A stretch of 64,000 nucleotides of DNA from positions 124,001 to 188,000 of the forward strand of contig JANYCZ010000011.1 in assembly GCA_025360015.1 (NCBI GenBank). The letters run 5' to 3'. Positions within the stretch are counted from its first letter, which is position 1, and every line of letters begins with the position of its first letter. This document shows positions 1-64,000 of this stretch, piece after piece. This DNA is from Verrucomicrobiota bacterium (GTDB taxonomy: Bacteria > Verrucomicrobiota > Verrucomicrobiia > Verrucomicrobiales > Verrucomicrobiaceae). The position numbers and the translations under genes were made by a program. The notes under the pieces were generated by a model. That model was not told where the DNA came from and searched no databases. It was given only the letters and a program-made list of their open reading frames with translations.

Positions 1-1286
1 TCCGGCGGGCGGGTCATGGCGGCGATGCGCGCCTTCGATCCGGCCTCATCCATGATGTCGATGGCCTTGTCGGGAAGGAAACGGGCAGGCAGGTAGCGTG
101 AACTGAGATTCACGGCGGACCTGAGTGCGTCCTCGCTGTACTTCGCCTTGTGGTGCATCTCGTATTTGCCACGGAGGCCGAAGAGAATCTTGATGGCGTC
201 CTCAACGGACGGCTCCTCAATTTTCACGCTCTGGAAGCGGCGCTCGAGCGCGGAGTCCTTCTCGATGTACTTGCGGTATTCATTGAGAGTGGTGGCACCG
301 ACGCATTGCAGCTCGCCACGGCTGAGGGCGGGCTTGATGATGTTGCTGGCGTCCATGGCACCTTCAGCGCCACCGGCGCCGACGATGGTGTGCAGCTCGT
401 CAATGAAGAGAATGACGTTCTTGTTGCGGCGGATTTCATCCATGACCGCCTTGATGCGCTCTTCAAACTGGCCGCGATATTTCGTCCCAGCGACCATGAG
501 GGCGAGGTCGAGGGTGATCACTTTCTTGTCGCGCAGAATTTCAGGGACGTTGCCAGCGGCAATTTCCTGGGCCAGGCCTTCGACGATGGCGGTCTTGCCG
601 ACACCGGCTTCACCGATGAGCACCGGGTTGTTCTTGGTGCGGCGGCAAAGGATCTGGATGACGCGGGCGATTTCGTCCGCGCGACCGATGACGGGGTCCA
701 TCTCGCCCTTGATGGCGAGCTCCGTGAGGTCGCGACCGAAGGCTTTGAGGGCCGGGGTCTTCTCGTTCTTCTTCTTGTCGCCTGACGGTGTGTTGCCGGT
801 GGGGCTGACGGGTTCGCTTTCCTCTTCTTCCTCTTCATTCTGGGAGGAGAAGTTGGGGTCGAGTTCCTTGAGGATTTCGCTGCGTGCCTTGTCGAGATTC
901 ACGTCGAGATTGCGCAGCACCTGGGCGGCGACCCCTTCGCCTTCGCGCAGGAGCCCGAGGAGGATGTGCTCCGTGCCGACATAGCTGTGGTTGAGCGCCT
1001 TGGCTTCCTTGGAGGCCAGGGCGAGGACCTTTTTGACCCTCGGGGTGTAGGGAATGTTGCCGACCATCTTGGTTTCAGGGCCGGAACCGACCTGCTGCTC
1101 CACCTGCATGCGCACGGTTTCGAGATCGAGGCCGAGCTTGGTCAAAACGTTCACAGCGACCCCCTGGCCGAGTTTGATCAGTCCGAGCAGAAGATGCTCT
1201 GTACCGACGTAGTTGTGGTTGAAACGATCGGCCTCCTTGCGGGCAAGGGCCAGGACCTGTTGGGCGCGTGGGGTGAAATTATTCAT
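1..1286 (-). CDS. clpC: ATP-dependent Clp protease ATP-binding subunit ClpC (partial, 3' end off the window)
   Basis: This is an AAA+ unfoldase that delivers substrates, in Firmicutes those marked with phospho-arginine by McsB, to the ClpP peptidase. About 428 N-terminal residues are visible. Two Clp_N repeats come first, each with the [13 protein letters not shown]-type motif ([13 protein letters not shown], then [13 protein letters not shown]). An acidic linker follows, and then AAA domain 1 with Walker [10 protein letters not shown] near position 600. The visible part ends at [12 protein letters not shown] at the window edge. I start at the second of two adjacent ATGs (1286), which gives [10 protein letters not shown], the family's usual N-terminus. 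It overlaps the mcsB stop by 8 bases, so it is probably translationally coupled. ClpC rather than ClpA or ClpB is supported by the mcsAB neighbours and the N-domain sequence. Confidence 0.95.
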
Positions 1287-2403
1287 CATTTTGGGTGGAG
1301 GGGGTACCTCCGGGGTTGGATTGAGATGTTGGAAAACTACCCGGCCCGTCGATGGATTGCAACCGGGCACGGGTTAAATCAGCGCGCATGCTGTCGCGTT
1401 CTTCAGGGGAGAGTTCACGCGCGGCGCTGAGCTGCAGGTGAGCAGGTTGAATTTCAAGCAGGAGCATGTCGATGAGGCTGCGGTCACAGTTGCCGACGAG
1501 GTCGAGATCTGCACCGAGACGCAGCATGGAAAGCAGATTCAATGCCTCTTTGGAAGTCAGGATGTGCGCATAGCGCAAAATGGCGAAGGCACGGCCGATC
1601 TGGTCGCGCAGCATGGTTTCGTGGTCTTCCTTGAGCTTGGCGCGGGCGGTGACTTCGGAGCGGACAACGCCTTCGATGACTTTTTCGATCTGGGCGATGA
1701 TTTCAGGCTCCGCCTCGCCCAGGGTGTGCTGATTGGAGATCTGGAAGAGGTTGCCCAGTGCTTCGGTGCCTTCACCATAGAGGCCGCGCACGGCGAGGCC
1801 GATCTTGCCGATGGCTTTGATCACCGGGTTGATCTGCTCGGTAAGCACCAACGCGGGCAGGTGCAGCATGACGGAGGCGCGCATGCCGGTGCCGAGATTG
1901 GTGGGGCAGGCGGTGAGGTAGCCGAGCTTCGGGTCAAAGGCGTAGGGCAGCATGGCTTCGAGCTCCGTGTCCACGCGGTCCACCACTTCAAAGGCGCTGG
2001 TGAGGTTCAGGCCGGGCCGGATGCCCTGAATGCGGAAGTGATCCTCCTCATTGATCATAATGGAGATGCTCTGCTTGCGGTCCACGACCACGGCGCAGCC
2101 GGAGGAGCGAGCCGCGTGCTCACGGCTGACGAGATGGCGCTCCACGAGCACCTGTTTGCGGATCTTGGTGAGTTCAGTGTAGTCCTCGCTGTAGCCGTCG
2201 CGCATTTCGGGGAGCTCTTCCACTACAGGGCGGGCACGTTCGAGCAGCTCGATGCGCTGGCGTTCCTGGCTGAAGCCGGGGAAGGGGTAGCCACGGAGAT
2301 TGCGGGCCAGACGGACGCGCGAGGTCATGACGACATCTGAATGCGGACCCGCGCCTTTCATCCAGTCGGCCGGGTTCTTGATCAGGGTGGCAAAGCGCAT
2401 CAT
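1279..2403 (-). CDS. mcsB: Protein arginine kinase McsB (ATP:guanido phosphotransferase family)
   Basis: McsB phosphorylates arginine residues in proteins and so marks them for ClpC-ClpP degradation. At 374 aa it is close to the family's usual length of about 350-360. Residues near the N-terminus ([19 protein letters not shown]) match the conserved SSRIRLARNL block. The phosphagen-kinase signature [18 protein letters not shown], with its catalytic Cys, is intact in the middle. The C-terminal 25 residues are Pro/Ser/Asn rich and look non-conserved. It lies between mcsA (77 bases upstream) and clpC (8-base overlap), the classical cluster order. In Firmicutes the cluster is controlled by CtsR, but no ctsR gene is next to it here. 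Confidence 0.95.
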
Positions 2404-2479
2404 GAGATTACGAAGTTGAACGTAGCAAGAGGGATACGCGTTGAATGACGCGGAAGGATGATTCCACGTGAAGCATCCT

Positions 2480-3031
2480 TCATTTGGATGCCTTGGGCTG
2501 GAGACTTTCGATCTCGGATTTCAATCTGGCAGCGTCCTCGTAGCGTTCTTCTTTCACGGCGAGATCGAGTTCGGCACGGAGCTTGGCAACATCCACCGGC
2601 GGCATTGGGGGAGCCGGGGCAGGGGAAGGTGCTTCCTTGACGGTTGTTGTGCGCTGGCGGGGCAGCATCTGTGGAGGGGGGGCGCTGGTGCTGCTGGGAC
2701 GCTTGCCGACATGCCGCGTGCCCTTGTGCATGTTGCGCAGCAGGCCGTCCAATCCATCGCGAAAGGCGGCATAGCATTCCGGGCAGCCCATGCGGCCGAT
2801 TTTTTTAAGCTGGGAGGCGGTGAAGCCGCAGGAGTCGCAGACGATCTCCATGCTGTCCGACTCCGTACGGTGTGACGGGCTGAGGAAGGCCTCCGCGAGA
2901 CCGAAGCCGGTCTCCTCGGTCACGCCCTTGGCCTTGGAGCAGGTCTCACACAGATTCACCGTGGTCATTTGACCGTTGATGATCTGGGTGAGGAACACAG
3001 TGGCCTCATTCTCGCAAACGTCGCATTTCAT
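2480..3031 (-). CDS. mcsA: McsA-like activator of McsB (zinc-binding, UVR domain)
   Basis: This is the activator or adaptor of the McsB arginine kinase. The 183-aa protein opens with CDVCENEA followed by NLCETCSKA, a pair of CxxC zinc motifs. A second pair follows (CDSCGF, then CPECYAAF), as in McsA. After a Pro/Ala-rich linker, the last 40 residues form a UvrB/UvrC (UVR) coiled motif (ELDLAVKEERYEDAARLKSE). It is first in the mcsA-mcsB-clpC operon, with a possible promoter just upstream. A generic UVR-domain protein is the alternative, but the zinc fingers and the neighbours make McsA the better call. Confidence 0.9.
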   Translation of the reverse strand: MKCDVCENEATVFLTQIINGQMTTVNLCETCSKAKGVTEETGFGLAEAFLSPSHRTESDSMEIVCDSCGFTASQLKKIGRMGCPECYAAFRDGLDGLLRNMHKGTRHVGKRPSSTSAPPPQMLPRQRTTTVKEAPSPAPAPPMPPVDVAKLRAELDLAVKEERYEDAARLKSEIESLQPKASK

Positions 3032-3089
3032 GGAAGTAATCGGGCATGTATTTCATGCCACACAGGGTGATACGAACGACAGCGCGTAC

Positions 3090-3118
3090 TGGTTATGACA
3101 GGTACTCGCGCCCGTCAA
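3090..3118 (-). promoter_or_regulatory. Candidate sigma-70-type promoter of mcsA-mcsB-clpC
   Basis: On the minus strand, TTGACG (3113-3118) is followed after 17 bases by TAACCA (3090-3095). The -35 box is good and the -10 box is weak. It sits 59 bases before the mcsA start and overlaps the end of the upstream HAD gene. I saw no CIRCE inverted repeat and no CtsR-type heptamer in this gap. Confidence 0.3.
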
Positions 3119-3729
3119 CCAATGCCCTGAGCCGACAGCCATTCGTCCAACTCCGCCTGCAACTGCGGATGCTTCGCAAAACTGTAGTGAAATGTCCGAA
3201 AACCCAGCCGCGCGGCGGTGGCGATGTTGGCCTCCAGATCGTCGATGTAAAAGGTGTGCGCGGGATCGAGATTTAACTGCGCGGCGGTCTTGAGGAAAAT
3301 CTCCTCGCCCGGCTTGGCGCAGCGCGCGGTGTGTGAATAGACGCCGTCCTGGAAATGCTGGAAGATGGAAAACTCGCGAAGAAAGTAGGCCTTGTGCAGT
3401 TCGTTCGTGTTCGAAAGCAGGTGCATGGGCAGCTTCCCAGCCAAGGCGCCGAGTGTGGCGTGCATGGGTTCATTCTGTGCAAAGATCTCGCACCAGATGG
3501 CCTCGAACTCTTGCGGAGTGCCGCGAAAGCCGGTGAGCGCCATACCCTGGCGGACGAACTCGGCGTCGTCCATGGCACCCACCTCATAGGGGCCTTTGAT
3601 ATCATCAAACAAGGTCAGCACCGTTTCCGCCGGATGGTCGCAAAGAGCGGCCAGCCGGCGGGCCGCGATGTTGAAGTCGAAGTCGATGAGGACTTTGCCG
3701 ATGTCTGAGAGGAGAACGGGCTGGGGCAT
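3115..3729 (-). CDS. HAD-superfamily hydrolase (YihX-like phosphatase)
   Basis: This is a probable small-molecule phosphatase of the haloacid dehalogenase superfamily, 204 aa. Motif I is LLSDIGKVLIDFD, the DxG variant found in YihX-type enzymes, where the second Asp of DxD is replaced. Motif II is LLSNTNE, motif III Lys lies in CAKPGEEIF, and motif IV is FYIDDLEAN. The alpha-helical cap (FDDIKGPYEVGAMDDAEF region) also resembles YihX, an alpha-D-glucose-1-phosphate phosphatase. The substrate here is not known. It lies on the same strand as mcsA but is probably transcribed separately. Confidence 0.8.
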   Translation of the reverse strand: MPQPVLLSDIGKVLIDFDFNIAARRLAALCDHPAETVLTLFDDIKGPYEVGAMDDAEFVRQGMALTGFRGTPQEFEAIWCEIFAQNEPMHATLGALAGKLPMHLLSNTNELHKAYFLREFSIFQHFQDGVYSHTARCAKPGEEIFLKTAAQLNLDPAHTFYIDDLEANIATAARLGFRTFHYSFAKHPQLQAELDEWLSAQGIG

Positions 3730-3794
3730 GGGCTTTGCTAGGCACGCGGGACCGCGTACGCCAGATGAATCCGTGAGGCGAATGACGGCGCAGA

Positions 3795-4565
3795 TTATTT
3801 CATCAACTGAGCGAGCTTCAGTTCGATGGCGTCGGCCCAGATCTGATAGCCGGCGGCGGAGAGGTGGAGGAAGTCGGGCATGATGTCCTTGCTGAGGCTG
3901 CCGTCGGGCTGGAGGAATTTGCCGCCGATGTCGAGGAAGAAGACGTTCTTGTTGTCGTCGAGCTTGGCGATGATGTCATTGACCTGCTTCAGCTTGTCGC
4001 GGCCTGGATTTGGGCTGGCTTTTTCACCGCGTGGAAAGACGGCGAGGAGAAGAATTTTGGCCTGTGGCTGCTTGGCGCGGATGGTTTTGACGATGGCGGT
4101 GACGCCTTTGGCAATGCCTTCGGCGGAGTCCGAACCGGAGTTGTTGGTGCCGATCATGAGCACGACGGCCTTGGGCTTGATGCCGCCATCGAGTTCGCCG
4201 TTTTCAATGCGCCAGAGGACGTGCTGCGTGCGGTCGCCGCCGATGCCGAAGTTTGCGGGTGTGTAGCCGTTGAAGGCTTTTGCCCAGACGTCCTTGCCAT
4301 TGCCCGCCCAGCCGGCGGTGATGGAGTCGCCGAGGAAGACGAGCTGTGTCTTGCCTTCCTTGGCGATGCTGACGAACTTTTCGTGCGAAGCGATGAAGCC
4401 AGGGTTGACCTTGCCGTCCTTGCCATACTTCTCGGCAGGCACATCAGGGGCCTGGGGTGGCATGACGACAGCAGGGGCGGCTGGGGCGGCGGCGGGAGCC
4501 GGAGTCTGAGACTGGGCGGCTGAGATGAACAGGAGGAGTGAGAATGCGAATGGCGTGATTTTCAT
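3795..4565 (-). CDS. Secreted SGNH/GDSL-type hydrolase (platelet-activating-factor acetylhydrolase-like)
   Basis: This is a predicted exported esterase of the SGNH fold, 256 aa. I start at the ATG at 4565, because it gives a clean signal peptide (MKITPFAFSLLLFISAAQSQ); the 18 codons upstream are not signal-like. A Pro/Ala-rich linker follows. Block I is FLGDSITAGW with the nucleophile Ser, block II is NFGIGGDRT, block III is MIGTNN, and block V is PDFLHLSAAGY with the catalytic Asp/His. The natural ester is unknown. Proteins of this type are common in Verrucomicrobia and Planctomycetes and often act on carbohydrate acetyl groups, which is only a family-level inference. Confidence 0.85.
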   Translation of the reverse strand: MKITPFAFSLLLFISAAQSQTPAPAAAPAAPAVVMPPQAPDVPAEKYGKDGKVNPGFIASHEKFVSIAKEGKTQLVFLGDSITAGWAGNGKDVWAKAFNGYTPANFGIGGDRTQHVLWRIENGELDGGIKPKAVVLMIGTNNSGSDSAEGIAKGVTAIVKTIRAKQPQAKILLLAVFPRGEKASPNPGRDKLKQVNDIIAKLDDNKNVFFLDIGGKFLQPDGSLSKDIMPDFLHLSAAGYQIWADAIELKLAQLMK

Positions 4566-4708
4566 GCGCGCGAATTCTGGCGGATGGGTCGCAAGGTGGC
4601 AATACGAAAGAGCGGGCAACTCTTTGCGTTATTGCCAGTGCGCGGTGTCAGCCTCTTCCGGTTCCTGCCCCGCTGAATCCGGTTACGCGCGTTTTTCCTT
4701 CACCAGGA

Positions 4709-4738
4709 TTGACGCGGTCTGCCGGTTTTGACTAGCAT
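4709..4738 (+). promoter_or_regulatory. Candidate promoter of formaldehyde dehydrogenase gene
   Basis: TTGACG (4709-4714) is separated by 18 bases from TAGCAT (4733-4738), which leaves an expected 5' leader of about 38 bases. The leader shows no Shine-Dalgarno sequence before the ATG at 4783. Confidence 0.45.
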
Positions 4739-4782
4739 GACCGGAATTCACGAAATTCAACCAACCACAACCACACACTATT

Positions 4783-5979
4783 ATGCCAAGCAATCATGGC
4801 GTCGCCTACATGGGGACCGGAAAGGTAGAGGTTCAGAGCATCGACTTCCCCAAGCTGGAGCTGCGCGAACAACGTCGCAAATGCCACCACGGAGTCATCC
4901 TCAAAGTCGTCTGTACCAACATTTGCGGCTCCGACCAGCACATGGTGCGCGGTCGTACCACCGCGCAGAAAGGGCTGATTCTCGGCCATGAAATCACAGG
5001 CGAAGTCATTGAGACTGGCCGCGATGTGGAATTCATCAAGAAAGGCGACATTGTGAGCGTGCCCTTCAACATCGCCTGCGGACGCTGCGCCAACTGCAAG
5101 GAAGGCAAGACCGGCATCTGCCTGAATGTGAATCCAGCCCGGCCTGGCGCGGCTTATGGCTACGTGGACATGGGCGGCTGGGTCGGTGGTCAGGCGGAGT
5201 ATGTGATGATCCCCTACGCGGATTTCAATCTGCTGAAGTTTCCGGATCGCGATCAGGCGCTGGCCAAGATCAAGGACCTCACCCTGCTTTCAGACATTTT
5301 CCCCACCGGCTATCACGGTGCAGTCACTGCTGGCGTGGGACCTGGTGCGACCGTTTACATCGCTGGTGCCGGCCCCGTTGGCCTCGCCTGCGCGGCGTCC
5401 TGCCATCTGCTCGGTGCCGCCGTGGTCATTGTGGGTGATTTGAACAAGGAGCGCCTTGCCCAAGCCCGCCGTTTCGGCTGTGAAACGGTGGACGTTTCCC
5501 TGTCCGCCTCCATTCAGGATCAGATCGAGAACATTCTCGGCGTGCCGGAAGTGGACTGCGCGGTGGATTGCGTCGGCTTTGAGGCCCGCGGTTGTGGTCA
5601 CAACCACAGCAAGGAAGTGCCTGCCCAGGTGCTCAACAGCGTCATGGAAATCACCAAGGCGGGCGGTGCCATCGGCATTCCCGGACTCTACGTCACGGGC
5701 GATCCGGGCGCGGTCGATGAAGCGGCCAAGGTTGGCGCTCTGTCCATCCGCATCGGTCTCGGCTGGGCCAAGAGTCACACCTTCGTTACCGGCCAGTGCC
5801 CGGTGATGCGCTACCACCGCCGCCTGATGATGGCGATCCTGCATGACAAGATCAAAATCGCCAAGGCGACGAACGTGCAGGTGATCTCGCTGAAGGGCGC
5901 ACCGAAGGGCTACGTGGATTTCGACAAGGGCGCCGCGCGGAAGTACGTCATCGACCCGCACGGCATGGTGAAAGCCTGA
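4783..5979 (+). CDS. fdhA: Glutathione-independent formaldehyde dehydrogenase (zinc-dependent MDR family)
   Basis: It oxidises formaldehyde to formate with tightly bound NAD, as in the Pseudomonas putida enzyme, in the cytoplasm. The 398-aa length matches that family. Catalytic zinc ligands are Cys48 (NICGSDQ) and His69-Glu70 (GHE). The structural zinc site is Cys99, Cys102, Cys105 and Cys113. A Rossmann motif (AGAGPVGLA) follows, and there is the insertion typical of the glutathione-independent group (FPTGYHGAVTAGV; GCGHNHSKEVP). It stands alone between a promoter-like sequence and a strong terminator. A related alcohol dehydrogenase or dismutase activity is possible, because the family includes formaldehyde dismutase. 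Confidence 0.92.
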   Translation: MPSNHGVAYMGTGKVEVQSIDFPKLELREQRRKCHHGVILKVVCTNICGSDQHMVRGRTTAQKGLILGHEITGEVIETGRDVEFIKKGDIVSVPFNIACGRCANCKEGKTGICLNVNPARPGAAYGYVDMGGWVGGQAEYVMIPYADFNLLKFPDRDQALAKIKDLTLLSDIFPTGYHGAVTAGVGPGATVYIAGAGPVGLACAASCHLLGAAVVIVGDLNKERLAQARRFGCETVDVSLSASIQDQIENILGVPEVDCAVDCVGFEARGCGHNHSKEVPAQVLNSVMEITKAGGAIGIPGLYVTGDPGAVDEAAKVGALSIRIGLGWAKSHTFVTGQCPVMRYHRRLMMAILHDKIKIAKATNVQVISLKGAPKGYVDFDKGAARKYVIDPHGMVKA

Positions 5980-6003
5980 TCTGTTTTTGGGAATTAGGTT
6001 GAG

Positions 6004-6036
6004 AAAACCCTCCTGCTGCGAAGCGGGAGGGTTTTT
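6004..6036 (+). terminator. Rho-independent terminator after fdhA
   Basis: Arms aaaaccctcc (6004-6013) and ggagggtttt (6026-6035) flank a 12-base loop that contains a further GCT/AGC pairing, and a run of T follows. The A-rich left arm makes it a possible bidirectional terminator, since the glutaredoxin-like gene converges from the other side. Confidence 0.8.
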
Positions 6037-6076
6037 GATTGGCCGTCGGCCTAGAAGGTGCGTAAACGCTGGGTAT

Positions 6077-6098
6077 CGACAGACAGTAGTGTCTGTCG
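6077..6098. repeat. Perfect 9-bp palindrome with 4-base loop (REP-like)
   Basis: Arms CGACAGACA (6077-6085) and TGTCTGTCG (6090-6098) flank GTAG, in the gap between two convergent genes and 40 bases past a terminator. There is no T-tract, so it is probably not the terminator itself. Its form (short perfect arms, intergenic) suggests a dispersed repeat, but no second copy is seen in the window. Confidence 0.5.
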
Positions 6099-6108
6099 TA
6101 CTCCCGAA

Positions 6109-6465
6109 TCAGCCCACGAATTTCAACGTGCCCACCTGACCTGCAGCCATCGCGGCGTGCTGGGCGTCGGTGCAGGCGGAATCCGTCGGGGCGTCAGCCG
6201 GTGCTTCGTTCTTTTCGAGCAGGCCGTTCTGAGTCATCCAGGTTTCCACTTCGTCGCCGCTGATGTCAGCGAGCATGGTGCCGTTGATTTCCACGCAGGG
6301 GGACAGGGGCTGGCCGCTCTTTTGTTCCATCTCCCAGCGGAATGCGGGATTTTTGATGATGTCCTTCTCTTCGAAAGCGAGATCGTATTTGCGGAAGATG
6401 GCACGGATGCCTTCGCTCCAGCCGCAGTAGGTTTTTAGGTAGGCGGTGATTTTGGGTGTTTGCAT
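6109..6465 (-). CDS. Glutaredoxin-like thiol-disulfide protein
   Basis: The 118-aa protein has a thioredoxin/glutaredoxin fold pattern. The N-terminal strand ITAYLKTYCGWSEGIR carries a CxxS (monothiol-type) active site, and LSPCVEINGTMLADISGDEVE matches the cis-Pro and glutathione-site region. The C-terminal 35 residues are Ala/Asp-rich and not part of the usual domain. Glutaredoxins reduce disulfides or handle Fe-S clusters using glutathione, and which applies here is not decided by sequence. It converges on fdhA with a terminator between them. Confidence 0.75.
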   Translation of the reverse strand: MQTPKITAYLKTYCGWSEGIRAIFRKYDLAFEEKDIIKNPAFRWEMEQKSGQPLSPCVEINGTMLADISGDEVETWMTQNGLLEKNEAPADAPTDSACTDAQHAAMAAGQVGTLKFVG

Positions 6466-6535
6466 GGTGCGTTGGGTTACGTCCTCAGCCTAGCGGGCGA
6501 CGCAGCGAATGCAAATGGCCAGCGGGCAAGGCCTG

Positions 6536-8860
6536 TCACAACGTCATGCTCTTGACGGACGTCTCACGCCACGTGTCAGACGGGTGCAAAACGAGATTGA
6601 GCGTGGTCATGACGGTCTGGGCGGAGTAAGGCTTGGGCAGGAAGTGCCTGACGCCCATCTCGGCTACTTTGGCCGGGCCACCCAGATGTGAGACCCCGCT
6701 GGATGCGATGATTTTCACCTCAGGATTGATGCGCTGGAGCATCAGAATGGTGGCCGGGCCGTCCATGATCGGCATCATCATATCCGTCAGTACGACGGCG
6801 ATTTCCGCGTTGTGCTGGGAGTATATCGCCACGGCCTCCACGCCATCGGCGGCCACCATGGTGCGATAGTCCAGCGCCTCCAGGGTCTGCCGTGTGGTGG
6901 TGCGGATGGCCTCCTCATCATCCACGATCAGGATCAGTTCACCTTTGCCGAGTGGCATCGGCTGCACCTCGGCGGGCGGTGGTGCGCTGCATTTGCCCGT
7001 GTTGGGAACTGCTGGCAGGCAAATGGTGAACGTGGTGTCCCGATTGGGCTCACTCGTGACCGTGATAAAGCCACCGTGGCTCTTGGTGATGCTCAGCACT
7101 GTGGACAGACCGAGGCCCGTGCCTTTGCCAATTTCTTTCGTTGTGAAGAAGGGGTCGAAAATCTTGTCCACGACATCCGGTGGAATGCCGATGCCAGTGT
7201 CGCTCACGCTAAGCATGACGTAGGCTCCAGGCTTGGCGTCCATCTGCAAGGCTGCGGCGGCTTCATCGAGGATGGTGCTGCATGCGGTGATGGCAACCGT
7301 TCCCCCGGTGGGCAGGGCATCACGCGCATTGACGCATAAGTTGAGCAGGATCTGATGCAACTGCGTGGCATCTCCCAGGAATGAAGGCAGGTCCTCGGGC
7401 AGGCTGCTGATGCAGTGGATGTTCTTGGGGAAGGTGTCCTGGACGAAGTGCTGGATGTCTTTGATCAGCGGCCCGGCGCGCAGCTCCGTGCGCTTGCCCT
7501 CCACGCCGCGCGCAAAGGTCAGGATCTGCCGCACCAGATCCGCTCCGCGCCTGGCGCTGCTTTCGATGCCGCCCAGGATGGAAAGCGTACGCGCATTGGT
7601 GTTGGTGAGCCGCAGCAGCTCGATGGACATGAGGATCGGCGTGAGCACGTTGTTGAGATCATGGGCGATGCCTCCGGCCAGCGTCCCCACGCTTTCGAGG
7701 CGCTGGGCGCGCAGAAACTGCTGCTCCAGTTTTTTCTTTTCGGTGATGTCCGTCACGATGCCGAGGAAGCCGGTGACCTCTCCGTCGTCATCCAGCATGC
7801 CCGTCATGCTCAGAGAGACGGCCACGCGGCTGCCGTCCTTCCGCACGTAGCTGCACTCATGTTCACGGATGGTGCCGAAGGTTGCATAAGAGACGTAAAT
7901 CTCGAAGCCTGGAGCGACCGCCTTGCCCGTATCCCGCGCGAGTTCCGCGGCCATGCGCTCCATCTCAGGTGCATCATGAAACAGCTCCGGTGTGAGGCTG
8001 CCGACGACTTCCTGCCGTGAATACCCCGTGAGTTTTTCAGCGCCGCAGTTGAAGGTGGCGATCAATCCCTTCGTGTTCATGCTGATGATCCCGCACGCTG
8101 CGCTCTCCAGCACGGCATTCTGCAGATAGGACAGCTCCTGTACCTTCAGGCTGGTGTCGATGAGCCGTTCCATGGTGGAGATCTGGCCGCGCGTCAGCAG
8201 CCAGGCTGTTATCAGGGTGATGCTCCCCGTCACAGCGATCTGCAGCCAGTCCAGCAGGCGGATGTGCTCGTCGATGTCGGTGTTGACCACGATGAGCTTA
8301 TGGGAGGCCTGGTCCAAGGAGGCGGCCATGGCATCGCACTCTTCGATAAGCTTTTCTCCCATGCCGCCCAGCAGGGTGCTGGTGGCATCCGTGCGGGGGT
8401 AGAGCTTCTTCATCACTTGGGCTGTTTTTAAATAGCTGCCATGGGCCTGTTCCAGCTTTTTGTGAATGTCAGCGAGTTGTCCGCCAGTGGCATGCTGCAC
8501 CAGGGTGTTGGAATGGATGGACTCCTCACAGGTGTTCATGAGGCCCCACACGAGATCAATGCGCCCGAGGTAATAGGTTTGCAGCGGCAGCGTGCTGCTC
8601 TCCGCCTGTAGCATCAGCCGGCTGAGCACCTGGCTGTCCGTGCGCTGTCGCCCCAGCAGATTGACCGCTCTCACCGTGGCGGCTCGCTGCTCCTCCAGAC
8701 TGGAGCCGATGCTTTCGAACACGACAAAACTCAGCACCAGCAGAAGGGTGGCACCGCCAAAGATGAGCCACAGACGCCTGAAAAAATGCCGCAGATTGGG
8801 CAGTTCCTGGCGCGCCGGCAGGGAGAATAAAGGCTTCTTCAAAAAATTGGTCACGCTCAT
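6536..8860 (-). CDS. Membrane hybrid sensor histidine kinase with PAS and receiver domains
   Basis: This is a 774-aa inner-membrane signal transducer. TM1 is at residues 29-49. A periplasmic four-helix region resembling the PilJ/NarX-type sensor (AVNLLGRQRTDSQVLSRLML, 66-84) follows, and TM2 lies at 204-223. A PAS domain spans about 245-375. HisKA has phospho-His400 (GGIAHDLNN). The ATPase domain has N box NLCVNARDAL, G1 DTGIGIP and G2 GKGTGLGLS. A C-terminal receiver (about 642-760) has DDEE and phospho-Asp693 (TDMMMP). No HAMP domain or output domain is present and no cognate regulator is adjacent, so a phosphorelay to a distant partner is likely. The ligand is unknown. Confidence 0.9.
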   Translation of the reverse strand: MSVTNFLKKPLFSLPARQELPNLRHFFRRLWLIFGGATLLLVLSFVVFESIGSSLEEQRAATVRAVNLLGRQRTDSQVLSRLMLQAESSTLPLQTYYLGRIDLVWGLMNTCEESIHSNTLVQHATGGQLADIHKKLEQAHGSYLKTAQVMKKLYPRTDATSTLLGGMGEKLIEECDAMAASLDQASHKLIVVNTDIDEHIRLLDWLQIAVTGSITLITAWLLTRGQISTMERLIDTSLKVQELSYLQNAVLESAACGIISMNTKGLIATFNCGAEKLTGYSRQEVVGSLTPELFHDAPEMERMAAELARDTGKAVAPGFEIYVSYATFGTIREHECSYVRKDGSRVAVSLSMTGMLDDDGEVTGFLGIVTDITEKKKLEQQFLRAQRLESVGTLAGGIAHDLNNVLTPILMSIELLRLTNTNARTLSILGGIESSARRGADLVRQILTFARGVEGKRTELRAGPLIKDIQHFVQDTFPKNIHCISSLPEDLPSFLGDATQLHQILLNLCVNARDALPTGGTVAITACSTILDEAAAALQMDAKPGAYVMLSVSDTGIGIPPDVVDKIFDPFFTTKEIGKGTGLGLSTVLSITKSHGGFITVTSEPNRDTTFTICLPAVPNTGKCSAPPPAEVQPMPLGKGELILIVDDEEAIRTTTRQTLEALDYRTMVAADGVEAVAIYSQHNAEIAVVLTDMMMPIMDGPATILMLQRINPEVKIIASSGVSHLGGPAKVAEMGVRHFLPKPYSAQTVMTTLNLVLHPSDTWRETSVKSMTL

Positions 8861-8962
8861 CGCATGATTACCATAGGTGAACTGCCAGCGGCCTCCCCTG
8901 GCAGTTGATTCAAAAGGACCTAAGCCTTTGGCGGGATACGGCTGTGAACCCGTGCGAAGAAA

Positions 8963-11149
8963 TCACCTCCACCCAAGCCGCTGCTTCAGAAACTCAAACG
9001 TGCCGACGCCGTGAATGGTGTGCGGACCGTCAAAGTGCTCGATAGTCGCACGGTCGCCGATGAGGAGCTTGTTGTAGAGGCGGCGGACTTTGGCGAATTC
9101 GTAGTCCACCCATTCATCCTGGCCCACACCGTCGTTGTGGCCGCGCTCGACCATGAACGGCCTTGGCGCGATGAGCGCCGCCATTTCGGCATAGTTAAAC
9201 GTACGGCCCATGTTCCACTCCCAGATTTCGTACTCATGGGTGTGGACGTAGCACATTGGCATGTCGGTGCTCACGCACTTGCGCACCCATTCATTGAAGT
9301 CGCCACTGCAGATGCTCAGGCAGTAGTCCTTGAGCACGGCAGGTGTGCGCATGGCGGATTTGCCGCCATAGCTGAGGCCATAGAATGCGATCTTGTCCGA
9401 CTGGGTGAAAGGCTGCGCTTTCAGCCATTCGAGGATGCGCTGGTGCTGGCCGTTGATGACGCTGTAAAGCGTGAGGCCCAGCGGATTGAGCTTCCGCTGC
9501 AAGGTGCGAAAGGCGTCCTTACCACGATAAGGATTGTGCGGGGCAAAGGTGATGAAGCCTTGCTCGGCCAGGCGCAGGGTGAAACCCTTGTAGGGGCCGT
9601 AAGCTTTCTGCGTCTCATCGGTGGTGAGGGTGTCTTCCGGGATGCCTTCCAAGCCGTGCTGGCAGACGACGATGGGGCGCTTCTCACCGGGCTTGAGGTC
9701 TTTCGGCAGGCACAGCCAGCCCCAGGCAAAGACGTCGTCCCACACGTCCATCGTCACCTCATAGATCCTCACCTTATCCGTCTCACGCACGAAGCGGCTT
9801 TTGGCGTTCACCGGCAGGTTCGGATCAGGCAGACGGCCGATGACTTCGTTCCAAAAGCGGTGGCGTTCGCCGACGGTGTGCTTTTCAAACTCGGCCACGG
9901 ATTTGAGCGGTAGTTCGTCCCAGAACTGCTTTTTGCGCTCCAGTTCGGTTGTCACGAGCAGGCGTTGCGTGAAGGTTTCGAGTTCGCGCACCAGGCGCTT
10001 TTGGCGGGTGGCATCCACCCGGGCGCGCTGCTCGTTTTTCTGCGGCATGATGGGCTCGATGCGTTTCACGAGCTGTCCGGCGACCTCCGTCGGCAGCAGA
10101 TGGGTGACCACCTCCTTCAGGCCATGCTCTTCAGTGGCCAGCATGAGCCAGTCACCGGGCACGAGGGCTTTTGCACGGGCGACTTCGGCCTGCACGGCTG
10201 CGAGGGAGGGTTTGGTGATCTTTCCTGGCGCGGCGACGTTCCGTTCACCCGGCTTCGCCTCCGGTGGTCCTTGGACATTGGGGAAGCCGAGATTTTGCAC
10301 CACGAGCGGGCGTGGTGCGATGAGGGAGGCCACTTCGGCATCGCCAAAGTCACGCAGCAGATTGAAGACATTGCGGTAGATCGGCTCGGCCCACACGCCT
10401 TCACGCGGCTCGAAACAGCCCCAGACATAGACGGAACTGATGCGCTCATCGACCGCCCCGGAATACAGGGCGATGAGGCCGCCTTCGCCGAGTCCGGCCA
10501 CGAGCAGCGGCAGCCTGGTCTGCGTGCCGAAGTAATCGACGAGGGACAGCATCTTCTGCACTTCGTAACCGATGATGTGACGCCCGAGTTCATACGACTG
10601 GCGGTAGATCCACTCGCGGTGCGGTACGTTCGTCTTCACGCCGAACTTGTCATTGGTGCTGAACTCGCTGCCGCGACTGATGAGCGCGGGAATGATGATC
10701 TCGCAGCCGCTGTAGGCCAGCATGGCATCGTTGGCGAGTTTCTCGGGATCGGTGTCGGCATCCGGGATATAGATCACCCGCGCCACTGGCGGGTCTTTCG
10801 GCTGGATGAGAATGCCCTCGCCATGCACGCCATCGAACACCGGCCAGCGCACGCGCAGGATGCGCGCGGTGGCGGTTTCCGCGAGCAGCGCCGGAGCCGA
10901 GGTGTCACCGACGAGTTCGAGCGCCGTGATGGGCAGGCGCTCGTCTACCGCGCCGATGATGGCCTTCAGTTTTTCGCGGGTCGGCTTGCGGCCCGTTTTC
11001 GACTGCTCAATGAGCCGCAGCGCCATCTTGTCGATGCCTGCCACCATGGTGGCAGAGAAATCGGGATTGGGATCCAAGGGCTGGGTGCCGGGCAGGATCT
11101 GCGCCTGCAATGACGAGGCGAGGAGGAGGTGGAGAAACGGTCGGATCAT
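8963..11149 (-). CDS. Secreted tandem alpha/beta-hydrolase (dienelactone hydrolase/acetyl xylan esterase-like), N-terminal copy lacking the nucleophile
   Basis: The 728-aa exported protein has two alpha/beta-hydrolase domains. The start at 11149 gives signal peptide MIRPFLHLLLASSLQAQ; an in-frame ATG 15 codons upstream does not. In the first half, the place of the nucleophile elbow reads AGLGEGGLIALYSG, with Glu where Ser should be, so this copy is probably non-catalytic. The second half has a complete elbow GLSYGGKSA, an acid in the GHNDGVGQDEW region and a late His in PHTIHG. Both halves contain an IAPRP motif. It follows directly after another esterase gene. A role in removing acyl groups from polysaccharides is an inference from family relatives. 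Confidence 0.8.
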   Translation of the reverse strand: MIRPFLHLLLASSLQAQILPGTQPLDPNPDFSATMVAGIDKMALRLIEQSKTGRKPTREKLKAIIGAVDERLPITALELVGDTSAPALLAETATARILRVRWPVFDGVHGEGILIQPKDPPVARVIYIPDADTDPEKLANDAMLAYSGCEIIIPALISRGSEFSTNDKFGVKTNVPHREWIYRQSYELGRHIIGYEVQKMLSLVDYFGTQTRLPLLVAGLGEGGLIALYSGAVDERISSVYVWGCFEPREGVWAEPIYRNVFNLLRDFGDAEVASLIAPRPLVVQNLGFPNVQGPPEAKPGERNVAAPGKITKPSLAAVQAEVARAKALVPGDWLMLATEEHGLKEVVTHLLPTEVAGQLVKRIEPIMPQKNEQRARVDATRQKRLVRELETFTQRLLVTTELERKKQFWDELPLKSVAEFEKHTVGERHRFWNEVIGRLPDPNLPVNAKSRFVRETDKVRIYEVTMDVWDDVFAWGWLCLPKDLKPGEKRPIVVCQHGLEGIPEDTLTTDETQKAYGPYKGFTLRLAEQGFITFAPHNPYRGKDAFRTLQRKLNPLGLTLYSVINGQHQRILEWLKAQPFTQSDKIAFYGLSYGGKSAMRTPAVLKDYCLSICSGDFNEWVRKCVSTDMPMCYVHTHEYEIWEWNMGRTFNYAEMAALIAPRPFMVERGHNDGVGQDEWVDYEFAKVRRLYNKLLIGDRATIEHFDGPHTIHGVGTFEFLKQRLGWR

Positions 11150-11194
11150 AAGATGCAAACGGCTGCTGAGGCCCGTGCCTTGCGGCAGCGTCAT

Positions 11195-11902
11195 TCACGC
11201 CTTTTTCTGCTCAAACAGCCAGGTCCAGAACTCTGGGTTGGCGTAGGTCTGTGTCCATGAATCATGACCGACGCCGGGGTAGAGGGTGAGTTTGACGGGG
11301 GCGTCGATCTTTTTGAGGGCGTCGTAAATCCTTTGGCTGTTCTCGACGGGGACAGCGCCGTCTTTGTCGCCATGGAAGATCCAGCAGGGCAGGTGCTTGA
11401 GACGTCCAGCGGTGACCCAGCGCACACCGGCTCCGCCGCAGATGGGTGCGATAGCGGCGTAGGTGTCAGGATATTCGAAAGCGGTTTCCCAGGTGCCGAA
11501 GCCGCCCATGCTGATGCCGGTGAGATACACGCGCTTGGGATCGATGTTCAGCGTTTTGATGAGATGATCGGTGACTGCTTTGACGCCGTGCGGATTCCAA
11601 ATATTGTTGGGCTCGCATTGCAGGCTGGCGATGACGGCGGGGAATTTCTGGCCGGCAGCGAGCAGCTTGGGCGGGCCGTGTTTTTTGAGCAGTTCGAGAT
11701 CGGTGCCGCGTTCGCCGGAGCCGTGGAGGAAGATCACCAGCGGCCATTTTTTATCCTTATCCGTCTTGTAGCCCTCCGGCTTGCTGAGGAGGTAGCGGTA
11801 GTTGACCTTGGTGATAAAATTGCCGATGAATGAGTCCGGTGTCTGGGTGTCGGCGAGAAGCATGGAGGAGGTGGCGAGCAGGAGCGCGAGATATATGACC
11901 AT
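11195..11902 (-). CDS. Secreted esterase (phospholipase/carboxylesterase family)
   Basis: This 235-aa protein is an alpha/beta-hydrolase. A short signal peptide (MVIYLALLLATSSMLLA) is followed by the core: oxyanion region LVIFLHGSGERG, nucleophile elbow GISMGGFGTW, acid HGDKDGAVPVENS and catalytic His GVGHDSW. This is the layout of the LpqC/feruloyl-esterase-like and carboxylesterase groups found in Verrucomicrobia. It lies upstream of the tandem hydrolase on the same strand with about 45 bases between, so the two are probably co-transcribed and act on related substrates in the periplasm. Confidence 0.85.
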   Translation of the reverse strand: MVIYLALLLATSSMLLADTQTPDSFIGNFITKVNYRYLLSKPEGYKTDKDKKWPLVIFLHGSGERGTDLELLKKHGPPKLLAAGQKFPAVIASLQCEPNNIWNPHGVKAVTDHLIKTLNIDPKRVYLTGISMGGFGTWETAFEYPDTYAAIAPICGGAGVRWVTAGRLKHLPCWIFHGDKDGAVPVENSQRIYDALKKIDAPVKLTLYPGVGHDSWTQTYANPEFWTWLFEQKKA

Positions 11903-11932
11903 GCAGGGATAACGCCGCGTGCGGGCGGTGCC

Positions 11933-13333
11933 TTACGCAGGCAATGTGACCTGGAAGGTGGTGCCTGTGTGCAGGCTGCTCTCCACGATGATGCGACCGC
12001 CAAGGGCCTCCACCAGGGTTTTACAGATGGCGAGGCCGAGGCCTGCGCCGCCGGTGGTGCGGTTGCGGGAGCTTTCGGCGCGGTAAAAGCGCTCGAATAG
12101 ATGCGGCAGATGCTCGGCAGGGATGCCGGGGCCGGTATCCGCGATGGTGAGAACGGCGTGGCCGTTTTGCCGATGGGTGCTGATGCGCACCTCGTCTCCA
12201 GGGCGGCAGTATTTGACGGCGTTGCCGAGGAGGTTGGTCAGAATCTGGGTCACGTGGCCGGCATTGGCCCGGCAGGTGGCGGGCGTGAGGTGGTCATGCA
12301 GCGTGATTTGTTTTTCCTCCGCCAGGGGGCGGATCTGATCGAGGTTTTCGCGGCCCAAGGCGTCCAGTTGCACGGGCTCGCGCTGGGGCTCTGCGTCTGC
12401 ATCGGCCTTTGCCAGTGTGAGCAGTGACTCGATGAGCTCCTGCATGCGCTGGGCGCTGCGGCGTGTCATCTCGATGGTTTTGACATGCGCCTCGGTGGTG
12501 CGTGGTTTGGCCAACGCGAGCTGCGTCTGCGCGAGGATGATGGAAATGGGGGTGCGTAGCTCATGCGCAGCATCTGAGGTGAAGCGCGCCTGCTGCTCAA
12601 AGGTGGCGTCAAGGCGGGTGAAGGTGTCATTGAGCAGCCCGGCAAGCTGACCCAGCTCGCTCTCTGTTTCAGCCACCGGAATACGCTCTTTCAGGTGACC
12701 GCCGGAGATGCGCTGGGCGGCTTCGCTGATGTCCCGGATGGGAGCGATGGCGCGCGAGGCCATCCACCAACCGCCCATCATGCCAAAGACAAAGACGACC
12801 GCGCAGACGCCTGCGACCTGGGCGGCAAACGCCCGCATCTGGGCATCAATGACGGACTCCGGGACGCCGACAAGCAGGCACTCTCCGGGAGGCGTGAACT
12901 GATAGACTTCGCGGAAGCCCTCATGCGTGCGCTGCTCGACGGAGCCTTTGTTGGGTGGCCGCGTCAGACCCGCGGGCACGGCACCGAAACTTTCCTTCAC
13001 CATGCCGTCACGCCACCAGATGCGATGGTAGTGGGGAAAGGACGGGATGGCGCTGGTGCGGCGTGGAGAGATTGCAGGCAGATCAGGAAAAGACAGACCC
13101 AGCAGAAGTGCCACATCATCCTGCGGCTCCGGCGGAGACTCGGCATCCCCGCCTTGGGCCAGGCCGACATGGAGTTCTGCAAGCAGCAGGTGCAGGCGGC
13201 CATCGAGAAAGCGGATCTCATTGTTGTACTGCAGCCGCCAGGCGGTGACGCCAAACACCCCCAGCACAAGCAGCAGCAGCAGGCCGTGCCAGAGCTGAAT
13301 GCGCCACCGGATGCTGTTTGGCAGCCACTTCAT
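11933..13333 (-). CDS. Two-component sensor histidine kinase (OmpR-partner type)
   Basis: This is a 466-aa membrane kinase. TM1 lies at about residues 16-32, a periplasmic loop at 33-168 and TM2 at 169-191. A HAMP segment (RAIAPIRDISEAAQRISGG) follows. HisKA has His257 (DAAHELRTPIS). The HATPase domain has N box NLLGNAVKYC, G1 DTGPGIP and G2 GGAGLGLAI. The start overlaps the stop of the regulator gene by 4 bases (ATGA), so the two are translated together. The signal is unknown. The heavy-metal sensor kinases (CusS-like) share this architecture, but nothing nearby suggests metal export. Confidence 0.93.
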   Translation of the reverse strand: MKWLPNSIRWRIQLWHGLLLLLVLGVFGVTAWRLQYNNEIRFLDGRLHLLLAELHVGLAQGGDAESPPEPQDDVALLLGLSFPDLPAISPRRTSAIPSFPHYHRIWWRDGMVKESFGAVPAGLTRPPNKGSVEQRTHEGFREVYQFTPPGECLLVGVPESVIDAQMRAFAAQVAGVCAVVFVFGMMGGWWMASRAIAPIRDISEAAQRISGGHLKERIPVAETESELGQLAGLLNDTFTRLDATFEQQARFTSDAAHELRTPISIILAQTQLALAKPRTTEAHVKTIEMTRRSAQRMQELIESLLTLAKADADAEPQREPVQLDALGRENLDQIRPLAEEKQITLHDHLTPATCRANAGHVTQILTNLLGNAVKYCRPGDEVRISTHRQNGHAVLTIADTGPGIPAEHLPHLFERFYRAESSRNRTTGGAGLGLAICKTLVEALGGRIIVESSLHTGTTFQVTLPA

Positions 13334-13983
13334 GAGCCGATGCTATAGCCCCTCCCGCGATGGGTCACGATGAAATCCTGCCCGAGTTTTTTGCGCAAGT
13401 TGAAGACATGCACGTCCACCAGGTTTGAAATCGGCGTGTCGTTTTCGTCATGCAGGTGCTCGTAGAGCTGCGTGCGGGTGATGATCTTCCCTTGGTGCTG
13501 CACGCAGAACTCCAGCAACGCATACTCGCGGCCTCTGAGGGATACGGGCTGTCCCGCCACTTTCACTGTCTGCGCGGCGGTGTCGATTTCCACATCCCCG
13601 ATGGTGATGACGGGTGTGGCATTGCCGTGGGCGCGGCGGATGAGCGCGCGGACGCGGGCGGCGAGTTCATTGAGGTCCACTGGCTTGGCCAGGTAGTCGT
13701 CCGCGCCGGCGTCGAGGCCCTGAATGCGGTCCTGCACCTTGCTGCGGGCGGTCAGCAGGAGGAAGGGGGTCTTTTTGACCTGACGCAGGCGGCGCAGCAG
13801 CTCGAAGCCGTCGTGCACGGGCATCATCACGTCCGAGATGATGAGGTCGTAGTCGACCTCCAGGGCTTTGAAGAGACCGTCGTCCCCGTCGGCCGCCTCG
13901 TCCACGGCATAGCCTTCACCGCGCATGGCTTCAGCCAGCGTGTCGAGCATGTCGGGTTCGTCTTCCACAATGAGGAGGCGCAT
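13330..13983 (-). CDS. OmpR-family response regulator
   Basis: This is a 217-aa DNA-binding regulator. The receiver domain has acidic pocket Glu7-Asp8 (VEDEP), phospho-Asp51 (SDVMMP), Thr78 region (LLLTAR) and Lys100 (LAKPVD). The C-terminal winged helix (about 125-215) carries the usual SLRGREYALLEFC and VDVHVFNLRKKLG elements. It is the first gene of a pair with the sensor kinase (ATGA overlap). The divergent YHYH gene starts about 120 bases away and could be a target, which is a guess from position only. Confidence 0.95.
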   Translation of the reverse strand: MRLLIVEDEPDMLDTLAEAMRGEGYAVDEAADGDDGLFKALEVDYDLIISDVMMPVHDGFELLRRLRQVKKTPFLLLTARSKVQDRIQGLDAGADDYLAKPVDLNELAARVRALIRRAHGNATPVITIGDVEIDTAAQTVKVAGQPVSLRGREYALLEFCVQHQGKIITRTQLYEHLHDENDTPISNLVDVHVFNLRKKLGQDFIVTHRGRGYSIGS

Positions 13984-14103
13984 GGGGTCCAGAGTAACGC
14001 GTCTTCATTAAGCGGCGATGAAGTTTGCTGCTGAAATATGACAGAAGATTTATTTCTGCGGTTTCATGCTGGTTTAATGATGGCCCGGCAAACTGGCGGC
14101 CTC

Positions 14104-16503
14104 ATGAAAACGGTCATCGCCTTGTTTCTGTTCATCGCCCCTGCTTATGCCGACCCTCAGCTCTCCTCGTGGTACACGGCGGGATCGAGCAAGTATGCGC
14201 GCATCACGGAAACGGACGCCACTCTGGCGGCGGGCACCACGGAGACAACCTGGACGCGCACCAGCGGCCCAAACACCCTGGCGCAAACGCTGCCGGTGTA
14301 TGCGGGCCCGCAGGAGATCGACTACAGCACGAGCTGGGTCTATGTGAAGACGCCGGATCTGGCCACCTACCTCATGGGGCCGTGGTATGACAATGCGGCC
14401 AAGTCCGCCCTTTTCATCAACGTCCCCGTTAACCAGAAAATCATCGCGCGGTTTCCCCGCAGCTACGTCATCCCGACCACGAAGACGGGCACGCAGGGCC
14501 TGACGGTGGGCGGGGTGATGCAGGATGCCATCGGCCTGTTTATGGATGGCGTGGCCATCTTTGACCCGATGGACGGCTTCTCCTATGCCAATGGCACGGA
14601 AACCTCTCCAGGCACCGGGCAGTGGCACCGCGATGCGTATGTGAATGAGCTCATCACCTTTGACAAAAGCTACGCCCATCAGCAGAACACCGGCAAATAC
14701 CACAACCACGCCAACCCGTATGGCCTGCGCTACCTGCTGAGCGACAACGTCACCTATGACGCGACCGCCAAGACCTACGCGGAAGGAAATACCACCACGC
14801 CCACGAAGCACTCCCCGATCATCGGCTGGATGTATGACGGGCTGCCGCTGTACGGACCCTATGGCTACAGCAATCCGACGAGCGCCACGAGTGGTGTCCG
14901 CCGCATGATCGGCGGATTCGTCCTGCGCGATGGCACCACGACGGGGGTGGACAACATCACCACCGCAGGCCGTACGGTGCCAGCGTGGGCGCTGCGCAAT
15001 GGCGGCACCTCCGTGGCTGGCCCGGCGGTGAGCACCACTTACCCGTTAGGTCGCTACAACGAAGACAATGCCTACCTGGGCGACTTGCAAAAAAGCTTGG
15101 GGGTGTATTACACGCTGGGGACGGATTTTGACCTGAATGAATACAACGTGCGCTACTGCGTGACGCCGGAGTTTCCGAACGGGACGTGGGCTTACTTCCT
15201 GAACATCACCAGCGCTGGCGTACCCATGTTCCCCTACATGTGCAATCGCTGGTACTATGGGACGCCCACGGGCGGAGCTGTCACGAGCATCGCGGAGACG
15301 GTGACCAGTTACTTCAAGGGCGGCGAAAACCTCAGCGAAGTCGCCAGCATGGGAACGGTGAACACCACCACAGGGGATGTAACGCTTTCCTGGACCAGTG
15401 TGGAGGGTGGCACTTACAAGGTCCAGGCCTCGGCGGATCTCAGCACATGGACCACGCTGGCCACGGCCCAGCCAGCGGCCTCCAATGCGTCGAGCACCAG
15501 CGTGATCGACAGCGGTGCGGCCACCAGCAACACCAAGCGCTTCTACAGAACCCAGCGCACGGCCCTGGCGACTTATGATGGTGGCGGAGGCATCACCTAC
15601 GCTGCGCCGGTGGCCACGACGAGCGCCGCGAGCGGCGTCAGCAGCAGCACGGCTACACTGAACGGCACGGTGAACGCCAACGGCCTCAGCACGACGGTGA
15701 GCTTCCAATACGGACTCACCACCAGCTACGGCACCTCCGTCTCGGCCTCCACACTCACGAGCAGCACGAGCACCAGCGTGAGCGTTGGCCTGACGAGCCT
15801 GGCGGCGTCCACGACCTACCACTGCCGCGTGGCGGCCACCAACAGCTACGGCACGACCTATGGCACTGATGTGACCTTTACCACCAGCGCAGCAGGCACC
15901 TTTACGGCACCCACCGCTACCACCAGCGCGGCGAGTGGGATCGCCACCACTTCAGCAACACTGAATGGAACGGTCAATGCAAACGCGAGCAGCACCACGG
16001 TGACCTTTGAGTATGGCACTTCCTCCACCTCCTACAGCAGCTCGGTCAGTGCCGCGCCTGCCACAGTGACCGGCAGTTCCATCACCAGTGTGTCATATAG
16101 CCTCAGCGGGCTCACGGCTGGAACGACTTACTACTTTCGGGTGAAGGCGGTGAATGCGGGCGGCACCACGTATGGAGCGCAGCAGAGCTTCACCACCACG
16201 GCGGCGAGCTTTGGCACGATCAGCAGTGTGTCTCCTTCCAGCGGCAGCCGGGGGACGACTGTGACGCTGACGGTGACGCTGGGCACCAATCCACCCGCGC
16301 CACCCGCCAGCAACCCTCCTAGCTCCGCCTCGCTCACCGGTCCAAGCACGATCACTCCCACGAGCACCACGCGTGATTCGAGCACGGGCGTTGTTACGTT
16401 GCAGATCACCATCCCCGCAGGCGCAGCCACTGGCAGCTACGACGTGAATGTCCTCTTTGGCACCAACACCTGGAGCAAAACGGCCGGATTTACGGTGAAC
16501 TGA
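14104..16503 (+). CDS. Secreted YHYH-domain protein with FN3-like repeats
   Basis: This is an exported or cell-surface protein of 799 aa. The ATG at 14104 gives signal peptide MKTVIALFLFIAPAYA; 22 upstream in-frame codons are not signal-like. The N-terminal 400 residues carry the YHYH domain. It has KYHNHANPYGLRYLL, and HSPIIGWMYDGLPLYGPYGY is its hallmark; its biochemical role is not established. A Cys/Tyr-rich end follows. After that come two FN3-like repeats, each opening with TSAASG and TATLNGTVNAN, then a C-terminal IPT/TIG-like segment (ISSVSPSSGSRGTTVTLTV). The second half is very Ser/Thr rich. Adhesion or surface binding is plausible but not shown. Confidence 0.8.
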   Translation: MKTVIALFLFIAPAYADPQLSSWYTAGSSKYARITETDATLAAGTTETTWTRTSGPNTLAQTLPVYAGPQEIDYSTSWVYVKTPDLATYLMGPWYDNAAKSALFINVPVNQKIIARFPRSYVIPTTKTGTQGLTVGGVMQDAIGLFMDGVAIFDPMDGFSYANGTETSPGTGQWHRDAYVNELITFDKSYAHQQNTGKYHNHANPYGLRYLLSDNVTYDATAKTYAEGNTTTPTKHSPIIGWMYDGLPLYGPYGYSNPTSATSGVRRMIGGFVLRDGTTTGVDNITTAGRTVPAWALRNGGTSVAGPAVSTTYPLGRYNEDNAYLGDLQKSLGVYYTLGTDFDLNEYNVRYCVTPEFPNGTWAYFLNITSAGVPMFPYMCNRWYYGTPTGGAVTSIAETVTSYFKGGENLSEVASMGTVNTTTGDVTLSWTSVEGGTYKVQASADLSTWTTLATAQPAASNASSTSVIDSGAATSNTKRFYRTQRTALATYDGGGGITYAAPVATTSAASGVSSSTATLNGTVNANGLSTTVSFQYGLTTSYGTSVSASTLTSSTSTSVSVGLTSLAASTTYHCRVAATNSYGTTYGTDVTFTTSAAGTFTAPTATTSAASGIATTSATLNGTVNANASSTTVTFEYGTSSTSYSSSVSAAPATVTGSSITSVSYSLSGLTAGTTYYFRVKAVNAGGTTYGAQQSFTTTAASFGTISSVSPSSGSRGTTVTLTVTLGTNPPAPPASNPPSSASLTGPSTITPTSTTRDSSTGVVTLQITIPAGAATGSYDVNVLFGTNTWSKTAGFTVN

Positions 16504-16529
16504 TTTTTATTCGCGTTGTCCATACTGCC

Positions 16530-17126
16530 ATGAATCCTGATTACAGCCGCCAGACGAATGATTTCTGCAGGGCACACTGGCCGCGGTTGTATTCGCTGGC
16601 ACGGCAGCGGGGCTGTGATCCGCAGAGCGCGGAGGATGCGGTGCAGGAAGTTTTTCTCAGTCTTGTGAGGCGTCAAAAAATCGCCGAACTGGTGTTCGCT
16701 CCGCTGGCCCAGCAGCAGCAGCATCTGGCGGTGAGCCTGCGCTGCCGCATCGCCAATGCGTTTCGCGACCAGCATCGTGAGAAGCGCGGCGGGATGGCGG
16801 TGTTTGTTTCGATCGAGTCGTTTCCTTTCGAGATCGTGGATGATCGAACCTCGTTCAACGCCGTCCATTCGGCTCTGCCCGAACCTGATTTGTTGAAGCA
16901 CGCGCTGCGGCAGCTTCGGCAGGAGATGAAGCCGGAAGCTTGGAGCAGGCTTTCACCTGCATTGCTGGGGGATGCACCGTGCCGTCAGCAAGATGGGGCC
17001 TATCGCGTGGCATTGTGCCGGGCACGGCGGCGGCTGAAACAACTGATCACCTCCCGGAGGAAGGCCTCACTGCGGTCTCAGTTTGCCGGTGCCGGGCAGG
17101 GCGCTGAGGAAGAAGTAGCGTGGTGA
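16530..17126 (+). CDS. Sigma-70-family (ECF-like) factor with reduced region 4
   Basis: This is a putative RNA polymerase sigma factor of 198 aa. Region 2 is recognisable: NDFCRAHWPRLYSLARQRG, then SAEDAVQEVFLSLVRR with the conserved acidic DAVQEVF core. The region 4 end (YRVALCRARRRLKQLI) keeps the recognition-helix-like tail seen in Verrucomicrobia ECF proteins, but the preceding helix is short. DNA-binding specificity may therefore be changed. No anti-sigma gene is adjacent. The last 60 bases overlap the 3' end of the convergent peptidase gene. Confidence 0.6.
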   Translation: MNPDYSRQTNDFCRAHWPRLYSLARQRGCDPQSAEDAVQEVFLSLVRRQKIAELVFAPLAQQQQHLAVSLRCRIANAFRDQHREKRGGMAVFVSIESFPFEIVDDRTSFNAVHSALPEPDLLKHALRQLRQEMKPEAWSRLSPALLGDAPCRQQDGAYRVALCRARRRLKQLITSRRKASLRSQFAGAGQGAEEEVAW

Positions 17127-17759
17127 GCGCAGCAGGTCACCGACTTCACGGATGGCCATGCCAAAGAGCAGTTCATCCAGGCGCCCGGAAGCCTGGGGGT
17201 GATTTTTGAGATGCTCATCGAGGAAGCGGCGCAGACGCTTGTTGGCGTTGAATTCCAGCGGCACGCTGCCGAGGTTCAGCAAAAGCAGCAGGGTGAAGAC
17301 GGCGGCAACGATGAGGATGGCTATTCGCGGTACCAGGATGCGGGCGATCATCAGCGCCACGATGACGAAGACGGCGGCGGTGGGGATGTAACGGCTCATG
17401 CGGATGCAGCTCTGCCGCCATTTGAGTTCACCCAGAGTCTCGCCGGTCTGCAGTGCGTGCGCCGCCTCATGCAGGGCAATGGCCCATGCAGACAAGGTGG
17501 TGCCCTGGGCCACATCACGACGCAGAAAAAGACGGCGGCGGGTGGGATCGAAGTAATCGGTCACGACGGCGTTGTGCTCGACGATTTCCACGTCACCCAC
17601 GCCTTCGGATTTGAGAAACATGAGGGCGATCTCGCCGCCGGTGTGTGCGGTGGGGGCGGTGGCGCGGAAGCCTTTGAGCATCGTGGATTCATGCCGCCCC
17701 TGCGCCCAGCGGGCGACGGCGAGACTGAGGCTGAGTGCGATGACAACGATGATAAACAT
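17067..17759 (-). CDS. Membrane zinc metallopeptidase (YugP family)
   Basis: This is a predicted inner-membrane neutral zinc peptidase of 230 aa. I start at 17759 (MFIIVVIALSLSLAVARW), which gives an N-terminal membrane helix as in the YugP family; the longer in-frame extension is low-complexity and antisense to the neighbouring gene's signal peptide. Conserved family elements are HTGGEIALMFL, YFDPTRRRLFL and active site IALHEAAHALQ (HExxH). Two more hydrophobic helices follow (YIPTAAVFVIVALMIARIL; IAILIVAAVFTLLLLLNL), then VPLEFNAN. The substrate is unknown in this family. It is divergent from the beta-propeller gene and convergent with the sigma-like gene. Confidence 0.85.
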   Translation of the reverse strand: MFIIVVIALSLSLAVARWAQGRHESTMLKGFRATAPTAHTGGEIALMFLKSEGVGDVEIVEHNAVVTDYFDPTRRRLFLRRDVAQGTTLSAWAIALHEAAHALQTGETLGELKWRQSCIRMSRYIPTAAVFVIVALMIARILVPRIAILIVAAVFTLLLLLNLGSVPLEFNANKRLRRFLDEHLKNHPQASGRLDELLFGMAIREVGDLLRSPRYFFLSALPGTGKLRPQ

Positions 17760-17856
17760 GGGGAAAGGCAGAAACACCCTCGCAGCAATACGTGGGCTGG
17801 CAAACCGTCCGTGCGTTGATCTTGCGTTTGGGCGGGTGGCATGATTGCATGCCGGC

Positions 17857-18879
17857 ATGAGCCGCTCTGCCATCCTGACTTTCGTTTGCCTGCTTGTCGC
17901 AGGTCTTTCCCATGCTGAAGACATTCTGGGGCAGGGTGAGTTTCGCTACCGGGTCGTGCCAGGCTGGGGACGCGAGGCACTGGCGCAGGTGAATGTGAAA
18001 AACGGCCACGCTGTGGCGATCGATTCGCTCGGACGGCTGCTGTTTCTTACGGATGATGCGAGGAACAATGTGGTCATGCTGGATCCGAAAACGGGCGCGA
18101 TGATCAAGCACTGGACGGCGCGGATGCCGGGGGCGCATGGGATGAGCCTGGTGCGTGAAGGTGAGCGCGAGGTGCTCTTCATTACGGACACGCAACTGCA
18201 TGAGGTGCGCAAGCTGACGCCGGATGGCGAGGAACTGGCGCATTATGCGTGGCCGGAGAGCACCAAGCTGCATGTGAGCGCAAGTGAGTACCGGCCTTCG
18301 AAGACGATTCATTTTGCGAACGGGGAGTTCTGCGTGTTCGACGGCTACGGGAAGGACTACATCTTTCATTACAAGCCAGATGGTAAGCTGCTGCGCTGGT
18401 GGGGTGGGAATCTGGGGGAAGGGGAGAACCAACTCAAGCATTGGGGGCCGCATGGAGGGGCCTTGGATGTGTCGGATTCGGCAAAACCACGCATCATCAT
18501 TGCGATGAGCGATCAGCAGGAGATCAAGCGGTTCACGGTTGACGGGAAGTTCGTTGACAAAATCGCGATGCCTGGCGGTAATCCGCGCGACATCGTTTTT
18601 TGGGGGGAGCATGTAATCGTGCCGCATCTGGGCGACCAGTGGCCGAAGGACAAAAATTCGCCAGGGTTCATTTCCATCGTGGACCGTGAGTATCGGATCG
18701 TGTCGAACATCGGGGCTCCGGCGGCGGTTTATCAGGATGGCGTGCTGCAGCCGATGCAGAGCGACGGGCGCACCTTTATTCACCCGCATGGCGTGGCGGT
18801 GGATGCTGAAGGGAATCTTTATGTGGCGCAGTTTGCCTCGGCTGCGGCCCCCTTGCTAAAACTGGAGAGACTCAAGTAG
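17857..18879 (+). CDS. Secreted NHL-type beta-propeller protein
   Basis: This is a 340-aa exported protein. The ATG at 17857 gives signal peptide MSRSAILTFVCLLVAGLSHA; a TTG four codons earlier is possible. The rest shows repeated blades with the form GHAVAIDSLGRLLFL, GMSLVREGEREVLFI and HPHGVAVDAEGNLYVAQ, the NHL or 6-bladed propeller pattern. Conserved HGMS and HPHGV histidines may bind a metal, as in the peptidylglycine lyase-like branch, but this is unproven. It is not clearly part of an operon; the next gene starts about 90 bases on. Confidence 0.7.
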   Translation: MSRSAILTFVCLLVAGLSHAEDILGQGEFRYRVVPGWGREALAQVNVKNGHAVAIDSLGRLLFLTDDARNNVVMLDPKTGAMIKHWTARMPGAHGMSLVREGEREVLFITDTQLHEVRKLTPDGEELAHYAWPESTKLHVSASEYRPSKTIHFANGEFCVFDGYGKDYIFHYKPDGKLLRWWGGNLGEGENQLKHWGPHGGALDVSDSAKPRIIIAMSDQQEIKRFTVDGKFVDKIAMPGGNPRDIVFWGEHVIVPHLGDQWPKDKNSPGFISIVDREYRIVSNIGAPAAVYQDGVLQPMQSDGRTFIHPHGVAVDAEGNLYVAQFASAAAPLLKLERLK

Positions 18880-18967
18880 GTGCAACTTCTGGCCTACCGG
18901 TGGGTTATAGGCAGCGATGAATATAGAGACCAGCTATCAAGTTGCCAAAAGAACGCAGCGGCGGAAA

Positions 18968-19732
18968 ATGACGGCCATGCGTCCTCTGGTTCTCTTATTT
19001 GCTCTCGTCACGGCTGCCTTGGCTCAGTCTGAAGGCGACAAACCATTGCCGTTGTCACCTCCAGCGCCGAAACCGGGTGAGGGACCGTCGCATCGTGACG
19101 GCGATCATCGTGGTGGACCGGGCATGATGCATGGCATGGGAAAGCCGCCGCGCGGGTTTGATGGATTCGAAAAGCTCTCCGAAGCCGAGAAGCAGAAGGT
19201 GCGCGCTGCGTTCGAAAAAGCCTGGCAGCGGCCCGAGGTGATGGAATCACGCGACAAGGCGCTGCGTGCGAATGAAGAGATGCGCAGCACGCTGCACAGC
19301 GCGCTGAAGGAAATTGATCCAGAAGTCGTGGCGATTCTGGAGAAGATTAAACCACAGTTCCCGATGGATCAGCGCGGGCTGCCGGAAATGCCAAGGCCGG
19401 ATTCAGCCGAGTTTGCGCACATGGCGGCCATCCGTCTGGGCGCAGAATTGCAGTCCATTGCCAGGCCGGAGCGCCGGGATGAGACGCGCGGATTCCACGA
19501 GCGTCTGATGCAACTGCCGCGCGTCAAAGAGGCGCTGGCGAAGCTGGATGCACTGCCTCCCGCCGAGCGAATGGAGGCATTCAGGAAATTTCGCGACATC
19601 TACCGCGAGGCAGCGGGCCAGGAATTCATGAAGTTCCGCGAGCGTGGGGGTGATCCCAAGGATGGCTTTCGCCGTCCGCCACCGGAGCAGGACAAGCCTG
19701 CTGCGGCTCCTGTGGAATCACCGAAGCCGTAA
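18968..19732 (+). CDS. Secreted protein of unknown function, Pro/His-rich with helical core
   Basis: This 254-aa product has a signal peptide (MTAMRPLVLLFALVTAALAQ). A linker rich in Pro, Gly, His and Asp (HRDGDHRGGPGMMHGMGKPP) follows, and then a charged, mostly alpha-helical region (FEKLSEAEKQKVRAAFEKAW and KEALAKLDALPPAERMEAFRKF) and a Pro-rich tail. The helical part looks like periplasmic Spy/CnrX-like proteins in composition, but I cannot assign a family. Starts at 18917, 18968 and 18977 are possible; 18968 or 18977 gives the best signal peptide. It converges on sdhB with six bases between stops. Confidence 0.6.
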   Translation: MTAMRPLVLLFALVTAALAQSEGDKPLPLSPPAPKPGEGPSHRDGDHRGGPGMMHGMGKPPRGFDGFEKLSEAEKQKVRAAFEKAWQRPEVMESRDKALRANEEMRSTLHSALKEIDPEVVAILEKIKPQFPMDQRGLPEMPRPDSAEFAHMAAIRLGAELQSIARPERRDETRGFHERLMQLPRVKEALAKLDALPPAERMEAFRKFRDIYREAAGQEFMKFRERGGDPKDGFRRPPPEQDKPAAAPVESPKP

Positions 19733-19759
19733 GGCGGATTAATCGCCGCCGCCGGCTTC
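19723..19759. terminator. Possible bidirectional hairpin between the convergent secreted-protein and sdhB genes
   Basis: Outer arms gaagccg (19723-19729) and cggcttc (19753-19759) enclose inner ggcg/cgcc pairing. The hairpin overlaps both stop codons and is followed on the plus strand by a weak ttta. The T-tract is poor, so this is a tentative call. Confidence 0.35.
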
Positions 19760-20527
19760 TTTACGGGTGTTGCCAAGGGCGTCCTTGATGGAGGCCACTG
19801 CGTAGTCGCGATTGAGCTTGGTGATCCAGCGGACGCTGATCTCCTTCGGGCAGGCGGCCTCGCACTCGTATTGGTTGGTGCAGTTGCCGAAGCCTTCTTT
19901 GTCCATCTGGCGGACCATGCCGAGGGTGCGGCGGTCTTTTTCTGGCTGGCCTTGAGGAAGGGAATTGAGCTGGCCTGCTTTCGCGGAAACGAAGAGCATG
20001 GCGCTGGCGTTTTTACACGCGGCCACACAGGCACCGCAGCCGATGCACTCGGCGGCGTCCATGGCGGCGTCGGCGACTACTTTGCCAATGGGGAGGGCAT
20101 TGGCGTCCTGCGGCGCACCAGTGCGCACGCTGATGAATCCGCCGGCCTGCTGGATGCGGTCAAAGGCACCACGGTCGATCATGAGATCCTTCAACACAGG
20201 GAACGCACGCGCACGGAAAGGTTCGACCCAGATGGTGTCGCCGGTGCGGAACTTGCGCATGTGAAGCTGGCAGGTCGTCGTGGCTTTTGCCGGGCCATGC
20301 GGCACTCCATTGATCTGCATGGAGCACGAACCACAGATGCCTTCGCGGCAGTCGTGGTCAAAAGCCACAGGGTCTTCGCCCTTGGAAATGAGGCGCTCGT
20401 TGATGATGTCCATCATCTCCAGGAAGGAGGCATGATCAGGGATGTCCGGGGCGTCGATGTCCTGGAAATGACCGGGTTGCGAGCCGTTCTGACGCCAGAC
20501 TTTGAGGTGCAGATTGAGTTGAGACAT
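19739..20527 (-). CDS. sdhB: Succinate dehydrogenase/fumarate reductase iron-sulfur subunit
   Basis: This subunit relays electrons from the flavoprotein to quinone through three iron-sulfur clusters. The 262-aa sequence carries the [2Fe-2S] ligands in [15 protein letters not shown] and a later Cys (TTTCQLH), then the [4Fe-4S] [12 protein letters not shown], and further Cys groups in [16 protein letters not shown] for the remaining cluster. It is the last gene of the sdh cluster but is separated from sdhA by a two-gene nucleotidyltransferase module. It lies 24 bases after that module, so it is probably still on the same transcript. Confidence 0.95.
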
Positions 20528-20551
20528 GGGAATTTGGAGGGATAAAAAAGA

Positions 20552-21127
20552 TTAAGCGGCGAGGGCGATCTCCTGGCTGATCTGAGCCAGATTGAGATGA
20601 ATCCAGCGTGTTTCGCCGACATAATGGTCGAGGGCTTCGGTGGCGCGGGTATGGAGCTGTGGCGTGGTGAAGTAACGATTGCGAGCCAGCGCAAGAATGT
20701 CCGCCTGATCGTTCGGCGAAAATCTGGAGAGCTTCGAGACCGCCAGATCGACGGGGCAGAAGACCAGCAGGTGAATCAGCCGATGCTCGTTGCCCATGCC
20801 TTCCCACTCGACGCAGGATTCGCGATGATCGGGATGCAGGAGAGCGAAAGTGTCGTTGTAGGTGGTGTCGAAGTAGATGCTTGAGGGAGTTCCTGCCTCA
20901 CGCATGTAATCAATGACCAAATCTTCGAAAGGCAGAATCAGCCGTCGGGAGAAAGTGGCGTCCACGTCATCCGTGTAACGTGTGCCGCAGTAGTAGTGAA
21001 CTGCCATGCCACCTGCGAGATACATTTGGACTGGCTCACCGGCATAGCCGCTGTCACGCAGGAAGCCGTCGATACGGTCCATCATTTCGCCCATGGCCCG
21101 GGTCAGGTCTGGGTGAAGACTATGCAT
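20552..21127 (-). CDS. DUF6036-type nucleotidyltransferase (toxin-antitoxin-like), inside the sdh operon
   Basis: This 191-aa protein has a minimal nucleotidyltransferase fold. QMYLAGGMAVHYYCGTRYTDDVDATFS contains the GG...(D/E)xD catalytic pattern, here DDVDA. HLLVFCPVDLAVSKLSRFSPND matches the helical part common to DUF6036 proteins. I start at 21127 (MHSLHPDLTR), which overlaps the preceding 95-aa gene by 8 bases. Related proteins act as toxins in bicistronic modules (AbiEii/MenT-like superfamily), a family-level inference. Its position between sdhA and sdhB is unusual. The activity could also be an unrelated nucleotidyl transfer. Confidence 0.75.
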   Translation of the reverse strand: MHSLHPDLTRAMGEMMDRIDGFLRDSGYAGEPVQMYLAGGMAVHYYCGTRYTDDVDATFSRRLILPFEDLVIDYMREAGTPSSIYFDTTYNDTFALLHPDHRESCVEWEGMGNEHRLIHLLVFCPVDLAVSKLSRFSPNDQADILALARNRYFTTPQLHTRATEALDHYVGETRWIHLNLAQISQEIALAA

Positions 21128-21407
21128 GGCCGAGTCTCCTTTTGAGCGAGTTGGCGAAGCGAGGCGTGTCGAAGCGGAGCGAGCGAGCGAGCATACCAAA
21201 GGTGGTTTCGGCACCGTTCAGCAATTTGCGAGCAGCGTTTCTGAGGTCCTGCTGATGTCCGAACCAGTCAACCCCTGCGAGGAAGAGGCAGACGGCGGCC
21301 ATCTCCTGCTTTTCAATGGGGGCAAAGCTGGTCCATGCATCTCCGCAGAACTCCCCGCGCTGGGTGGCGCAGAAATGGAGAAGTTCGGACTCAGATTCGC
21401 GGGTCAT
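21120..21407 (-). CDS. Small protein of unknown family, partner of the nucleotidyltransferase in the sdh operon
   Basis: A 95-aa protein is encoded 13 bases after sdhA, and its stop overlaps the nucleotidyltransferase start by 8 bases (ATGCATAG). It begins MTRESESELL, is predicted to be mostly helical, and ends with a basic tail (RFANSLKRRLGHA). I do not recognise a family. I chose 21407 rather than the longer in-frame opening, because the latter runs through the antisense of sdhA. Its place before the nucleotidyltransferase, tight overlap and small size suggest an antitoxin or regulatory partner, which is inference from layout. Confidence 0.6.
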   Translation of the reverse strand: MTRESESELLHFCATQRGEFCGDAWTSFAPIEKQEMAAVCLFLAGVDWFGHQQDLRNAARKLLNGAETTFGMLARSLRFDTPRFANSLKRRLGHA

Positions 21408-21420
21408 TTCGGCTGAATCG

Positions 21421-23337
21421 TTATTTGTAGCTGCGGACGGCAAGGTGGACTTCTTCGAAGGCCAGGGGCTCTTTGTTGAGAGTGGGCTGGCTGAGATTGC
21501 CGGTGTATTCCCAGGCGGCGGCGTAGCTGAAGTTTTCGTCGTCGCGTTTCGCTTCGCCATCGGGGTATTGATGCTCGGAGCGGAAGTGGCCGCCGCAGCT
21601 TTCTTCGCGGTGGCGGGCGTCGAGGCAGAGGAGTTCGGCGAACTCCATGAAGTCGGCCACACGACCGGCTTTTTCAAGCTCCGGATTGGTGAAGTCGCCG
21701 CTGCCGGGGACGTTCACGTTCTGCCAGAATTCTTCGCGCAGGGCAGGAATGCGGTTGAGGGCTTCGGTGAGGCCTTCCTTGGTGCGGGCCATGCCGCATT
21801 TGTCCCAGACGAGGAGGCCGAGTTCGCGGTGGAAACTGTCCACGCTGCGCTTGCCTTTGATATTGAGAAAGCGCTTGGTCTGCGCGGTGCAGTCTTCGAC
21901 GGCTTTCTTGAACTCAGGATGCTCGGTGGTGATGCTGCCGGGCTTCTGATTCACGAGGTAGTTCGCGATGGTCGTCGGGATGACGAAATAGCCGTCCGCG
22001 AGGCCCTGCATGAGTGCGCTGGCACCGAGGCGGTTCGCGCCGTGGTCGGAGAAGTTTGCCTCGCCGAGCACGTGCAGGCCGGGGAGATTGCTCATGAGAT
22101 TGTAGTCCACCCAGAGGCCGCCCATGGTGTAATGGACTGCGGGGTAGATGCGCATCGGGCGCTTGTAGGCGCTTTCTCCGGTGATGCGCTCATACATGTC
22201 GAACAGGTTGCCATAACGTTCGGCGATGGTCTTGGCACCGTACTGGCCGATGGCCTCCGCGAAGTCGAGGTACACGCCGCGGCCGCCAGGGCCGACGCCG
22301 CGTCCGTCATCGCAGGCTTCCTTGGCCGCACGGGAGGAAATGTCACGCGGGGCGAGGTTGCCGAAACTTGGATACTTGCGTTCGAGGTAGTAGTCGCGCG
22401 CGTCTTCGGGGATCTGATCCGGCACTTTGCCGCAGTCGGCTGCATTCTTCGGCACCCACACGCGGCCGTCGTTGCGCAGGGACTCGGACATGAGCGTGAG
22501 CTTGCTTTGATACTCACCGCTGACGGGAATGCAGGTCGGGTGGATCTGCGTGTAGCAAGGATTGGCAAAGAACGCGCCTTTGCGGTGCGCGCGCCACGTC
22601 GCGGTGACGTTGCAGCCCATCGCGTTGGTGGAGAGGTAGAAGACATTGCCGTAACCGCCGGTGCAAAGCAGCACAGCGTCACCGGCATGTGATTCGATTT
22701 TGCCCGTGACGAGGTCGCGCGTGACGATGCCTTTCGCATGGCCGTCCACGGTCACCACATCCAGCATCTCGGTGCGCGGGAACATCTGCACACCGCCGCC
22801 GGCGATTTCCTTGTTCAGCGCGGAGTAGGCACCGAGCAGGAGCTGCTGGCCGGTCTGACCACGCGCATAAAACGTGCGGCTCACCTGCGCGCCGCCGAAG
22901 GAGCGATTGGCCAGCATGCCGCCGTATTCACGGGCGAAGGGCACGCCTTGCGCCACGCATTGGTCGATGATGTTGACGCTGACTTCAGCGAGACGATGCA
23001 CATTGGCTTCACGGGCGCGGAAGTCGCCGCCTTTGACGGTGTCGTAGAAAAGGCGGTGCACACTGTCACCGTCGTTCTGATAGTTCTTGGCCGCATTGAT
23101 GCCGCCCTGCGCTGCGATGGAGTGCGCGCGACGGGCGCTGTCCTGGAAGCAGAAGCACTTCACTTTGTAGCCGAGTTCCGAAAGCGTTGCCGCTGCGGAT
23201 GAGCCTGCAAGGCCGCTGCCCACGACGAGCACGGTGAATTTGCGTTTGTTCTTCGGATTGATGAGCTTCGAGTCCTGCTTGTGCGTGGACCACTTCATGG
23301 CCATCGGGCCGGAGGGAATGTTGGAGTTAAGAGACAT
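21421..23337 (-). CDS. sdhA: Succinate dehydrogenase/fumarate reductase flavoprotein subunit
   Basis: This is the catalytic subunit that oxidises succinate to fumarate, 638 aa. The FAD-binding motif [17 protein letters not shown] starts near residue 36. [15 protein letters not shown] contains the histidine used for covalent FAD attachment. The active-site region includes HPTCIP, and [14 protein letters not shown] is the family signature. The length and the [21 protein letters not shown] block match the Bacteroidetes/Bacillus type of flavoprotein rather than the mitochondrial type. It lies 18 bases after sdhC. Confidence 0.96.
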
Positions 23338-23355
23338 GGCGAGTCGCAGAAAAAA

Positions 23356-24060
23356 TTAACGTCCGTAGCCGAAGAAGAAGATGGCGATGGGGATGGAGCA
23401 GTTGCCGACGAGGATGAGGCCGGCGAAGGCGTAACCGAGTTTCTTGAACAGCGGCTCCGACTTGTCTGTGGAGAGACCGAGCGTCTGGAAGAGGCTGCTG
23501 AAGCCGTGGCTGAGGTGGCTGGTGAGCAGAAGCATGGCGATGATGTAGAAGATCACCGCCGGGGCCCAGGAGAAGCCTGCGATGACCATGCGATACACGT
23601 CGTGCACCGTTTCACCATGGAGCGTGGTCTTGTAGGTGCCGTAGTCGTTGCCGGCATGAATGGTGAAATGCAGCAGATGGTAAACGATGAAGGCCAGGAT
23701 GGTCAGACCGCTCCAGATCATGATGCGGGAGGAGGTGCTGGACACCTGCGCCTTGTGCACGGCATAAGCCTCTTTGCGCGCCGCCCGGTTTTCCCTGGTC
23801 AGCGAGATCGTCGCGACGATGTGGATCACCACGGCGACCAGTAATCCGATGCGGGCGATCCAGACGCCGCCGCCGTGCAGCGCGGTCTGGAGCATGTGGC
23901 CGTATTCATTGATGGCGTCCCTGCCGACAAAGATCAGCAGATTGCCGATCATGTGGCCAAGCACAAAGCCGATCAGTGCGAGCCCGGTGAGGGCCACTAA
24001 AATCTTCTTGCCAATGGAGGAGGCGTAAAATCGCGAAAAGGAATCAAAAACAGCGCTCAT
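23356..24060 (-). CDS. sdhC: Succinate dehydrogenase cytochrome b subunit
   Basis: This is the membrane anchor that binds heme b and quinone, 234 aa. Five hydrophobic helices are seen, including LVALTGLALIGFVLGHMIGN, LLVAVVIHIVATISL and LTILAFIVYHLLHFTIH. His residues in helices 1, 2 and 3 (GHMIGN, VVIHIVAT, YHLLHF) can serve as axial heme ligands. A single long anchor without a separate sdhD is the Bacillus/Bacteroides (type B) arrangement, which usually works with menaquinone. It is the first gene of the cluster. Confidence 0.93.
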   Translation of the reverse strand: MSAVFDSFSRFYASSIGKKILVALTGLALIGFVLGHMIGNLLIFVGRDAINEYGHMLQTALHGGGVWIARIGLLVAVVIHIVATISLTRENRAARKEAYAVHKAQVSSTSSRIMIWSGLTILAFIVYHLLHFTIHAGNDYGTYKTTLHGETVHDVYRMVIAGFSWAPAVIFYIIAMLLLTSHLSHGFSSLFQTLGLSTDKSEPLFKKLGYAFAGLILVGNCSIPIAIFFFGYGR

Positions 24061-24588
24061 GTGGGGAAGAATTCATCATGGAGATACGCTGCGGCAGCGC
24101 AAGCCGTGCGTGCATTTTTCCTTGGGAGTGGCTGATGCGAACGGGTCTCAAAGGAAGGGCTGTGCGGGAGGGGCTGGGCTAAAGGGAGCGTTTGTTTTTG
24201 GCAAAGGAATGGAGGGCAAAGGAATGGCCGGAGGGGGATGCTGTGCGTGGATTGAGGATGAGTGTGCGGACATTGAGATGGTTGGGGAGGCGAGATCCGG
24301 GAAAGGGTGGGGGCGGAGCGGTTTGTTTTAAACACAGAGTCCAAGCCGAGGGGCACAGAGGTTTTGATGAGGGGATGTGGTGGCCCTTCCTTCGCTCTGC
24401 GAGCTAACAACCACCCGAATGCAAGATATGGGTGGAAGTCGAAGGGACGTTCGATTTTGCCGCAAAGGGGCGGAGAGGCAGAGGGGGCAAAGAATGGATG
24501 CAGGCTTTTCTCCCATTTGCTTTTTCTCCCAGGGCCGCAGTTTGCGGTGGCCTGCAGGGAGGAGGAAGATTGGCGGGCTTGAATGCGG
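24061..24588. other. Gap of about 530 bases with no gene; leader of sdhC and spacer after the thiolase gene
   Basis: Short open frames on both strands are low-complexity and have no recognisable product. The stretch has a 13-bp direct repeat (GGCAAAGGAATGG at 24200-24212 and 24215-24227) and G-rich runs. The sdhC promoter must lie here, but I could not pick it out with confidence. Confidence 0.6.
24200..24227. repeat. Direct 13-bp repeat, period 15
   Basis: GGCAAAGGAATGG is repeated at 24200-24212 and 24215-24227, about 150 bases before the sdhC start on the minus strand. The close spacing may reflect slippage or a pair of regulator sites. Both are speculation. Confidence 0.5.
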
Positions 24589-25734
24589 TTAGTCTTCCAT
24601 CTCAATGGCCATGGCGATGCCCATGCCGCCGCCGATGCAGAGGCTGGCGATGCCGCGACGTAAACCGTGGTCTTCCAGGTGGTGAAGCAGAGTGATTAAA
24701 ACGCGCGCTCCGCTGGCTCCGATGGGGTGGCCAAGGGCGATGGCACCTCCGCGTGGATTGAGCTTTACTGTGTCTAAATTGAGCTCCTTGGCGCAGCCGA
24801 GTGCCTGGGCCGCGAAGGCTTCATTGATCTCGATGGCATCGACATCATCCAGGTTCCAGCCAGTCTGGGCGCAGACTTTGCGAATGGCCCCCACGGGACC
24901 CAGACCCATCAAGGCGGGATCACAACCGACAGCAGCGCTGGCGATGATGCGTGCCCTAGGTTTCAGGCCGTGACGTGAGACGGCCTCCTCACTGGCCAGC
25001 AGGACCAAGGCCGCGCCGTCATTGATGCCCGAGGCGTTGCCAGCGGTGACGGTGCCGTCTTTGCGGAAGGCTGGCTTTAGCTTTGATAGGGATTCAACTG
25101 ATGTGTCGGCGCGAGGGTGTTCGTCTTCGGTCAAATCACCTGCTGGAATAATCTCGCGGCTCAAGGCGGCGCGACTGGCGGCGACGCGGCTCTGACTGAG
25201 TGCTGCGAAGGCATCCTGTTCAGCGCGGGTGATGCTGTGTTTGTCGGCGATGCGTTCGGCGGTTTCGCCCATGCCGATTTTGAGAAGGGGGTCGGTGAGG
25301 CCATCGACGAACATGGCGTCTTGCAGGGACGAGTCGCCGAGCTTTTTGCCCCAGCGCAGATCCATGGCGTAATGCGGGGCGCGGCTCATCATCTCCACGC
25401 CGCCGGCGAGCACGAGATCGTTTTCACCACTGCGGATGGCATCGGCGGCGAGGGCGACGGCTTTGAGAGATGAGCCGCAGGCCATGTTAATGGTGTAGGC
25501 GGGGACTTCTTGAGGGATGCCGAGCTTGAGGCCGATCTGGCGTGCGACGTTCATGCCGCTGCCTGCTTGAAGGACCTGGCCGAGGATGACCTGCTGAATG
25601 TGGGCGCGCAGTTCAGATGGAAGCATTACATCGCCAAGCGCGTGTCCGAGTTCTGCGGCGGTGAGGGCTTTCAAGCCGCCACCGAAGCGGCCGATGGGGG
25701 TGCGCTTGGCGTCGATGATGTAAACGGGTTTCAT
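24589..25734 (-). CDS. Acetyl-CoA C-acetyltransferase (thiolase)
   Basis: It condenses two acetyl-CoA to acetoacetyl-CoA or cleaves acetoacetyl-CoA. At 381 aa it is close to the usual 390. The acyl-accepting Cys lies in INMACGSSLKA. The later catalytic residues are in LGHPIGASGAR (His) and CIGGGMG (Cys). The N-terminal VYIIDAKRTPIGRFGG and the GINDGAALVLLAS core are typical biosynthetic-type thiolase features. It is on the same strand as a CoA-transferase and an SDR reductase, which suggests acetoacetyl-CoA/3-hydroxybutyrate metabolism. A broader acyl-CoA thiolase role is possible. Confidence 0.93.
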   Translation of the reverse strand: MKPVYIIDAKRTPIGRFGGGLKALTAAELGHALGDVMLPSELRAHIQQVILGQVLQAGSGMNVARQIGLKLGIPQEVPAYTINMACGSSLKAVALAADAIRSGENDLVLAGGVEMMSRAPHYAMDLRWGKKLGDSSLQDAMFVDGLTDPLLKIGMGETAERIADKHSITRAEQDAFAALSQSRVAASRAALSREIIPAGDLTEDEHPRADTSVESLSKLKPAFRKDGTVTAGNASGINDGAALVLLASEEAVSRHGLKPRARIIASAAVGCDPALMGLGPVGAIRKVCAQTGWNLDDVDAIEINEAFAAQALGCAKELNLDTVKLNPRGGAIALGHPIGASGARVLITLLHHLEDHGLRRGIASLCIGGGMGIAMAIEMED

Positions 25735-25801
25735 GGTTGTGGGGGAGAGCTAGAGTATGGGCGGGCGATGGAGGCGGAATGGTGAAGGGGATATGGTTTT
25801 C

Positions 25802-25868
25802 CCCTCACCCCGCCCCTCTCCCCGAAGAGGAATATATCTTGCTTCGTTTTTAGTGGGCGGGGAGAGGG
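25802..25868. repeat. Imperfect inverted repeat in the gap between thiolase and CoA-transferase genes
   Basis: Arms ccctcaccccgccc (25802-25815) and gggcggggagaggg (25855-25868) differ at one position and flank an AT-richer centre. Similar CCCTCACCCC-type inverted repeats are common between genes in many GC-rich bacteria. There is no coding content in this 187-base gap. Confidence 0.55.
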
Positions 25869-25921
25869 AGAACTGCTTTGGCTGTCTTGGATATAGCGGG
25901 AGCAATGGTATTTAAAATGTT

Positions 25922-27364
25922 CTAAATGCCGAGGATGGGAGTGAACTGCATGTGATCGAGGATGTCGGTTTGGAGATCGAGTCCGGGAGTGATTTCGAGG
26001 AGGCGCAGGCCTTGTGGGGTGAGTTCAAACACGGCGCGCTCGGTGATATAGAGCACCTGCTGGCCGCGGGCGAGGGCGGAGGGGCCGTGGAAACAGACGT
26101 GCTGGATCTGATTCACAAATTTCGCATTCCCCTTCGCTTGAAAGGTACAGCAGAAGACGAGGCGGCGCGCGCATTGGGCGATATTGACGAAGCCGCCGAC
26201 ACCGGCGAAGCGACCTGCGAAGCTGGCGACGTTGACGCTGCCCTCGGCATCGATTTCAACGGCGCCGAGCACGGCGATGTCGAGCCCGCCGCCGTCGTAG
26301 TAGTCGAACTGGGAAGGCTGGTCGATGACGGCTTCGGGAAAGTGACTGCACCCAAAGCTGAGGCCAGAGGCGGGCACGCCGCCGGTAGGGCCGCTTTCGA
26401 CGGTGAGGGTGAATTCACTGAGGCGGCCGGTTTCCGCAGCGACCATGGCGACGGCTTCAGGGAGGCCGATGCCGAGGTTCACGATGTCGCCGCTGCGTAT
26501 TTCGCGCAGAGCACGCGCGCCGATGCGTTTACGTTCGCATTCCAGCATCGGGAGCAGGGTAAACGAACCATCACTGGTGACGACGAAGTCTTCGGTGAAC
26601 ACTGCTCCAAAGGTCTGGTCGTGGTGCATGCCGCCGGAGGGGACGATGTAGTCGATCAAGATGCCGGGCACGCGCACGGACTTGGGATCGGGGATTTGAT
26701 CGACGATGCTTTCGACTTGGGCGATAACAATGCCGCCGTGATTTTTCGCTGCCTGCGCCATCGGCAGGATCTCGCTGATGATGCCTTCGCGGGCCATGCT
26801 GAGATTTCCGCGAGGATCGGCATACGTGGCGCGGATGAGGGCCACATGGATGGGCATGTACTTGTAGCGCAGCCAGATTTGCCCATCGAGTTCGATGCGC
26901 TCGACGAGCGGCTCGGTGGTGCGAGCGTTCATCATGCCACCGCCGTGGATGGGGTCGATGAAGGTGTTTAGTCCCACTTGCGTGAACAAGCCGGGACGCT
27001 TGGCGGCGATTTCGCGGGTGAGCACACACAGCACGCCCTGGGGCAGATTGTAGGCCTCGACTTCGTTGGCCAGGGCCAGCGCGCCGAGCTTCGGCGCGAG
27101 GTTCCAGTGGCCGCCGACGATGCGTTTGAGCAGGCCACGATGGGCGAGCCTGCCCATGCCGCGCTCGATGCGGTCGCCTTGGCCGGCGCAGTAGTAGAGG
27201 GTGAGATCGGTGGGGGTGCCGGTTTGCAGGAAGCGCCGCTCCAGAGCCAGCGTGAGCATTTCGGGATGGCCTGAGCCGACGAAACCACCGATGGCCACCG
27301 TGGCCCCGCTGGGGATGGCGGCGATGGCTTCGTCAGCGGTGGCGATGAGGGCGGGGGCGCGCAT
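25922..27364 (-). CDS. Acyl-CoA:carboxylate CoA-transferase, fused alpha-beta type (YdiF-like)
   Basis: It moves CoA between a short-chain acyl-CoA and a carboxylate, for example acetoacetate and acetyl-CoA or propionyl-CoA. Both halves of the class I CoA-transferase are fused in one 480-aa chain. The first half begins ATADEAIAAIPSGATVAIGGF, with GSGHPEML. The second half has the catalytic Glu in TVESGPTGGVP, and IVNLGIGLPEAVA. I start at the ATG at 27364; a TTG four codons earlier is also possible. With the neighbouring thiolase and reductase it probably serves ketone-body or fermentation-acid use. The exact substrate is not decided. Confidence 0.88.
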   Translation of the reverse strand: MRAPALIATADEAIAAIPSGATVAIGGFVGSGHPEMLTLALERRFLQTGTPTDLTLYYCAGQGDRIERGMGRLAHRGLLKRIVGGHWNLAPKLGALALANEVEAYNLPQGVLCVLTREIAAKRPGLFTQVGLNTFIDPIHGGGMMNARTTEPLVERIELDGQIWLRYKYMPIHVALIRATYADPRGNLSMAREGIISEILPMAQAAKNHGGIVIAQVESIVDQIPDPKSVRVPGILIDYIVPSGGMHHDQTFGAVFTEDFVVTSDGSFTLLPMLECERKRIGARALREIRSGDIVNLGIGLPEAVAMVAAETGRLSEFTLTVESGPTGGVPASGLSFGCSHFPEAVIDQPSQFDYYDGGGLDIAVLGAVEIDAEGSVNVASFAGRFAGVGGFVNIAQCARRLVFCCTFQAKGNAKFVNQIQHVCFHGPSALARGQQVLYITERAVFELTPQGLRLLEITPGLDLQTDILDHMQFTPILGI

Positions 27365-27746
27365 GGGGTAGAGCAATCGTCTCGATTGCAGATCAGAAGG
27401 GAACCGGGACGGTTGCGCTACGGGCTCTAAGAGAGCATTTTAAATTTAGCAGCCTATGGAGTTTACGAGCTGAAGGCTGGCGCAAATAGTGACCCTCAAC
27501 GTCTTCATGGTGTTTCCCAGCGCGCACGACTGCCCAGAAACCGCAGAGAGGATTGCCTTCGGCGCGCTTCGCGAGGTGCGTGCTACGTTGCTGGCACCTC
27601 GTTGGCACAAGCGTTGCTTTGAGCGGAGCGTGAGGGGATTGCGGAGCGCCGCACAGGGGACTGTGCGGACCACTTTGCTGGCGCCCTCGCGGCACCCTAT
27701 GGACATTTTTCACCGTTGGATGGGCTATGTTATTTTTTAACATGTT
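27365..27746. other. Gap of about 380 bases with inverted repeats and no gene
   Basis: No convincing gene is seen. The plus-strand sequence has two palindromes, one at 27572-27601 (CGAGGTGC ... GCACCTCG) and one at 27649-27668. The rest is a GC-rich stretch whose translations match nothing I recognise. It looks like accumulated repeat elements between the CoA-transferase and SDR genes. Confidence 0.55.
27649..27668. repeat. Perfect 8-bp palindrome with 4-base loop (REP-like)
   Basis: Arms CCGCACAG (27649-27656) and CTGTGCGG (27661-27668) flank GGGA. The size and design are like the palindrome at 6077-6098, though the sequence is different. It is intergenic and there is no T-tract. Confidence 0.5.
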
Positions 27747-28505
27747 CTAGCCTCTCCAGCCGCCGTTGATTTCGATGGTCTGGCCGGTGACGTAGCTTGC
27801 GAGGGGCGAGCAGAGGAAGAGGACGACGTTGGCGACTTCTTCGGTGGTGCCGAAGCGGGCTAGGGGGACGTTTTTGATCATCTCGGCGCGGACATTTTCG
27901 GGGATGGTGGCGGCCATGGCGGTGTCGATGACGCCGGGGGCGATGGCGTTGGCGCGGATCTGTTTGCGGGCGGCTTCGCGGCTGAGGACACGCATCATGG
28001 CCTGCACGCCGGATTTGGCGGCGGCGTAGTTGGCCTGACCGAAAAAGCCCTGGATGGCGGCGATGCTGCCGAAGCTGACGATGGCACCGCCGTCGTGCAT
28101 GACTTCGAGGGCATACTTGCAGCAGTAGAACACGCCGGAGAGGTTTACGTCGATGACGGCGTCCCATTCTTCGAGGGCCATCTTGGCGATGGTGCGGTCC
28201 TTGATGATGGCGGCGTTGTTGACCAGAAAATCCAAGCCGCCGTGGCGGGCCTGAATGTCTCCCATCATGGTTTGCACCTGCGCGGGTTTGGAAACGTCCG
28301 CAGCCATGACGCTGGCACTGTCAGTGCGGAGGAGATTGAGTTCATCAGCAAGAGCTTGAGCACTCACCGTTGTCTCTGGAGTGCCGAGGTGATTGATGAC
28401 GACGGTTGCCCCTGCGCGGTGAAAAGTGCGGGCGACTTGCGTGCCGATGCCCTGGGATGCGCCGGTGATGAGGGCGACTTTGCCTGTGAGGTCGATGGAA
28501 ATCAT
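27747..28505 (-). CDS. Short-chain dehydrogenase/reductase (FabG/acetoacetyl-CoA reductase-like)
   Basis: It probably reduces a 3-oxoacyl thioester with NAD(P)H. The 252-aa sequence has the classical SDR pattern: TGASQGIGTQV for the nucleotide, NNAAII, the catalytic Ser in VSFGSIAA, and YAAAKSG with Tyr and Lys. It ends SYVTGQTIEINGGWRG. It could be FabG or acetoacetyl-CoA reductase. The nearby thiolase and CoA-transferase favour the latter, but no PHA synthase or ACP gene is in this window, so the pathway is uncertain. Start ATG at 28505; a divergent glyoxalase gene lies 98 bases away. Confidence 0.88.
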   Translation of the reverse strand: MISIDLTGKVALITGASQGIGTQVARTFHRAGATVVINHLGTPETTVSAQALADELNLLRTDSASVMAADVSKPAQVQTMMGDIQARHGGLDFLVNNAAIIKDRTIAKMALEEWDAVIDVNLSGVFYCCKYALEVMHDGGAIVSFGSIAAIQGFFGQANYAAAKSGVQAMMRVLSREAARKQIRANAIAPGVIDTAMAATIPENVRAEMIKNVPLARFGTTEEVANVVLFLCSPLASYVTGQTIEINGGWRG

Positions 28506-28603
28506 GCGTCAGCTTTTACGGGAAGCGCTTCGCCACATCAAGCTTTCCTCTGCATGGAGGATCATTTGCCACGTCCGGCAGCCTGTGGCATACACAGTGC
28601 ATC

Positions 28604-28981
28604 ATGGTCAAAAAACTCCTCCACACCCGCTACCGGGTGAACGATCTCGAAAAGACGATCCATTTTTACACGCAGGTGCTCGGCCTGAAGGAAGTGCGCC
28701 GGCACAAGTCGCCACGCGGTTCGGAACTGGTCTTTCTGCAGACGCCGAACAGTGATGAACTCATCGAGATCTGCAGCTTTCCGGCCAGCGGACAGGTGAC
28801 GTTTTGCAGCGATCTGACGCATCTGGCGTTTGAGGTGGAGAGCATCGAGGAGTTTGCGAAACATGCTGCGGCGCTGGGTTATCCGCTCTCGGACGGGCCC
28901 ACGCCAAGTTCGAGCGGTGTGTTCGCGTTTATTGACGCGCCAGAGGGTTATGAGATAGAACTGATCGAATACCGCAAATAA
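28604..28981 (+). CDS. Glyoxalase I-family protein (lactoylglutathione lyase-like)
   Basis: This is a 125-aa vicinal-oxygen-chelate protein. Two beta-alpha-beta-beta-beta modules are seen. LLHTRYRVNDLEKTIHFYTQVLGLKE carries the first metal His, THLAFEVESIEEF the second, and GYEIELIEY the final Glu. The layout fits glyoxalase I, which turns the methylglyoxal-glutathione adduct into lactoylglutathione, but VOC proteins have many other roles. It stands alone between the divergent SDR gene and the toxin-antitoxin-like pair. Confidence 0.82.
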   Translation: MVKKLLHTRYRVNDLEKTIHFYTQVLGLKEVRRHKSPRGSELVFLQTPNSDELIEICSFPASGQVTFCSDLTHLAFEVESIEEFAKHAAALGYPLSDGPTPSSSGVFAFIDAPEGYEIELIEYRK

Positions 28982-29001
28982 TCTCGTTAAATAACACGCT
29001 C

Positions 29002-29280
29002 ATGGACTTTGACTGGATCGGCGCCGCGTTTGACCTCTCCCAACTTCCTCCCAAGGATATTGAGGAGTCGTTCGAGGATCCGTTCTCGATCAAGCTGCTG
29101 CCGGACGGCCAGCAGGAGAGCGCCGAGGCGAGGTACTACAATCTGGGAAAGTCCCTGCAAGGGAAGCCGGTGTACAGTGTGTTTTGGACCGACGGCAAAC
29201 GCTACCGTGTCGTTTTCGCACGACTGATGACCTCGGGAGAGCATGAATTTTTCGAGCGCAAGAAGGCGGAGGAACTTTGA
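29002..29280 (+). CDS. BrnT-family toxin (RelE-like ribonuclease)
   Basis: This is a 92-aa small toxin of the BrnT family, whose members cleave RNA. The family pattern of an N-terminal DFDW block, then EESFEDPF, then an SAEARYYNLGKSLQGKPVY strand pair and a basic C-terminal strand RYRVVFARLMTSGEHEFFE is present. It is followed 18 bases later by the CopG-type antitoxin gene, the normal toxin-first order for this family. Sequence identity to characterised BrnT is not strong, so activity is inferred from pattern and context. Confidence 0.75.
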   Translation: MDFDWIGAAFDLSQLPPKDIEESFEDPFSIKLLPDGQQESAEARYYNLGKSLQGKPVYSVFWTDGKRYRVVFARLMTSGEHEFFERKKAEEL

Positions 29281-29298
29281 TTTCACCCTAACACTCTC

Positions 29299-29589
29299 AT
29301 GGATACTGCACCTGCCGACTTGAAGCCCATCCGCGCCTGGAAGGATGTGCCGGCTTTTGAAACCGAAGAAGCAGAGGGTAAGTTTTGGGCGACGCATCAA
29401 CTGGATGCGCGGCTGATGCAGGCCTCCATCCATCGCGCGGATGTGCGTGAGTCCACCACGATCACGCTGCGGTTTGATCCGCGCATGCTGAGCCGGATCA
29501 AGCGTGTGGCCCGCCGCCGGTACCTGAACTACCAGAGCATGATCAAGCAGTGGCTCAGCGAGCGGATGGAGCAGGAACTGAAGGACTGA
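29299..29589 (+). CDS. CopG-family antitoxin (BrnA/CopG_antitoxin type)
   Basis: This 96-aa protein is the partner of the BrnT-like toxin. FETEEAEGKFWATHQLD is the motif of the CopG_antitoxin family. Its C-terminal half (STTITLRFDPRMLSRIKRVA, then the helix before QSMIKQWLSE) forms a ribbon-helix-helix DNA-binding domain that usually represses the operon and neutralises the toxin. It is the second gene of the pair, and a hairpin lies 17 bases past its stop. Confidence 0.8.
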   Translation: MDTAPADLKPIRAWKDVPAFETEEAEGKFWATHQLDARLMQASIHRADVRESTTITLRFDPRMLSRIKRVARRRYLNYQSMIKQWLSERMEQELKD

Positions 29590-29594
29590 GGCAT

Positions 29595-29633
29595 AAAAAA
29601 CAAAAACCCACGTTTCGTGGTCGAAACGCGGGT
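29595..29633 (-). terminator. Terminator of the HU gene
   Basis: A 12-bp stem (29606-29617 with 29622-29633, one G-U pair) has loop tggt and is followed on the minus strand by TTTTTGTTTTTT. It lies 19 bases past the HU stop codon and probably also ends the convergent toxin-antitoxin transcript. Confidence 0.8.
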
Positions 29634-29651
29634 GAGGCGAGGGCTCGCAGC

Positions 29652-29924
29652 TCAGTGTGAACTTTTGAGAGCGGCGGAGGCGACGAAGCGCACGGTCTTG
29701 GAGGCTTTGATCTGGACGGGTTCCTTGGTCTTGGGATTGCGGCCCATGCGCGCAGCGCGGTTGACGGGTTTGAAGGTGCCGAAGCCGATGAGCTGCACCT
29801 GCTCTTTTTTCACGGCTTTGGTGATGGCCTGGAGCACGGCGTCCAGAGCTTCCGAGGCGGCGCGCTTGGAGGTGTCGCCCCCAAGGATTTCCTGCACGGC
29901 GTCGATGAGTTGAGCTTTGTTCAT
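29652..29924 (-). CDS. hup: HU-family DNA-binding protein
   Basis: This is a 90-aa nucleoid-associated histone-like protein. MNKAQLIDAVQEILG at the N-terminus, and FGTFKPVNRAARMGRNPKTKEPVQIKASKTVRF, form the HU dimer body and DNA-embracing arms (GRNP with the Pro at the arm tip). I start at 29924; the open frame extends upstream but the family N-terminus is exact here. It has a candidate promoter 70 bases upstream and its own terminator. Confidence 0.96.
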   Translation of the reverse strand: MNKAQLIDAVQEILGGDTSKRAASEALDAVLQAITKAVKKEQVQLIGFGTFKPVNRAARMGRNPKTKEPVQIKASKTVRFVASAALKSSH

Positions 29925-29993
29925 GAGCGTGGGTGAGATTCGTTGTTGGATTGAAGGCCTGTCCGTTCCAGAATGAGTGCGGTACTGCGCTTT

Positions 29994-30022
29994 TTTATGG
30001 CGCTTTCCACTTCGTTTCACAA
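29994..30022 (-). promoter_or_regulatory. Candidate promoter of the HU gene
   Basis: On the minus strand, TTGTGA (30017-30022) is followed after 17 bases by CATAAA (29994-29999), giving a leader of roughly 65 bases. The -35 and -10 matches are fair. Confidence 0.4.
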
Positions 30023-30045
30023 TCATAAAATCTTTCTTCCTGCCC

Positions 30046-30606
30046 ATGGAAACACTAAAGAAATTCTTGCTTCCCGACTCACGGCCTTCTGTGGCTGCGG
30101 ATGTATTTATAGCACATGGAGCCGTTGTGCTGGGTGCGGTGGAACTGCGGGAGCAGTCCAGCGTGTGGTACGGCTCGGTCCTGCGGGGAGACATCAACCG
30201 CATCGTCATTGGCGCTCAAAGCAATGTGCAGGATGGCAGCGTGCTGCATGTGAGCGACGACCACGCCTGTGTGCTGGGCGAGCGGGTGACCGTGGGGCAC
30301 CGCGCTGTGGTGCATGCCTGCACCGTGGAAGATGAAGTGCTGGTGGGCATGGGGGCAATCATTCTGGACGGCGCGCAGATCGGCGCGCGCAGCATCATTG
30401 CCGCCGGAGCTTTGGTGACGAAAAATACGATCGTCCCGGAGGGTTCGCTGGTCATCGGCTCACCGGCGCGGGTGGTGCGTGCGCTTTCTCTGGAGGAGCA
30501 GCGGGCCAATGCGAAGCTCGCCTTGAAGTATGTCGAGGTGTCACGGCGCTATCTGGCCATGGGGCTGGGCGGCGGGATGGTGGAGATCGGCGCCGCTCCG
30601 GTTTAG
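30046..30606 (+). CDS. Gamma-carbonic anhydrase-like left-handed beta-helix protein
   Basis: This is a 186-aa hexapeptide-repeat protein of the gamma-carbonic anhydrase/YrdA group. VWYGSVLRGDINRIVIGAQSNVQDGSVLH is the classical block, and GHRAVVHACTVEDEVLVGMGAIILDGA holds further repeat turns. The His ligands are seen in LHVSDDH, VGHRAVVHA. I start at the ATG at 30046; the longer frame starts in the HU leader. Whether it hydrates CO2 is not known. Many members have no detectable activity. Confidence 0.85.
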   Translation: METLKKFLLPDSRPSVAADVFIAHGAVVLGAVELREQSSVWYGSVLRGDINRIVIGAQSNVQDGSVLHVSDDHACVLGERVTVGHRAVVHACTVEDEVLVGMGAIILDGAQIGARSIIAAGALVTKNTIVPEGSLVIGSPARVVRALSLEEQRANAKLALKYVEVSRRYLAMGLGGGMVEIGAAPV

Positions 30607-30678
30607 GCGGCAGATTGGGCGCAGAAAAACCCACGGTGTGTGTTGCCATCGGGCTGCGTGCGGTTTTTAATTGGTACA

Positions 30679-31329
30679 ATGAACAAGGATGTCATCGAAG
30701 TGCAGGTGCGTGCGGTGCTGCCGCTGGAGGGGAGCTTTGCCGTTTTCCTGGGCAATGAAACCAAGGTCTTTGTGATCTACATCGACGAGTCGGTGGGCAC
30801 GGCGATCTCCATGTTCATGCGGGGGGTCTCCAAGGAGCGCCCGCTGACGCATGATCTGGTGGGGCATCTGCTGCTGGCCTTTGGCGCCAAAGTGGAGCGC
30901 GTCGTCATCAACAACATCAACGGCAGCGTGTTTCATGCGCGCCTCATCATCTCCGCCGAGAACGAACTGCAGACGACACGCAAGGTGATCGAGCTGGATG
31001 CGCGCCCGAGTGACAGCATCGCCATGGCGGTGCAGCAGAGCGCGCCGATCTTTGTGGCGAAGAACGTGTGGGACACGGTGGAAGATGTGAGCGACACGCT
31101 CGCCCAAATTGAAAAGAAAGGGCTGGAGGTGCAGCAGGCTGCGGAAGCCGCCGCCGCCGAGGAGGGGGGTGATGATGAAGATGAGGACGACATCGAGGAA
31201 CTCAGCGACGAAGACATCAATACCATCGCCGGCATTGAACCTGGGAAGGGCGATGAGGAGTATGACGACGGCTTCGGCGGGGACGATGACGACGAAGAAG
31301 GTGAAGAGTGGAAGAAGGCGGATGGGTGA
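30679..31329 (+). CDS. Bifunctional nuclease-family protein (DUF151)
   Basis: This 216-aa protein has the BFN domain in its first 140 residues (VFVIYIDESVGTAI, RPLTHDLVGHLLLAFG, VVINNINGSVFHARLII, IELDARPSDSIAMAV). A strongly acidic tail follows (GGDDEDEDDIEELSDEDI and further Asp/Glu runs). The domain has nuclease activity reported in plants and is of unclear role in bacteria. I start at the ATG at 30679, because earlier codons are not conserved-looking. The stop is 9 bases from the convergent cytochrome gene's stop. Confidence 0.85.
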   Translation: MNKDVIEVQVRAVLPLEGSFAVFLGNETKVFVIYIDESVGTAISMFMRGVSKERPLTHDLVGHLLLAFGAKVERVVINNINGSVFHARLIISAENELQTTRKVIELDARPSDSIAMAVQQSAPIFVAKNVWDTVEDVSDTLAQIEKKGLEVQQAAEAAAAEEGGDDEDEDDIEELSDEDINTIAGIEPGKGDEEYDDGFGGDDDDEEGEEWKKADG

Positions 31330-31338
31330 TCCGGCTCA

Positions 31339-33654
31339 TCAACGCTGCATCAAAGCAGCGCGCAGTTGCAGTGCTTCACCGTAGCCGGGGGAGATGCTCA
31401 GGGCGCGATCCAGTGCGGCGATGGCTTCTGGTCTGCGATTCTGGCGTGCGAGAATGGTGGCGCGTGCGTAGGGGATTCCGGGGTCGCGGGGATTGGCGAG
31501 TTCGCCGCGCTGCAAGGCGTCGAGTGCACCCGGGATGTCTCCCTGGCTGTTTTTGGCGAGGCCGAGATTGTACCAAGCGCGGGACAGACTGGGATCAAGC
31601 CGAGTGGCTTCCTGCAGGGACTGAATCACGGCGGGGATATCGCCAGTTTCGCTGAGGGCGAGGCCGAGCTCGTAATGATACTGCGCGTGATTGGGGGCGA
31701 GTTTGAGGGTGTCGCGCAGTTTGGCGATGGCGAGCAGGGTCTGGCCGCTGGTGCTGTACATCATGGCGAGGTCATGATGGAAGGGCGGGGAGTTGGGATC
31801 CCAGCGGATAGCGGTTTCCATGTGCTGGGTGGCGGCGGAAACATTGCGCCGGGCAAACTCGAACTGCGCCAGTTGCATCTGGCCGCTGGGCTGGTCGGCG
31901 TTCCAGTGGAGCATGTGCTGCAAGTCCTGACCGGCGGGGGAGTCGAGGTTCAGGCTTTCGCGCAGGGCCCAGGCGGCGGAGACGCGCACGCTGCGTGCGG
32001 GGTCCTTGAGCAAGGGCTCGATGGCGGAGCGTACTGCGCCGCTTTGCAGCATGGGTTCCAGCGTGCGGATGGCGCTTTCACGCACGAGGGGATGGGAGTG
32101 CTGCAATTGAGCGGTGACGGCAGTTTGCACGGCAGGCTGGTCAATCCAGCGGTCCAGCAGCAGCGTGGCGCTGGCCTTCCAGTGGGGGGTTTCATCGCTG
32201 CCGAGGAGGTCCACGAGGCCGCTGCGGGCCTCTTCATTGCCCTGGCGCGCCTGGGCGATCAGTGTGGCGCGGGTGCGGGTTTTGCGGTTCATCTTTGGCC
32301 CCCACCATTTCTGCGTGGCTTCGAGAGCCCAGGCGGTGGCTTTCTCGGTGTGGCATTTGTTGCACGCGTTTGGCACGTTGAACTGCTGGGTGAGCAGCGG
32401 ATCGGGGATGGTGAAGCCGTGGTCGTGGCGGCCGTGGCGCTGCATGTAAACCGTCTGCGGCATGTGGCAGTTCACGCATTGATTGCCGGTGCTGGCGGTC
32501 TGGTGAAAGCTGTGCGCCTCCGGCATGATGGGCGGTGCGTTCGGGAAACCGCCGGGGGTGTGGCAGCGCATGCAGAGCTGATTGCCGGGAAGCACGGTCT
32601 TCATGCTGTGCATGTCATGGCAGTCCATGCAGCGCACGCCGGCATTGTGCATGCGGCTGCTGAGAAAGCTGCTGAACTCGTAGTCCTCCCCGCGAATCTG
32701 GCCGTCTGGGTAAAAGGTGTCGCTCTGATCGGTGATGGAGAGGCGGTAGTGGTCCCAGAAGGATTGGCCGGGAACGAAATCGCCGGTGACTTCGCCGCGC
32801 AGGGCGTGGCATCCGGCGCAGTTTTCGATGTGCTGATCGCGGGACCATTTGACCAGAGTGGGATCGCCTTTGGTGCCGGGGTGTGACTGTTGCCAGGTGT
32901 TGTGCGGCTTCATGGGGCCGTGGCAGGATTCGCAGCTCACGGACATTTCGGCCATGGTGGTGCGGTAGCCGTCGGTTTTGGCGTCGTAGTTTTTGCGCAG
33001 GCGGGTGTTGTGGCAGGTGGCGCACATCTGATTCCACACCATGCCCCGGCCGGTCCAGTGGCCCCATTCGCCGGGCTTGCGGTCTTCATTGCCATACACG
33101 TTGAACCACTCGTTTTTCTTCGGGTCCAGGCAGGCTTCCATGGCCTGGAGGCGACCGTTGCCGCCATCGACGAGGAACTGGCGCAGCGGATCGTGGCCGA
33201 TGACGCGCTCCACGCGATAGGGGGTGATCTTGTTGCCGAAGCCGAGGGCGATCAGTTCGTAGTCGCTGCCGTTCTTGCGTGTTTCGCTTGTCTGCGTGCC
33301 GTGTGTGAAGCTGCGGGTGGGGACAAAAGCCGCATCGTCCAGCTTGGGATCTGGTTTGCGCTCGGCGAGGCCATGATGAGAGCCCTGCCATTTGGCGAAT
33401 TGATCGGCGTGGCATGCGCGGCAGCTCTGGGAACCGGCGTATTGGGCGAAGGCCGCTTTTTCATCCGGCATGACATACGGTTCAGCTTTGGCCAGAGAGA
33501 TGGCCACGGGGGCCGGCACCGGCGTGTATTTTTTCTGCGGCCACAAGGCCCAAGCGATGAGAATTCCCACACTCACGGCGATGCCGCCAATGATCACCCC
33601 GGCCTGCCACGACGACTCGGCAGGGGAGGGGGCTGGTGGGGTGGGTTTCTTCAT
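31339..33654 (-). CDS. Membrane-anchored octaheme c-type cytochrome with HEAT and TPR repeats
   Basis: This 771-aa protein has an N-terminal membrane helix (GVIIGGIAVSVGILIAWALW) and then a periplasmic heme region. Eight CxxCH sites are visible: CRACH, CATCH, CESCH, CAGCH, CMDCH, CMRCH, CVNCH and CNKCH. Next comes a HEAT-like part (KASATLLLDRWIDQ, VRVSAAWALRESL) and three to four TPR units (ARRNVSAATQHMETAIRWDP onward). This cytochrome c-HEAT-TPR fusion belongs to the multiheme cytochrome/TPR proteins of Verrucomicrobia and Planctomycetes. Electron donor and acceptor are unknown. It is convergent with the DUF151 gene. Confidence 0.85.
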   Translation of the reverse strand: MKKPTPPAPSPAESSWQAGVIIGGIAVSVGILIAWALWPQKKYTPVPAPVAISLAKAEPYVMPDEKAAFAQYAGSQSCRACHADQFAKWQGSHHGLAERKPDPKLDDAAFVPTRSFTHGTQTSETRKNGSDYELIALGFGNKITPYRVERVIGHDPLRQFLVDGGNGRLQAMEACLDPKKNEWFNVYGNEDRKPGEWGHWTGRGMVWNQMCATCHNTRLRKNYDAKTDGYRTTMAEMSVSCESCHGPMKPHNTWQQSHPGTKGDPTLVKWSRDQHIENCAGCHALRGEVTGDFVPGQSFWDHYRLSITDQSDTFYPDGQIRGEDYEFSSFLSSRMHNAGVRCMDCHDMHSMKTVLPGNQLCMRCHTPGGFPNAPPIMPEAHSFHQTASTGNQCVNCHMPQTVYMQRHGRHDHGFTIPDPLLTQQFNVPNACNKCHTEKATAWALEATQKWWGPKMNRKTRTRATLIAQARQGNEEARSGLVDLLGSDETPHWKASATLLLDRWIDQPAVQTAVTAQLQHSHPLVRESAIRTLEPMLQSGAVRSAIEPLLKDPARSVRVSAAWALRESLNLDSPAGQDLQHMLHWNADQPSGQMQLAQFEFARRNVSAATQHMETAIRWDPNSPPFHHDLAMMYSTSGQTLLAIAKLRDTLKLAPNHAQYHYELGLALSETGDIPAVIQSLQEATRLDPSLSRAWYNLGLAKNSQGDIPGALDALQRGELANPRDPGIPYARATILARQNRRPEAIAALDRALSISPGYGEALQLRAALMQR

Positions 33655-33705
33655 GCGTGCGCCAGATTAGGCGGACGCGACAACGACGCAAGACGCGGCG
33701 AAGAA

Positions 33706-35175
33706 TCAGAAATCGAGATAGATCTCAGCGCGGCGGTTGTGGCTGCGGCCTTCGGGGTCGTCGGTGCCGTCGGATTTTTTGTTGGGGCTGAGCGGCTGGG
33801 CTTTGCCCAGGCCGGAAGTTTCCACCTGTGCGGCAGGGACGCCGAGGACGGCAAGCTGCTTCTTCACGGCCTCCGCGCGTCCGCGTGAGAGCTGGATGTT
33901 GTAGTCATCCCTGCCTTTTTCATCGGTGTGGCCGGCGATGCGGAGCTTTTTGGAAGGGTCCGCCTTCATTAGGGCGGCGATGACTTCGAGCTGCTTCAGC
34001 GCGCGGGGGTGCAACTCGGCGCGGTCGTATTCAAAGTAGAGCGCGAGTGATTCGCCGCCCTTCGGATTCTTCACGATGGGGGTGTAGGGCACGCCCATTT
34101 TTGCGGCGCTTTTGGCAAAGGAGCCGAGAATGTCCGAGAGATTGAGACCCACGATTTTCCATGGCTGGGCGGTGTCCGCGCGCTTGAGTTCCACGCCAAA
34201 TTCGGTGGTCGTCTGGAGCGACTCCGACTGGACCTGGGCGATGACCCAGGAGACTTCGGGATTGGCGATGGTGACGATGAGCGGCTTGCTTGGGTTCAAA
34301 GAGTACTGACCTTCTTCAAACACGATGCAGAGACCGACGAGGCGCTCGACCGGGACCTTGGCATCATCCACAAACGCACGTGCTGCGGCGAAGTCGTGCT
34401 TCAGGAGATGGCGGACAAAGTCACTGGCAAAGGCCAGCGCGTCGGTGCCGTCTTCAACGGTGAAAAGCGGCTTTGTGGGAGAGGTGGCAGGCGGAGGCGG
34501 GGCACCGGATTTGCCTGGGGTGGGCGCAGCCGCAGGGGTTGGCGTGACCGGCAAGGCTGCGATGGCGCTGCTCATGGCTTTTGGCAGTGTGGCTTTGGCC
34601 ACTTTCCAGCCCATTTTTTCGTCCCGCTCCAGATCGAGCTGGATACGGACGGTTTCCTGCGAGCCGGGCATGACGAAGGGAAGGGCGATGCGGGTGCGAT
34701 TTTCGACGAGGCCGAGCAGCTCCACCTGGTCCTCGGGCGCGGGCTTGTAGCCCATGGCGGCAAGTTCTTTGAAGAGCTTGGCCGCGCTTTCTGACTGGGC
34801 GGCATCCGTGGCGGCGGCGAGCTTGCCAGCGGTGGCAAAATCCCCTGTCGTGAGGCTGCGGACCAACTGCCGCCCGAGATCCAGCGGGCGGGCGAAGGCA
34901 AACTCCGGAGGTGCAGGCTTCGGAGGGGAGGAGGGCTTGACCACGGGTGGCGGCGTGGCAGAAGCTGCTGCTGTGCTGGCAGTCTCAGCAGCTGTCTTAG
35001 CGGTGCTTGTCTCCGTAGCGGGGGTGGCGGCCTCTTTTTGAGACTGCATTTTCTTTTTGGTAAAAAGGAAGAAAATGGCAGTGCTGAGCGCGAGCGCGGC
35101 AACGACAATAAGAACTGGAACTAGACTGCCGCCGTAAAAAGATCGGACGGAGGGGGAGCGGGGCGGGATATGCAT
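33706..35175 (-). CDS. OmpA-family peptidoglycan-associated protein
   Basis: This is a 489-aa envelope protein. An N-terminal membrane helix (LVPVLIVVAALALSTAIFFLF) is followed by a long Ala/Pro/Thr-rich linker. Two alpha-beta domains of unknown type follow (RPLDLGRQLVRSLTTGDFATAG... and ALAFASDFVRHLLKHDFAAAR), apparently a repeat of one another. The last 125 residues are the OmpA C-terminal domain (LYFEYDRAELHPRALKQLE, AGHTDEKGRDDYN, LSRGRAEAVKKQL, NRRAEIYL) that binds peptidoglycan. It could be lipid-free and anchored by the N-terminal helix. Confidence 0.88.
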   Translation of the reverse strand: MHIPPRSPSVRSFYGGSLVPVLIVVAALALSTAIFFLFTKKKMQSQKEAATPATETSTAKTAAETASTAAASATPPPVVKPSSPPKPAPPEFAFARPLDLGRQLVRSLTTGDFATAGKLAAATDAAQSESAAKLFKELAAMGYKPAPEDQVELLGLVENRTRIALPFVMPGSQETVRIQLDLERDEKMGWKVAKATLPKAMSSAIAALPVTPTPAAAPTPGKSGAPPPPATSPTKPLFTVEDGTDALAFASDFVRHLLKHDFAAARAFVDDAKVPVERLVGLCIVFEEGQYSLNPSKPLIVTIANPEVSWVIAQVQSESLQTTTEFGVELKRADTAQPWKIVGLNLSDILGSFAKSAAKMGVPYTPIVKNPKGGESLALYFEYDRAELHPRALKQLEVIAALMKADPSKKLRIAGHTDEKGRDDYNIQLSRGRAEAVKKQLAVLGVPAAQVETSGLGKAQPLSPNKKSDGTDDPEGRSHNRRAEIYLDF

Positions 35176-35261
35176 GGCCGGGGGTAAGCTGTCCTATGAC
35201 AGCAGCAAAGATGCCACCACGGACGGTGATGAATCAAGGTGTATTATGCGCCGGGGACGGC

Positions 35262-36116
35262 TCAGCGTTTTTCGTCGGCATCACTGGTGGTCTGGCCGGA
35301 ACGCATCTTGGCTTTCAGGCGTGACCAGAAGTCGTCATCCTGCTTGGTCTCACCCTTGGCGGCGCCAGAGCCGCCCTTGAAGGCTGGCACAGCCACGCCA
35401 GAGTTTTGCGTGCCATCGCTGCCTACATCCGCCATGGCCCGACCGTAGGGGGCGAAATTGTTCACTGGGACGTCGTATTTCTGCATGCTGGAGGGCAGGG
35501 TGCGGCGCACGTTGATGAAAGCGGTCGGGCTGTAGTAGTTGGAGGAATCACGCGCGAACTGGGAGCGGTTCATGCCGATGTGCAGGTTTTTGCGCACTTC
35601 AAAGTGCAGATGCACGGGATACATGCCGCTGTTGCCGCCCATGGTGCCAACGATCTGGCCTTTTTCCACGAGATCGTGCAGCTTCACTTTGCGCTCGTGC
35701 AGGTGGCCGTAGAGGGAGTCCACCATGGCGATTTTGCCATCCGCCTCGCGGAAAATATGGCGCACCAGGATGCAATTGCCCCAGCCTACGCCGATGTTTT
35801 GGGAGAAGATCACCACGCCGCGTCCTGTGGCATAGATAGGCACCCCGAGGTCGGTGTCACCGCCGCCGCGCCCGTTCCAGTCCTCACCCAGATGGCCGTT
35901 GGGCCAGTAGCCGCGTGCTTTGTAAAAGCCGTCGGCATCGGGCTTGCCCACAGGGAAGTCAAAGCCATCCGCCAAGCGCACGCGAATCGTCGAGCCGGAC
36001 TGGGCGGCGGCGTTCAGAGTCAGTATCAACGCGGCGCAGGCGCACACGATGGCCCGCCACCAGGAAAAACGGTGGTAGTGTAAAGTCACAGATGAGTTGG
36101 GGGCACTGGCTGGCAT
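35262..36116 (-). CDS. Secreted M23-family metallopeptidase (LytM-like)
   Basis: This is a 284-aa envelope endopeptidase. A long N-terminal region ends in the signal helix AIVCACAALILTLNAAAQ. The M23 domain has LGEDWNG (the HLGEDW His/Asp pair) and VHLHFEVRK (HxH), so all zinc ligands are present. GDTDLGVPIYATGRGVV matches the LytM core. A C-terminal Gly/Lys-rich tail ends DADEKR. It would cut peptidoglycan cross-bridges. It lies downstream of the uppP promoter region on the opposite strand. Confidence 0.9.
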   Translation of the reverse strand: MPASAPNSSVTLHYHRFSWWRAIVCACAALILTLNAAAQSGSTIRVRLADGFDFPVGKPDADGFYKARGYWPNGHLGEDWNGRGGGDTDLGVPIYATGRGVVIFSQNIGVGWGNCILVRHIFREADGKIAMVDSLYGHLHERKVKLHDLVEKGQIVGTMGGNSGMYPVHLHFEVRKNLHIGMNRSQFARDSSNYYSPTAFINVRRTLPSSMQKYDVPVNNFAPYGRAMADVGSDGTQNSGVAVPAFKGGSGAAKGETKQDDDFWSRLKAKMRSGQTTSDADEKR

Positions 36117-36242
36117 GCCGAAAGGGAGGTCATGGTAGTCGAAAACGTTTCAAAGGCCAGTCTGAAAACCATTGCGGCACAAGAGATGAGCGGCTTGCTG
36201 TGAAATTATCAGGTTCAATGCATTGAGTGGAGTGCAGGGGGC

Positions 36243-36273
36243 TTGCAAACTTCACAGTCCGCCTGATTATAGT
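36243..36273 (+). promoter_or_regulatory. Candidate promoter of uppP
   Basis: TTGCAA (36243-36248) and TATAGT (36268-36273) are separated by 19 bases, slightly longer than ideal. The -10 box is a 5/6 match. The leader to the ATG at 36303 is about 24 bases and contains CCCCCCTCC, with no clear ribosome site. Confidence 0.35.
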
Positions 36274-36302
36274 CCGTTCCTTTATTAATCCCCCCTCCTG
36301 AC

Positions 36303-37106
36303 ATGCCCGACTGGCTCGCGATCATTCTCCTCGGCATCATTGAAGGTGTCACCGAATTCCTGCCCATCTCTTCCACCGGGCATCTTCTCATCCCGCAAAA
36401 TCTGCACTGGCTGCCTCAGAAAAGCGACCTGTTCAATGTGGTGATCCAAAGCGGGGCCGTGCTGGCAGTGCTGGCGGTGTTCACCCAGCGGCTGAAACAT
36501 CTGGCCACCACGCTGGGGGATGCCAGCACACGCGACTATCTGTTGAAATTGTTCGTGGCTTTCTTCATCACCGCAGTGGGTGGGTTGCTGCTGAAGAAGC
36601 TCAACGTCAAGCTGCCGGAGACGATCCCGCCGGTGGCATGGGCCACTCTGATCGGGGGCGTCATCATCCTTGTGCTGGAATTTTTGCATAAGGGCAAGGT
36701 AGGCACGGCGGACATCACCTGGACGGTGGTGGTCGCGGTGGCGCTGGCACAGTTGCTTGCTGCGGTGTTTCCCGGCACCTCGCGTTCGGGTGCCAGCATC
36801 CTGATGGCGCTGGCCTTTGGCGTGTCACGGCCTGCGGCCACGGAGTTTTCCTTCCTGCTGGGGATCCCCACCTTGATGGCAGCCGGTGCTTTCAAAATCC
36901 TCTCCGCAATCAAGGATGGCGAGGCGGGGAATGAGGACTGGGGCATGGTCGTGCTCGGCACCGTGGTTTCCGCCGTCTTCGCCTTCATCGTGGTGAAGTG
37001 GCTCATTCGTTTTGTGCAGGGGCATACGTTCAACGGCTTTGCGTGGTATCGCATAGCACTGGGCACTGCGCTGCTGGTGTGGGTTTATAATGGAGGAGGG
37101 CACTGA
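36303..37106 (+). CDS. uppP: Undecaprenyl-diphosphate phosphatase
   Basis: It recycles undecaprenyl diphosphate to the lipid carrier used in peptidoglycan synthesis. This 267-aa membrane protein carries both hallmark blocks: EGVTEFLPISSTGHLLI (residues 14-30) and PGTSRSGASI with the catalytic Ser/Arg. About seven hydrophobic helices are seen. The ATG at 36303 gives the exact family start MPDWLAIILLGI. The DUF2062 gene starts 3 bases after its stop. Confidence 0.96.
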   Translation: MPDWLAIILLGIIEGVTEFLPISSTGHLLIPQNLHWLPQKSDLFNVVIQSGAVLAVLAVFTQRLKHLATTLGDASTRDYLLKLFVAFFITAVGGLLLKKLNVKLPETIPPVAWATLIGGVIILVLEFLHKGKVGTADITWTVVVAVALAQLLAAVFPGTSRSGASILMALAFGVSRPAATEFSFLLGIPTLMAAGAFKILSAIKDGEAGNEDWGMVVLGTVVSAVFAFIVVKWLIRFVQGHTFNGFAWYRIALGTALLVWVYNGGGH

Positions 37107-37108
37107 TT

Positions 37109-37684
37109 ATGTACGCGCTCGCCCGGGGCTGGTTTCGCCGTTCAGTGTTCAAAACCATCCGCTTTCTCAAACATCCGCGCAAACTGCGGCGCAGCCCCAC
37201 CATGCGGTGGTTTGCACGGCACTTCCTCGACAAACGAGTATGGAAGCCCACACAGCACACGCTCTCCGGCGGCATGGCCGTGGGGATGTTCATCACCCTG
37301 CAACTGCTGCCCATCCAGATGCCCGCGGCCACGATCCTTGCCGCCATTTTCCGGGTGAACATACCCATCGCCATCGCCCTGTGCTGGGTGAGCAATCCAT
37401 TCACTGTGCCGTTCATGGCCTGGCTGGAATACGCCATTGGCAAATGGGTGCTGGCCCTCTACACCACGGTGCCTACCTCGCCCTTCCCCACACATTTGCC
37501 CGAGTCGATGGTCGATGCGTGGATCGTGCTCAAGGAGCATGCACCGGTCATGCTGGTGGGCGGCATCATCCTCGGTGCAGTGGTTGCCCTGGTGAGTTAC
37601 ATCGCCACGTGGAGCTGCTGGGAAATCGGTTCGCGCATGGAGACGGCCAAGAAATTGCGCGAGGTGAAGACGACTGCTGTTTAA
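37109..37684 (+). CDS. DUF2062 membrane protein
   Basis: This 191-aa protein has the DUF2062 pattern: a basic N-terminal segment, TQHTLSGGMAVGMFITLQLLP, then IPIAIALCWVSNPFTVPFMAWLEYAIGKWVL and a last helix MLVGGIILGAVVALVSYIA. Function is unknown. In other bacteria it sits near lipid or envelope genes. It is 3 bases from uppP and is almost certainly co-transcribed. Confidence 0.85.
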   Translation: MYALARGWFRRSVFKTIRFLKHPRKLRRSPTMRWFARHFLDKRVWKPTQHTLSGGMAVGMFITLQLLPIQMPAATILAAIFRVNIPIAIALCWVSNPFTVPFMAWLEYAIGKWVLALYTTVPTSPFPTHLPESMVDAWIVLKEHAPVMLVGGIILGAVVALVSYIATWSCWEIGSRMETAKKLREVKTTAV

Positions 37685-37782
37685 TGTTCAAAGTGCAAAG
37701 GGCTCCTCTTTTGCGTGTCTTCGGCCACGAAAAGCCTTGTTCCGGCGCATGCTTTGCGTTCTCTTTTGACCATCACTGAAAA

Positions 37783-38268
37783 ATGACCGAAGCCGAACGC
37801 AGGATCATCGCAGCCCAGGGCTACGTGGAGTTGGGTCTCTTTGAAGAGGCCCGCGTGGAACTGTCGCCTCTGCCTGCGGAAATGCATGGCCGGGTGGACG
37901 TCATCGAGATCACGCTGCTCTGCCTCATGAGCGGGCACCGGTGGGCCGAGGCGCTGGCGCTGGCGCTCAGGCTTTGCTCCCAGGAACCGATGGAACCCGG
38001 CGGCTTCATTCATGCGGCGTTCTGTCTGCACGAACTCGGGCGTACCGCCGAAGCGGTGGACGTGCTTTCGCGTGGACCCGCCACCCTGCGAGCGAAGGCG
38101 GTTTATTACTACAACATGGGCTGCTACCACGCCTGCCTGGGTCATCTGGAAAAATCTCTCGCGTATCTGCAGCGGGCCTTCGAGATGGATGGCGAACTGC
38201 GCCAGCATGCCAGAAAAGACCGCGATCTCGACTGCCTGCGGGCCCAACTGGAATCCCACCACGCATGA
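37783..38268 (+). CDS. Tetratricopeptide-repeat protein
   Basis: This 161-aa cytoplasmic protein has no signal peptide. Helix pairs of TPR type are seen (AAQGYVELGLFEEARVELSPLP; AAFCLHELGRTAEAVDVLSRGP; YYYNMGCYHACLGHLEKSLAYL), so it is probably an adaptor. Its stop overlaps the start of the serine hydrolase by 4 bases (ATGA), so the two are translationally coupled and may act together. Confidence 0.75.
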   Translation: MTEAERRIIAAQGYVELGLFEEARVELSPLPAEMHGRVDVIEITLLCLMSGHRWAEALALALRLCSQEPMEPGGFIHAAFCLHELGRTAEAVDVLSRGPATLRAKAVYYYNMGCYHACLGHLEKSLAYLQRAFEMDGELRQHARKDRDLDCLRAQLESHHA

Positions 38269-39437
38269 GTTCTCCCGCCAGCCCTGCCAGTCTTGAGGCC
38301 GTGCGCGCGTGGTTTGAGGAGAGCTTCCGCACCCGCTGGGAGATGGGGGCTTCAGTGTCCATCTGGCAGCATGGGCAGGAGTTGCTGAACCTCGCGCACG
38401 GTCACCGCGACCGGGCGCACACCCGTGAGTGGGATCACAGCACGCTCGTGCCCGTCTGGTCTGCCACCAAGGGGCCTGCAGCCGTGTGCTGCCTCCTCGC
38501 GCTCGAAGAGGCGGGAATTCCGCTCGAATGCCCCGTGGCTGAAGTGTGGCCCGAGTTTGTCGGCGGTGGGAAATCCAACGTCGCCTTCATCCACCTGCTT
38601 TCGCATACCGCCGGTCTGTGCGCCCTGGATGAGCGTACACCCATTTACAATTACGACGCCGTGATTCAGGCGCTCGAACACCAGCGGCCCTTGTGGGAAC
38701 CAGGCACGCGGCAGGGCTATCACGCCCGCACTTTTGGTTTTTTGATGGATGAAATCGTGCGCCGTCTCACGGAGGCAGAATCGCTCGGCGAGTACTACCG
38801 TGAAGTTTTTGGCAGTCCGATGGCGCTCGATTTTTGGATCGGGCTGCCCTGCTCGCAGTGGGACCGCGTCTCGCCGGTGTATCCCGGGAAGATCAGCATT
38901 GCCAACAGTGACCAGCCATTCATCAAGGCTTTCAACACCGGCGGCACGCTCACGCAGCGCACTTTCACCTCGCCCTTTGGCCTGAACGCCGTGAGCGATT
39001 TCAATCAAAGTGAAATGTGGTCGCGCGGCTATGCCAGCATGGGCGGCGTGGGCAATGCGCAGGGGCTGGCCAAATTTTACGCCATGCTGGCTCAAGGAGG
39101 GCGCTGGGAGGGAGTGCAGCTCATTCCTGAAACGGTGGTGCGCCGGTTTGAGCAGACGCTTACGCAGGAGACGGATGCCGTGCTGCTGACGCCCATCGCC
39201 TTTTCCACCGGCATGATGCAGGACCCCTTGAATGAAGACCCGGAGTCTGATGGCGGCAAGCTGCGTCAGCTTTACGGGCCGAGCCGCCGTGCGTACGGCC
39301 ACCCCGGTGCGGGTGGCAGCGTGGCCTTTGCCGATCCCGAGAACGGCATCAGCTTTGCCTACACGATGAACCAGATGGAAATCGGTGCGCTGCCGGGAGA
39401 ACGCGCGCTAGGGCTGGTGCGGGCTTTGTATGCGTGA
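38265..39437 (+). CDS. Beta-lactamase-related serine hydrolase (class C/EstB-like)
   Basis: This is a 390-aa cytoplasmic-looking serine hydrolase. The SxxK motif is WSATKG, the second-site region is GYHARTFGFL (Y-x-N normally, here YHA), and HPGAGGSVAFA is the third motif (HxG). Conserved block HLLSHTAGL is also present. Members act as esterases or D-aminopeptidases; antibiotic hydrolysis is not implied. The start at 38265 overlaps the TPR stop (ATGA). The Asn lost from YxN hints at an esterase rather than a beta-lactamase. Confidence 0.85.
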   Translation: MSSPASPASLEAVRAWFEESFRTRWEMGASVSIWQHGQELLNLAHGHRDRAHTREWDHSTLVPVWSATKGPAAVCCLLALEEAGIPLECPVAEVWPEFVGGGKSNVAFIHLLSHTAGLCALDERTPIYNYDAVIQALEHQRPLWEPGTRQGYHARTFGFLMDEIVRRLTEAESLGEYYREVFGSPMALDFWIGLPCSQWDRVSPVYPGKISIANSDQPFIKAFNTGGTLTQRTFTSPFGLNAVSDFNQSEMWSRGYASMGGVGNAQGLAKFYAMLAQGGRWEGVQLIPETVVRRFEQTLTQETDAVLLTPIAFSTGMMQDPLNEDPESDGGKLRQLYGPSRRAYGHPGAGGSVAFADPENGISFAYTMNQMEIGALPGERALGLVRALYA

Positions 39438-39547
39438 GGATATACCACACACGACGAAGCTAAGCGCTAGCTACTCCTTAATACCAACGTGATCGTCTAT
39501 TCTATGTATCGACGACACGATTCTCAATCCAATGGCGGGATCGAAGC

Positions 39548-40042
39548 TCAGATCTCGTCCAACGCTTCGTCCCCCTGCACTGCAATGACATTGCGTCCGT
39601 CATCACTGTCCTTGCCGCGCTTGGCGATCTGCGCCCAGCGCAGCTTGGTGATGATGACATCCTCGACCGTCGGCACCTGAATGTCCCGCCCCACCAGTTC
39701 ATCCCGCACACGGCGGCGGCGAGCGAACCGCGATTGATCATGCGCATCTTTGCTAAGGTGGAAGATCTCGATGTCAAAAGGCAGCGCAGGCACGCGCACC
39801 TTTTCGCGATAAGTGCCCGTGACCGTCTCAAACGAAGGCTGCTCATCAAAGACAAACTCCAATCCCAGTTCCTGCTGAAGTTCCGCGATCCTGCCACCGA
39901 GCACAGCCACAAAATCCGCGTCTTTGGTGGAACGCGGAATGCCATAGAAGTTTGATGAAAAGGAGCCTGCCAGCAAGTATTCCAAGCCGAGCTTGTCCAG
40001 TGCATCCACCATACGTGCGGCGACGTCGTTGCCGTTTTTCAT
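39548..40042 (-). CDS. Nucleotidyltransferase-fold protein with an apparently eroded C-terminus
   Basis: This 164-aa DUF6036/AbiEii-like protein belongs to a two-gene module. LLAGSFSSNFYGIPRSTKDADFVAVL contains the GS and DxD (DAD) motifs. Downstream, DDGRNVIAVQGD is the usual family block. It then jumps to EALDEI and stops at TGA. Reading past this stop gives ASIPPLD then a second stop, as in intact relatives whose end has the form LLDEIRASIPP. That suggests an internal loss of some 20 residues and an Arg codon turned to TGA. It starts at 40042 with a 4-base overlap with the partner gene. Confidence 0.7.
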   Translation of the reverse strand: MKNGNDVAARMVDALDKLGLEYLLAGSFSSNFYGIPRSTKDADFVAVLGGRIAELQQELGLEFVFDEQPSFETVTGTYREKVRVPALPFDIEIFHLSKDAHDQSRFARRRRVRDELVGRDIQVPTVEDVIITKLRWAQIAKRGKDSDDGRNVIAVQGDEALDEI

Positions 40043-40299
40043 GACTTCCTGGAGCTTTGGTAAATGCCGTGTTCATCGAGCTGCCGCAAACGGTTGAGTC
40101 GCTTCAGCAGCATTGCCTTCACTTCAGCGGGACCCAAAGAAGGAAACTGCGCGCGAATCCCGCCGCGCATGCGCTCGCACGCCTCGGCAAACAATTCCGG
40201 CCCCCAGCCCATTTTTTGCGCTGCGGGCGCGGCGCGCGCGCGCCGCACTTTGTCGGCATAGATCGCATCAGCCACGGGTTTGATATGAGCTTCGTTCAC
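40039..40299 (-). CDS. Small helical partner of the nucleotidyltransferase module
   Basis: This 86-aa protein, MNEAHIKPVADAIYADKVRR..., has the pattern IYADKVRRARAAPAAQKMGWGPELFAEACERMRGGIRAQFP. I have seen this pattern in small proteins next to such nucleotidyltransferases, but they have no established name. It overlaps the nucleotidyltransferase start by 4 bases (ATGA). By position it would be the antitoxin or regulatory partner. It shares no clear sequence with the 95-aa partner of the sdh-located module. Confidence 0.65.
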   Translation of the reverse strand: MNEAHIKPVADAIYADKVRRARAAPAAQKMGWGPELFAEACERMRGGIRAQFPSLGPAEVKAMLLKRLNRLRQLDEHGIYQSSRKS

Positions 40300-40443
40300 G
40301 CCCCCAGATTAACTGCTCTGGCGCGCTTCTTCCAGCAGAGCTTCTCACCTTTTTCCTTCTGGAATGTTCGCCACACCCTGCTTGGTTTGTCCAACTGGCA
40401 AGGAAAGAGCTTGTTCGTGGTGCCGGCCGCAAGGGCCAAAAGA

Positions 40444-40468
40444 GGAGAGCAAGCTAAGCCTGTTCTCC
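40444..40468 (-). terminator. Terminator-like hairpin after the Gfo/Idh oxidoreductase gene
   Basis: An 11-bp stem (40444-40454 with 40458-40468) has one mismatch, one G-T pair and loop of three, followed on the minus strand by TCTTTT. It is 31 bases past the oxidoreductase stop. Confidence 0.5.
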
Positions 40469-40498
40469 CCTTCGTGACTAAATCAGTCTTGGCCGACT

Positions 40499-41578
40499 TC
40501 AGATCGACACCGGCTTGCCGCTCTGTGCGGAGGCGTAGATGGCGTCGATCACCTGCATGAGGCGCAGGGCCTGCTCCAGGGTGTTCAGCGGGGTGGACTT
40601 GCCTTCGAGGGCTTCGATGAAGTTGGCGGCGGAGTCGATGCGGCCCATGTCTTCGCAGGCAGGGGTGGTGATGCTGCGGTTCACGCTGTGGCCGTTTTCC
40701 TGGACGTAGAGTTCGCAGGTGTCGATGGCGGTGTTGTCGAGACCGTCGATGCCGAAGAGGCGCTGTACGCAGCCGCCGGCCTTGGTGCCCTGGAAGACGA
40801 CGGAGACTTCCTCGCGCTTGACCATTTCAGCCCAGGAGACTTGCAGGGAGAGGACCTGACCGGTCTTGAAGGTGACGAAGCCATGGGCTGCGTTTTCCAC
40901 ATCGGTGATGCCACCCACGCGGTCAGGGATGCCCCAGGGGCCTTTGAACTGCTTGTCCGTGATGAAGTCGGAGAAGGTCTGGCCGAGCACGTGGGCGGGC
41001 TCAGGGTAACCCATGAAGTACATGGCGAGGTCCACCATGTGCAGGAGGTCGATGAGGGAGCCGCCGCCGGCGAGTTCCTTGGTGGTGAACCAGCCGCCGA
41101 AGCCGGGGATGCCGGTGCGGCGGATCCACTTGGCCTGTGCGGAATTGATGGTGCCTGCCACGCCCTGCTTGATGTAGGTCATCATGGCCTGGGATTCCGG
41201 ACGCGCGCGGTTGTTGAAATTGAAGAGCACCTGCTTGCCGGCCTTGCTGGCGGCGGCGATGATTTCCTTCACTTCATCGGCGTGCAGCGCGGGCGGCTTT
41301 TCGCAAAAGACGTGTTTGCCGGCTTCGAGGCACTGGATGGCCAGGGACTTGTGGAATTTGTTGGGGACGATGACGCTCACGGCGTCGATCTCCGGCGCGG
41401 CCAGCATGGCCTCCACCGTTTCATAGGGCGTGGCGATGTTCCACTTTGCCGCCGCTTTGGCTGCAGCGCCGGGGGCGGCATCGCTCACGGCGATGATCTC
41501 CGCTCCGGCTTTGCGGAATCCCGCTGCGTGATACTGCAACATGCCGCCGACTCCGATGACTCCTACTTTGATGGCCAT
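40499..41578 (-). CDS. Gfo/Idh/MocA-family oxidoreductase
   Basis: This 359-aa NAD(P)-dependent enzyme works on sugars or related polyols. The N-terminal Rossmann motif is VGVIGVGGMLQYH, followed by DAVSVIVPNKFHK and the catalytic motif EKPP (residues ~95). The C-terminal domain has GGGSLIDLLHMVDLAMYFMG with His. The actual sugar is unknown. It has its own terminator and is upstream of otsA-otsB in the window, but a gap of about 100 bases separates them. Confidence 0.9.
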   Translation of the reverse strand: MAIKVGVIGVGGMLQYHAAGFRKAGAEIIAVSDAAPGAAAKAAAKWNIATPYETVEAMLAAPEIDAVSVIVPNKFHKSLAIQCLEAGKHVFCEKPPALHADEVKEIIAAASKAGKQVLFNFNNRARPESQAMMTYIKQGVAGTINSAQAKWIRRTGIPGFGGWFTTKELAGGGSLIDLLHMVDLAMYFMGYPEPAHVLGQTFSDFITDKQFKGPWGIPDRVGGITDVENAAHGFVTFKTGQVLSLQVSWAEMVKREEVSVVFQGTKAGGCVQRLFGIDGLDNTAIDTCELYVQENGHSVNRSITTPACEDMGRIDSAANFIEALEGKSTPLNTLEQALRLMQVIDAIYASAQSGKPVSI

Positions 41579-41676
41579 AAAGGTGATTGATTAAGATGGT
41601 TGGTGAATTTGACTGGGGCGCGAGAATGTCGATTGAGCCCGGTGGAGTCAAGACTTGAAAACAGGGCACTTCTTCA

Positions 41677-42465
41677 TCACCACATTGCCGCCCTCACATC
41701 CGCCATCCATTCCAGCAGCGCCGTTGTGTCACTCGGATCATGCAGCCCGACACGCGCTGCGGGGCCTGATTCATTTCCGACCACGAAGGTCCAGCCGTCT
41801 GGCAGTTCACGAAAGGCATCGAGATCCGTCACGTCATCTCCCATGAAAGCAGTGGCGCTGGAGTCCACCTGGCAGCGGTTCATGAACCAGCGCAGGGCGG
41901 TGCCTTTGTCCCAGGGGATGGCGGGACGTATTTCCCAGATGCGCTTCGCGGGCCGAAGCATCAGGCTCGTGACCTCCTGCACGGCAGCTCTTACCAGCTC
42001 TTCGACTTCGGCATGGCTGTCCTCCGCAGCCATGCGGTAGTGCACGGAGGCGCTCAATCCTTTGTCCTCAATCCACACGCCAGGAATGGACGCGAGTGCT
42101 GTGACGAGCTTCACCAGCAACTGGCGCAGTACGGTCACGGTGGCTTCCGCAGCGGGAGCCATGACTGTGGAGCCGTCATAGGAGGCCATTTCCAGACCGT
42201 GATTGCCCGCATAGAGCACTCCGTCCAGAGCCACCTTTTGCTGTAGATCCGTGATGGAGCGGCCTGAGATCAAGGCGACCACCACGCCGGGCTGCGCCAC
42301 CAGCCGCTGCAGCACCGCCCGTGTGGGAATGGAAAGGCGCGCGTCATCTGCATGAGAGACCAAAAGGGCGATGGTGCCGTCGAAATCACAGCCAATCAAG
42401 ATGCGCGGTTCGGAAACCAGCCATGCGTGCAGGGCTTCGCGTTGTTCAGTCCAGTGCGGTATCAT
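41677..42465 (-). CDS. otsB: Trehalose-6-phosphate phosphatase
   Basis: It removes phosphate from trehalose 6-phosphate to yield trehalose. The 262-aa HAD-type protein has motif I CDFDGTIA, motif II LISGRS, the typical YAGNHGLE block and motif IV GDDVTDLDAF. The length is normal. The start overlaps the otsA stop by 4 bases (ATGA), so synthase and phosphatase are made together. Confidence 0.95.
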   Translation of the reverse strand: MIPHWTEQREALHAWLVSEPRILIGCDFDGTIALLVSHADDARLSIPTRAVLQRLVAQPGVVVALISGRSITDLQQKVALDGVLYAGNHGLEMASYDGSTVMAPAAEATVTVLRQLLVKLVTALASIPGVWIEDKGLSASVHYRMAAEDSHAEVEELVRAAVQEVTSLMLRPAKRIWEIRPAIPWDKGTALRWFMNRCQVDSSATAFMGDDVTDLDAFRELPDGWTFVVGNESGPAARVGLHDPSDTTALLEWMADVRAAMW

Positions 42466-43973
42466 TCGTTCACGGTGGTTTCTGGGATGTCTAGTTTCAT
42501 GAGGTGGGTGAGGATGTTGGCTGCCCAGCGGTACACATTGTTGGCGGCTACTTTTTCGCGCATGCTTTTCATGCGCCGCTGCCGCTCCTCGGGCTCCATG
42601 GTGAGGGCCTGATGAATGGCCTGCGCGGTGTCGTGAATGGAAAAGGGGTTCACGCCGAGCGCGGTGTCCAGCTCACGCGAGGCACCGGTGAATTTGCTGA
42701 GGATGAGCACGCCGTCGTTGTCGGTGCGGCTGGCGGCAAATTCTTTGGCGACGAGGTTCATGCCGTCATGCAGCGAGTTCACGATGAAGAGGCGGCACAG
42801 GCGGTGCAGGGCCAGCATGTCCACCGGGCCGTGCTGCTTTTTGATAAACATCACCGGCAGCCAGCCGTGGCGGCCCCAGCGCCAGTTCACGTGCTCCACC
42901 AGCTTTTCGATCTCGTCCTCCACCGCCTGATATTCCGGCAGGTGGGAGCGGCTCGGTGCGGCGATCTGAACAAAGGTAAATTTTTCGCGCCATTCAGGGT
43001 GGGTTTCGATGAAACAGTCCAGCGCGCGCAGGCGCTCGGGGATGCCTTTGGTGTAGTCCAGCCGTTCGATGCCCACGCCCAGCAGGCGATCACCCAGGCG
43101 AAGTTTTCGCCGCCATTTTTCCATGGCAGCAGTCACCTCCGGGCTCATGGCGAGGGCTTCATTGGCCAGGAAGTCGATGCTGATGGGGAAGGGGCGCACG
43201 CTGGTGACGTGACCGCCACGCGTGATGTGCCAGCCTTCGCGGTCCACCATGGCCTCCAAGGTGTTGTCCACGGTTTCGAAAAAGTTCTGGCAGTGATTGC
43301 GAATGTGGAAGCCGAGGAGGTCATTGCCCAGCAGGCCGTCCACCAGTTCCGGACCCCATGGGCAGGTGCGGAACATCTCGCGGTTCGGCCAGGGGATGTG
43401 CCAGAACTGGGCGACGATGAGCTTGTCCCCGCCCATCTCCTTCAGCATGCGGGGCAGCAGGCAGAAGTGATAGTCCTGGATGAAAATGATGGCGCGTTCT
43501 CCGGCCGCTTCTTCGATCACAGCCTGGGCAAAGATGCGGTTTACTTCCTGATACGTCTCCCAATTGGCGAGGCGGAACACGGGGCGCTTGAAGGCGATGT
43601 GGCACAGCGGCCACAGCCCTTCATTGGCAAAGCCGTAGTAGTAGCCCTCCTCCTGCTCTGGTGTGAGCCACACGCGCCGCAGGGTGTAGCTGGGATTTCC
43701 CGGCGGCACGGCCAGACGGCCATGCTCGTCCGCAGTATCGCGGTCGGCATTGCCTGCACCGTGGGCGATCCAGGTGCCTTTGGTGGCGGCCATGATGGGG
43801 CGTAGCGCCGTGGCCAGGCCGCCGGTGGTTTCGATGCATTCCAGATCCCCGCCCTCGCCATAGCGGTGCATGTGGGGTTCCCGATTGGACACCACGATGA
43901 ATTTCACGCCGCTGAGATGCGTCTCGATCAATTCCCGAAGCTGCTCCTTCGTCCATGTGCGGCTGGAGATCAT
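42462..43973 (-). CDS. otsA: Trehalose-6-phosphate synthase (GT20)
   Basis: It joins UDP-glucose and glucose 6-phosphate to trehalose 6-phosphate, a step in osmoprotectant synthesis. At 503 aa it is slightly long for the family. VVSNREP near residue 33, ETTGGLATALRP, the FIQDYHFCLLPRML donor/acceptor region and LGVGIERLDYTKGIPERL are characteristic. Late block HDGMNLVAKEFAASRTDNDGVLILSKFTGA is the UDP-binding end. It starts 138 bases from the divergent trehalase gene. Confidence 0.95.
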   Translation of the reverse strand: MISSRTWTKEQLRELIETHLSGVKFIVVSNREPHMHRYGEGGDLECIETTGGLATALRPIMAATKGTWIAHGAGNADRDTADEHGRLAVPPGNPSYTLRRVWLTPEQEEGYYYGFANEGLWPLCHIAFKRPVFRLANWETYQEVNRIFAQAVIEEAAGERAIIFIQDYHFCLLPRMLKEMGGDKLIVAQFWHIPWPNREMFRTCPWGPELVDGLLGNDLLGFHIRNHCQNFFETVDNTLEAMVDREGWHITRGGHVTSVRPFPISIDFLANEALAMSPEVTAAMEKWRRKLRLGDRLLGVGIERLDYTKGIPERLRALDCFIETHPEWREKFTFVQIAAPSRSHLPEYQAVEDEIEKLVEHVNWRWGRHGWLPVMFIKKQHGPVDMLALHRLCRLFIVNSLHDGMNLVAKEFAASRTDNDGVLILSKFTGASRELDTALGVNPFSIHDTAQAIHQALTMEPEERQRRMKSMREKVAANNVYRWAANILTHLMKLDIPETTVNE

Positions 43974-44110
43974 TTTGGCATCCCGATTGAGGGGTGATCA
44001 GTTTATTTTTGAATGAGAGCACAACTGCCGTCCCCCTATGAGCCGAATACTGCGTACGCCCGGTGAATCGCACGTCGCAGGACAGCAGGCGGTAAAAAAC
44101 CACTCCATCT

Positions 44111-45703
44111 GTGAACAAGGAAGAACAACCCTTTCCCTCCACGGGCGACATCGCCCGGCTCGTGCATCACATTCAAAATGAATGGCCCGGGCTGAGCCGC
44201 GGGCTCCGCCAGATAGCCGAAGCAGTCACGGATGTGAAACTCGGTGTGGAGGGCGCGCAAGGCTGCCCGATCTACATCTCGCGCTCGGAGGATCTGCCAC
44301 GGGTGCAGCGCATCTTTGAAAAATCGCTGACGGGAAATCAGATGAGCGCACTGCGGCTCAAGGTGCTGCCGTCTGACCCCGCGCGCATTGAGGAGCATGG
44401 GCTGCTTTTCCTGCCGGGGCGCTACGTGGTGCCCGGGGGACGCTTCAATGAAATGTATGGCTGGGACAGCTACTTCATCGCGCTGGGTCTGCTGCGGCAG
44501 GGGCGCGTGGCGATGGCGCGGGCGATTGCGGACCAGTGCCTGTATCAGGTGGAGCACTACGGCACGGTGCTCACCGCCAACCGTACGTATTACCTCAGCC
44601 GCTCGCATCCGCCGTTTCTCGGGCGGTTGGTGCTGGCGGTGTATCGTGCCAGCGGGGACCTCACGTGGCTGCGACGCACGCTGCCGCTGCTGGAAAAGTT
44701 TTACTACTACTGGACGGTGCCGCCGCATCTCGTCTCCGGCATGAACCTCTCACGCTACTATGACTTCGCCCAAGGGCCCGCGCCTGAAGTGGCGCTGGGT
44801 GAGGTGGACGAGCATGGCCGCAATCACTATGAGCGTTTGCGCATCAATCTTGCCGCCGGCGGCGAGTACGTGCAGGACGCCAGCGACTTTCTGGACCCGG
44901 TCACCGGGGCGCTGACCCCGCATGCCTACCACGCCGACCGCAGCATGCGCGAATCTGGCTTTGATGTGAGCGGGCGCTTTGGCTTCGCCAATCTCGACGT
45001 GCTCGACATCCTGCCCGCCTGCCTCAACACGCTGCTGTGGCGGCTGGAGGTGGACATTGCCAAGGTGCGCGCCTTTATCGATGCCACCGCATCCATCGGC
45101 GTGTGGCAGGAGCGGGCGCAGCAGCGCGCCGCCGCCATCAACGAGCACCTGTGGGATGAGGAGGCTGGATTGTTCTATGATTTTGACGGCCGTGCTGGAC
45201 GCCGCCGAGCCTACCCCTTTGCCACCACGTTCTGGCCGCTGTGGGCTGGATTCGCGACGCGTGAGCAGGCGGCGCGAGTCGTCGCGCGTCTGCCGGATTT
45301 CGAGGCTGCGGGTGGCCTGCTCACCAGCCTGCACCCCAGCGGCTGCCAGTGGGACAAACCTTTTGGCTGGGCACCGCTGAACTACATGGCCGTCATGGGT
45401 CTGCACCGGTATGGCTACCGCCATGAGGCGCGGAGAATCGCACGGCGCTTTGTCACGCTTGTGACCGCCGAGTTTCGCCGCACCGGACTGCTTTTTGAGA
45501 AGTACGATTTGGAGGGCATGACGAGCGATGTGGAAGGCAAGATCCAGTTTGGCTACCCCACTAACGAGCCTGGCTTTGGCTGGACCAATGCCTGCACCAT
45601 GGAGATGTTCGACTACCTGGGCTGCCTCGGCGACTTGGATACGGAGCAGACCTTCACTTCGAAGATCCAGCTCCCTCCGCGCACGCTGAAGCCTCAGGGA
45701 TGA
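44111..45703 (+). CDS. Trehalase (GH37), cytoplasmic
   Basis: It hydrolyses trehalose to glucose. The 530-aa protein has signature 1 PGGRFNEMYGWDSYF at residues 108-122 and signature 2 QWDKPFGWAPLNYM near residue 417. No signal peptide is seen (MNKEEQPFPS), so it is a cytoplasmic TreF-like enzyme. The start is a GTG, because no ATG is near. It is divergent from otsA-otsB, so synthesis and breakdown of trehalose sit back-to-back. Confidence 0.93.
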   Translation: MNKEEQPFPSTGDIARLVHHIQNEWPGLSRGLRQIAEAVTDVKLGVEGAQGCPIYISRSEDLPRVQRIFEKSLTGNQMSALRLKVLPSDPARIEEHGLLFLPGRYVVPGGRFNEMYGWDSYFIALGLLRQGRVAMARAIADQCLYQVEHYGTVLTANRTYYLSRSHPPFLGRLVLAVYRASGDLTWLRRTLPLLEKFYYYWTVPPHLVSGMNLSRYYDFAQGPAPEVALGEVDEHGRNHYERLRINLAAGGEYVQDASDFLDPVTGALTPHAYHADRSMRESGFDVSGRFGFANLDVLDILPACLNTLLWRLEVDIAKVRAFIDATASIGVWQERAQQRAAAINEHLWDEEAGLFYDFDGRAGRRRAYPFATTFWPLWAGFATREQAARVVARLPDFEAAGGLLTSLHPSGCQWDKPFGWAPLNYMAVMGLHRYGYRHEARRIARRFVTLVTAEFRRTGLLFEKYDLEGMTSDVEGKIQFGYPTNEPGFGWTNACTMEMFDYLGCLGDLDTEQTFTSKIQLPPRTLKPQG

Positions 45704-45794
45704 GAATGCGGACGATGGTTCCTTTTCCGCTTTCGTCATTCTGATTTCGACATTCGGTATTTGGGCGCTTTCTTTCGTCCACATCTCCTGCCTC

Positions 45795-46286
45795 ATGCCT
45801 GCTACCCTCCGCTCTGCCACGCTCGCCGACCTCCCGGCTATCAACGCGATTTACAATCATTACGTCGAGCACAGCACCTGCACTTATCAGACCGTGCCCA
45901 GCACAGAGCAAGAACGGTGCGACTGGTTTGATGCGCATGGCCCGGAGCATCCGGTGATCGTGGCTGAAGAAGAGGGGCAGATCATTGGCTGGGGCTCGCT
46001 GAGCCGCTTTCATCCGCGCCAGGCTTACTGCCATAGCGTGGAGGACTCCGTGTATCTGCATCATGAGCACCAGGGCAAAGGACTTGGCAGCCTGCTGCTC
46101 GGCGAGCTTCTTGAACTCGCCAAAAAAATCGGCCATCACACTGTCCTCGGCGGCATTGATGCCGATCAGGTGGGCAGCATCGCCCTGCACGCCAAATTCG
46201 GCTTCGTCAAAGTTTCGCACCTCAAGGAGGTCGGTCACAAGCACGGACGCTGGCTGGATGTGCTGTGGATGCAGAAGATGCTGTAG
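45795..46286 (+). CDS. GNAT acetyltransferase (phosphinothricin acetyltransferase-like)
   Basis: This is a 163-aa acetyl-CoA-dependent N-acetyltransferase. The fold pattern is clear: LRSATLADLPAINAIYNHYV, then EEEGQIIGWGSL, then the acetyl-CoA motif VYLHHEHQGKGLGSLLLGELL (HQGKGLGS). GFVKVSHLKEVGHKHGRWLD is the PAT-type end. It may act on phosphinothricin-like or amino-acid substrates. Resistance is not proven. Confidence 0.87.
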   Translation: MPATLRSATLADLPAINAIYNHYVEHSTCTYQTVPSTEQERCDWFDAHGPEHPVIVAEEEGQIIGWGSLSRFHPRQAYCHSVEDSVYLHHEHQGKGLGSLLLGELLELAKKIGHHTVLGGIDADQVGSIALHAKFGFVKVSHLKEVGHKHGRWLDVLWMQKML

Positions 46287-46374
46287 CAAAGTTGCCCGCA
46301 ACTGGAGTGTTCCCATGGGCTTGCAGTGCCCAGGTGAGATGTTATGCTCCGGCGTGATCCACTCACCGCCAGCA

Positions 46375-46683
46375 ATGCTCGACCTGCCTTCGCTCAGTGC
46401 GATGGTCCGCCCTGTTTGCCAGCGCCACGCCGTCGCCCGAATGGAGCTGTTCGGATCGCGTGCTAGTGACCAAGCCCACGCGGGAAGCGATTACGATTTC
46501 CTCGTTGAATTCATGCCTCAGGCGAATGCTGGCCTGCTTGAAATGGGAGGACTGAAGGAAGACTTGGAACAGGAACTCGGACATTCCGTCGATTTGCTTA
46601 GCCGCGCCGCTGTGGAGCGCAGCCGCAATCCCTTCCGCCGCCGCTCCATCCTGGCCGCGCCCGTCACCGTGTATGCTCAATGA
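46375..46683 (+). CDS. MntA-family minimal nucleotidyltransferase antitoxin
   Basis: This 102-aa protein has the MNT fold: MELFGSRASDQAHAGSDYDFLVEF with the GSxxx... and DxD (DYD) motif. In HepT/MntA modules the MNT protein AMPylates the HEPN toxin and so switches it off. The start chosen (46375, MLDLPSLSAM) is the first in-frame ATG; 46399 is a less likely alternative. Its end overlaps the HepT start by 11 bases. Confidence 0.85.
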   Translation: MLDLPSLSAMVRPVCQRHAVARMELFGSRASDQAHAGSDYDFLVEFMPQANAGLLEMGGLKEDLEQELGHSVDLLSRAAVERSRNPFRRRSILAAPVTVYAQ

Positions 46684-47035
46684 CAAACAACACGGCCTGC
46701 TTCGGGACATCCTTGACTCTGCTGCCATGATCCGCAGCTACCTCAACGGCGTCTCTCAAACCGCTTTCATGACGAACCCGGAGAAGCAAGATGCAGTACT
46801 GCGCCGTTTTGAAATCATTGGAGAAGCATCAAGCCGCCTCGCCCCAGAAACACAGGCGTTTTTTCCCAGCCTGCCCTTCCGGCAGATGCGGGGTATGCGC
46901 AACATCATTGCTCACGATTACGGTGATGTGGACCTCGACCAAGTCTGGCGCACTGCTTCAGGCAGCGATTTGACGATCTTGATCGCTGCGCTGCAACCCT
47001 TCTTCGACAGTGTCGAAGGGACCTGCGAAATCTGA
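46673..47035 (+). CDS. HepT-family HEPN ribonuclease toxin
   Basis: This is a 120-aa HEPN protein. The catalytic RX4HXY motif appears as RNIIAHDY, so both the ribonuclease residues and the Tyr that MntA AMPylates are present. FEIIGEASSRLA is a conserved family helix. It overlaps the MntA stop by 11 bases, the usual order (antitoxin first). It is almost surely a functional toxin-antitoxin pair. Confidence 0.88.
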   Translation: MLNDKQHGLLRDILDSAAMIRSYLNGVSQTAFMTNPEKQDAVLRRFEIIGEASSRLAPETQAFFPSLPFRQMRGMRNIIAHDYGDVDLDQVWRTASGSDLTILIAALQPFFDSVEGTCEI

Positions 47036-47139
47036 GAGCATCCAATGCAGCCACGGTTACCAGAACGCGGACGCACCCGCAGTCTTCACGTTTTCCACGG
47101 AACCCGCTAGAACGGGCCCGCAGCCAACGTCTTCACGTC

Positions 47140-48516
47140 ATGCCCAGCGCCCTCGACCAGACGCTTTCCCGCCGCCGATTTCTCGGCGGCACGGCCATGG
47201 GCTTGTCCAGTGTGGCGCTGTCGGATCTGATGGCGGATTCGCGGCCGCATTTTCCGGCGAAGGCGAAGCGAGTGATCTGGCTCTTCATGCATGGCGGGCC
47301 GAGCCATGTGGATTTGTTTGATCCGAAGCCCGAACTCATCCGCCATGCGGGCAAGCCTTTGCCAGACAGCTATGGGGCGGTGGAGACACGGCGCAAGGTC
47401 GCGCAGAATCCGCTGCTCGCGCCGGTGAAAGGCTTTCGCAAGTATGGACAGAGCGGCATCGAGGTCAGTGATTTTCTGCCGCACATGGCGGAGCTGGCGG
47501 ATGAAATGTGCGTCATTCGCAGTTGTCATGGCGACAGTGTGAATCATCCGCAGTCGGTCTATCAGATGAATACGGGCTCCATTCAGATGGGCAAGCCGAG
47601 CATGGGGAGCTGGGTGTCGTATGGTCTCGGCTCTGAAAACGCTGACATGCCTGCGTTTGTCGTGATGCCAGACCCTGGTGGCGGTTTGAAGGGCGGCCCT
47701 CCTTCATGGGGCAGCGGCTACCTGCCCGCCACCTATCAGGGTACCACGATGCGCGCGGGCGGCAGCCCCATCCTGGATCTGCAAAGCCCGCAGAGCGGCG
47801 CACGCCAGCGGGCTACGCTGGATCTCATCCAGCAGATGAATGCGCAGCATCTCGCGCGGCACGCGGCGGACAGCGAACTGGACGCGCGCATCCGCAGCTA
47901 CGAGCTGGCCTTTCGCATGCAGAGCGCCGCGCCGGAGGCGGTGGACATCTCGCGCGAGACGGAGGCGACGAAAAAACTCTACGGCATAGACGACGCAACC
48001 ACGCGCGAGTTTGGCACGCGCTGCTTGCTGGCCCGGCGCATGATCGAGCGCGGCGTGCGTTTTGTGCAGCTTTATTCGGGGGATACGAATGGCTGGGATG
48101 CGCATGAGGATGTGCTGAAGAACCACACCGAATACTGCGCCCGCACTGACAAACCTGTGGCCGGCCTGCTGCGGGATCTGAAGCAGCGGGGCCTGCTGGA
48201 GGACACGCTCGTCATCTGGGGCGGGGAATTTGGCCGCATGCCGATGAGTGAAAAGGGTGTGGGCCGGGATCACAATCCGTGGGGCTTCACCACGGTGCTC
48301 ATGGGGGCGGGTGTGAAGCATGGGCACATCCATGGTGCCACGGATGAGTTTGGCCTGCGTGCCACTCAGGACAAGGTCCACATCCATGACCTCCACGCCA
48401 CGATTCTGCATCTCCTTGGTCTGGATCATGAGAGGCTTACTTTTCGGCTTAATGGCCTGGATCAGAAGCTGACGGGTGTGGAAGGCAGTGATGTGGTGAA
48501 GGGGATTTTGGCATGA
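47140..48516 (+). CDS. DUF1501 (sulfatase-like) exported protein
   Basis: This 458-aa protein carries a Tat signal (SRRRFLGGTAMGLSSVA). Its alkaline-phosphatase-like core has VIWLFMHGGPSHVDLFDPKPEL at the metal site and later GRMPMSEKGVGRDHNPWGFTT. It belongs to the DUF1501 family, abundant in Planctomycetes and Verrucomicrobia and of unknown catalytic role. It is translationally coupled (ATGA) to the DUF1549/DUF1553 gene. In most relatives the DUF1553 gene comes first. Confidence 0.9.
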   Translation: MPSALDQTLSRRRFLGGTAMGLSSVALSDLMADSRPHFPAKAKRVIWLFMHGGPSHVDLFDPKPELIRHAGKPLPDSYGAVETRRKVAQNPLLAPVKGFRKYGQSGIEVSDFLPHMAELADEMCVIRSCHGDSVNHPQSVYQMNTGSIQMGKPSMGSWVSYGLGSENADMPAFVVMPDPGGGLKGGPPSWGSGYLPATYQGTTMRAGGSPILDLQSPQSGARQRATLDLIQQMNAQHLARHAADSELDARIRSYELAFRMQSAAPEAVDISRETEATKKLYGIDDATTREFGTRCLLARRMIERGVRFVQLYSGDTNGWDAHEDVLKNHTEYCARTDKPVAGLLRDLKQRGLLEDTLVIWGGEFGRMPMSEKGVGRDHNPWGFTTVLMGAGVKHGHIHGATDEFGLRATQDKVHIHDLHATILHLLGLDHERLTFRLNGLDQKLTGVEGSDVVKGILA

Positions 48517-50231
48517 AGGCTGAATGTCGAATCATTCAGGTGCTCTTCACTGCATGGCTTTGCGCCGGTCAGGTCCAGGCTGTTTCCATTCACGCTTCTG
48601 CTGATCCTGTGAAAGACGAGAGGCCGATCAAGGCGGAGGACAGGGAGCATTGGGCATTCAAACCGTTGCAAGCTGGGCCCGGAACTCAGGGCATCGACGA
48701 TCTTGCGGGGCATCCATCGCCATCCGCTGATCCTGCCACGCTGATTCGTCGCATCACCTTCGATCTTATCGGGCTGCCGCCGACTCCTGAAGATGCTATC
48801 GCCTTCAAGGTTTCCGCATTGGAATCGGTTGTGGACAAACTGCTCGACTCCCCGCGCTACGGCGAGCACTGGGCGCAGTGGTGGCTGGATCTGGCACGGT
48901 ACGCGGATACGGATGGCTTTGAGTACGACACCGAGCGCAAGCACGCGTGGCAGTACCGCGACTGGGTCATCAGTGCGCTCAACGGCGACATGCCTTTCGA
49001 TGTCTTTGTGCAGCATCAGATCGCGGGGGATTTGATGGGAGATGAAGTGGCCACCGGTTTTCTTTTTTCCTGCCCGGACATGCCGGACATCAACAATCAA
49101 GACGAGCGCCGCCACGTCCTGCTCAATGACATCGCCACCACCGTTGGTGCGGTGGGGCTGGGTCTCACGGTGGGCTGCGCGCAGTGTCACGATCATCCTT
49201 ACGACCCCATCAGCCAGGCTGACTTCTACCGTCTGCGTGCGTTTTTTGACAACACCGTGCTGACTAAAACCAGCAAGCCTCTGGGCCCCGCCGTACGCGT
49301 CTGGACCGAAGGCATCCCCGCCAGCACCGTCTTCGTGCGTGGTGATTTCAAGCGCCCCGGCCCTGAGATTCAGCCCGCGTTTCCTCGGATCTTTGGTAGC
49401 ACGCCGCCCAAGGCTGGTCGGGCGGCACTGGCTGAGTGGCTTGCCAGCAAAGACAACGCGCTCTTCCTCCGCGCCATGGCGAATCGCCTCTGGCAGCAGC
49501 ACTTTGGGAAGCCGCTCGCCGCCATTCCGGGTGACCTCGGTCACCAGGGTGAAGCGCCGACGAATCCTGCGCTGCTTGACTGGCTGGCTGCGGAACTGCC
49601 GCGCCAAAACTGGAGCCTCAAACGGCTGCACAAAGTCATTGTGATGTCGAAGGCTTATCAGCAGAAGACCACCTCCCCAACGCGACTTACGGGCGAAATG
49701 CTGCGCGATGCCATGCTCAGCATCAGCGGGCAGCTCAATCTCAAAACGGGCGGTGCCGGTGTGAAACTGCCGCTGCCCAAGGAGATCAGCAGCACGCTGC
49801 TCAAGAACCAGTCTGAAGTGACCAAGGACGTGAGCGAGCATACCCGTCGCAGCATTTACACCTTCGCCCGGCGCAATCTGCGCAACCCGCTGTTTGAACT
49901 CTTTGATCGTCCGGATGCGCAGATCTCCTGTGCCCGGCGCAATGCCTCCATCACCGCCCCGCAGGCCCTCATGCTGCTCAATTCCGATTTCGCCCATAGC
50001 ATCGCCGCAAAGATTGCCGCGCAATTGAATGAGCAGTATGGCTCTGATGCCACTGCACTCATCACCGCCGCCACCCTGCGCTGTCTCTCCCGCCAGCCCA
50101 CACCGCAGGAGATCGAGATCGGCCAGAAGTTCCTGCAAAAACAAACTGCTCTTACTCTCGGCTTCAGCGAGGCCCTGGCAGATTACTGCCTTGCTTTGCT
50201 GAACTCGAACGAGTTTGTGTATGTGGATTGA
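48513..50231 (+). CDS. DUF1549/DUF1553 protein with a single CxxCH heme motif
   Basis: This is a 572-aa exported protein. A signal peptide (MKAECRIIQVLFTAWLCAGQVQA) precedes a DUF1549 part (LIRRITFDLIGLPPTPED, RYGEHWAQWWLDLARYADTDGFE). CAQCHDHPYDPISQADFY at residues 222-239 contains a CxxCH heme-type motif. DUF1553 follows (AEWLASKDNALFLRAMANRLWQQHFG, SITAPQALMLLNS). The N-terminal cytochrome domain (PSCyt1) found in many relatives is absent. It is coupled to the DUF1501 gene before and to the ExbB-like gene 3 bases after. Confidence 0.88.
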   Translation: MKAECRIIQVLFTAWLCAGQVQAVSIHASADPVKDERPIKAEDREHWAFKPLQAGPGTQGIDDLAGHPSPSADPATLIRRITFDLIGLPPTPEDAIAFKVSALESVVDKLLDSPRYGEHWAQWWLDLARYADTDGFEYDTERKHAWQYRDWVISALNGDMPFDVFVQHQIAGDLMGDEVATGFLFSCPDMPDINNQDERRHVLLNDIATTVGAVGLGLTVGCAQCHDHPYDPISQADFYRLRAFFDNTVLTKTSKPLGPAVRVWTEGIPASTVFVRGDFKRPGPEIQPAFPRIFGSTPPKAGRAALAEWLASKDNALFLRAMANRLWQQHFGKPLAAIPGDLGHQGEAPTNPALLDWLAAELPRQNWSLKRLHKVIVMSKAYQQKTTSPTRLTGEMLRDAMLSISGQLNLKTGGAGVKLPLPKEISSTLLKNQSEVTKDVSEHTRRSIYTFARRNLRNPLFELFDRPDAQISCARRNASITAPQALMLLNSDFAHSIAAKIAAQLNEQYGSDATALITAATLRCLSRQPTPQEIEIGQKFLQKQTALTLGFSEALADYCLALLNSNEFVYVD

Positions 50232-50234
50232 ATC

Positions 50235-50642
50235 ATGAACGAGCCACCCTCGAACAGCGGAGCCTTTATTGCCAAACTCGGCGCCTGGCTTCAACTTGCC
50301 CAGCTCATTGGCTTTGCTGGCACGGTGAACGGCATGATGAAAGCTTTCAGCACCCTCAAAATAAGCGGAGCCAGCGATCCTGAAAAACTCAGCGGAGCCA
50401 TCGGTGAAGTCCTTGTAGCAGCCTTCACCGGCATCGCGGTTTCACTGGTGGGCGTCCTTCTCGTGCTCATCGCCATCACCGTCTGCCGCTACCGCGCCGT
50501 GTGGATGTTCTGGTTCCTGTGCCTCTACGGTGGCCTCATGATCTTCGGTTACTTCTTTCCCTTCGGTTTGTTCTTTTTGATTTATGGGTTGGTTAAGAAG
50601 GAGGAGGTTCTGCGACCGCAGCCCCCCTCCCTGATGGCCTGA
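50235..50642 (+). CDS. Small membrane protein with ExbB/MotA/TolQ-like core
   Basis: This 135-aa membrane protein has three hydrophobic segments. The centre, GFAGTVNGMMKAFSTL then SGAIGEVLVAAFTGIAVSLVG, closely resembles the conserved part of MotA/TolQ/ExbB proton channels (GTVxGMxxAF ... GxIxxALxxTxxGLxVA). It starts 3 bases after the DUF1549 stop. It resembles its neighbour at both ends (GAFIAKLGAWLQ; FPFGLFFLIYGLVKKEE), so the two are likely paralogues. It lacks the long cytoplasmic part of true ExbB, so channel activity is uncertain. Confidence 0.65.
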   Translation: MNEPPSNSGAFIAKLGAWLQLAQLIGFAGTVNGMMKAFSTLKISGASDPEKLSGAIGEVLVAAFTGIAVSLVGVLLVLIAITVCRYRAVWMFWFLCLYGGLMIFGYFFPFGLFFLIYGLVKKEEVLRPQPPSLMA

Positions 50643-50657
50643 AAAAAACGAAAGAGC

Positions 50658-51134
50658 ATGGACTCGACGGAAACATCGTCATCACTACGCGGGTCTTTCA
50701 TGGCCAAGCTGGGGGCTTGGCTCCAGGTGATTCCAGCGCTCGAAATCGCCGCCAAAGTAGTCGGCCTCACACAAGAACTTGCTGCACGCCATACCCTCGG
50801 ATTGGCCCCTTCCACCAGATTCACAGCAATCGATAAGTATGTTTATACTTGCACAACCGTCGCCATGTTGACGGCCATGGTCGGCCTCGTGCTAATTACC
50901 ATTGCGCTCACGGCCTGTCGTTTTCGTGCGAAGTGGCTGTTTGAATTTCTCCGATTCTATGGCGTGCTGATTCTCGGCCTGAACCTTGTGGTGGAATTCG
51001 GGCGATTTAGAATCAATCAATATCTGCCCTTCGGCCTGTTCTTTTTGATCTATGCCTTGGTGAAGAAGGATGAGTTTCTGCCAGTCACCCTAGAAGACAA
51101 TGACCCTTTCAACGGCGACGAGGCCGGCCCGTGA
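50658..51134 (+). CDS. Membrane protein of unknown function, paralogue of the upstream ExbB-like protein
   Basis: This is a 158-aa membrane protein. N-terminal GSFMAKLGAWLQ, the central VGLVLITIALTACRFRAKW and C-terminal LPFGLFFLIYALVKKDE mirror those of the preceding gene, but the middle region (HTLGLAPSTRFTAIDKYVYT) has lost the ExbB core motif. It is 15 bases after the upstream gene. A hairpin ends the transcript region just beyond its stop. Confidence 0.6.
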   Translation: MDSTETSSSLRGSFMAKLGAWLQVIPALEIAAKVVGLTQELAARHTLGLAPSTRFTAIDKYVYTCTTVAMLTAMVGLVLITIALTACRFRAKWLFEFLRFYGVLILGLNLVVEFGRFRINQYLPFGLFFLIYALVKKDEFLPVTLEDNDPFNGDEAGP

Positions 51135-51140
51135 CAAGGC

Positions 51141-51170
51141 GAAGGCGCCGGGATTTCTCCCGACGCCTTC
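51141..51170. terminator. Strong hairpin between the membrane-protein gene and rnpB
   Basis: A 13-bp stem (51141-51153 with 51158-51170, one mismatched G/T pair) has loop tttc on the plus strand. It is 7 bases past the plus-strand gene stop and 6 bases past the predicted rnpB 3' end. Lack of a T-tract makes its termination role uncertain. Confidence 0.55.
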
Positions 51171-51175
51171 ATTGT

Positions 51176-51597
51176 GGATCGGCCCTCATAAGCCGGATTC
51201 TGTGTCCCCGATGCCCTTCGGCACCTGGCTGTGATCATTTATCTGTCAGGCTGATCGCTCAGCCTGCCCCTGCTTGCGCAGTGGAGCGACTATTACCCGG
51301 AGGTATCCATCCCTTGCGGGACTTGCGGCCAGGCGGGCCTTTCTCCTGTTCTGTCTTGCACCGCATGAGGTTTGTCGTGCCCCCTTCCTCGCGGTTGGGG
51401 CGGTGGGCTCTTACCCCGCCGTTTCACCCTTACCCGCGCTTGCGCGCAGGCGGTTTGTTTTCTGTGATACTGTCTGTGACTGCGGCTTGCACCGCAGCCC
51501 CCACACTTTCATGTGGCATGCTGCCCTGTGGTGTCCGGACTTTCCTCTGGCATCTCCGCCTTGCAGCAAAAATGCCAGCGATCACTCCGACCGACCC
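51176..51597 (-). ncRNA. rnpB: RNase P RNA (bacterial type A)
   Basis: This is the catalytic RNA that matures tRNA 5' ends. On the minus strand the conserved GAGGAAAGTCCGGAC lies near the 5' end and ACAGAATCCGGCTTA near the 3' end. The P1 helix pairs GGGTCGGTC (51597-51589) with GGCCGATCC (51184-51176), which sets both ends. The length is about 420 nt. A matching promoter lies directly upstream. Short open frames over this region are not genes. Confidence 0.95.
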
Positions 51598-51603
51598 GCT
51601 GTG

Positions 51604-51632
51604 AGAGTAGAGGTGGTGGACCGAAAGGGCAA
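51604..51632 (-). promoter_or_regulatory. Candidate promoter of rnpB
   Basis: On the minus strand, TTGCCC (51627-51632) is followed after 17 bases by TACTCT (51604-51609). The predicted transcript start near 51597 agrees with the P1 helix end found independently. Confidence 0.55.
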
Positions 51633-51712
51633 GCCGGGTCTGCGTGGAAAGATGACGTGCAACTTTTCCCCTGAGGCCGGTGTTGTAGAGCCTGAACATC
51701 ACTTACCCCACC

Positions 51713-52159
51713 ATGAAACTCCTGCCATTCTTCCTGTTCGCACTCACGCTCAGTGTCTCACTGACTCATGCCGAAGACGCTCCGAAAGGTGCGGGTGCCG
51801 GACAGGGCCGCGAGAAGATGAAGGAGATGATCCTGCAGAAATTTGACGCCAATAAAAACGGTGTGCTGGATCCTGATGAGAAAGCGGCGGCCATGAAGGC
51901 CATGCAGGAGCGCAAAGGCGGCAGTCCCAAGGGGGGAGCGCCTGGAGCCAAAGGCGGTGGCAAGATGCAGGAGATGATCCTGCAAAAGTTTGATGCCAAC
52001 AAAAACGGTATCCTTGATCCCGATGAAAAAGAAGCGGCTAAGAAGGCCTTTCAGGAGCGCACTGGCAAGGGCGGCGGTGCCTCCGGTGTGGGTGGCGCGG
52101 GCGCAGAGGGTGGCAGCAAGTTCCGCCGTCCGCCAGAAGCGCCAAACGGTACCAAGTAG
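51713..52159 (+). CDS. Secreted EF-hand protein with duplicated calcium-binding unit
   Basis: This 148-aa exported protein has a signal peptide (MKLLPFFLFALTLSVSLTHA). Two EF-hand loops follow (DANKNGVLDPDE and DANKNGILDPDE), each in a repeat with EMILQKFDANKNG and a Gly/Lys-rich spacer. The underlying DNA is duplicated over about 70 bases per copy. Loop ligands are D-x-N-x-N-G and a final Glu, so calcium binding is likely. The tail is Gly-rich. A regulatory or structural calcium role is inferred. Confidence 0.85.
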   Translation: MKLLPFFLFALTLSVSLTHAEDAPKGAGAGQGREKMKEMILQKFDANKNGVLDPDEKAAAMKAMQERKGGSPKGGAPGAKGGGKMQEMILQKFDANKNGILDPDEKEAAKKAFQERTGKGGGASGVGGAGAEGGSKFRRPPEAPNGTK

Positions 52160-52262
52160 CCTTGCTGCTGTGCAAGCAGGAAGGTCCTAGCATCACCCAG
52201 ATTTTTGCGATGTTTCAGGATCTGGTGCTGGCACAGCCGTCCGCTGCCCCGTTGAGACACCG

Positions 52263-52730
52263 CTACTTGCCCGCATTCTCTTTTAGCAATCTTAGCAGCT
52301 CATAGTCCGCGTACTGAATGTCGCTGATTTTCCAAACCCCGTCCTGCTGGGCAAGATGGTAGATGATGCGGGTCTTCTTGTCGAAATTCAAGAAGGTCAC
52401 TAGAACCGTCGTCTTGCCCTCTTCCGCCTTGGATGGATGGATGACGAAATCCTTGATCTCCGTGTCCTGCGCATCGAACAGCGGGTCGCCATCGATCGTG
52501 CCGACTTCACCTCTGGAGTCGATCACGTCTTTCCAGATGAGATCCCCAAGCTCCTTGGTGAAGTAGTGGTCCAACAGACCGCGATCCTTGTCCTGAAAGA
52601 ACGGCGACTTGCCTTGCTTCTCCGCCTTATAGAGCTCGGCGACCAGCGCGTCAGGCGTGACCGCTTTATCAACAGCGTGCAGATTTAAACCAAAGCAGAC
52701 GAACAGCAGGAAGAGAGTCAGTGAGCGCAT
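52263..52730 (-). CDS. Secreted protein of DUF3828-like type
   Basis: This 155-aa exported protein has a signal peptide (MRSLTLFLLFVCFGLNLHA), followed by DALVAELYKAEKQGKSPFF and YFTKELGDLIWKDV. It ends with a domain resembling DUF3828 (TTVLVTFLNFDKKTRIIYHL, GVWKISDIQYADYELLRLL), a group similar to NTF2-like folds. No catalytic role is known. It stands alone, next to the sulfatase gene but with 45 bases between. Confidence 0.65.
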   Translation of the reverse strand: MRSLTLFLLFVCFGLNLHAVDKAVTPDALVAELYKAEKQGKSPFFQDKDRGLLDHYFTKELGDLIWKDVIDSRGEVGTIDGDPLFDAQDTEIKDFVIHPSKAEEGKTTVLVTFLNFDKKTRIIYHLAQQDGVWKISDIQYADYELLRLLKENAGK

Positions 52731-52775
52731 GCTCCTGATATCGCTTCAAACGCACCAAAGTCGAGTCCCGCGTGC

Positions 52776-54317
52776 TCACTCGTCAGCGGCCTTTTTGCCT
52801 TTCTTCCTGGGCGCTTCAGGCAGCGGGACACCCCGCTGGCGGGCCTCCCACTCCGCGTAGCCTTTGTTGGTGCGGTTGCCGAGGTACTTGTAGGTGTCAA
52901 AGATCGCCTCATTGCCGAGCGCACGCGGGTCCTTTTCCTCTTTGAGGATGGACTCCAGCTTCGTCCGCAGCTCCTGCTTCTTCGCAGCGAGCTGCGGGTC
53001 CTTGGCCAAGTTTTTCAGGCATTCGGGATCTTTGGCGATGTCATACAGCTCTTCCTCAGGGCGGTAGTTGAAGGCGAGATCATAGAAGAACCCCTTGTTC
53101 TCAACGATCCAGGATTTCGTGGGGCCGTCGTCGCAGTTGCCGTAGCCGGTTTCGGGATTGCAGGCGGGCCAGCGCTCGGGGTGGTAGTTGTGGCTGTAGA
53201 AAAACTCGGGCGTGCGGATGGCGCGCACGGGATAGCCCCAGTCGTTCGGCCGACCGAGATCGTGGCGCTCCTTGCCGGCGAGCATGATTTTGCGGTCTTC
53301 AATGAAGCCGCTTTTATCACTGCGCAGGATGTTCACAAGGCTGCTGCCGCTCATCTGTTCATGCTTGGGCAATCCGGCAAGTTCGAGATAGGTGGGCGCG
53401 AGATCGCGGACATTGATGAAGTCCTCGACGACACGTCCCGGCTTGATGCCTTTCCCCCAACGCATGGCCAGCGGCAGATGGTAGCCGTCCTCATAAATCT
53501 GCCCCTTCACCCGTGGGAAGGGCATGCCGTGATCCGAGGTGACAATGACCAGCGTGTCCTCCAGCAGGCCGGACTTTTCCAGCAAGTCGAGCGCCTGTCC
53601 GATCTGCTTGTCACCCCACTCAACCTCGATGGCGTAGTCGGCCAGATCACCGCGCACGGTGGCGTTGTCAGGTAGGTAGCCGGGCACCTTTACGTCTTTG
53701 AGGTTCTTGCCCAGGCGAACACCGGAGTCGAGCTCGTAGGCGCGGTGGGGCTCCTTGAATCCCATCCAGAAGCAGAACGGCTGCGACTTGTTACACTGAG
53801 CCAGGAAGGCCCCCAAGTTGAGCGGATAGTCCGTGGTGGTGATGCCCTTCGTCGGAACTGCTTGTTTGAACTCATCGAACGACGGCCCGGCCGGATTGCG
53901 CGTGCGGCCCTCCAGTTTGAATTCGCCCGGACCCCAGCCTTTGCCGGTCAGGCCCACGTCGTAGCCGCTTTTTTCAAGAAGGTCGGGATACACAGCAAAC
54001 TTCGGCGGGAAGATGCCGCCATGACAGACCGCCTCCTCAAGCTGCCAGGAATTGCGCCCGGTGAGCATCGTGGCACGGCAGGGACTGCATTTTGGATTGG
54101 AGGTGAAGGCGTTTTTAAACAGCACGCCTTCCTTCGCCACGCGGTCGAAGTTCGGTGTCTTGACCCAGTCACAGCCGTACGCACCCGCATGCTGCCAGCC
54201 CCAGTCATCAAAGATGATGAAGAGGATGTTCGGGCGTGGCGCGTCCGCAGCCTGGATGCTGCAGGCGAGGGCGAGAGCGGCGAGTACGGCGAGTACGGCG
54301 GACAGGAGACATTTCAT
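52776..54317 (-). CDS. Secreted sulfatase (formylglycine-dependent)
   Basis: This 513-aa exported hydrolase removes sulfate esters, probably from sulfated polysaccharides. The signal peptide is MKCLLSAVLAVLAALALACSIQA. NILFIIFDDWG is the metal site, and CSPCRATMLTGR is the C-x-P-x-R motif whose Cys becomes formylglycine. It has SDHGMPFPRVKGQIYEDGYHLP near 260. C-terminal tail is Lys/Ala-rich. It lies 25 bases from gcvP on the same strand but is probably a separate function. Confidence 0.9.
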   Translation of the reverse strand: MKCLLSAVLAVLAALALACSIQAADAPRPNILFIIFDDWGWQHAGAYGCDWVKTPNFDRVAKEGVLFKNAFTSNPKCSPCRATMLTGRNSWQLEEAVCHGGIFPPKFAVYPDLLEKSGYDVGLTGKGWGPGEFKLEGRTRNPAGPSFDEFKQAVPTKGITTTDYPLNLGAFLAQCNKSQPFCFWMGFKEPHRAYELDSGVRLGKNLKDVKVPGYLPDNATVRGDLADYAIEVEWGDKQIGQALDLLEKSGLLEDTLVIVTSDHGMPFPRVKGQIYEDGYHLPLAMRWGKGIKPGRVVEDFINVRDLAPTYLELAGLPKHEQMSGSSLVNILRSDKSGFIEDRKIMLAGKERHDLGRPNDWGYPVRAIRTPEFFYSHNYHPERWPACNPETGYGNCDDGPTKSWIVENKGFFYDLAFNYRPEEELYDIAKDPECLKNLAKDPQLAAKKQELRTKLESILKEEKDPRALGNEAIFDTYKYLGNRTNKGYAEWEARQRGVPLPEAPRKKGKKAADE

Positions 54318-54342
54318 GCGCGCTGAAACGCATGAGAAATCT

Positions 54343-57171
54343 TCAACTTGCAGCCGCTTCTTCCACGCTCACGCAGGTGCAGATCAGGTGGCGGTCGCCA
54401 TAGACATTGTCGATGCGCGAGACGGGCGGCCAGTATTTGGAGTCCTGCACCCAAGGCAATGGGAAGGCGGCGACCTCACGCGTGTAGGCATGCGGCCACT
54501 CGCTCTTTATCACAAAGGCGGCGGTGTGAGGGGCCTGCTTGAGAGTGTTGTCGGTGGGATGATGCTGGTTGCTCTCCACGCCAATCATCTCTGCATGGAT
54601 GCATTGCATCGCCTCGCAGAAGCGGTCGATCTCGGCCTGGCTCTCGCTCTCCGTAGGCTCGATCATGAGCGTGCCGGCGACTGGCCAGCTCATTGTGGGT
54701 GCGTGATAACCGAAGTCCATGAGGCGCTTTGCCACATCTTCGACGGTTACCTTGTGGAAATGACTGAAGTCGAGGATGCACTCGTGCGCGACGAACCCCT
54801 TGGAGCCTTTGTACAGCGTGGGGAAATTCGCTTCGAGCTTCCTGGCGATGTAGTTGGCGTTGAGGATGGCCATCTTGGTCGCCTCCGCGAGGCGCGGCCC
54901 CATCATGGCGATGTACATCCAGGAGATGGTGCAGATGCTGGCGCTGCCCCAGGGGGCGGAGCAGACCGCGCCCTCACGGCGGTCTGGCCGCCAGGTGTGG
55001 TGACCCGGCAGATGCGGGCGTAGATGCGCGGCCACGGCGATGGGCCCGACGCCTGGGCCGCCGCCGCCATGCGGAATGCAGAAGGTCTTGTGCAGATTCA
55101 GATGGCAGACATCCGCGCCGATGCGCCCCGGGGAGGTCAGCCCGACCTGGGCATTCATGTTGGCACCGTCCATGTACACCTGGCCGCCGTGGTCATGCAC
55201 CAGGCGGCAGATTTCGACGATGGACTCTTCAAACACGCCATGCGTGGAAGGGTAGGTGACCATCAGCGCGGCCACCTTGGTTTGATGCGCCTCCAGCTTC
55301 GCTTTCAAATCATCGACGGCGATGTTGCCTTGCGTGTCACAGGTCACCGGCACCACTTTGAAGCCGCACATCACCGCGCTGGCTGGGTTGGTGCCATGCG
55401 CTGAGGTGGGGATGAGGCAGACATCGCGGTGGTCTTCGCCACGCGCTTCATGGAAGCGTTTGATCGCGAGCAGGCCGGCGTACTCGCCCTGAGATCCCGC
55501 GTTTGGCTGCAGGGACACGGCGTCAAAGCCGGTGCATTCGGCCAGCCATCCTTCGAGGTCGCTGAACATGGTGCGGTAGCCCTCCGTCTGATCCGGAGGG
55601 GCAAAGGGGTGCAGGCCGTTCACCTCCGGCCAGCTCAGCGGCATCATCTCCGCTGCGGCGTTCAGCTTCATCGTGCAGGAGCCGAGCGGAATCATGCTAC
55701 GGTTCAGAGCGATGTCCTTGGACTCCAGACGGTGCAGGTAGCGCATCATCTCGGTCTCGGAGTGATACGAATTGAACACGGGATGCGTCAGAAACGTGGA
55801 CGTGCGGTGATGCTGCGAGGAGCAGTGCAGGGGATGCTTGTCATCCAGCAGGGGCTTCTGCTGTGCCTTGGAAATACCAAAGGCGGTGAGGAGGTTGAGC
55901 AGTTCTTCCTCGCGAATGCGTTCGTCGAGGGCGACGCTGACGGTGGTGGCGTCGATCTTGCGCAGATTGATGCCGTAGATCAAGGCACGCTTGAGCAGGT
56001 CATCGGCGTTCGGCACGCACACGCTGAGCGTGTCAAAGAAGTCGTCGCTCAGCACGTCCAGTCCCGCACGCAGCAACTCGCCTGCCAGCCAGACCGCCGC
56101 GCTATGCACGCGGTGCGCGATGGCCTTGAGCCCTTGCGGCCCATGATACACGGCATACATGGATGCCATCACGGCGAGCAAGACTTGAGCCGTGCAGATG
56201 TTGCTGGTGGCCTTTTCCCGGCGGATGTGCTGCTCACGTGTTTGCAGCGAGAGGCGATACGCCGGCCTGCCGGAGGCATCCTTGGACACACCGATCAAGC
56301 GGCCCGGCAGACGGCGCTTCAGCGCATCTTTGACGGCCATGAATGCGGCATGAGGCCCGCCAAAACCTAGCGGCACGCCGAAGCGCTGGCTGTTGCCGAC
56401 GCAGATGTCCGCGCCGAATTCACCCGGTGGCCGCAGCACGGTGAGAGACAGCAGATCGGCGCTGACGATGAGCAATGCCCCGGCCTCATGGGTCTCGGCC
56501 GCCAGTTCGGTAAAATCATGAATCATGCCCTGCGTGTCCGGATACTGTACGAGCACGGCGGCCAGCCCCTTGGTGCCGTCATGCTTCCATTTCAGGACGT
56601 CCCCGACCTCCACGCGAATGCCCAACGCGTCCATGCGTGTGCGCACCACCTCAATGTTGTGCGGATGGCACTGGTCTGAGATAAAGACGCGCGAGGCACC
56701 GGCCACCTGTGCCACGGCCAGGCCCAGAGCCTCGGCGCAGGCGGTGCCTTCATCGAGCAGCGAGGCATTCGCGACATCCAGCGCCGTGAGGTCGCGGATC
56801 ATCGTTTGAAAATTGATCAGCGCCTCAAGACGGCCCTGTGCGATCTCGGCCTGATACGGCGTGTAAGCCGTGTACCAGCCGGGGTTTTCGAGGATGTTCC
56901 GCTGGATGACCGGCGGCGTGAAGGTGTCATGGTAGCCGAGCCCGATGAAGGAACGCATGACCTTGTTGAGCCCCATGATCTGCCGCATGCGGCGCAGGGC
57001 CTGCTCCTCGCTCAACGGCGGTGCCAGATTGAGCGGCTCGCGTACGCGAATGCCTTCGGGGACCACTTGATCGATAAGCGCATCGAGCGTTTTGAAACCG
57101 AGCGTTTGCAGCATGCTCTCCACCTCGGCGGAGGAGGGACCAATGTGACGGCGGGAAAAATTTGTGGGCAT
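54343..57171 (-). CDS. gcvP: Glycine dehydrogenase (decarboxylating), single-chain P-protein
   Basis: It decarboxylates glycine using PLP and passes the aminomethyl group to the lipoyl arm of GcvH. The 942-aa length is that of the single-chain (E. coli-type) form. [17 protein letters not shown] is the usual start. The PLP Lys lies in [19 protein letters not shown]. Early block [25 protein letters not shown] is strongly conserved. It is last in gcvT-gcvH-(beta-hydroxylase)-gcvP and ends 25 bases before the sulfatase start region. Confidence 0.97.
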
Positions 57172-57224
57172 CGAAATCGTGGCGGTTTTGGGAGGCCGCC
57201 ACGGTACCTAGCCGGGGGCCGGTG

Positions 57225-58049
57225 TCACTTGCCAAACAGGGCCCAGAATTTTTTCTCGGAGGCTGTCTGCTTGCCTTTAGCCTCCCGTAGAAAGGGGGCC
57301 AGCGACGCCAGATTGATGATCCAGTGATTGATGAAATTAAACGGTTTGCGCAGAGGGCGCTCGAAATCCACAAACAGCACCACGCGGTAGCCGTCGGTAT
57401 CATTCCAGACTTCATGATTGTAAGTATCATCAAAGATAATCGCGCTGCCCTCCTGCCAGGAATAGACCTGATCGGCGATGCGGATGCGGCACTGGTGGCG
57501 GGGTTCCGGCACCATCAGTCCGAGATGCATGCGCAGCACACCTGCGAAGGGGCCGCGGTGCTCGGGGATGTGCTTGTTCGGCGAAAGGATGGAGAAGAAG
57601 CCGGTGGTGCAGCCGGGGATCTTGGCGAGCACCTTCATGGTTTCCGGGCAGTGGCGGGCATTTTCCTCGCAGTCCATGCCGACTCCTTTGAGGAAGAAGG
57701 TCTTCCATTGGTCGTCGCCCTGGATCATGCCGACCTCCTTCACGATGTCCTGAAAGCTGGGCATGGCATCGCGGTATTTCATCACTGAGTCGACTTCAGC
57801 GCGCACCTTCTGCCAGTCGGCTTCGATGTCCTTCGCCCAAGGGAAGTGCCGGGAATCATAGATCGGCGGATCGCCCTGGATGGAGCAATGCGCGATGACC
57901 GTCTCCACGAGGTCCTGCAGACGATTGGTGATACGCTCCGTCCAGCCGCTGGCCGGAAAGGTACGGTGGCGGCGGTGATAAGCGTCAATCGGCTTGAGCT
58001 GAAAGCCAGCCGGAACAGTGGCGATGGAAGAAGATGCTTCGGAAGACAT
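57225..58049 (-). CDS. Aspartyl/asparaginyl beta-hydroxylase-family dioxygenase
   Basis: This is a 274-aa Fe(II)/2-oxoglutarate dioxygenase of the AspH/LpxO group. HIPEHRGPFAGVLRMHLGLMV holds a conserved His, and QEGSAIIFDDTYNHEVWND holds a second His. R near LFVDFERPL is the usual 2-oxoglutarate binder. It may start at a GTG at 58085; the ATG at 58049 looks more natural. It lies between gcvH and gcvP in the gcv operon, which is unusual. The substrate could be a protein, a peptide or a lipid. Confidence 0.82.
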   Translation of the reverse strand: MSSEASSSIATVPAGFQLKPIDAYHRRHRTFPASGWTERITNRLQDLVETVIAHCSIQGDPPIYDSRHFPWAKDIEADWQKVRAEVDSVMKYRDAMPSFQDIVKEVGMIQGDDQWKTFFLKGVGMDCEENARHCPETMKVLAKIPGCTTGFFSILSPNKHIPEHRGPFAGVLRMHLGLMVPEPRHQCRIRIADQVYSWQEGSAIIFDDTYNHEVWNDTDGYRVVLFVDFERPLRKPFNFINHWIINLASLAPFLREAKGKQTASEKKFWALFGK

Positions 58050-58135
58050 GGTTCGAGAGTCCGTGATGGGTAACGAATTTGTCACTCAATGCAGCCGGAA
58101 AAAAGAGCGGAAAAGCACTCAAAATCGCAACCGGC

Positions 58136-58516
58136 TCAGGCGATGTGCCTGCCGTAGGCCTCGGCGTCCATCAGCGCGTCAAACTCTGCCGGATTGGATG
58201 GCTTGATTTTGAAAATCCAGCCGCTGGAATAGGGATCACGATTAAGGAGGCCAGGATCGCTGGTCAGCGCCTCATTGACGGCCACGATTTCACCCGCCAC
58301 CGGAGCGTAGATGTCACTCGCGGCTTTGACGGATTCGATCACGCACACCTGCTGACCAGCAGTGACCTGAGCGCCCACTTTGGGAGGGTCCACAAAGACC
58401 ACGTCCGTGAGTTCCGCCTGCGCATGATCCGTGATGCCAACGGGAGACGGGCTCTGAGTGGGATCGATCCATTCGTGGGATTCACGATAGCGGAGGGGGG
58501 AGGGGACGTTGCTCAT
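58136..58516 (-). CDS. gcvH: Glycine cleavage system H protein
   Basis: This 126-aa lipoyl carrier shuttles the aminomethyl group between GcvP and Gcv[12 protein letters not shown] begins the domain, and the lipoylated Lys lies in [20 protein letters not shown]. It ends [23 protein letters not shown]. The gcvT stop is 19 bases upstream. Confidence 0.96.
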
Positions 58517-58534
58517 GAGGGTGTCGGTTGGGGA

Positions 58535-59707
58535 TTAAACGGACGGCTTGCGATAAAAGGGCTTCTTCACCACTTCCGCCGGGAAACGCCGCCCGCGGAT
58601 TTCGATTTCCAGGATGCTGCCGGGCGTGGCGGCGCTCAGAGGAACGTAGGCCATGCCGATGCCGACTCCGAGGCTGGGGGACTGGGTGCCACTGCACACC
58701 TCGCTGATGATCTGACTCTCAAATGCCACGGGGTAATGCGGGCGTGGTGGTGGGGCAGCGCCCGCCATGCGGAAGGCGGCCAGCTTGTCGGGCAATCCGG
58801 CGGCTTTTTGCGCCACCAGCGCCTTGCGGCCGGTGAAGTCGCCTTTGTCGAGATCGACAAAAAAGCCGAGTCCCGCCTGCAGCGGGGTGCGCGCTTCAGA
58901 AAGATCATTGCCATTGAGCGGGTAGCCCATTTCAAGGCGCAGTGTGTCACGGGCACCCAGGCCACAGGGCATGCCACCGGCGGCCTTCACCGCATCCACG
59001 ATCTTGCGGAACCACGCCTCCGCCGTCTCCATGGGCATGAAAAACTCAAAACCTTCCTCGCCAGTGTAGCCGGTGCCGCAGAGCCACATCGGCCCATTGT
59101 CGGTCATGGTGACGAGGATGGTGTTGTGCTCCGGAAAGGATGCGGCATTGCCAAAGACCGCCGCTGCCACCTCGCGCGCCTTGGGGCCCTGGATGGCCAG
59201 GCCGGCGGTGAAATCGCTCGCGTTGGCCATCAGCACCTCATCATCCTTGTTGAGCTGGGTTTCGAGGTGGGCCCAGTCTGCATCAATGCGCGAAGCATTC
59301 ACGACGAGGTAAAATTCACGCTCGCTGGTGCGGTAGGCGATGAGGTCGTCAATCACGCCGCCGAGTCCGTTCAGCAGAAGGGTGTACTGTCCCTGGCCCG
59401 GCTGGAGTTTGGTGATGTTGTTGGTCAGCACCCGGTTGAGAAAGGCCTCGGCACCAGGGCCGCTCACGATGAACTGCCCCATGTGCGAGATGTCGAACAC
59501 GCCGACGCTTTGCCGGACGGCTTTGTGCTCATCGACGATGCCGGTGTACTGCACCGGCATGTCCCAGCCGGCGAAGGGCACCATGCGGGTGCCCATTTCC
59601 ACATGCACGGCGTGGAGAGGAGTACGGCGAAGGGGGGCGGGGTCGGACACGGTGGGGCATGTTGTGAAGCGCGGGCGCTTTGTCAATTTCCCCGGCATTT
59701 TGAGCAA
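58535..59707 (-). CDS. gcvT: Aminomethyltransferase (glycine cleavage T protein)
   Basis: It transfers the methylene group from GcvH to tetrahydrofolate and releases ammonia. RRTPLHAVHVEMGTRMVPFAGWDMPVQY is the domain start. GVFDISHMGQF and later GTGYTGEEGFEFFMP are key blocks. The start is uncertain: the open frame begins at 59707, but a GTG at 59650, just before SDPAPLRRTPL, gives the more usual N-terminus. It is first in the gcv operon and divergent from the M3 peptidase gene. No riboswitch fits the short gap. Confidence 0.95.
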   Translation of the reverse strand: MLKMPGKLTKRPRFTTCPTVSDPAPLRRTPLHAVHVEMGTRMVPFAGWDMPVQYTGIVDEHKAVRQSVGVFDISHMGQFIVSGPGAEAFLNRVLTNNITKLQPGQGQYTLLLNGLGGVIDDLIAYRTSEREFYLVVNASRIDADWAHLETQLNKDDEVLMANASDFTAGLAIQGPKAREVAAAVFGNAASFPEHNTILVTMTDNGPMWLCGTGYTGEEGFEFFMPMETAEAWFRKIVDAVKAAGGMPCGLGARDTLRLEMGYPLNGNDLSEARTPLQAGLGFFVDLDKGDFTGRKALVAQKAAGLPDKLAAFRMAGAAPPPRPHYPVAFESQIISEVCSGTQSPSLGVGIGMAYVPLSAATPGSILEIEIRGRRFPAEVVKKPFYRKPSV

Positions 59708-59798
59708 CGTCTCAACATGGCAATGTCATTTGCAGCCGCCCCGCATCCGCTCCATATTTTCGATCCCCCTTTACGCCCGCCAAAAAAAGCCCCCGATC

Positions 59799-61922
59799 AT
59801 GGCAGCCCCTTTCCTCACCCAGGACTTTCACATCCGCTGGTCCACCCTGACCCCCGAAAACATCGAATCCGACATCCGCGTCGCTCTTGAAAAAGCGCAG
59901 GCGAATCTGGATGCGGTCATCGATCAGGACCGCGGCAAGCTGATGAACTTTGATTCCGTCGTGCTCGGTCTCGACGAATGCACTCGTGAACTGAACGAAG
60001 CCTGGGGGCTGGTGACCCATCTCGATTCGCTGTGCAATTCCCCGGCGCTGCGCGAGGCGCACAACAAGATGCTGTCGGAAGTCAGCTCCTTCTTTGCCAA
60101 GATCCCGCTCAACGAGCATCTCTGGGACCTGTTTGTCACCTACAGCAAGACCGACGATGCCAAGCAGCTCACGCCGGTGCGCAAACGCGCGCTGCAGGAG
60201 GCGATGGAAGGCTTCATCGAGGCAGGCGCGGATCTGCCGCCGGAGAAGAAAAAGCGCGTGGAGGAGATCGAAGCCGAGCTCTCCAAGCACACACAGAAGT
60301 ATTCCGAGAACGTGCTCGATTCCACGAACAAGTGGGAGATGCTCATCGAAGACGTGGATCGTCTTAAAGGGCTGCCGCAGACCGCCATCGACGCTGCCAA
60401 GGCGGATGCACTCGCCAAAAATCTCGGCACGCCTGAGCAGCCGGTCTATCGTTTCACCTTGAAGGCTCCTTCGATGATTCCGGTCATGGAATACCTCGAA
60501 GACGAAGGCATCCGTCGTCAGGTCTGGGAAGGTTCCTGTGGCATCGGCCGCGGAGGAGAGCATGACAATACCGAGCTCGTCTGGAACATTTTGCGCCTGC
60601 GCCATGAGAAGGCGCAGATCATGGGCAAAGCCAACTTCGCCGATCATGTGCTGAATCATCGCATGGCCAAAAACGGCCAGAGCGCGTATCGCTTCATCAC
60701 GGATCTGTACGCGCGGGTGCATGAAGCCTTCCAGCGCGAAACCATCGAGCTGCAGGAATTCCGCGCCGACAACGCCCATCAGACCGTCGATCTCTTCCAG
60801 CCTTGGGAAGTCGCCTTCTGGAGCGAACGGCAGCGCAAGTCGAAGTATGATTTTGATGAAGAGGAACTGCGGCCCTTCTTTCCCATCGACAAGGTGCTCA
60901 ACGGCATGTTCCAACTCGCGGAGAAGGTGTTCGACCTGCGTATCGTCAGCCGTGAAGTCGTTTACGTCGAACCCGGCACGGAGGCCCCGGCCAACGTCAG
61001 CCCTCGGCAAGGCAAGGCAGGCCCTGTGGAGGTTTGGCACCCGGAAGTGAAGTTTTATGAGGTGCGCAATGAGAAGGACGTCCACATCGGTTCCTTCTAC
61101 GCCGACTGGCATCCGCGCGACTCCAAGCGCGGCGGTGCCTGGATGAATTATCTCAGGATGGGAGTGCCGCCCAGTGGTGAGCGTGACCGCCGCCTGCATC
61201 TCGGCCTCATCTGCGGCAACATGACGCCGCCGGTCGATGGCAATGCTGCGCTGCTCACGCACGATGAAGTCACCACCGTCTTCCATGAGTTCGGCCATCT
61301 GCTGCACCAGCTCTGCGGCAACGTGGAAATCCCCTCGCTCAATGGCGTGAGCGTTTACTGGGACTTCGTGGAACTGCCTTCACAGCTCATGGAAAACTTT
61401 TGCTGGGAGCGCGAGAGCCTGGATCTCTTCGCCCGCCATCATGAAACCGGCGAAACGATTCCTCCGCGTCTCTTTAAAAAGATGCTGGCCGCCAAGAACT
61501 ACCGCAGCGCCAGCGACATCATGCGCCAGCTCGCCTTCGGCAAGCTCGACCTCGAACTGCACATGCACCACGCCACAGACGAAGGCGCGGACCTGGACAA
61601 ACTCGCGCGCTCCATTCTCAAAGGCTACATCATGGAACTCAAAACCGAGCAGCCAACGATGGCCCGGCGTTTCGGCCACCTGTTCAGCAGCCCCGTGGGC
61701 TACGCCGCCGGTTACTACAGCTACAAATGGGCCGAGGTGCTGGATGCCGATGCGTTCACCCGCTTCCAGCAGGAAGGCGTGCTGAATCCCGCCGTAGGCC
61801 GCGAGTTCCGCGACGCGATCCTGAGCAAAGGCAACTCCGAAGACCCGGCGAAACTTTTCCAGAACTTCATGGGACGCGATCCTGATGCCATGGCGCTGCT
61901 GGTACGGGCGGGGCTGGCGTAA
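59799..61922 (+). CDS. prlC: M3-family oligopeptidase (oligopeptidase A/PrlC-like)
   Basis: This is a 707-aa cytoplasmic zinc endopeptidase that cleaves short peptides, including cleaved signal peptides. VFHEFGHLLHQL is the HExGH zinc motif, and AALLTHDEVTT precedes it. I start at the ATG at 59799 (MAAPFLTQDFHIRWSTL), because the longer frame upstream overlaps gcvT antisense. Family blocks RMAKNGQSAYRFI and GMFQLAEKVFDL are present. It is divergent from gcvT. Confidence 0.93.
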   Translation: MAAPFLTQDFHIRWSTLTPENIESDIRVALEKAQANLDAVIDQDRGKLMNFDSVVLGLDECTRELNEAWGLVTHLDSLCNSPALREAHNKMLSEVSSFFAKIPLNEHLWDLFVTYSKTDDAKQLTPVRKRALQEAMEGFIEAGADLPPEKKKRVEEIEAELSKHTQKYSENVLDSTNKWEMLIEDVDRLKGLPQTAIDAAKADALAKNLGTPEQPVYRFTLKAPSMIPVMEYLEDEGIRRQVWEGSCGIGRGGEHDNTELVWNILRLRHEKAQIMGKANFADHVLNHRMAKNGQSAYRFITDLYARVHEAFQRETIELQEFRADNAHQTVDLFQPWEVAFWSERQRKSKYDFDEEELRPFFPIDKVLNGMFQLAEKVFDLRIVSREVVYVEPGTEAPANVSPRQGKAGPVEVWHPEVKFYEVRNEKDVHIGSFYADWHPRDSKRGGAWMNYLRMGVPPSGERDRRLHLGLICGNMTPPVDGNAALLTHDEVTTVFHEFGHLLHQLCGNVEIPSLNGVSVYWDFVELPSQLMENFCWERESLDLFARHHETGETIPPRLFKKMLAAKNYRSASDIMRQLAFGKLDLELHMHHATDEGADLDKLARSILKGYIMELKTEQPTMARRFGHLFSSPVGYAAGYYSYKWAEVLDADAFTRFQQEGVLNPAVGREFRDAILSKGNSEDPAKLFQNFMGRDPDAMALLVRAGLA

Positions 61923-62061
61923 AGTGGAACGGGTGTGGCGACAGCCCGCGTTTGCGAGCGTGTGGCGAACACCCGTGGCTCGGTGCCCTCCCCAGAGCCG
62001 GGAGGTTTGGCCAAGGGAGTTTAGGCGTGCTGAAAACCGGAGCCCGCCAAGCAAACCCATT

Positions 62062-63267
62062 TTACTTTTGAGCCACCCGCCCGCGATACGCGACGGCGAA
62101 GAACACGCAGACCGCCGCTGTCAGCGCGGTCTCGCCCCACCAGAAGCGGGGCCAGTTGGTGAGCTTGCCCTCGGTGCATTCCGCATACCACCATCCGCCG
62201 CCGAGATAGCCGAGGAGATTTCCCACGCCGCTCATCAGCATGGCCAGCAACGCCTGCGAGCGCACCCGCCATTTCGGATCAATGCGTTCCTCCAGATAAA
62301 TCTGCGTGGTGATGAAGTAGAGCGTGTAGGCAAAGCCGTGCATGAAGGTGCCCAGCATCACGCTCGGCAGCGTGTTGAACGCATTGAGGGAAAAGCGCAC
62401 CACGCAGATGGCGATGCCTGAAAGAAACACCCACTTCAGCCGCACACGCGCCATGACGCCTGATAGCAGCAGCATGACCAGCACCTCCGTTGTCTGTCCA
62501 AGCGACATCACGGCGGAGATGTTTTGCACGCCGAGATCGTGCAACTGGCGTGAGGTGTACGGATAAAAGGCAGCCAGCGGGATGCAGTACAACGCCGCCG
62601 TGAGGAAAACGACGCGATGGTCGCGATGAATGAGCAGGCCCAGCGCGTCCAGGCCGAGGATCTGTTTCCATGTGCGGTGCTGCACGACCTCACCGGGTGG
62701 GATCATCGGCAGCTTCCAAGTCAGCGTCATCACCACCAGCCATAAACCTGCGGCTGTGACACCGGCCACCAGCGAAGCATCGGCCCGCAAAACAAAACTC
62801 ACAGTCCAGCAGCCGACCATCCAGCCCCCCGTAGCCCAGGCACGCAGCGGGCCAAACTGCACTTTGGCATCGTGCAACTGGGAGAAAACAATGCTGCTGG
62901 TCACGCTCCACGCTGGCAAGGCCACAAGAGCAAGCACCTGAGCACAGGCCAAAACGGCCGCGTCACTCCAACCCCAAGCCAATGAACCGCAGGTAAGGAG
63001 CATGGCGATGCTGGTGGCCGCCGTCAGCCAGCGCAGCAGCAGCACGGGCGAATGCTTTTGATCCGCCAGTGCCCCCACAAACAGCGGCGAGATGAAAGCG
63101 GCGGTCGCAGTCGTGGCAAACACCCATGGCACCAGATTCCCGCGACCGTACGCATTGAAGACATTCGCCAGCGGCACGCTCCACATCCCCATGGGCAACG
63201 CTGTGCAGAAAAACAGCGTCGCCAGCGATTTGCGGCTGGCTTTGGCATCCGTGGCGGGGTTGGACAT
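62062..63267 (-). CDS. MFS transporter of the nucleoside:H+ symporter (NupG) type
   Basis: This 401-aa inner-membrane permease has about 12 hydrophobic helices. The N-terminal [17 protein letters not shown] and [21 protein letters not shown], then [20 protein letters not shown] late, resemble the NupG/XapB branch. I start at the ATG at 63267 ([11 protein letters not shown]), since the upstream extension is hydrophilic and unlikely. Nucleoside transport is a family-based guess; other sugar-like solutes are possible. Confidence 0.82.
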
Positions 63268-63397
63268 CGTTGTTATTTTTGAAATAAGCCGGGAGACGGG
63301 AAACTCCAACAACGAGTCTGCGAAAAGCGAGGGTTGCGCCCCCGGCCCGCCTTTCCATCTTCCGCGACCTTTCCTTCCCCCTTCCACACCACATTTC

Positions 63398-64000
63398 ATG
63401 GAAAACGTCATCATCATCGGCACCGGCTGCGCCGGCTACACGGCGGCCATTTACACCGGCCGCGCCAACTTGAAGCCCCTCATCCTCTCCGGCAACATGC
63501 CCGGCGGGCAGCTCACCACGACCACGGAGGTCGAAAACTTTCCCGGCTTCCCGAACGGCATCATGGGGCCGGAGCTGATGATGAACATGCAGACGCAGGC
63601 GGAAAAATTCGGCGCACGCATCGAGTACTCGCTTGTCAGCAGCGTCAAAAAGACCGCAGCAGGCTATTTCGAAGTGCACACTGACGGCGGCACCGTGTAT
63701 GAAACCCACACCGTGATTGTGGCCACAGGCGCTTCCCCGAAGCACCTCGGCCTGCCAAACGAGAAAGGCCTCATCGGTCGCGGTTTGACCAGTTGTGCCA
63801 CCTGCGATGGTGCCTTCTACCGCAACGTCCCCGTCTGCGTCATCGGTGGTGGAGACAGCGCCTGCGAAGAAGCCGGATTCCTCACCAAATTCGCCAGCAC
63901 CGTCTATTTAATCCATCGCCGCGACTCCCTGCGAGCTTCGAAGATCATGGCCGACCGCGCCTTGGCCAATCCGAAGATCAAGCCCGTCTGGAACTCCACC
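63398..64000 (+). CDS. trxB: Thioredoxin reductase (partial, 3' end off the window)
   Basis: It reduces thioredoxin with NADPH through FAD and a redox disulfide. About 201 N-terminal residues are visible: [19 protein letters not shown] (FAD; the Pro usually in GSGPAG is Cys here), [32 protein letters not shown], the active-site CATCDGAFY, and NADPH motif [14 protein letters not shown]. The right edge cuts it. It is divergent from the NupG-like gene. Confidence 0.95.

Follow-up and report, generated by a model that had tools for sequence, protein, structure and literature searches.

Small ExbB-like membrane genes of a modular family behind a DUF1501-DUF1549 pair in a Verrucomicrobiota genome

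Two small genes, ORF A and ORF B, follow a DUF1501-DUF1549 gene pair in a stretch of 64,000 nucleotides (the window; genome G000, contig C19, positions 124001-188000). At a probability of roughly 0.4, their products would be small inner-membrane accessories of a modular family, acting as an anchor or docking platform and not as a proton channel. Such a role in anchoring or docking is preferred because the ExbB-type core of these proteins is relaxed, orthologues without the core exist, and relatives of the C-terminal module are fused to kinases.

The locus and its gene pair

Four genes on the same strand occupy 47140-51134 of the window. The first (47140..48516, +) encodes a DUF1501 protein of 458 amino acids (PF07394, E 1.3e-160) with a Tat-like N-terminus, SRRRFLGG, which scored only 14.2 bits with the NCBIfam TAT signal model (cut-off 16.7). 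The second (48513..50231, +) encodes a DUF1549/DUF1553 (PSCyt2/PSD1) protein of 572 amino acids (PF07583, E 3.1e-69; PF07587, E 6.4e-71). The heme motif noticed in the first-pass annotation is present in it as a single CxxCH, CAQCH, a putative site for covalent heme. ORF A (xbA; 50235..50642, +) encodes a predicted small membrane protein of 135 amino acids and ORF B (xbB; 50658..51134, +) its tandem paralogue of 158 amino acids, both with the positions, lengths and motifs given by that annotation. The DUF1501 and DUF1549 genes share 4 bases, ORF A starts 3 bases behind DUF1549 and ORF B 15 bases behind ORF A, or 426 bases behind DUF1549 (3 and about 425 in the annotation). The four genes appear tight enough for one operon and would then share a single transcript.

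With its adjacent DUF1501 and CxxCH-bearing DUF1549/DUF1553 genes, the upstream part of the set is an ordinary DUF1501-PSCyt2/PSD1 pair as found in Planctomycetes and Verrucomicrobia. DUF1501 comes first here, whereas DUF1549 does so at C61, the second locus read in G000. Within this genome of 6.6 Mb, 45 PSCyt2 and 53 DUF1501 matches scored above cut-off, and a small ExbB-like gene stands behind the pair at this locus alone among the 45 PSCyt2 loci; it is therefore no general part of DUF1501/DUF1549 systems. A general four-gene DUF1501/DUF1549 system was rejected on the same count (1/45). According to a passage of PMC5615132, PSCyt2 genes usually adjoin a family of unknown genes, function unknown, and a passage of PMC2754498 gives R. 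baltica 41 of each domain. PMC4452313, in its passage on DUF1501, has the domain without any characterisation and cites Kamneva et al. 2012 on DUF1501 clusters. No literature describing a small ExbB-like gene next to DUF1501/DUF1549 was found in a search that had most subscription papers outside its reach.

An RNase P RNA (51171..51598, -; RF00010, 184 bits) converges on the four genes from outside the set and was found near it in seven of 10 related loci. At 51713-52159 of the window lies the gene of a small secreted protein whose two EF-hand repeats are nearly identical; it is near the set in several relatives too. DUF1501 is preceded by two ORFs at 46063-47035, one of which we take to be nucleotidyltransferase-like and the other HEPN-like. 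Both are present in G041 by tblastn, the second in two frames; in other genomes only parts of them or none were found.

An ExbB core without its motor context

The product of ORF A matched Pfam MotA_ExbB (PF01618) with an E-value of 1.6e-10 and 41.3 bits (cut-off 22.9). The match begins 15 residues from the N-terminus and spans profile positions 49-110 of 127 only, which places it over the predicted TM2-loop-TM3 segment with no room for TM1. A profile of the family aligned without gaps to TolQ chains of solved structures (TolQ 131-187, E 2.2e-5), and residues 22-73 of ORF A (52 residues) are 58% identical to the full-length ExbB at C62 in the same genome. The ExbB/TolQ-type core recognised in the first-pass annotation is borne out by these three comparisons. 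Alignment A1 consists of 15 members picked as core-bearing, every one of which matched MotA_ExbB at E ≤ 1. A dN/dS of 0.17 against G041, together with a gene order that recurs in 13 other genomes, marks ORF A as a conserved coding gene and no chance frame.

The core was placed at residues 24-72 (50304..50450, +). Behind it lies a hairpin foreign to ExbB (about residues 83-125; 50481..50609, +; CRYRAxWMFWFL...PFGLFFLIYxLVKKxE), as judged from hydropathy and from the conservation of its columns in alignments A1 and A5. ORF A resembles the C62 ExbB, a member of the MotA/TolQ/ExbB family, in the TM2-loop-TM3 stretch (GTVxGMMxAF ... DPxxLSxAIGEVL). Unlike MotA/TolQ/ExbB proteins, which have about 230-310 residues and a three-TM architecture with TM1 and a cytoplasmic domain, the 135 residues of ORF A hold neither TM1 nor that domain and end in the extra hairpin; ExbD is not adjacent, and the kink prolines and the TM3 Thr are missing. 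The excerpt of PMC12215075 names as conserved TolQ/ExbB residues a TM2 Thr, a TM3 Thr and two kink prolines. ORF A retains the TM2 Thr (T30), and the other three are replaced. The positions read Gln23 (Pro141), Thr30 (Thr148), Ala63 (Thr181) and Val72 (Pro190) when mapped by the ungapped TolQ alignment and by an offset of three between ExbB and TolQ residue numbers, which we assume.

The same residues were counted in 29 core-bearing relatives, defined as the upper 29 of 58 scored proteins (at least 27.2 bits, a cut placed after seeing the scores). The TM2 Thr was present in 27 of them, the TM3 Thr in 20, the first Pro in 13 and the second in one, and T-E-T was intact in nine, including G056, G022b, G034 and G031 of the DUF1501-DUF1549 operon. 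The 58 consisted of 40 small proteins hand-picked from the ORF A and ORF B searches, with frames resembling full-length ExbB omitted, of ORFs A and B themselves and of 16 further picked proteins.

A proton channel requires a partner carrying the essential Asp. No ExbD match was found on contig C19, the 10 PF02472 matches of the genome all lying elsewhere, and seven of its 10 PF01618 matches adjoin ExbD, those without it being ORF A, C42 and C46. The first-pass annotation had seen membrane-channel-like parts in the set. Read as a channel coupled to the pair, they would conduct protons or ions on their own and power a periplasmic redox system formed by DUF1501 and PSCyt2. Genuine ExbB homology, the tight operon and the orthologues with an intact T-E-T, four of them from this very operon, speak for such a channel. 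It is nevertheless very improbable: ExbD is absent from the contig, TM1 and key residues are missing, the core is relaxed and changes faster than the ends, core-less orthologues sit in the same place, 21 of 35 genomes have the pair without the small gene, and in G046 and G014 the small gene stands apart from or without the pair.

A short subunit that mixes into the ExbB-ExbD motors of the genome, or restrains them, would draw on the 58% identity to the C62 ExbB over the pore helices, and the 10 ExbD matches of the genome could serve it in trans. We consider this role improbable, given the changed interface and kink residues and the relaxed core; C62-type ExbB also occurs in genomes where the small gene was not found, so that the data do not link the two.

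Structure models of ORF A and ORF B were poor (AlphaFold, mean pLDDT 58.3 and 68.5). Foldseek gave no significant match in the PDB: the best hits of xbA were TolQ chains at ranks 1 and 2, with E-values of 0.88 and 1.7, and none for xbB was below E 6.5. The poor models and the lack of a significant fold match also count against the anchor reading.

Relaxed cores and a modular family

For ORF B, neither Pfam nor NCBIfam gave a match at E ≤ 10. It is a paralogue of ORF A (E 2.9e-18, 42% identity), with identities in 40 of 69 columns of the ends and in six of 49 columns of the core (Fisher p 3.7e-7, for a core boundary at ORF A residues 24-72 that was set after viewing the alignment). The second protein does match the first at both ends and has lost the core, as the annotation described; of its proposed relation of both proteins to ExbB/MotA/TolQ, the profile searches upheld the part on ORF A and gave nothing for ORF B in Pfam or NCBIfam. 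Gene conversion between ORFs A and B as the source of the like ends was rejected, the ends being identical in 40 of 69 columns between ORF B and G041b as well. G041b, in ORF B's place, scored 22.6 bits, against a MotA_ExbB cut-off of 22.9, and ORF B had no match; therefore the second copy appears at two stages of one loss in two related genomes. Besides ORF B, ten core-poor relatives were scanned, G041b among them, and none scored above this cut-off.

Selection was compared by pN/pS, as plain counts with no rate correction on hand-chosen, non-exhaustive pairs. For the core of ORF A the values were 0.48, 0.58 and 0.42 against G041, G034 and G048, and for its ends 0.09, 0.27 and 0.17; the excess of core replacements against G041 has a Fisher p of 2e-6. 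As a control, the equivalent 49 codons of full-length C62-type ExbB gave 0.03-0.07 in comparisons with six further genomes of the genus, which are not the three used for ORF A. On these counts the ExbB-like core of ORF A changes faster than its own ends and faster than the core of full-length ExbB; it appears relaxed, yet below 1 and not neutral. The core of ORF B gave 1.15 and 1.27 against G041b and G022c (ends 0.54 and 0.35) and evolves as if neutral. To judge from its sequence, ORF B is a duplicate with a core already free to change. Between the core-less copies of G013 and G017, 18 synonymous changes and no others were counted.

Two comparisons departed from this pattern. ORF A and G057, a solo relative with a different C-terminus, share 28 of 49 core residues and 16 of 69 in the ends, a reversed pattern, and no difference between the parts was seen against G061 (25/49 and 28/69). 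Because of these comparisons, and of the nine in 29 proteins with T-E-T intact, the family is to be seen as one with core only, hairpin only or both, and not merely as a fixed shell. The pN/pS below 1 in the core, the intact T-E-T in 9/29 and the reversed pattern of G057 count against the anchor reading. The core is nonetheless the part that evolution releases, and anchors are therefore likelier than new motors.

As read from the alignments, the family is modular, with an N-terminal motif (GxFxAKLGAWLQ), an optional ExbB core (TM2-TM3) and a C-terminal membrane hairpin. ORFs A and B share with hairpin family A5, small membrane proteins of Verrucomicrobia, the N-terminal GxxLAxxGAxLQ and the C-terminal YRAxWxFWFLxxYG...PxGTxxG...RxEF, and differ from its other members in a shorter, PFGLFF form of the hairpin. 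The A5 profile, which includes both of them as rows, gave them scores of 170.9 and 143.2 bits. Ten core-poor members of the hairpin family were scanned, none of which matched a Pfam or NCBIfam family above cut-off.

The searches with ORF A and with ORF B covered 68 genomes of family f1. The A5 profile matched 52 of 384 genomes of the class at E ≤ 1e-8, many of these being core-only matches in long frames. Among the matches listed, those reaching the hairpin (profile position 121 or beyond) came, by reading, from 19 genomes, of which 12 belong to six other families. Where the neighbours of solo forms were read, they were mostly unrelated to each other. A one-pattern scan of contigs returned 12 loci, 11 of them judged verrucomicrobial from their titles or from matches to the G genomes and one a full-length ExbB of Trinickia; the viral contigs searched held no relative. 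One record titled Akkermansia muciniphila (L167) contains a Prosthecobacter-type locus, and its title looks wrong.

In two proteins, L209 and L224, the hairpin module forms the C-terminus and follows a kinase domain. The first, at L209:5209-6642, is a zinc-ribbon-like Ser/Thr kinase that ends in the module and has a sigma-factor-like gene next to it; the second kinase fusion, at L224, has a weak Wzz match. At L222 the module closes a protein of 372 amino acids, in a neighbourhood that resembles a Bat/von Willebrand operon.

In the anchor reading, the protein would be fixed to the inner membrane by its hairpin and N-terminus, perhaps together with a partner, and the ExbB helices would at most aid self-assembly. 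Candidates for this partner in the present operon are the exported DUF1501/PSCyt2 pair and a component upstream of that export. A broader proposal is put forward tentatively and may well not hold: an undescribed, class-wide family in which ExbB pore helices were joined to a new hairpin, the motor part decayed more than once and the new part is still under selection, giving kinases and exported DUF1501/PSCyt2 systems a membrane anchor.

Gene order across the genus and its meaning

A DUF1549 orthologue (at least 62% identity) was found in 35 of the 48 genomes of the genus, and the small gene follows it in 14 of these 35, that of the window and 13 others. The order DUF1501-DUF1549-small gene is therefore not confined to this genome; the four-gene order asked about in the first-pass annotation recurs only in part, since, of the 12 loci whose downstream sequence was long enough, three (G000, G041 and G022) had a second small copy. 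The sequences of G056 and G017 end too early for this count. In G022 (L070:5298-6686) three small copies stand in tandem, the middle one core-bearing and the outer two core-poor. The distance from the DUF1549 stop to the small-gene start was 3 bases in 14 of 14 loci. The junction looks kept because this holds although the flanks differ in the divergent G018, G017 and G013, where the orthologous position is taken by a gene that shares the ends but lacks the ExbB core (core scores 1.5-1.8 bits).

In the other 21 genomes, tblastn and profile searches of the fetched flank behind DUF1549 found no small gene. Remains of ORF A were detected in three of them (G021, G037 and G027), as first codons 2-5 bases past the DUF1549 stop that beat all 200 shuffles, which keep 2-base blocks and not strict dinucleotide content; the small gene was therefore once present there and then lost. 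No remains were found behind DUF1549 in the other 18. One DUF1549 orthologue (L153, G016), with an in-frame stop and its 5' part missing, is a decaying member of a pair. On the DUF1549 tree the presence label takes nine changes, of which well-supported branches force at least four, and a count this low was reached by 39 of 500 shuffled labels; the label is therefore weakly clustered. A core-less small gene adjoins the same sulfatase in G046, which has its DUF1549 orthologue on another contig, and in G014, where no DUF1549 orthologue was matched at E ≤ 1e-100 and the region preceding the small gene, when searched for remnants of the pair, gave nothing above shuffles. The gene order is real but loose. 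With the pair lacking the small gene in 21 of 35 genomes, the case for the DUF1501/DUF1549 pair as its partner is weak.

This looseness bears on the possibility that the small gene is a mere passenger, a fast-moving solo membrane gene with a chance seat behind the pair and a function not tied to it. The mostly unrelated neighbours elsewhere, the retention in 14 of 35 orthologous loci with remains in three more, the scattered label and the small genes of G046 and G014 without a nearby pair all agree with such a passenger; the 3-base gap in every one of the 14 loci, divergent ones included, does not, and we regard it as somewhat unlikely.

No new motor is revealed by these genes. Short ORFs like ORF A pass the MotA_ExbB cut-off and would be labelled 'proton channel', a label that can mislead where the motor part is the least constrained or is gone with the gene still in place. 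If the anchor reading is true, the hairpin shared with kinases would be a handle on the DUF1501/PSCyt2 genes, which occur in dozens of copies per genome and have no known function.
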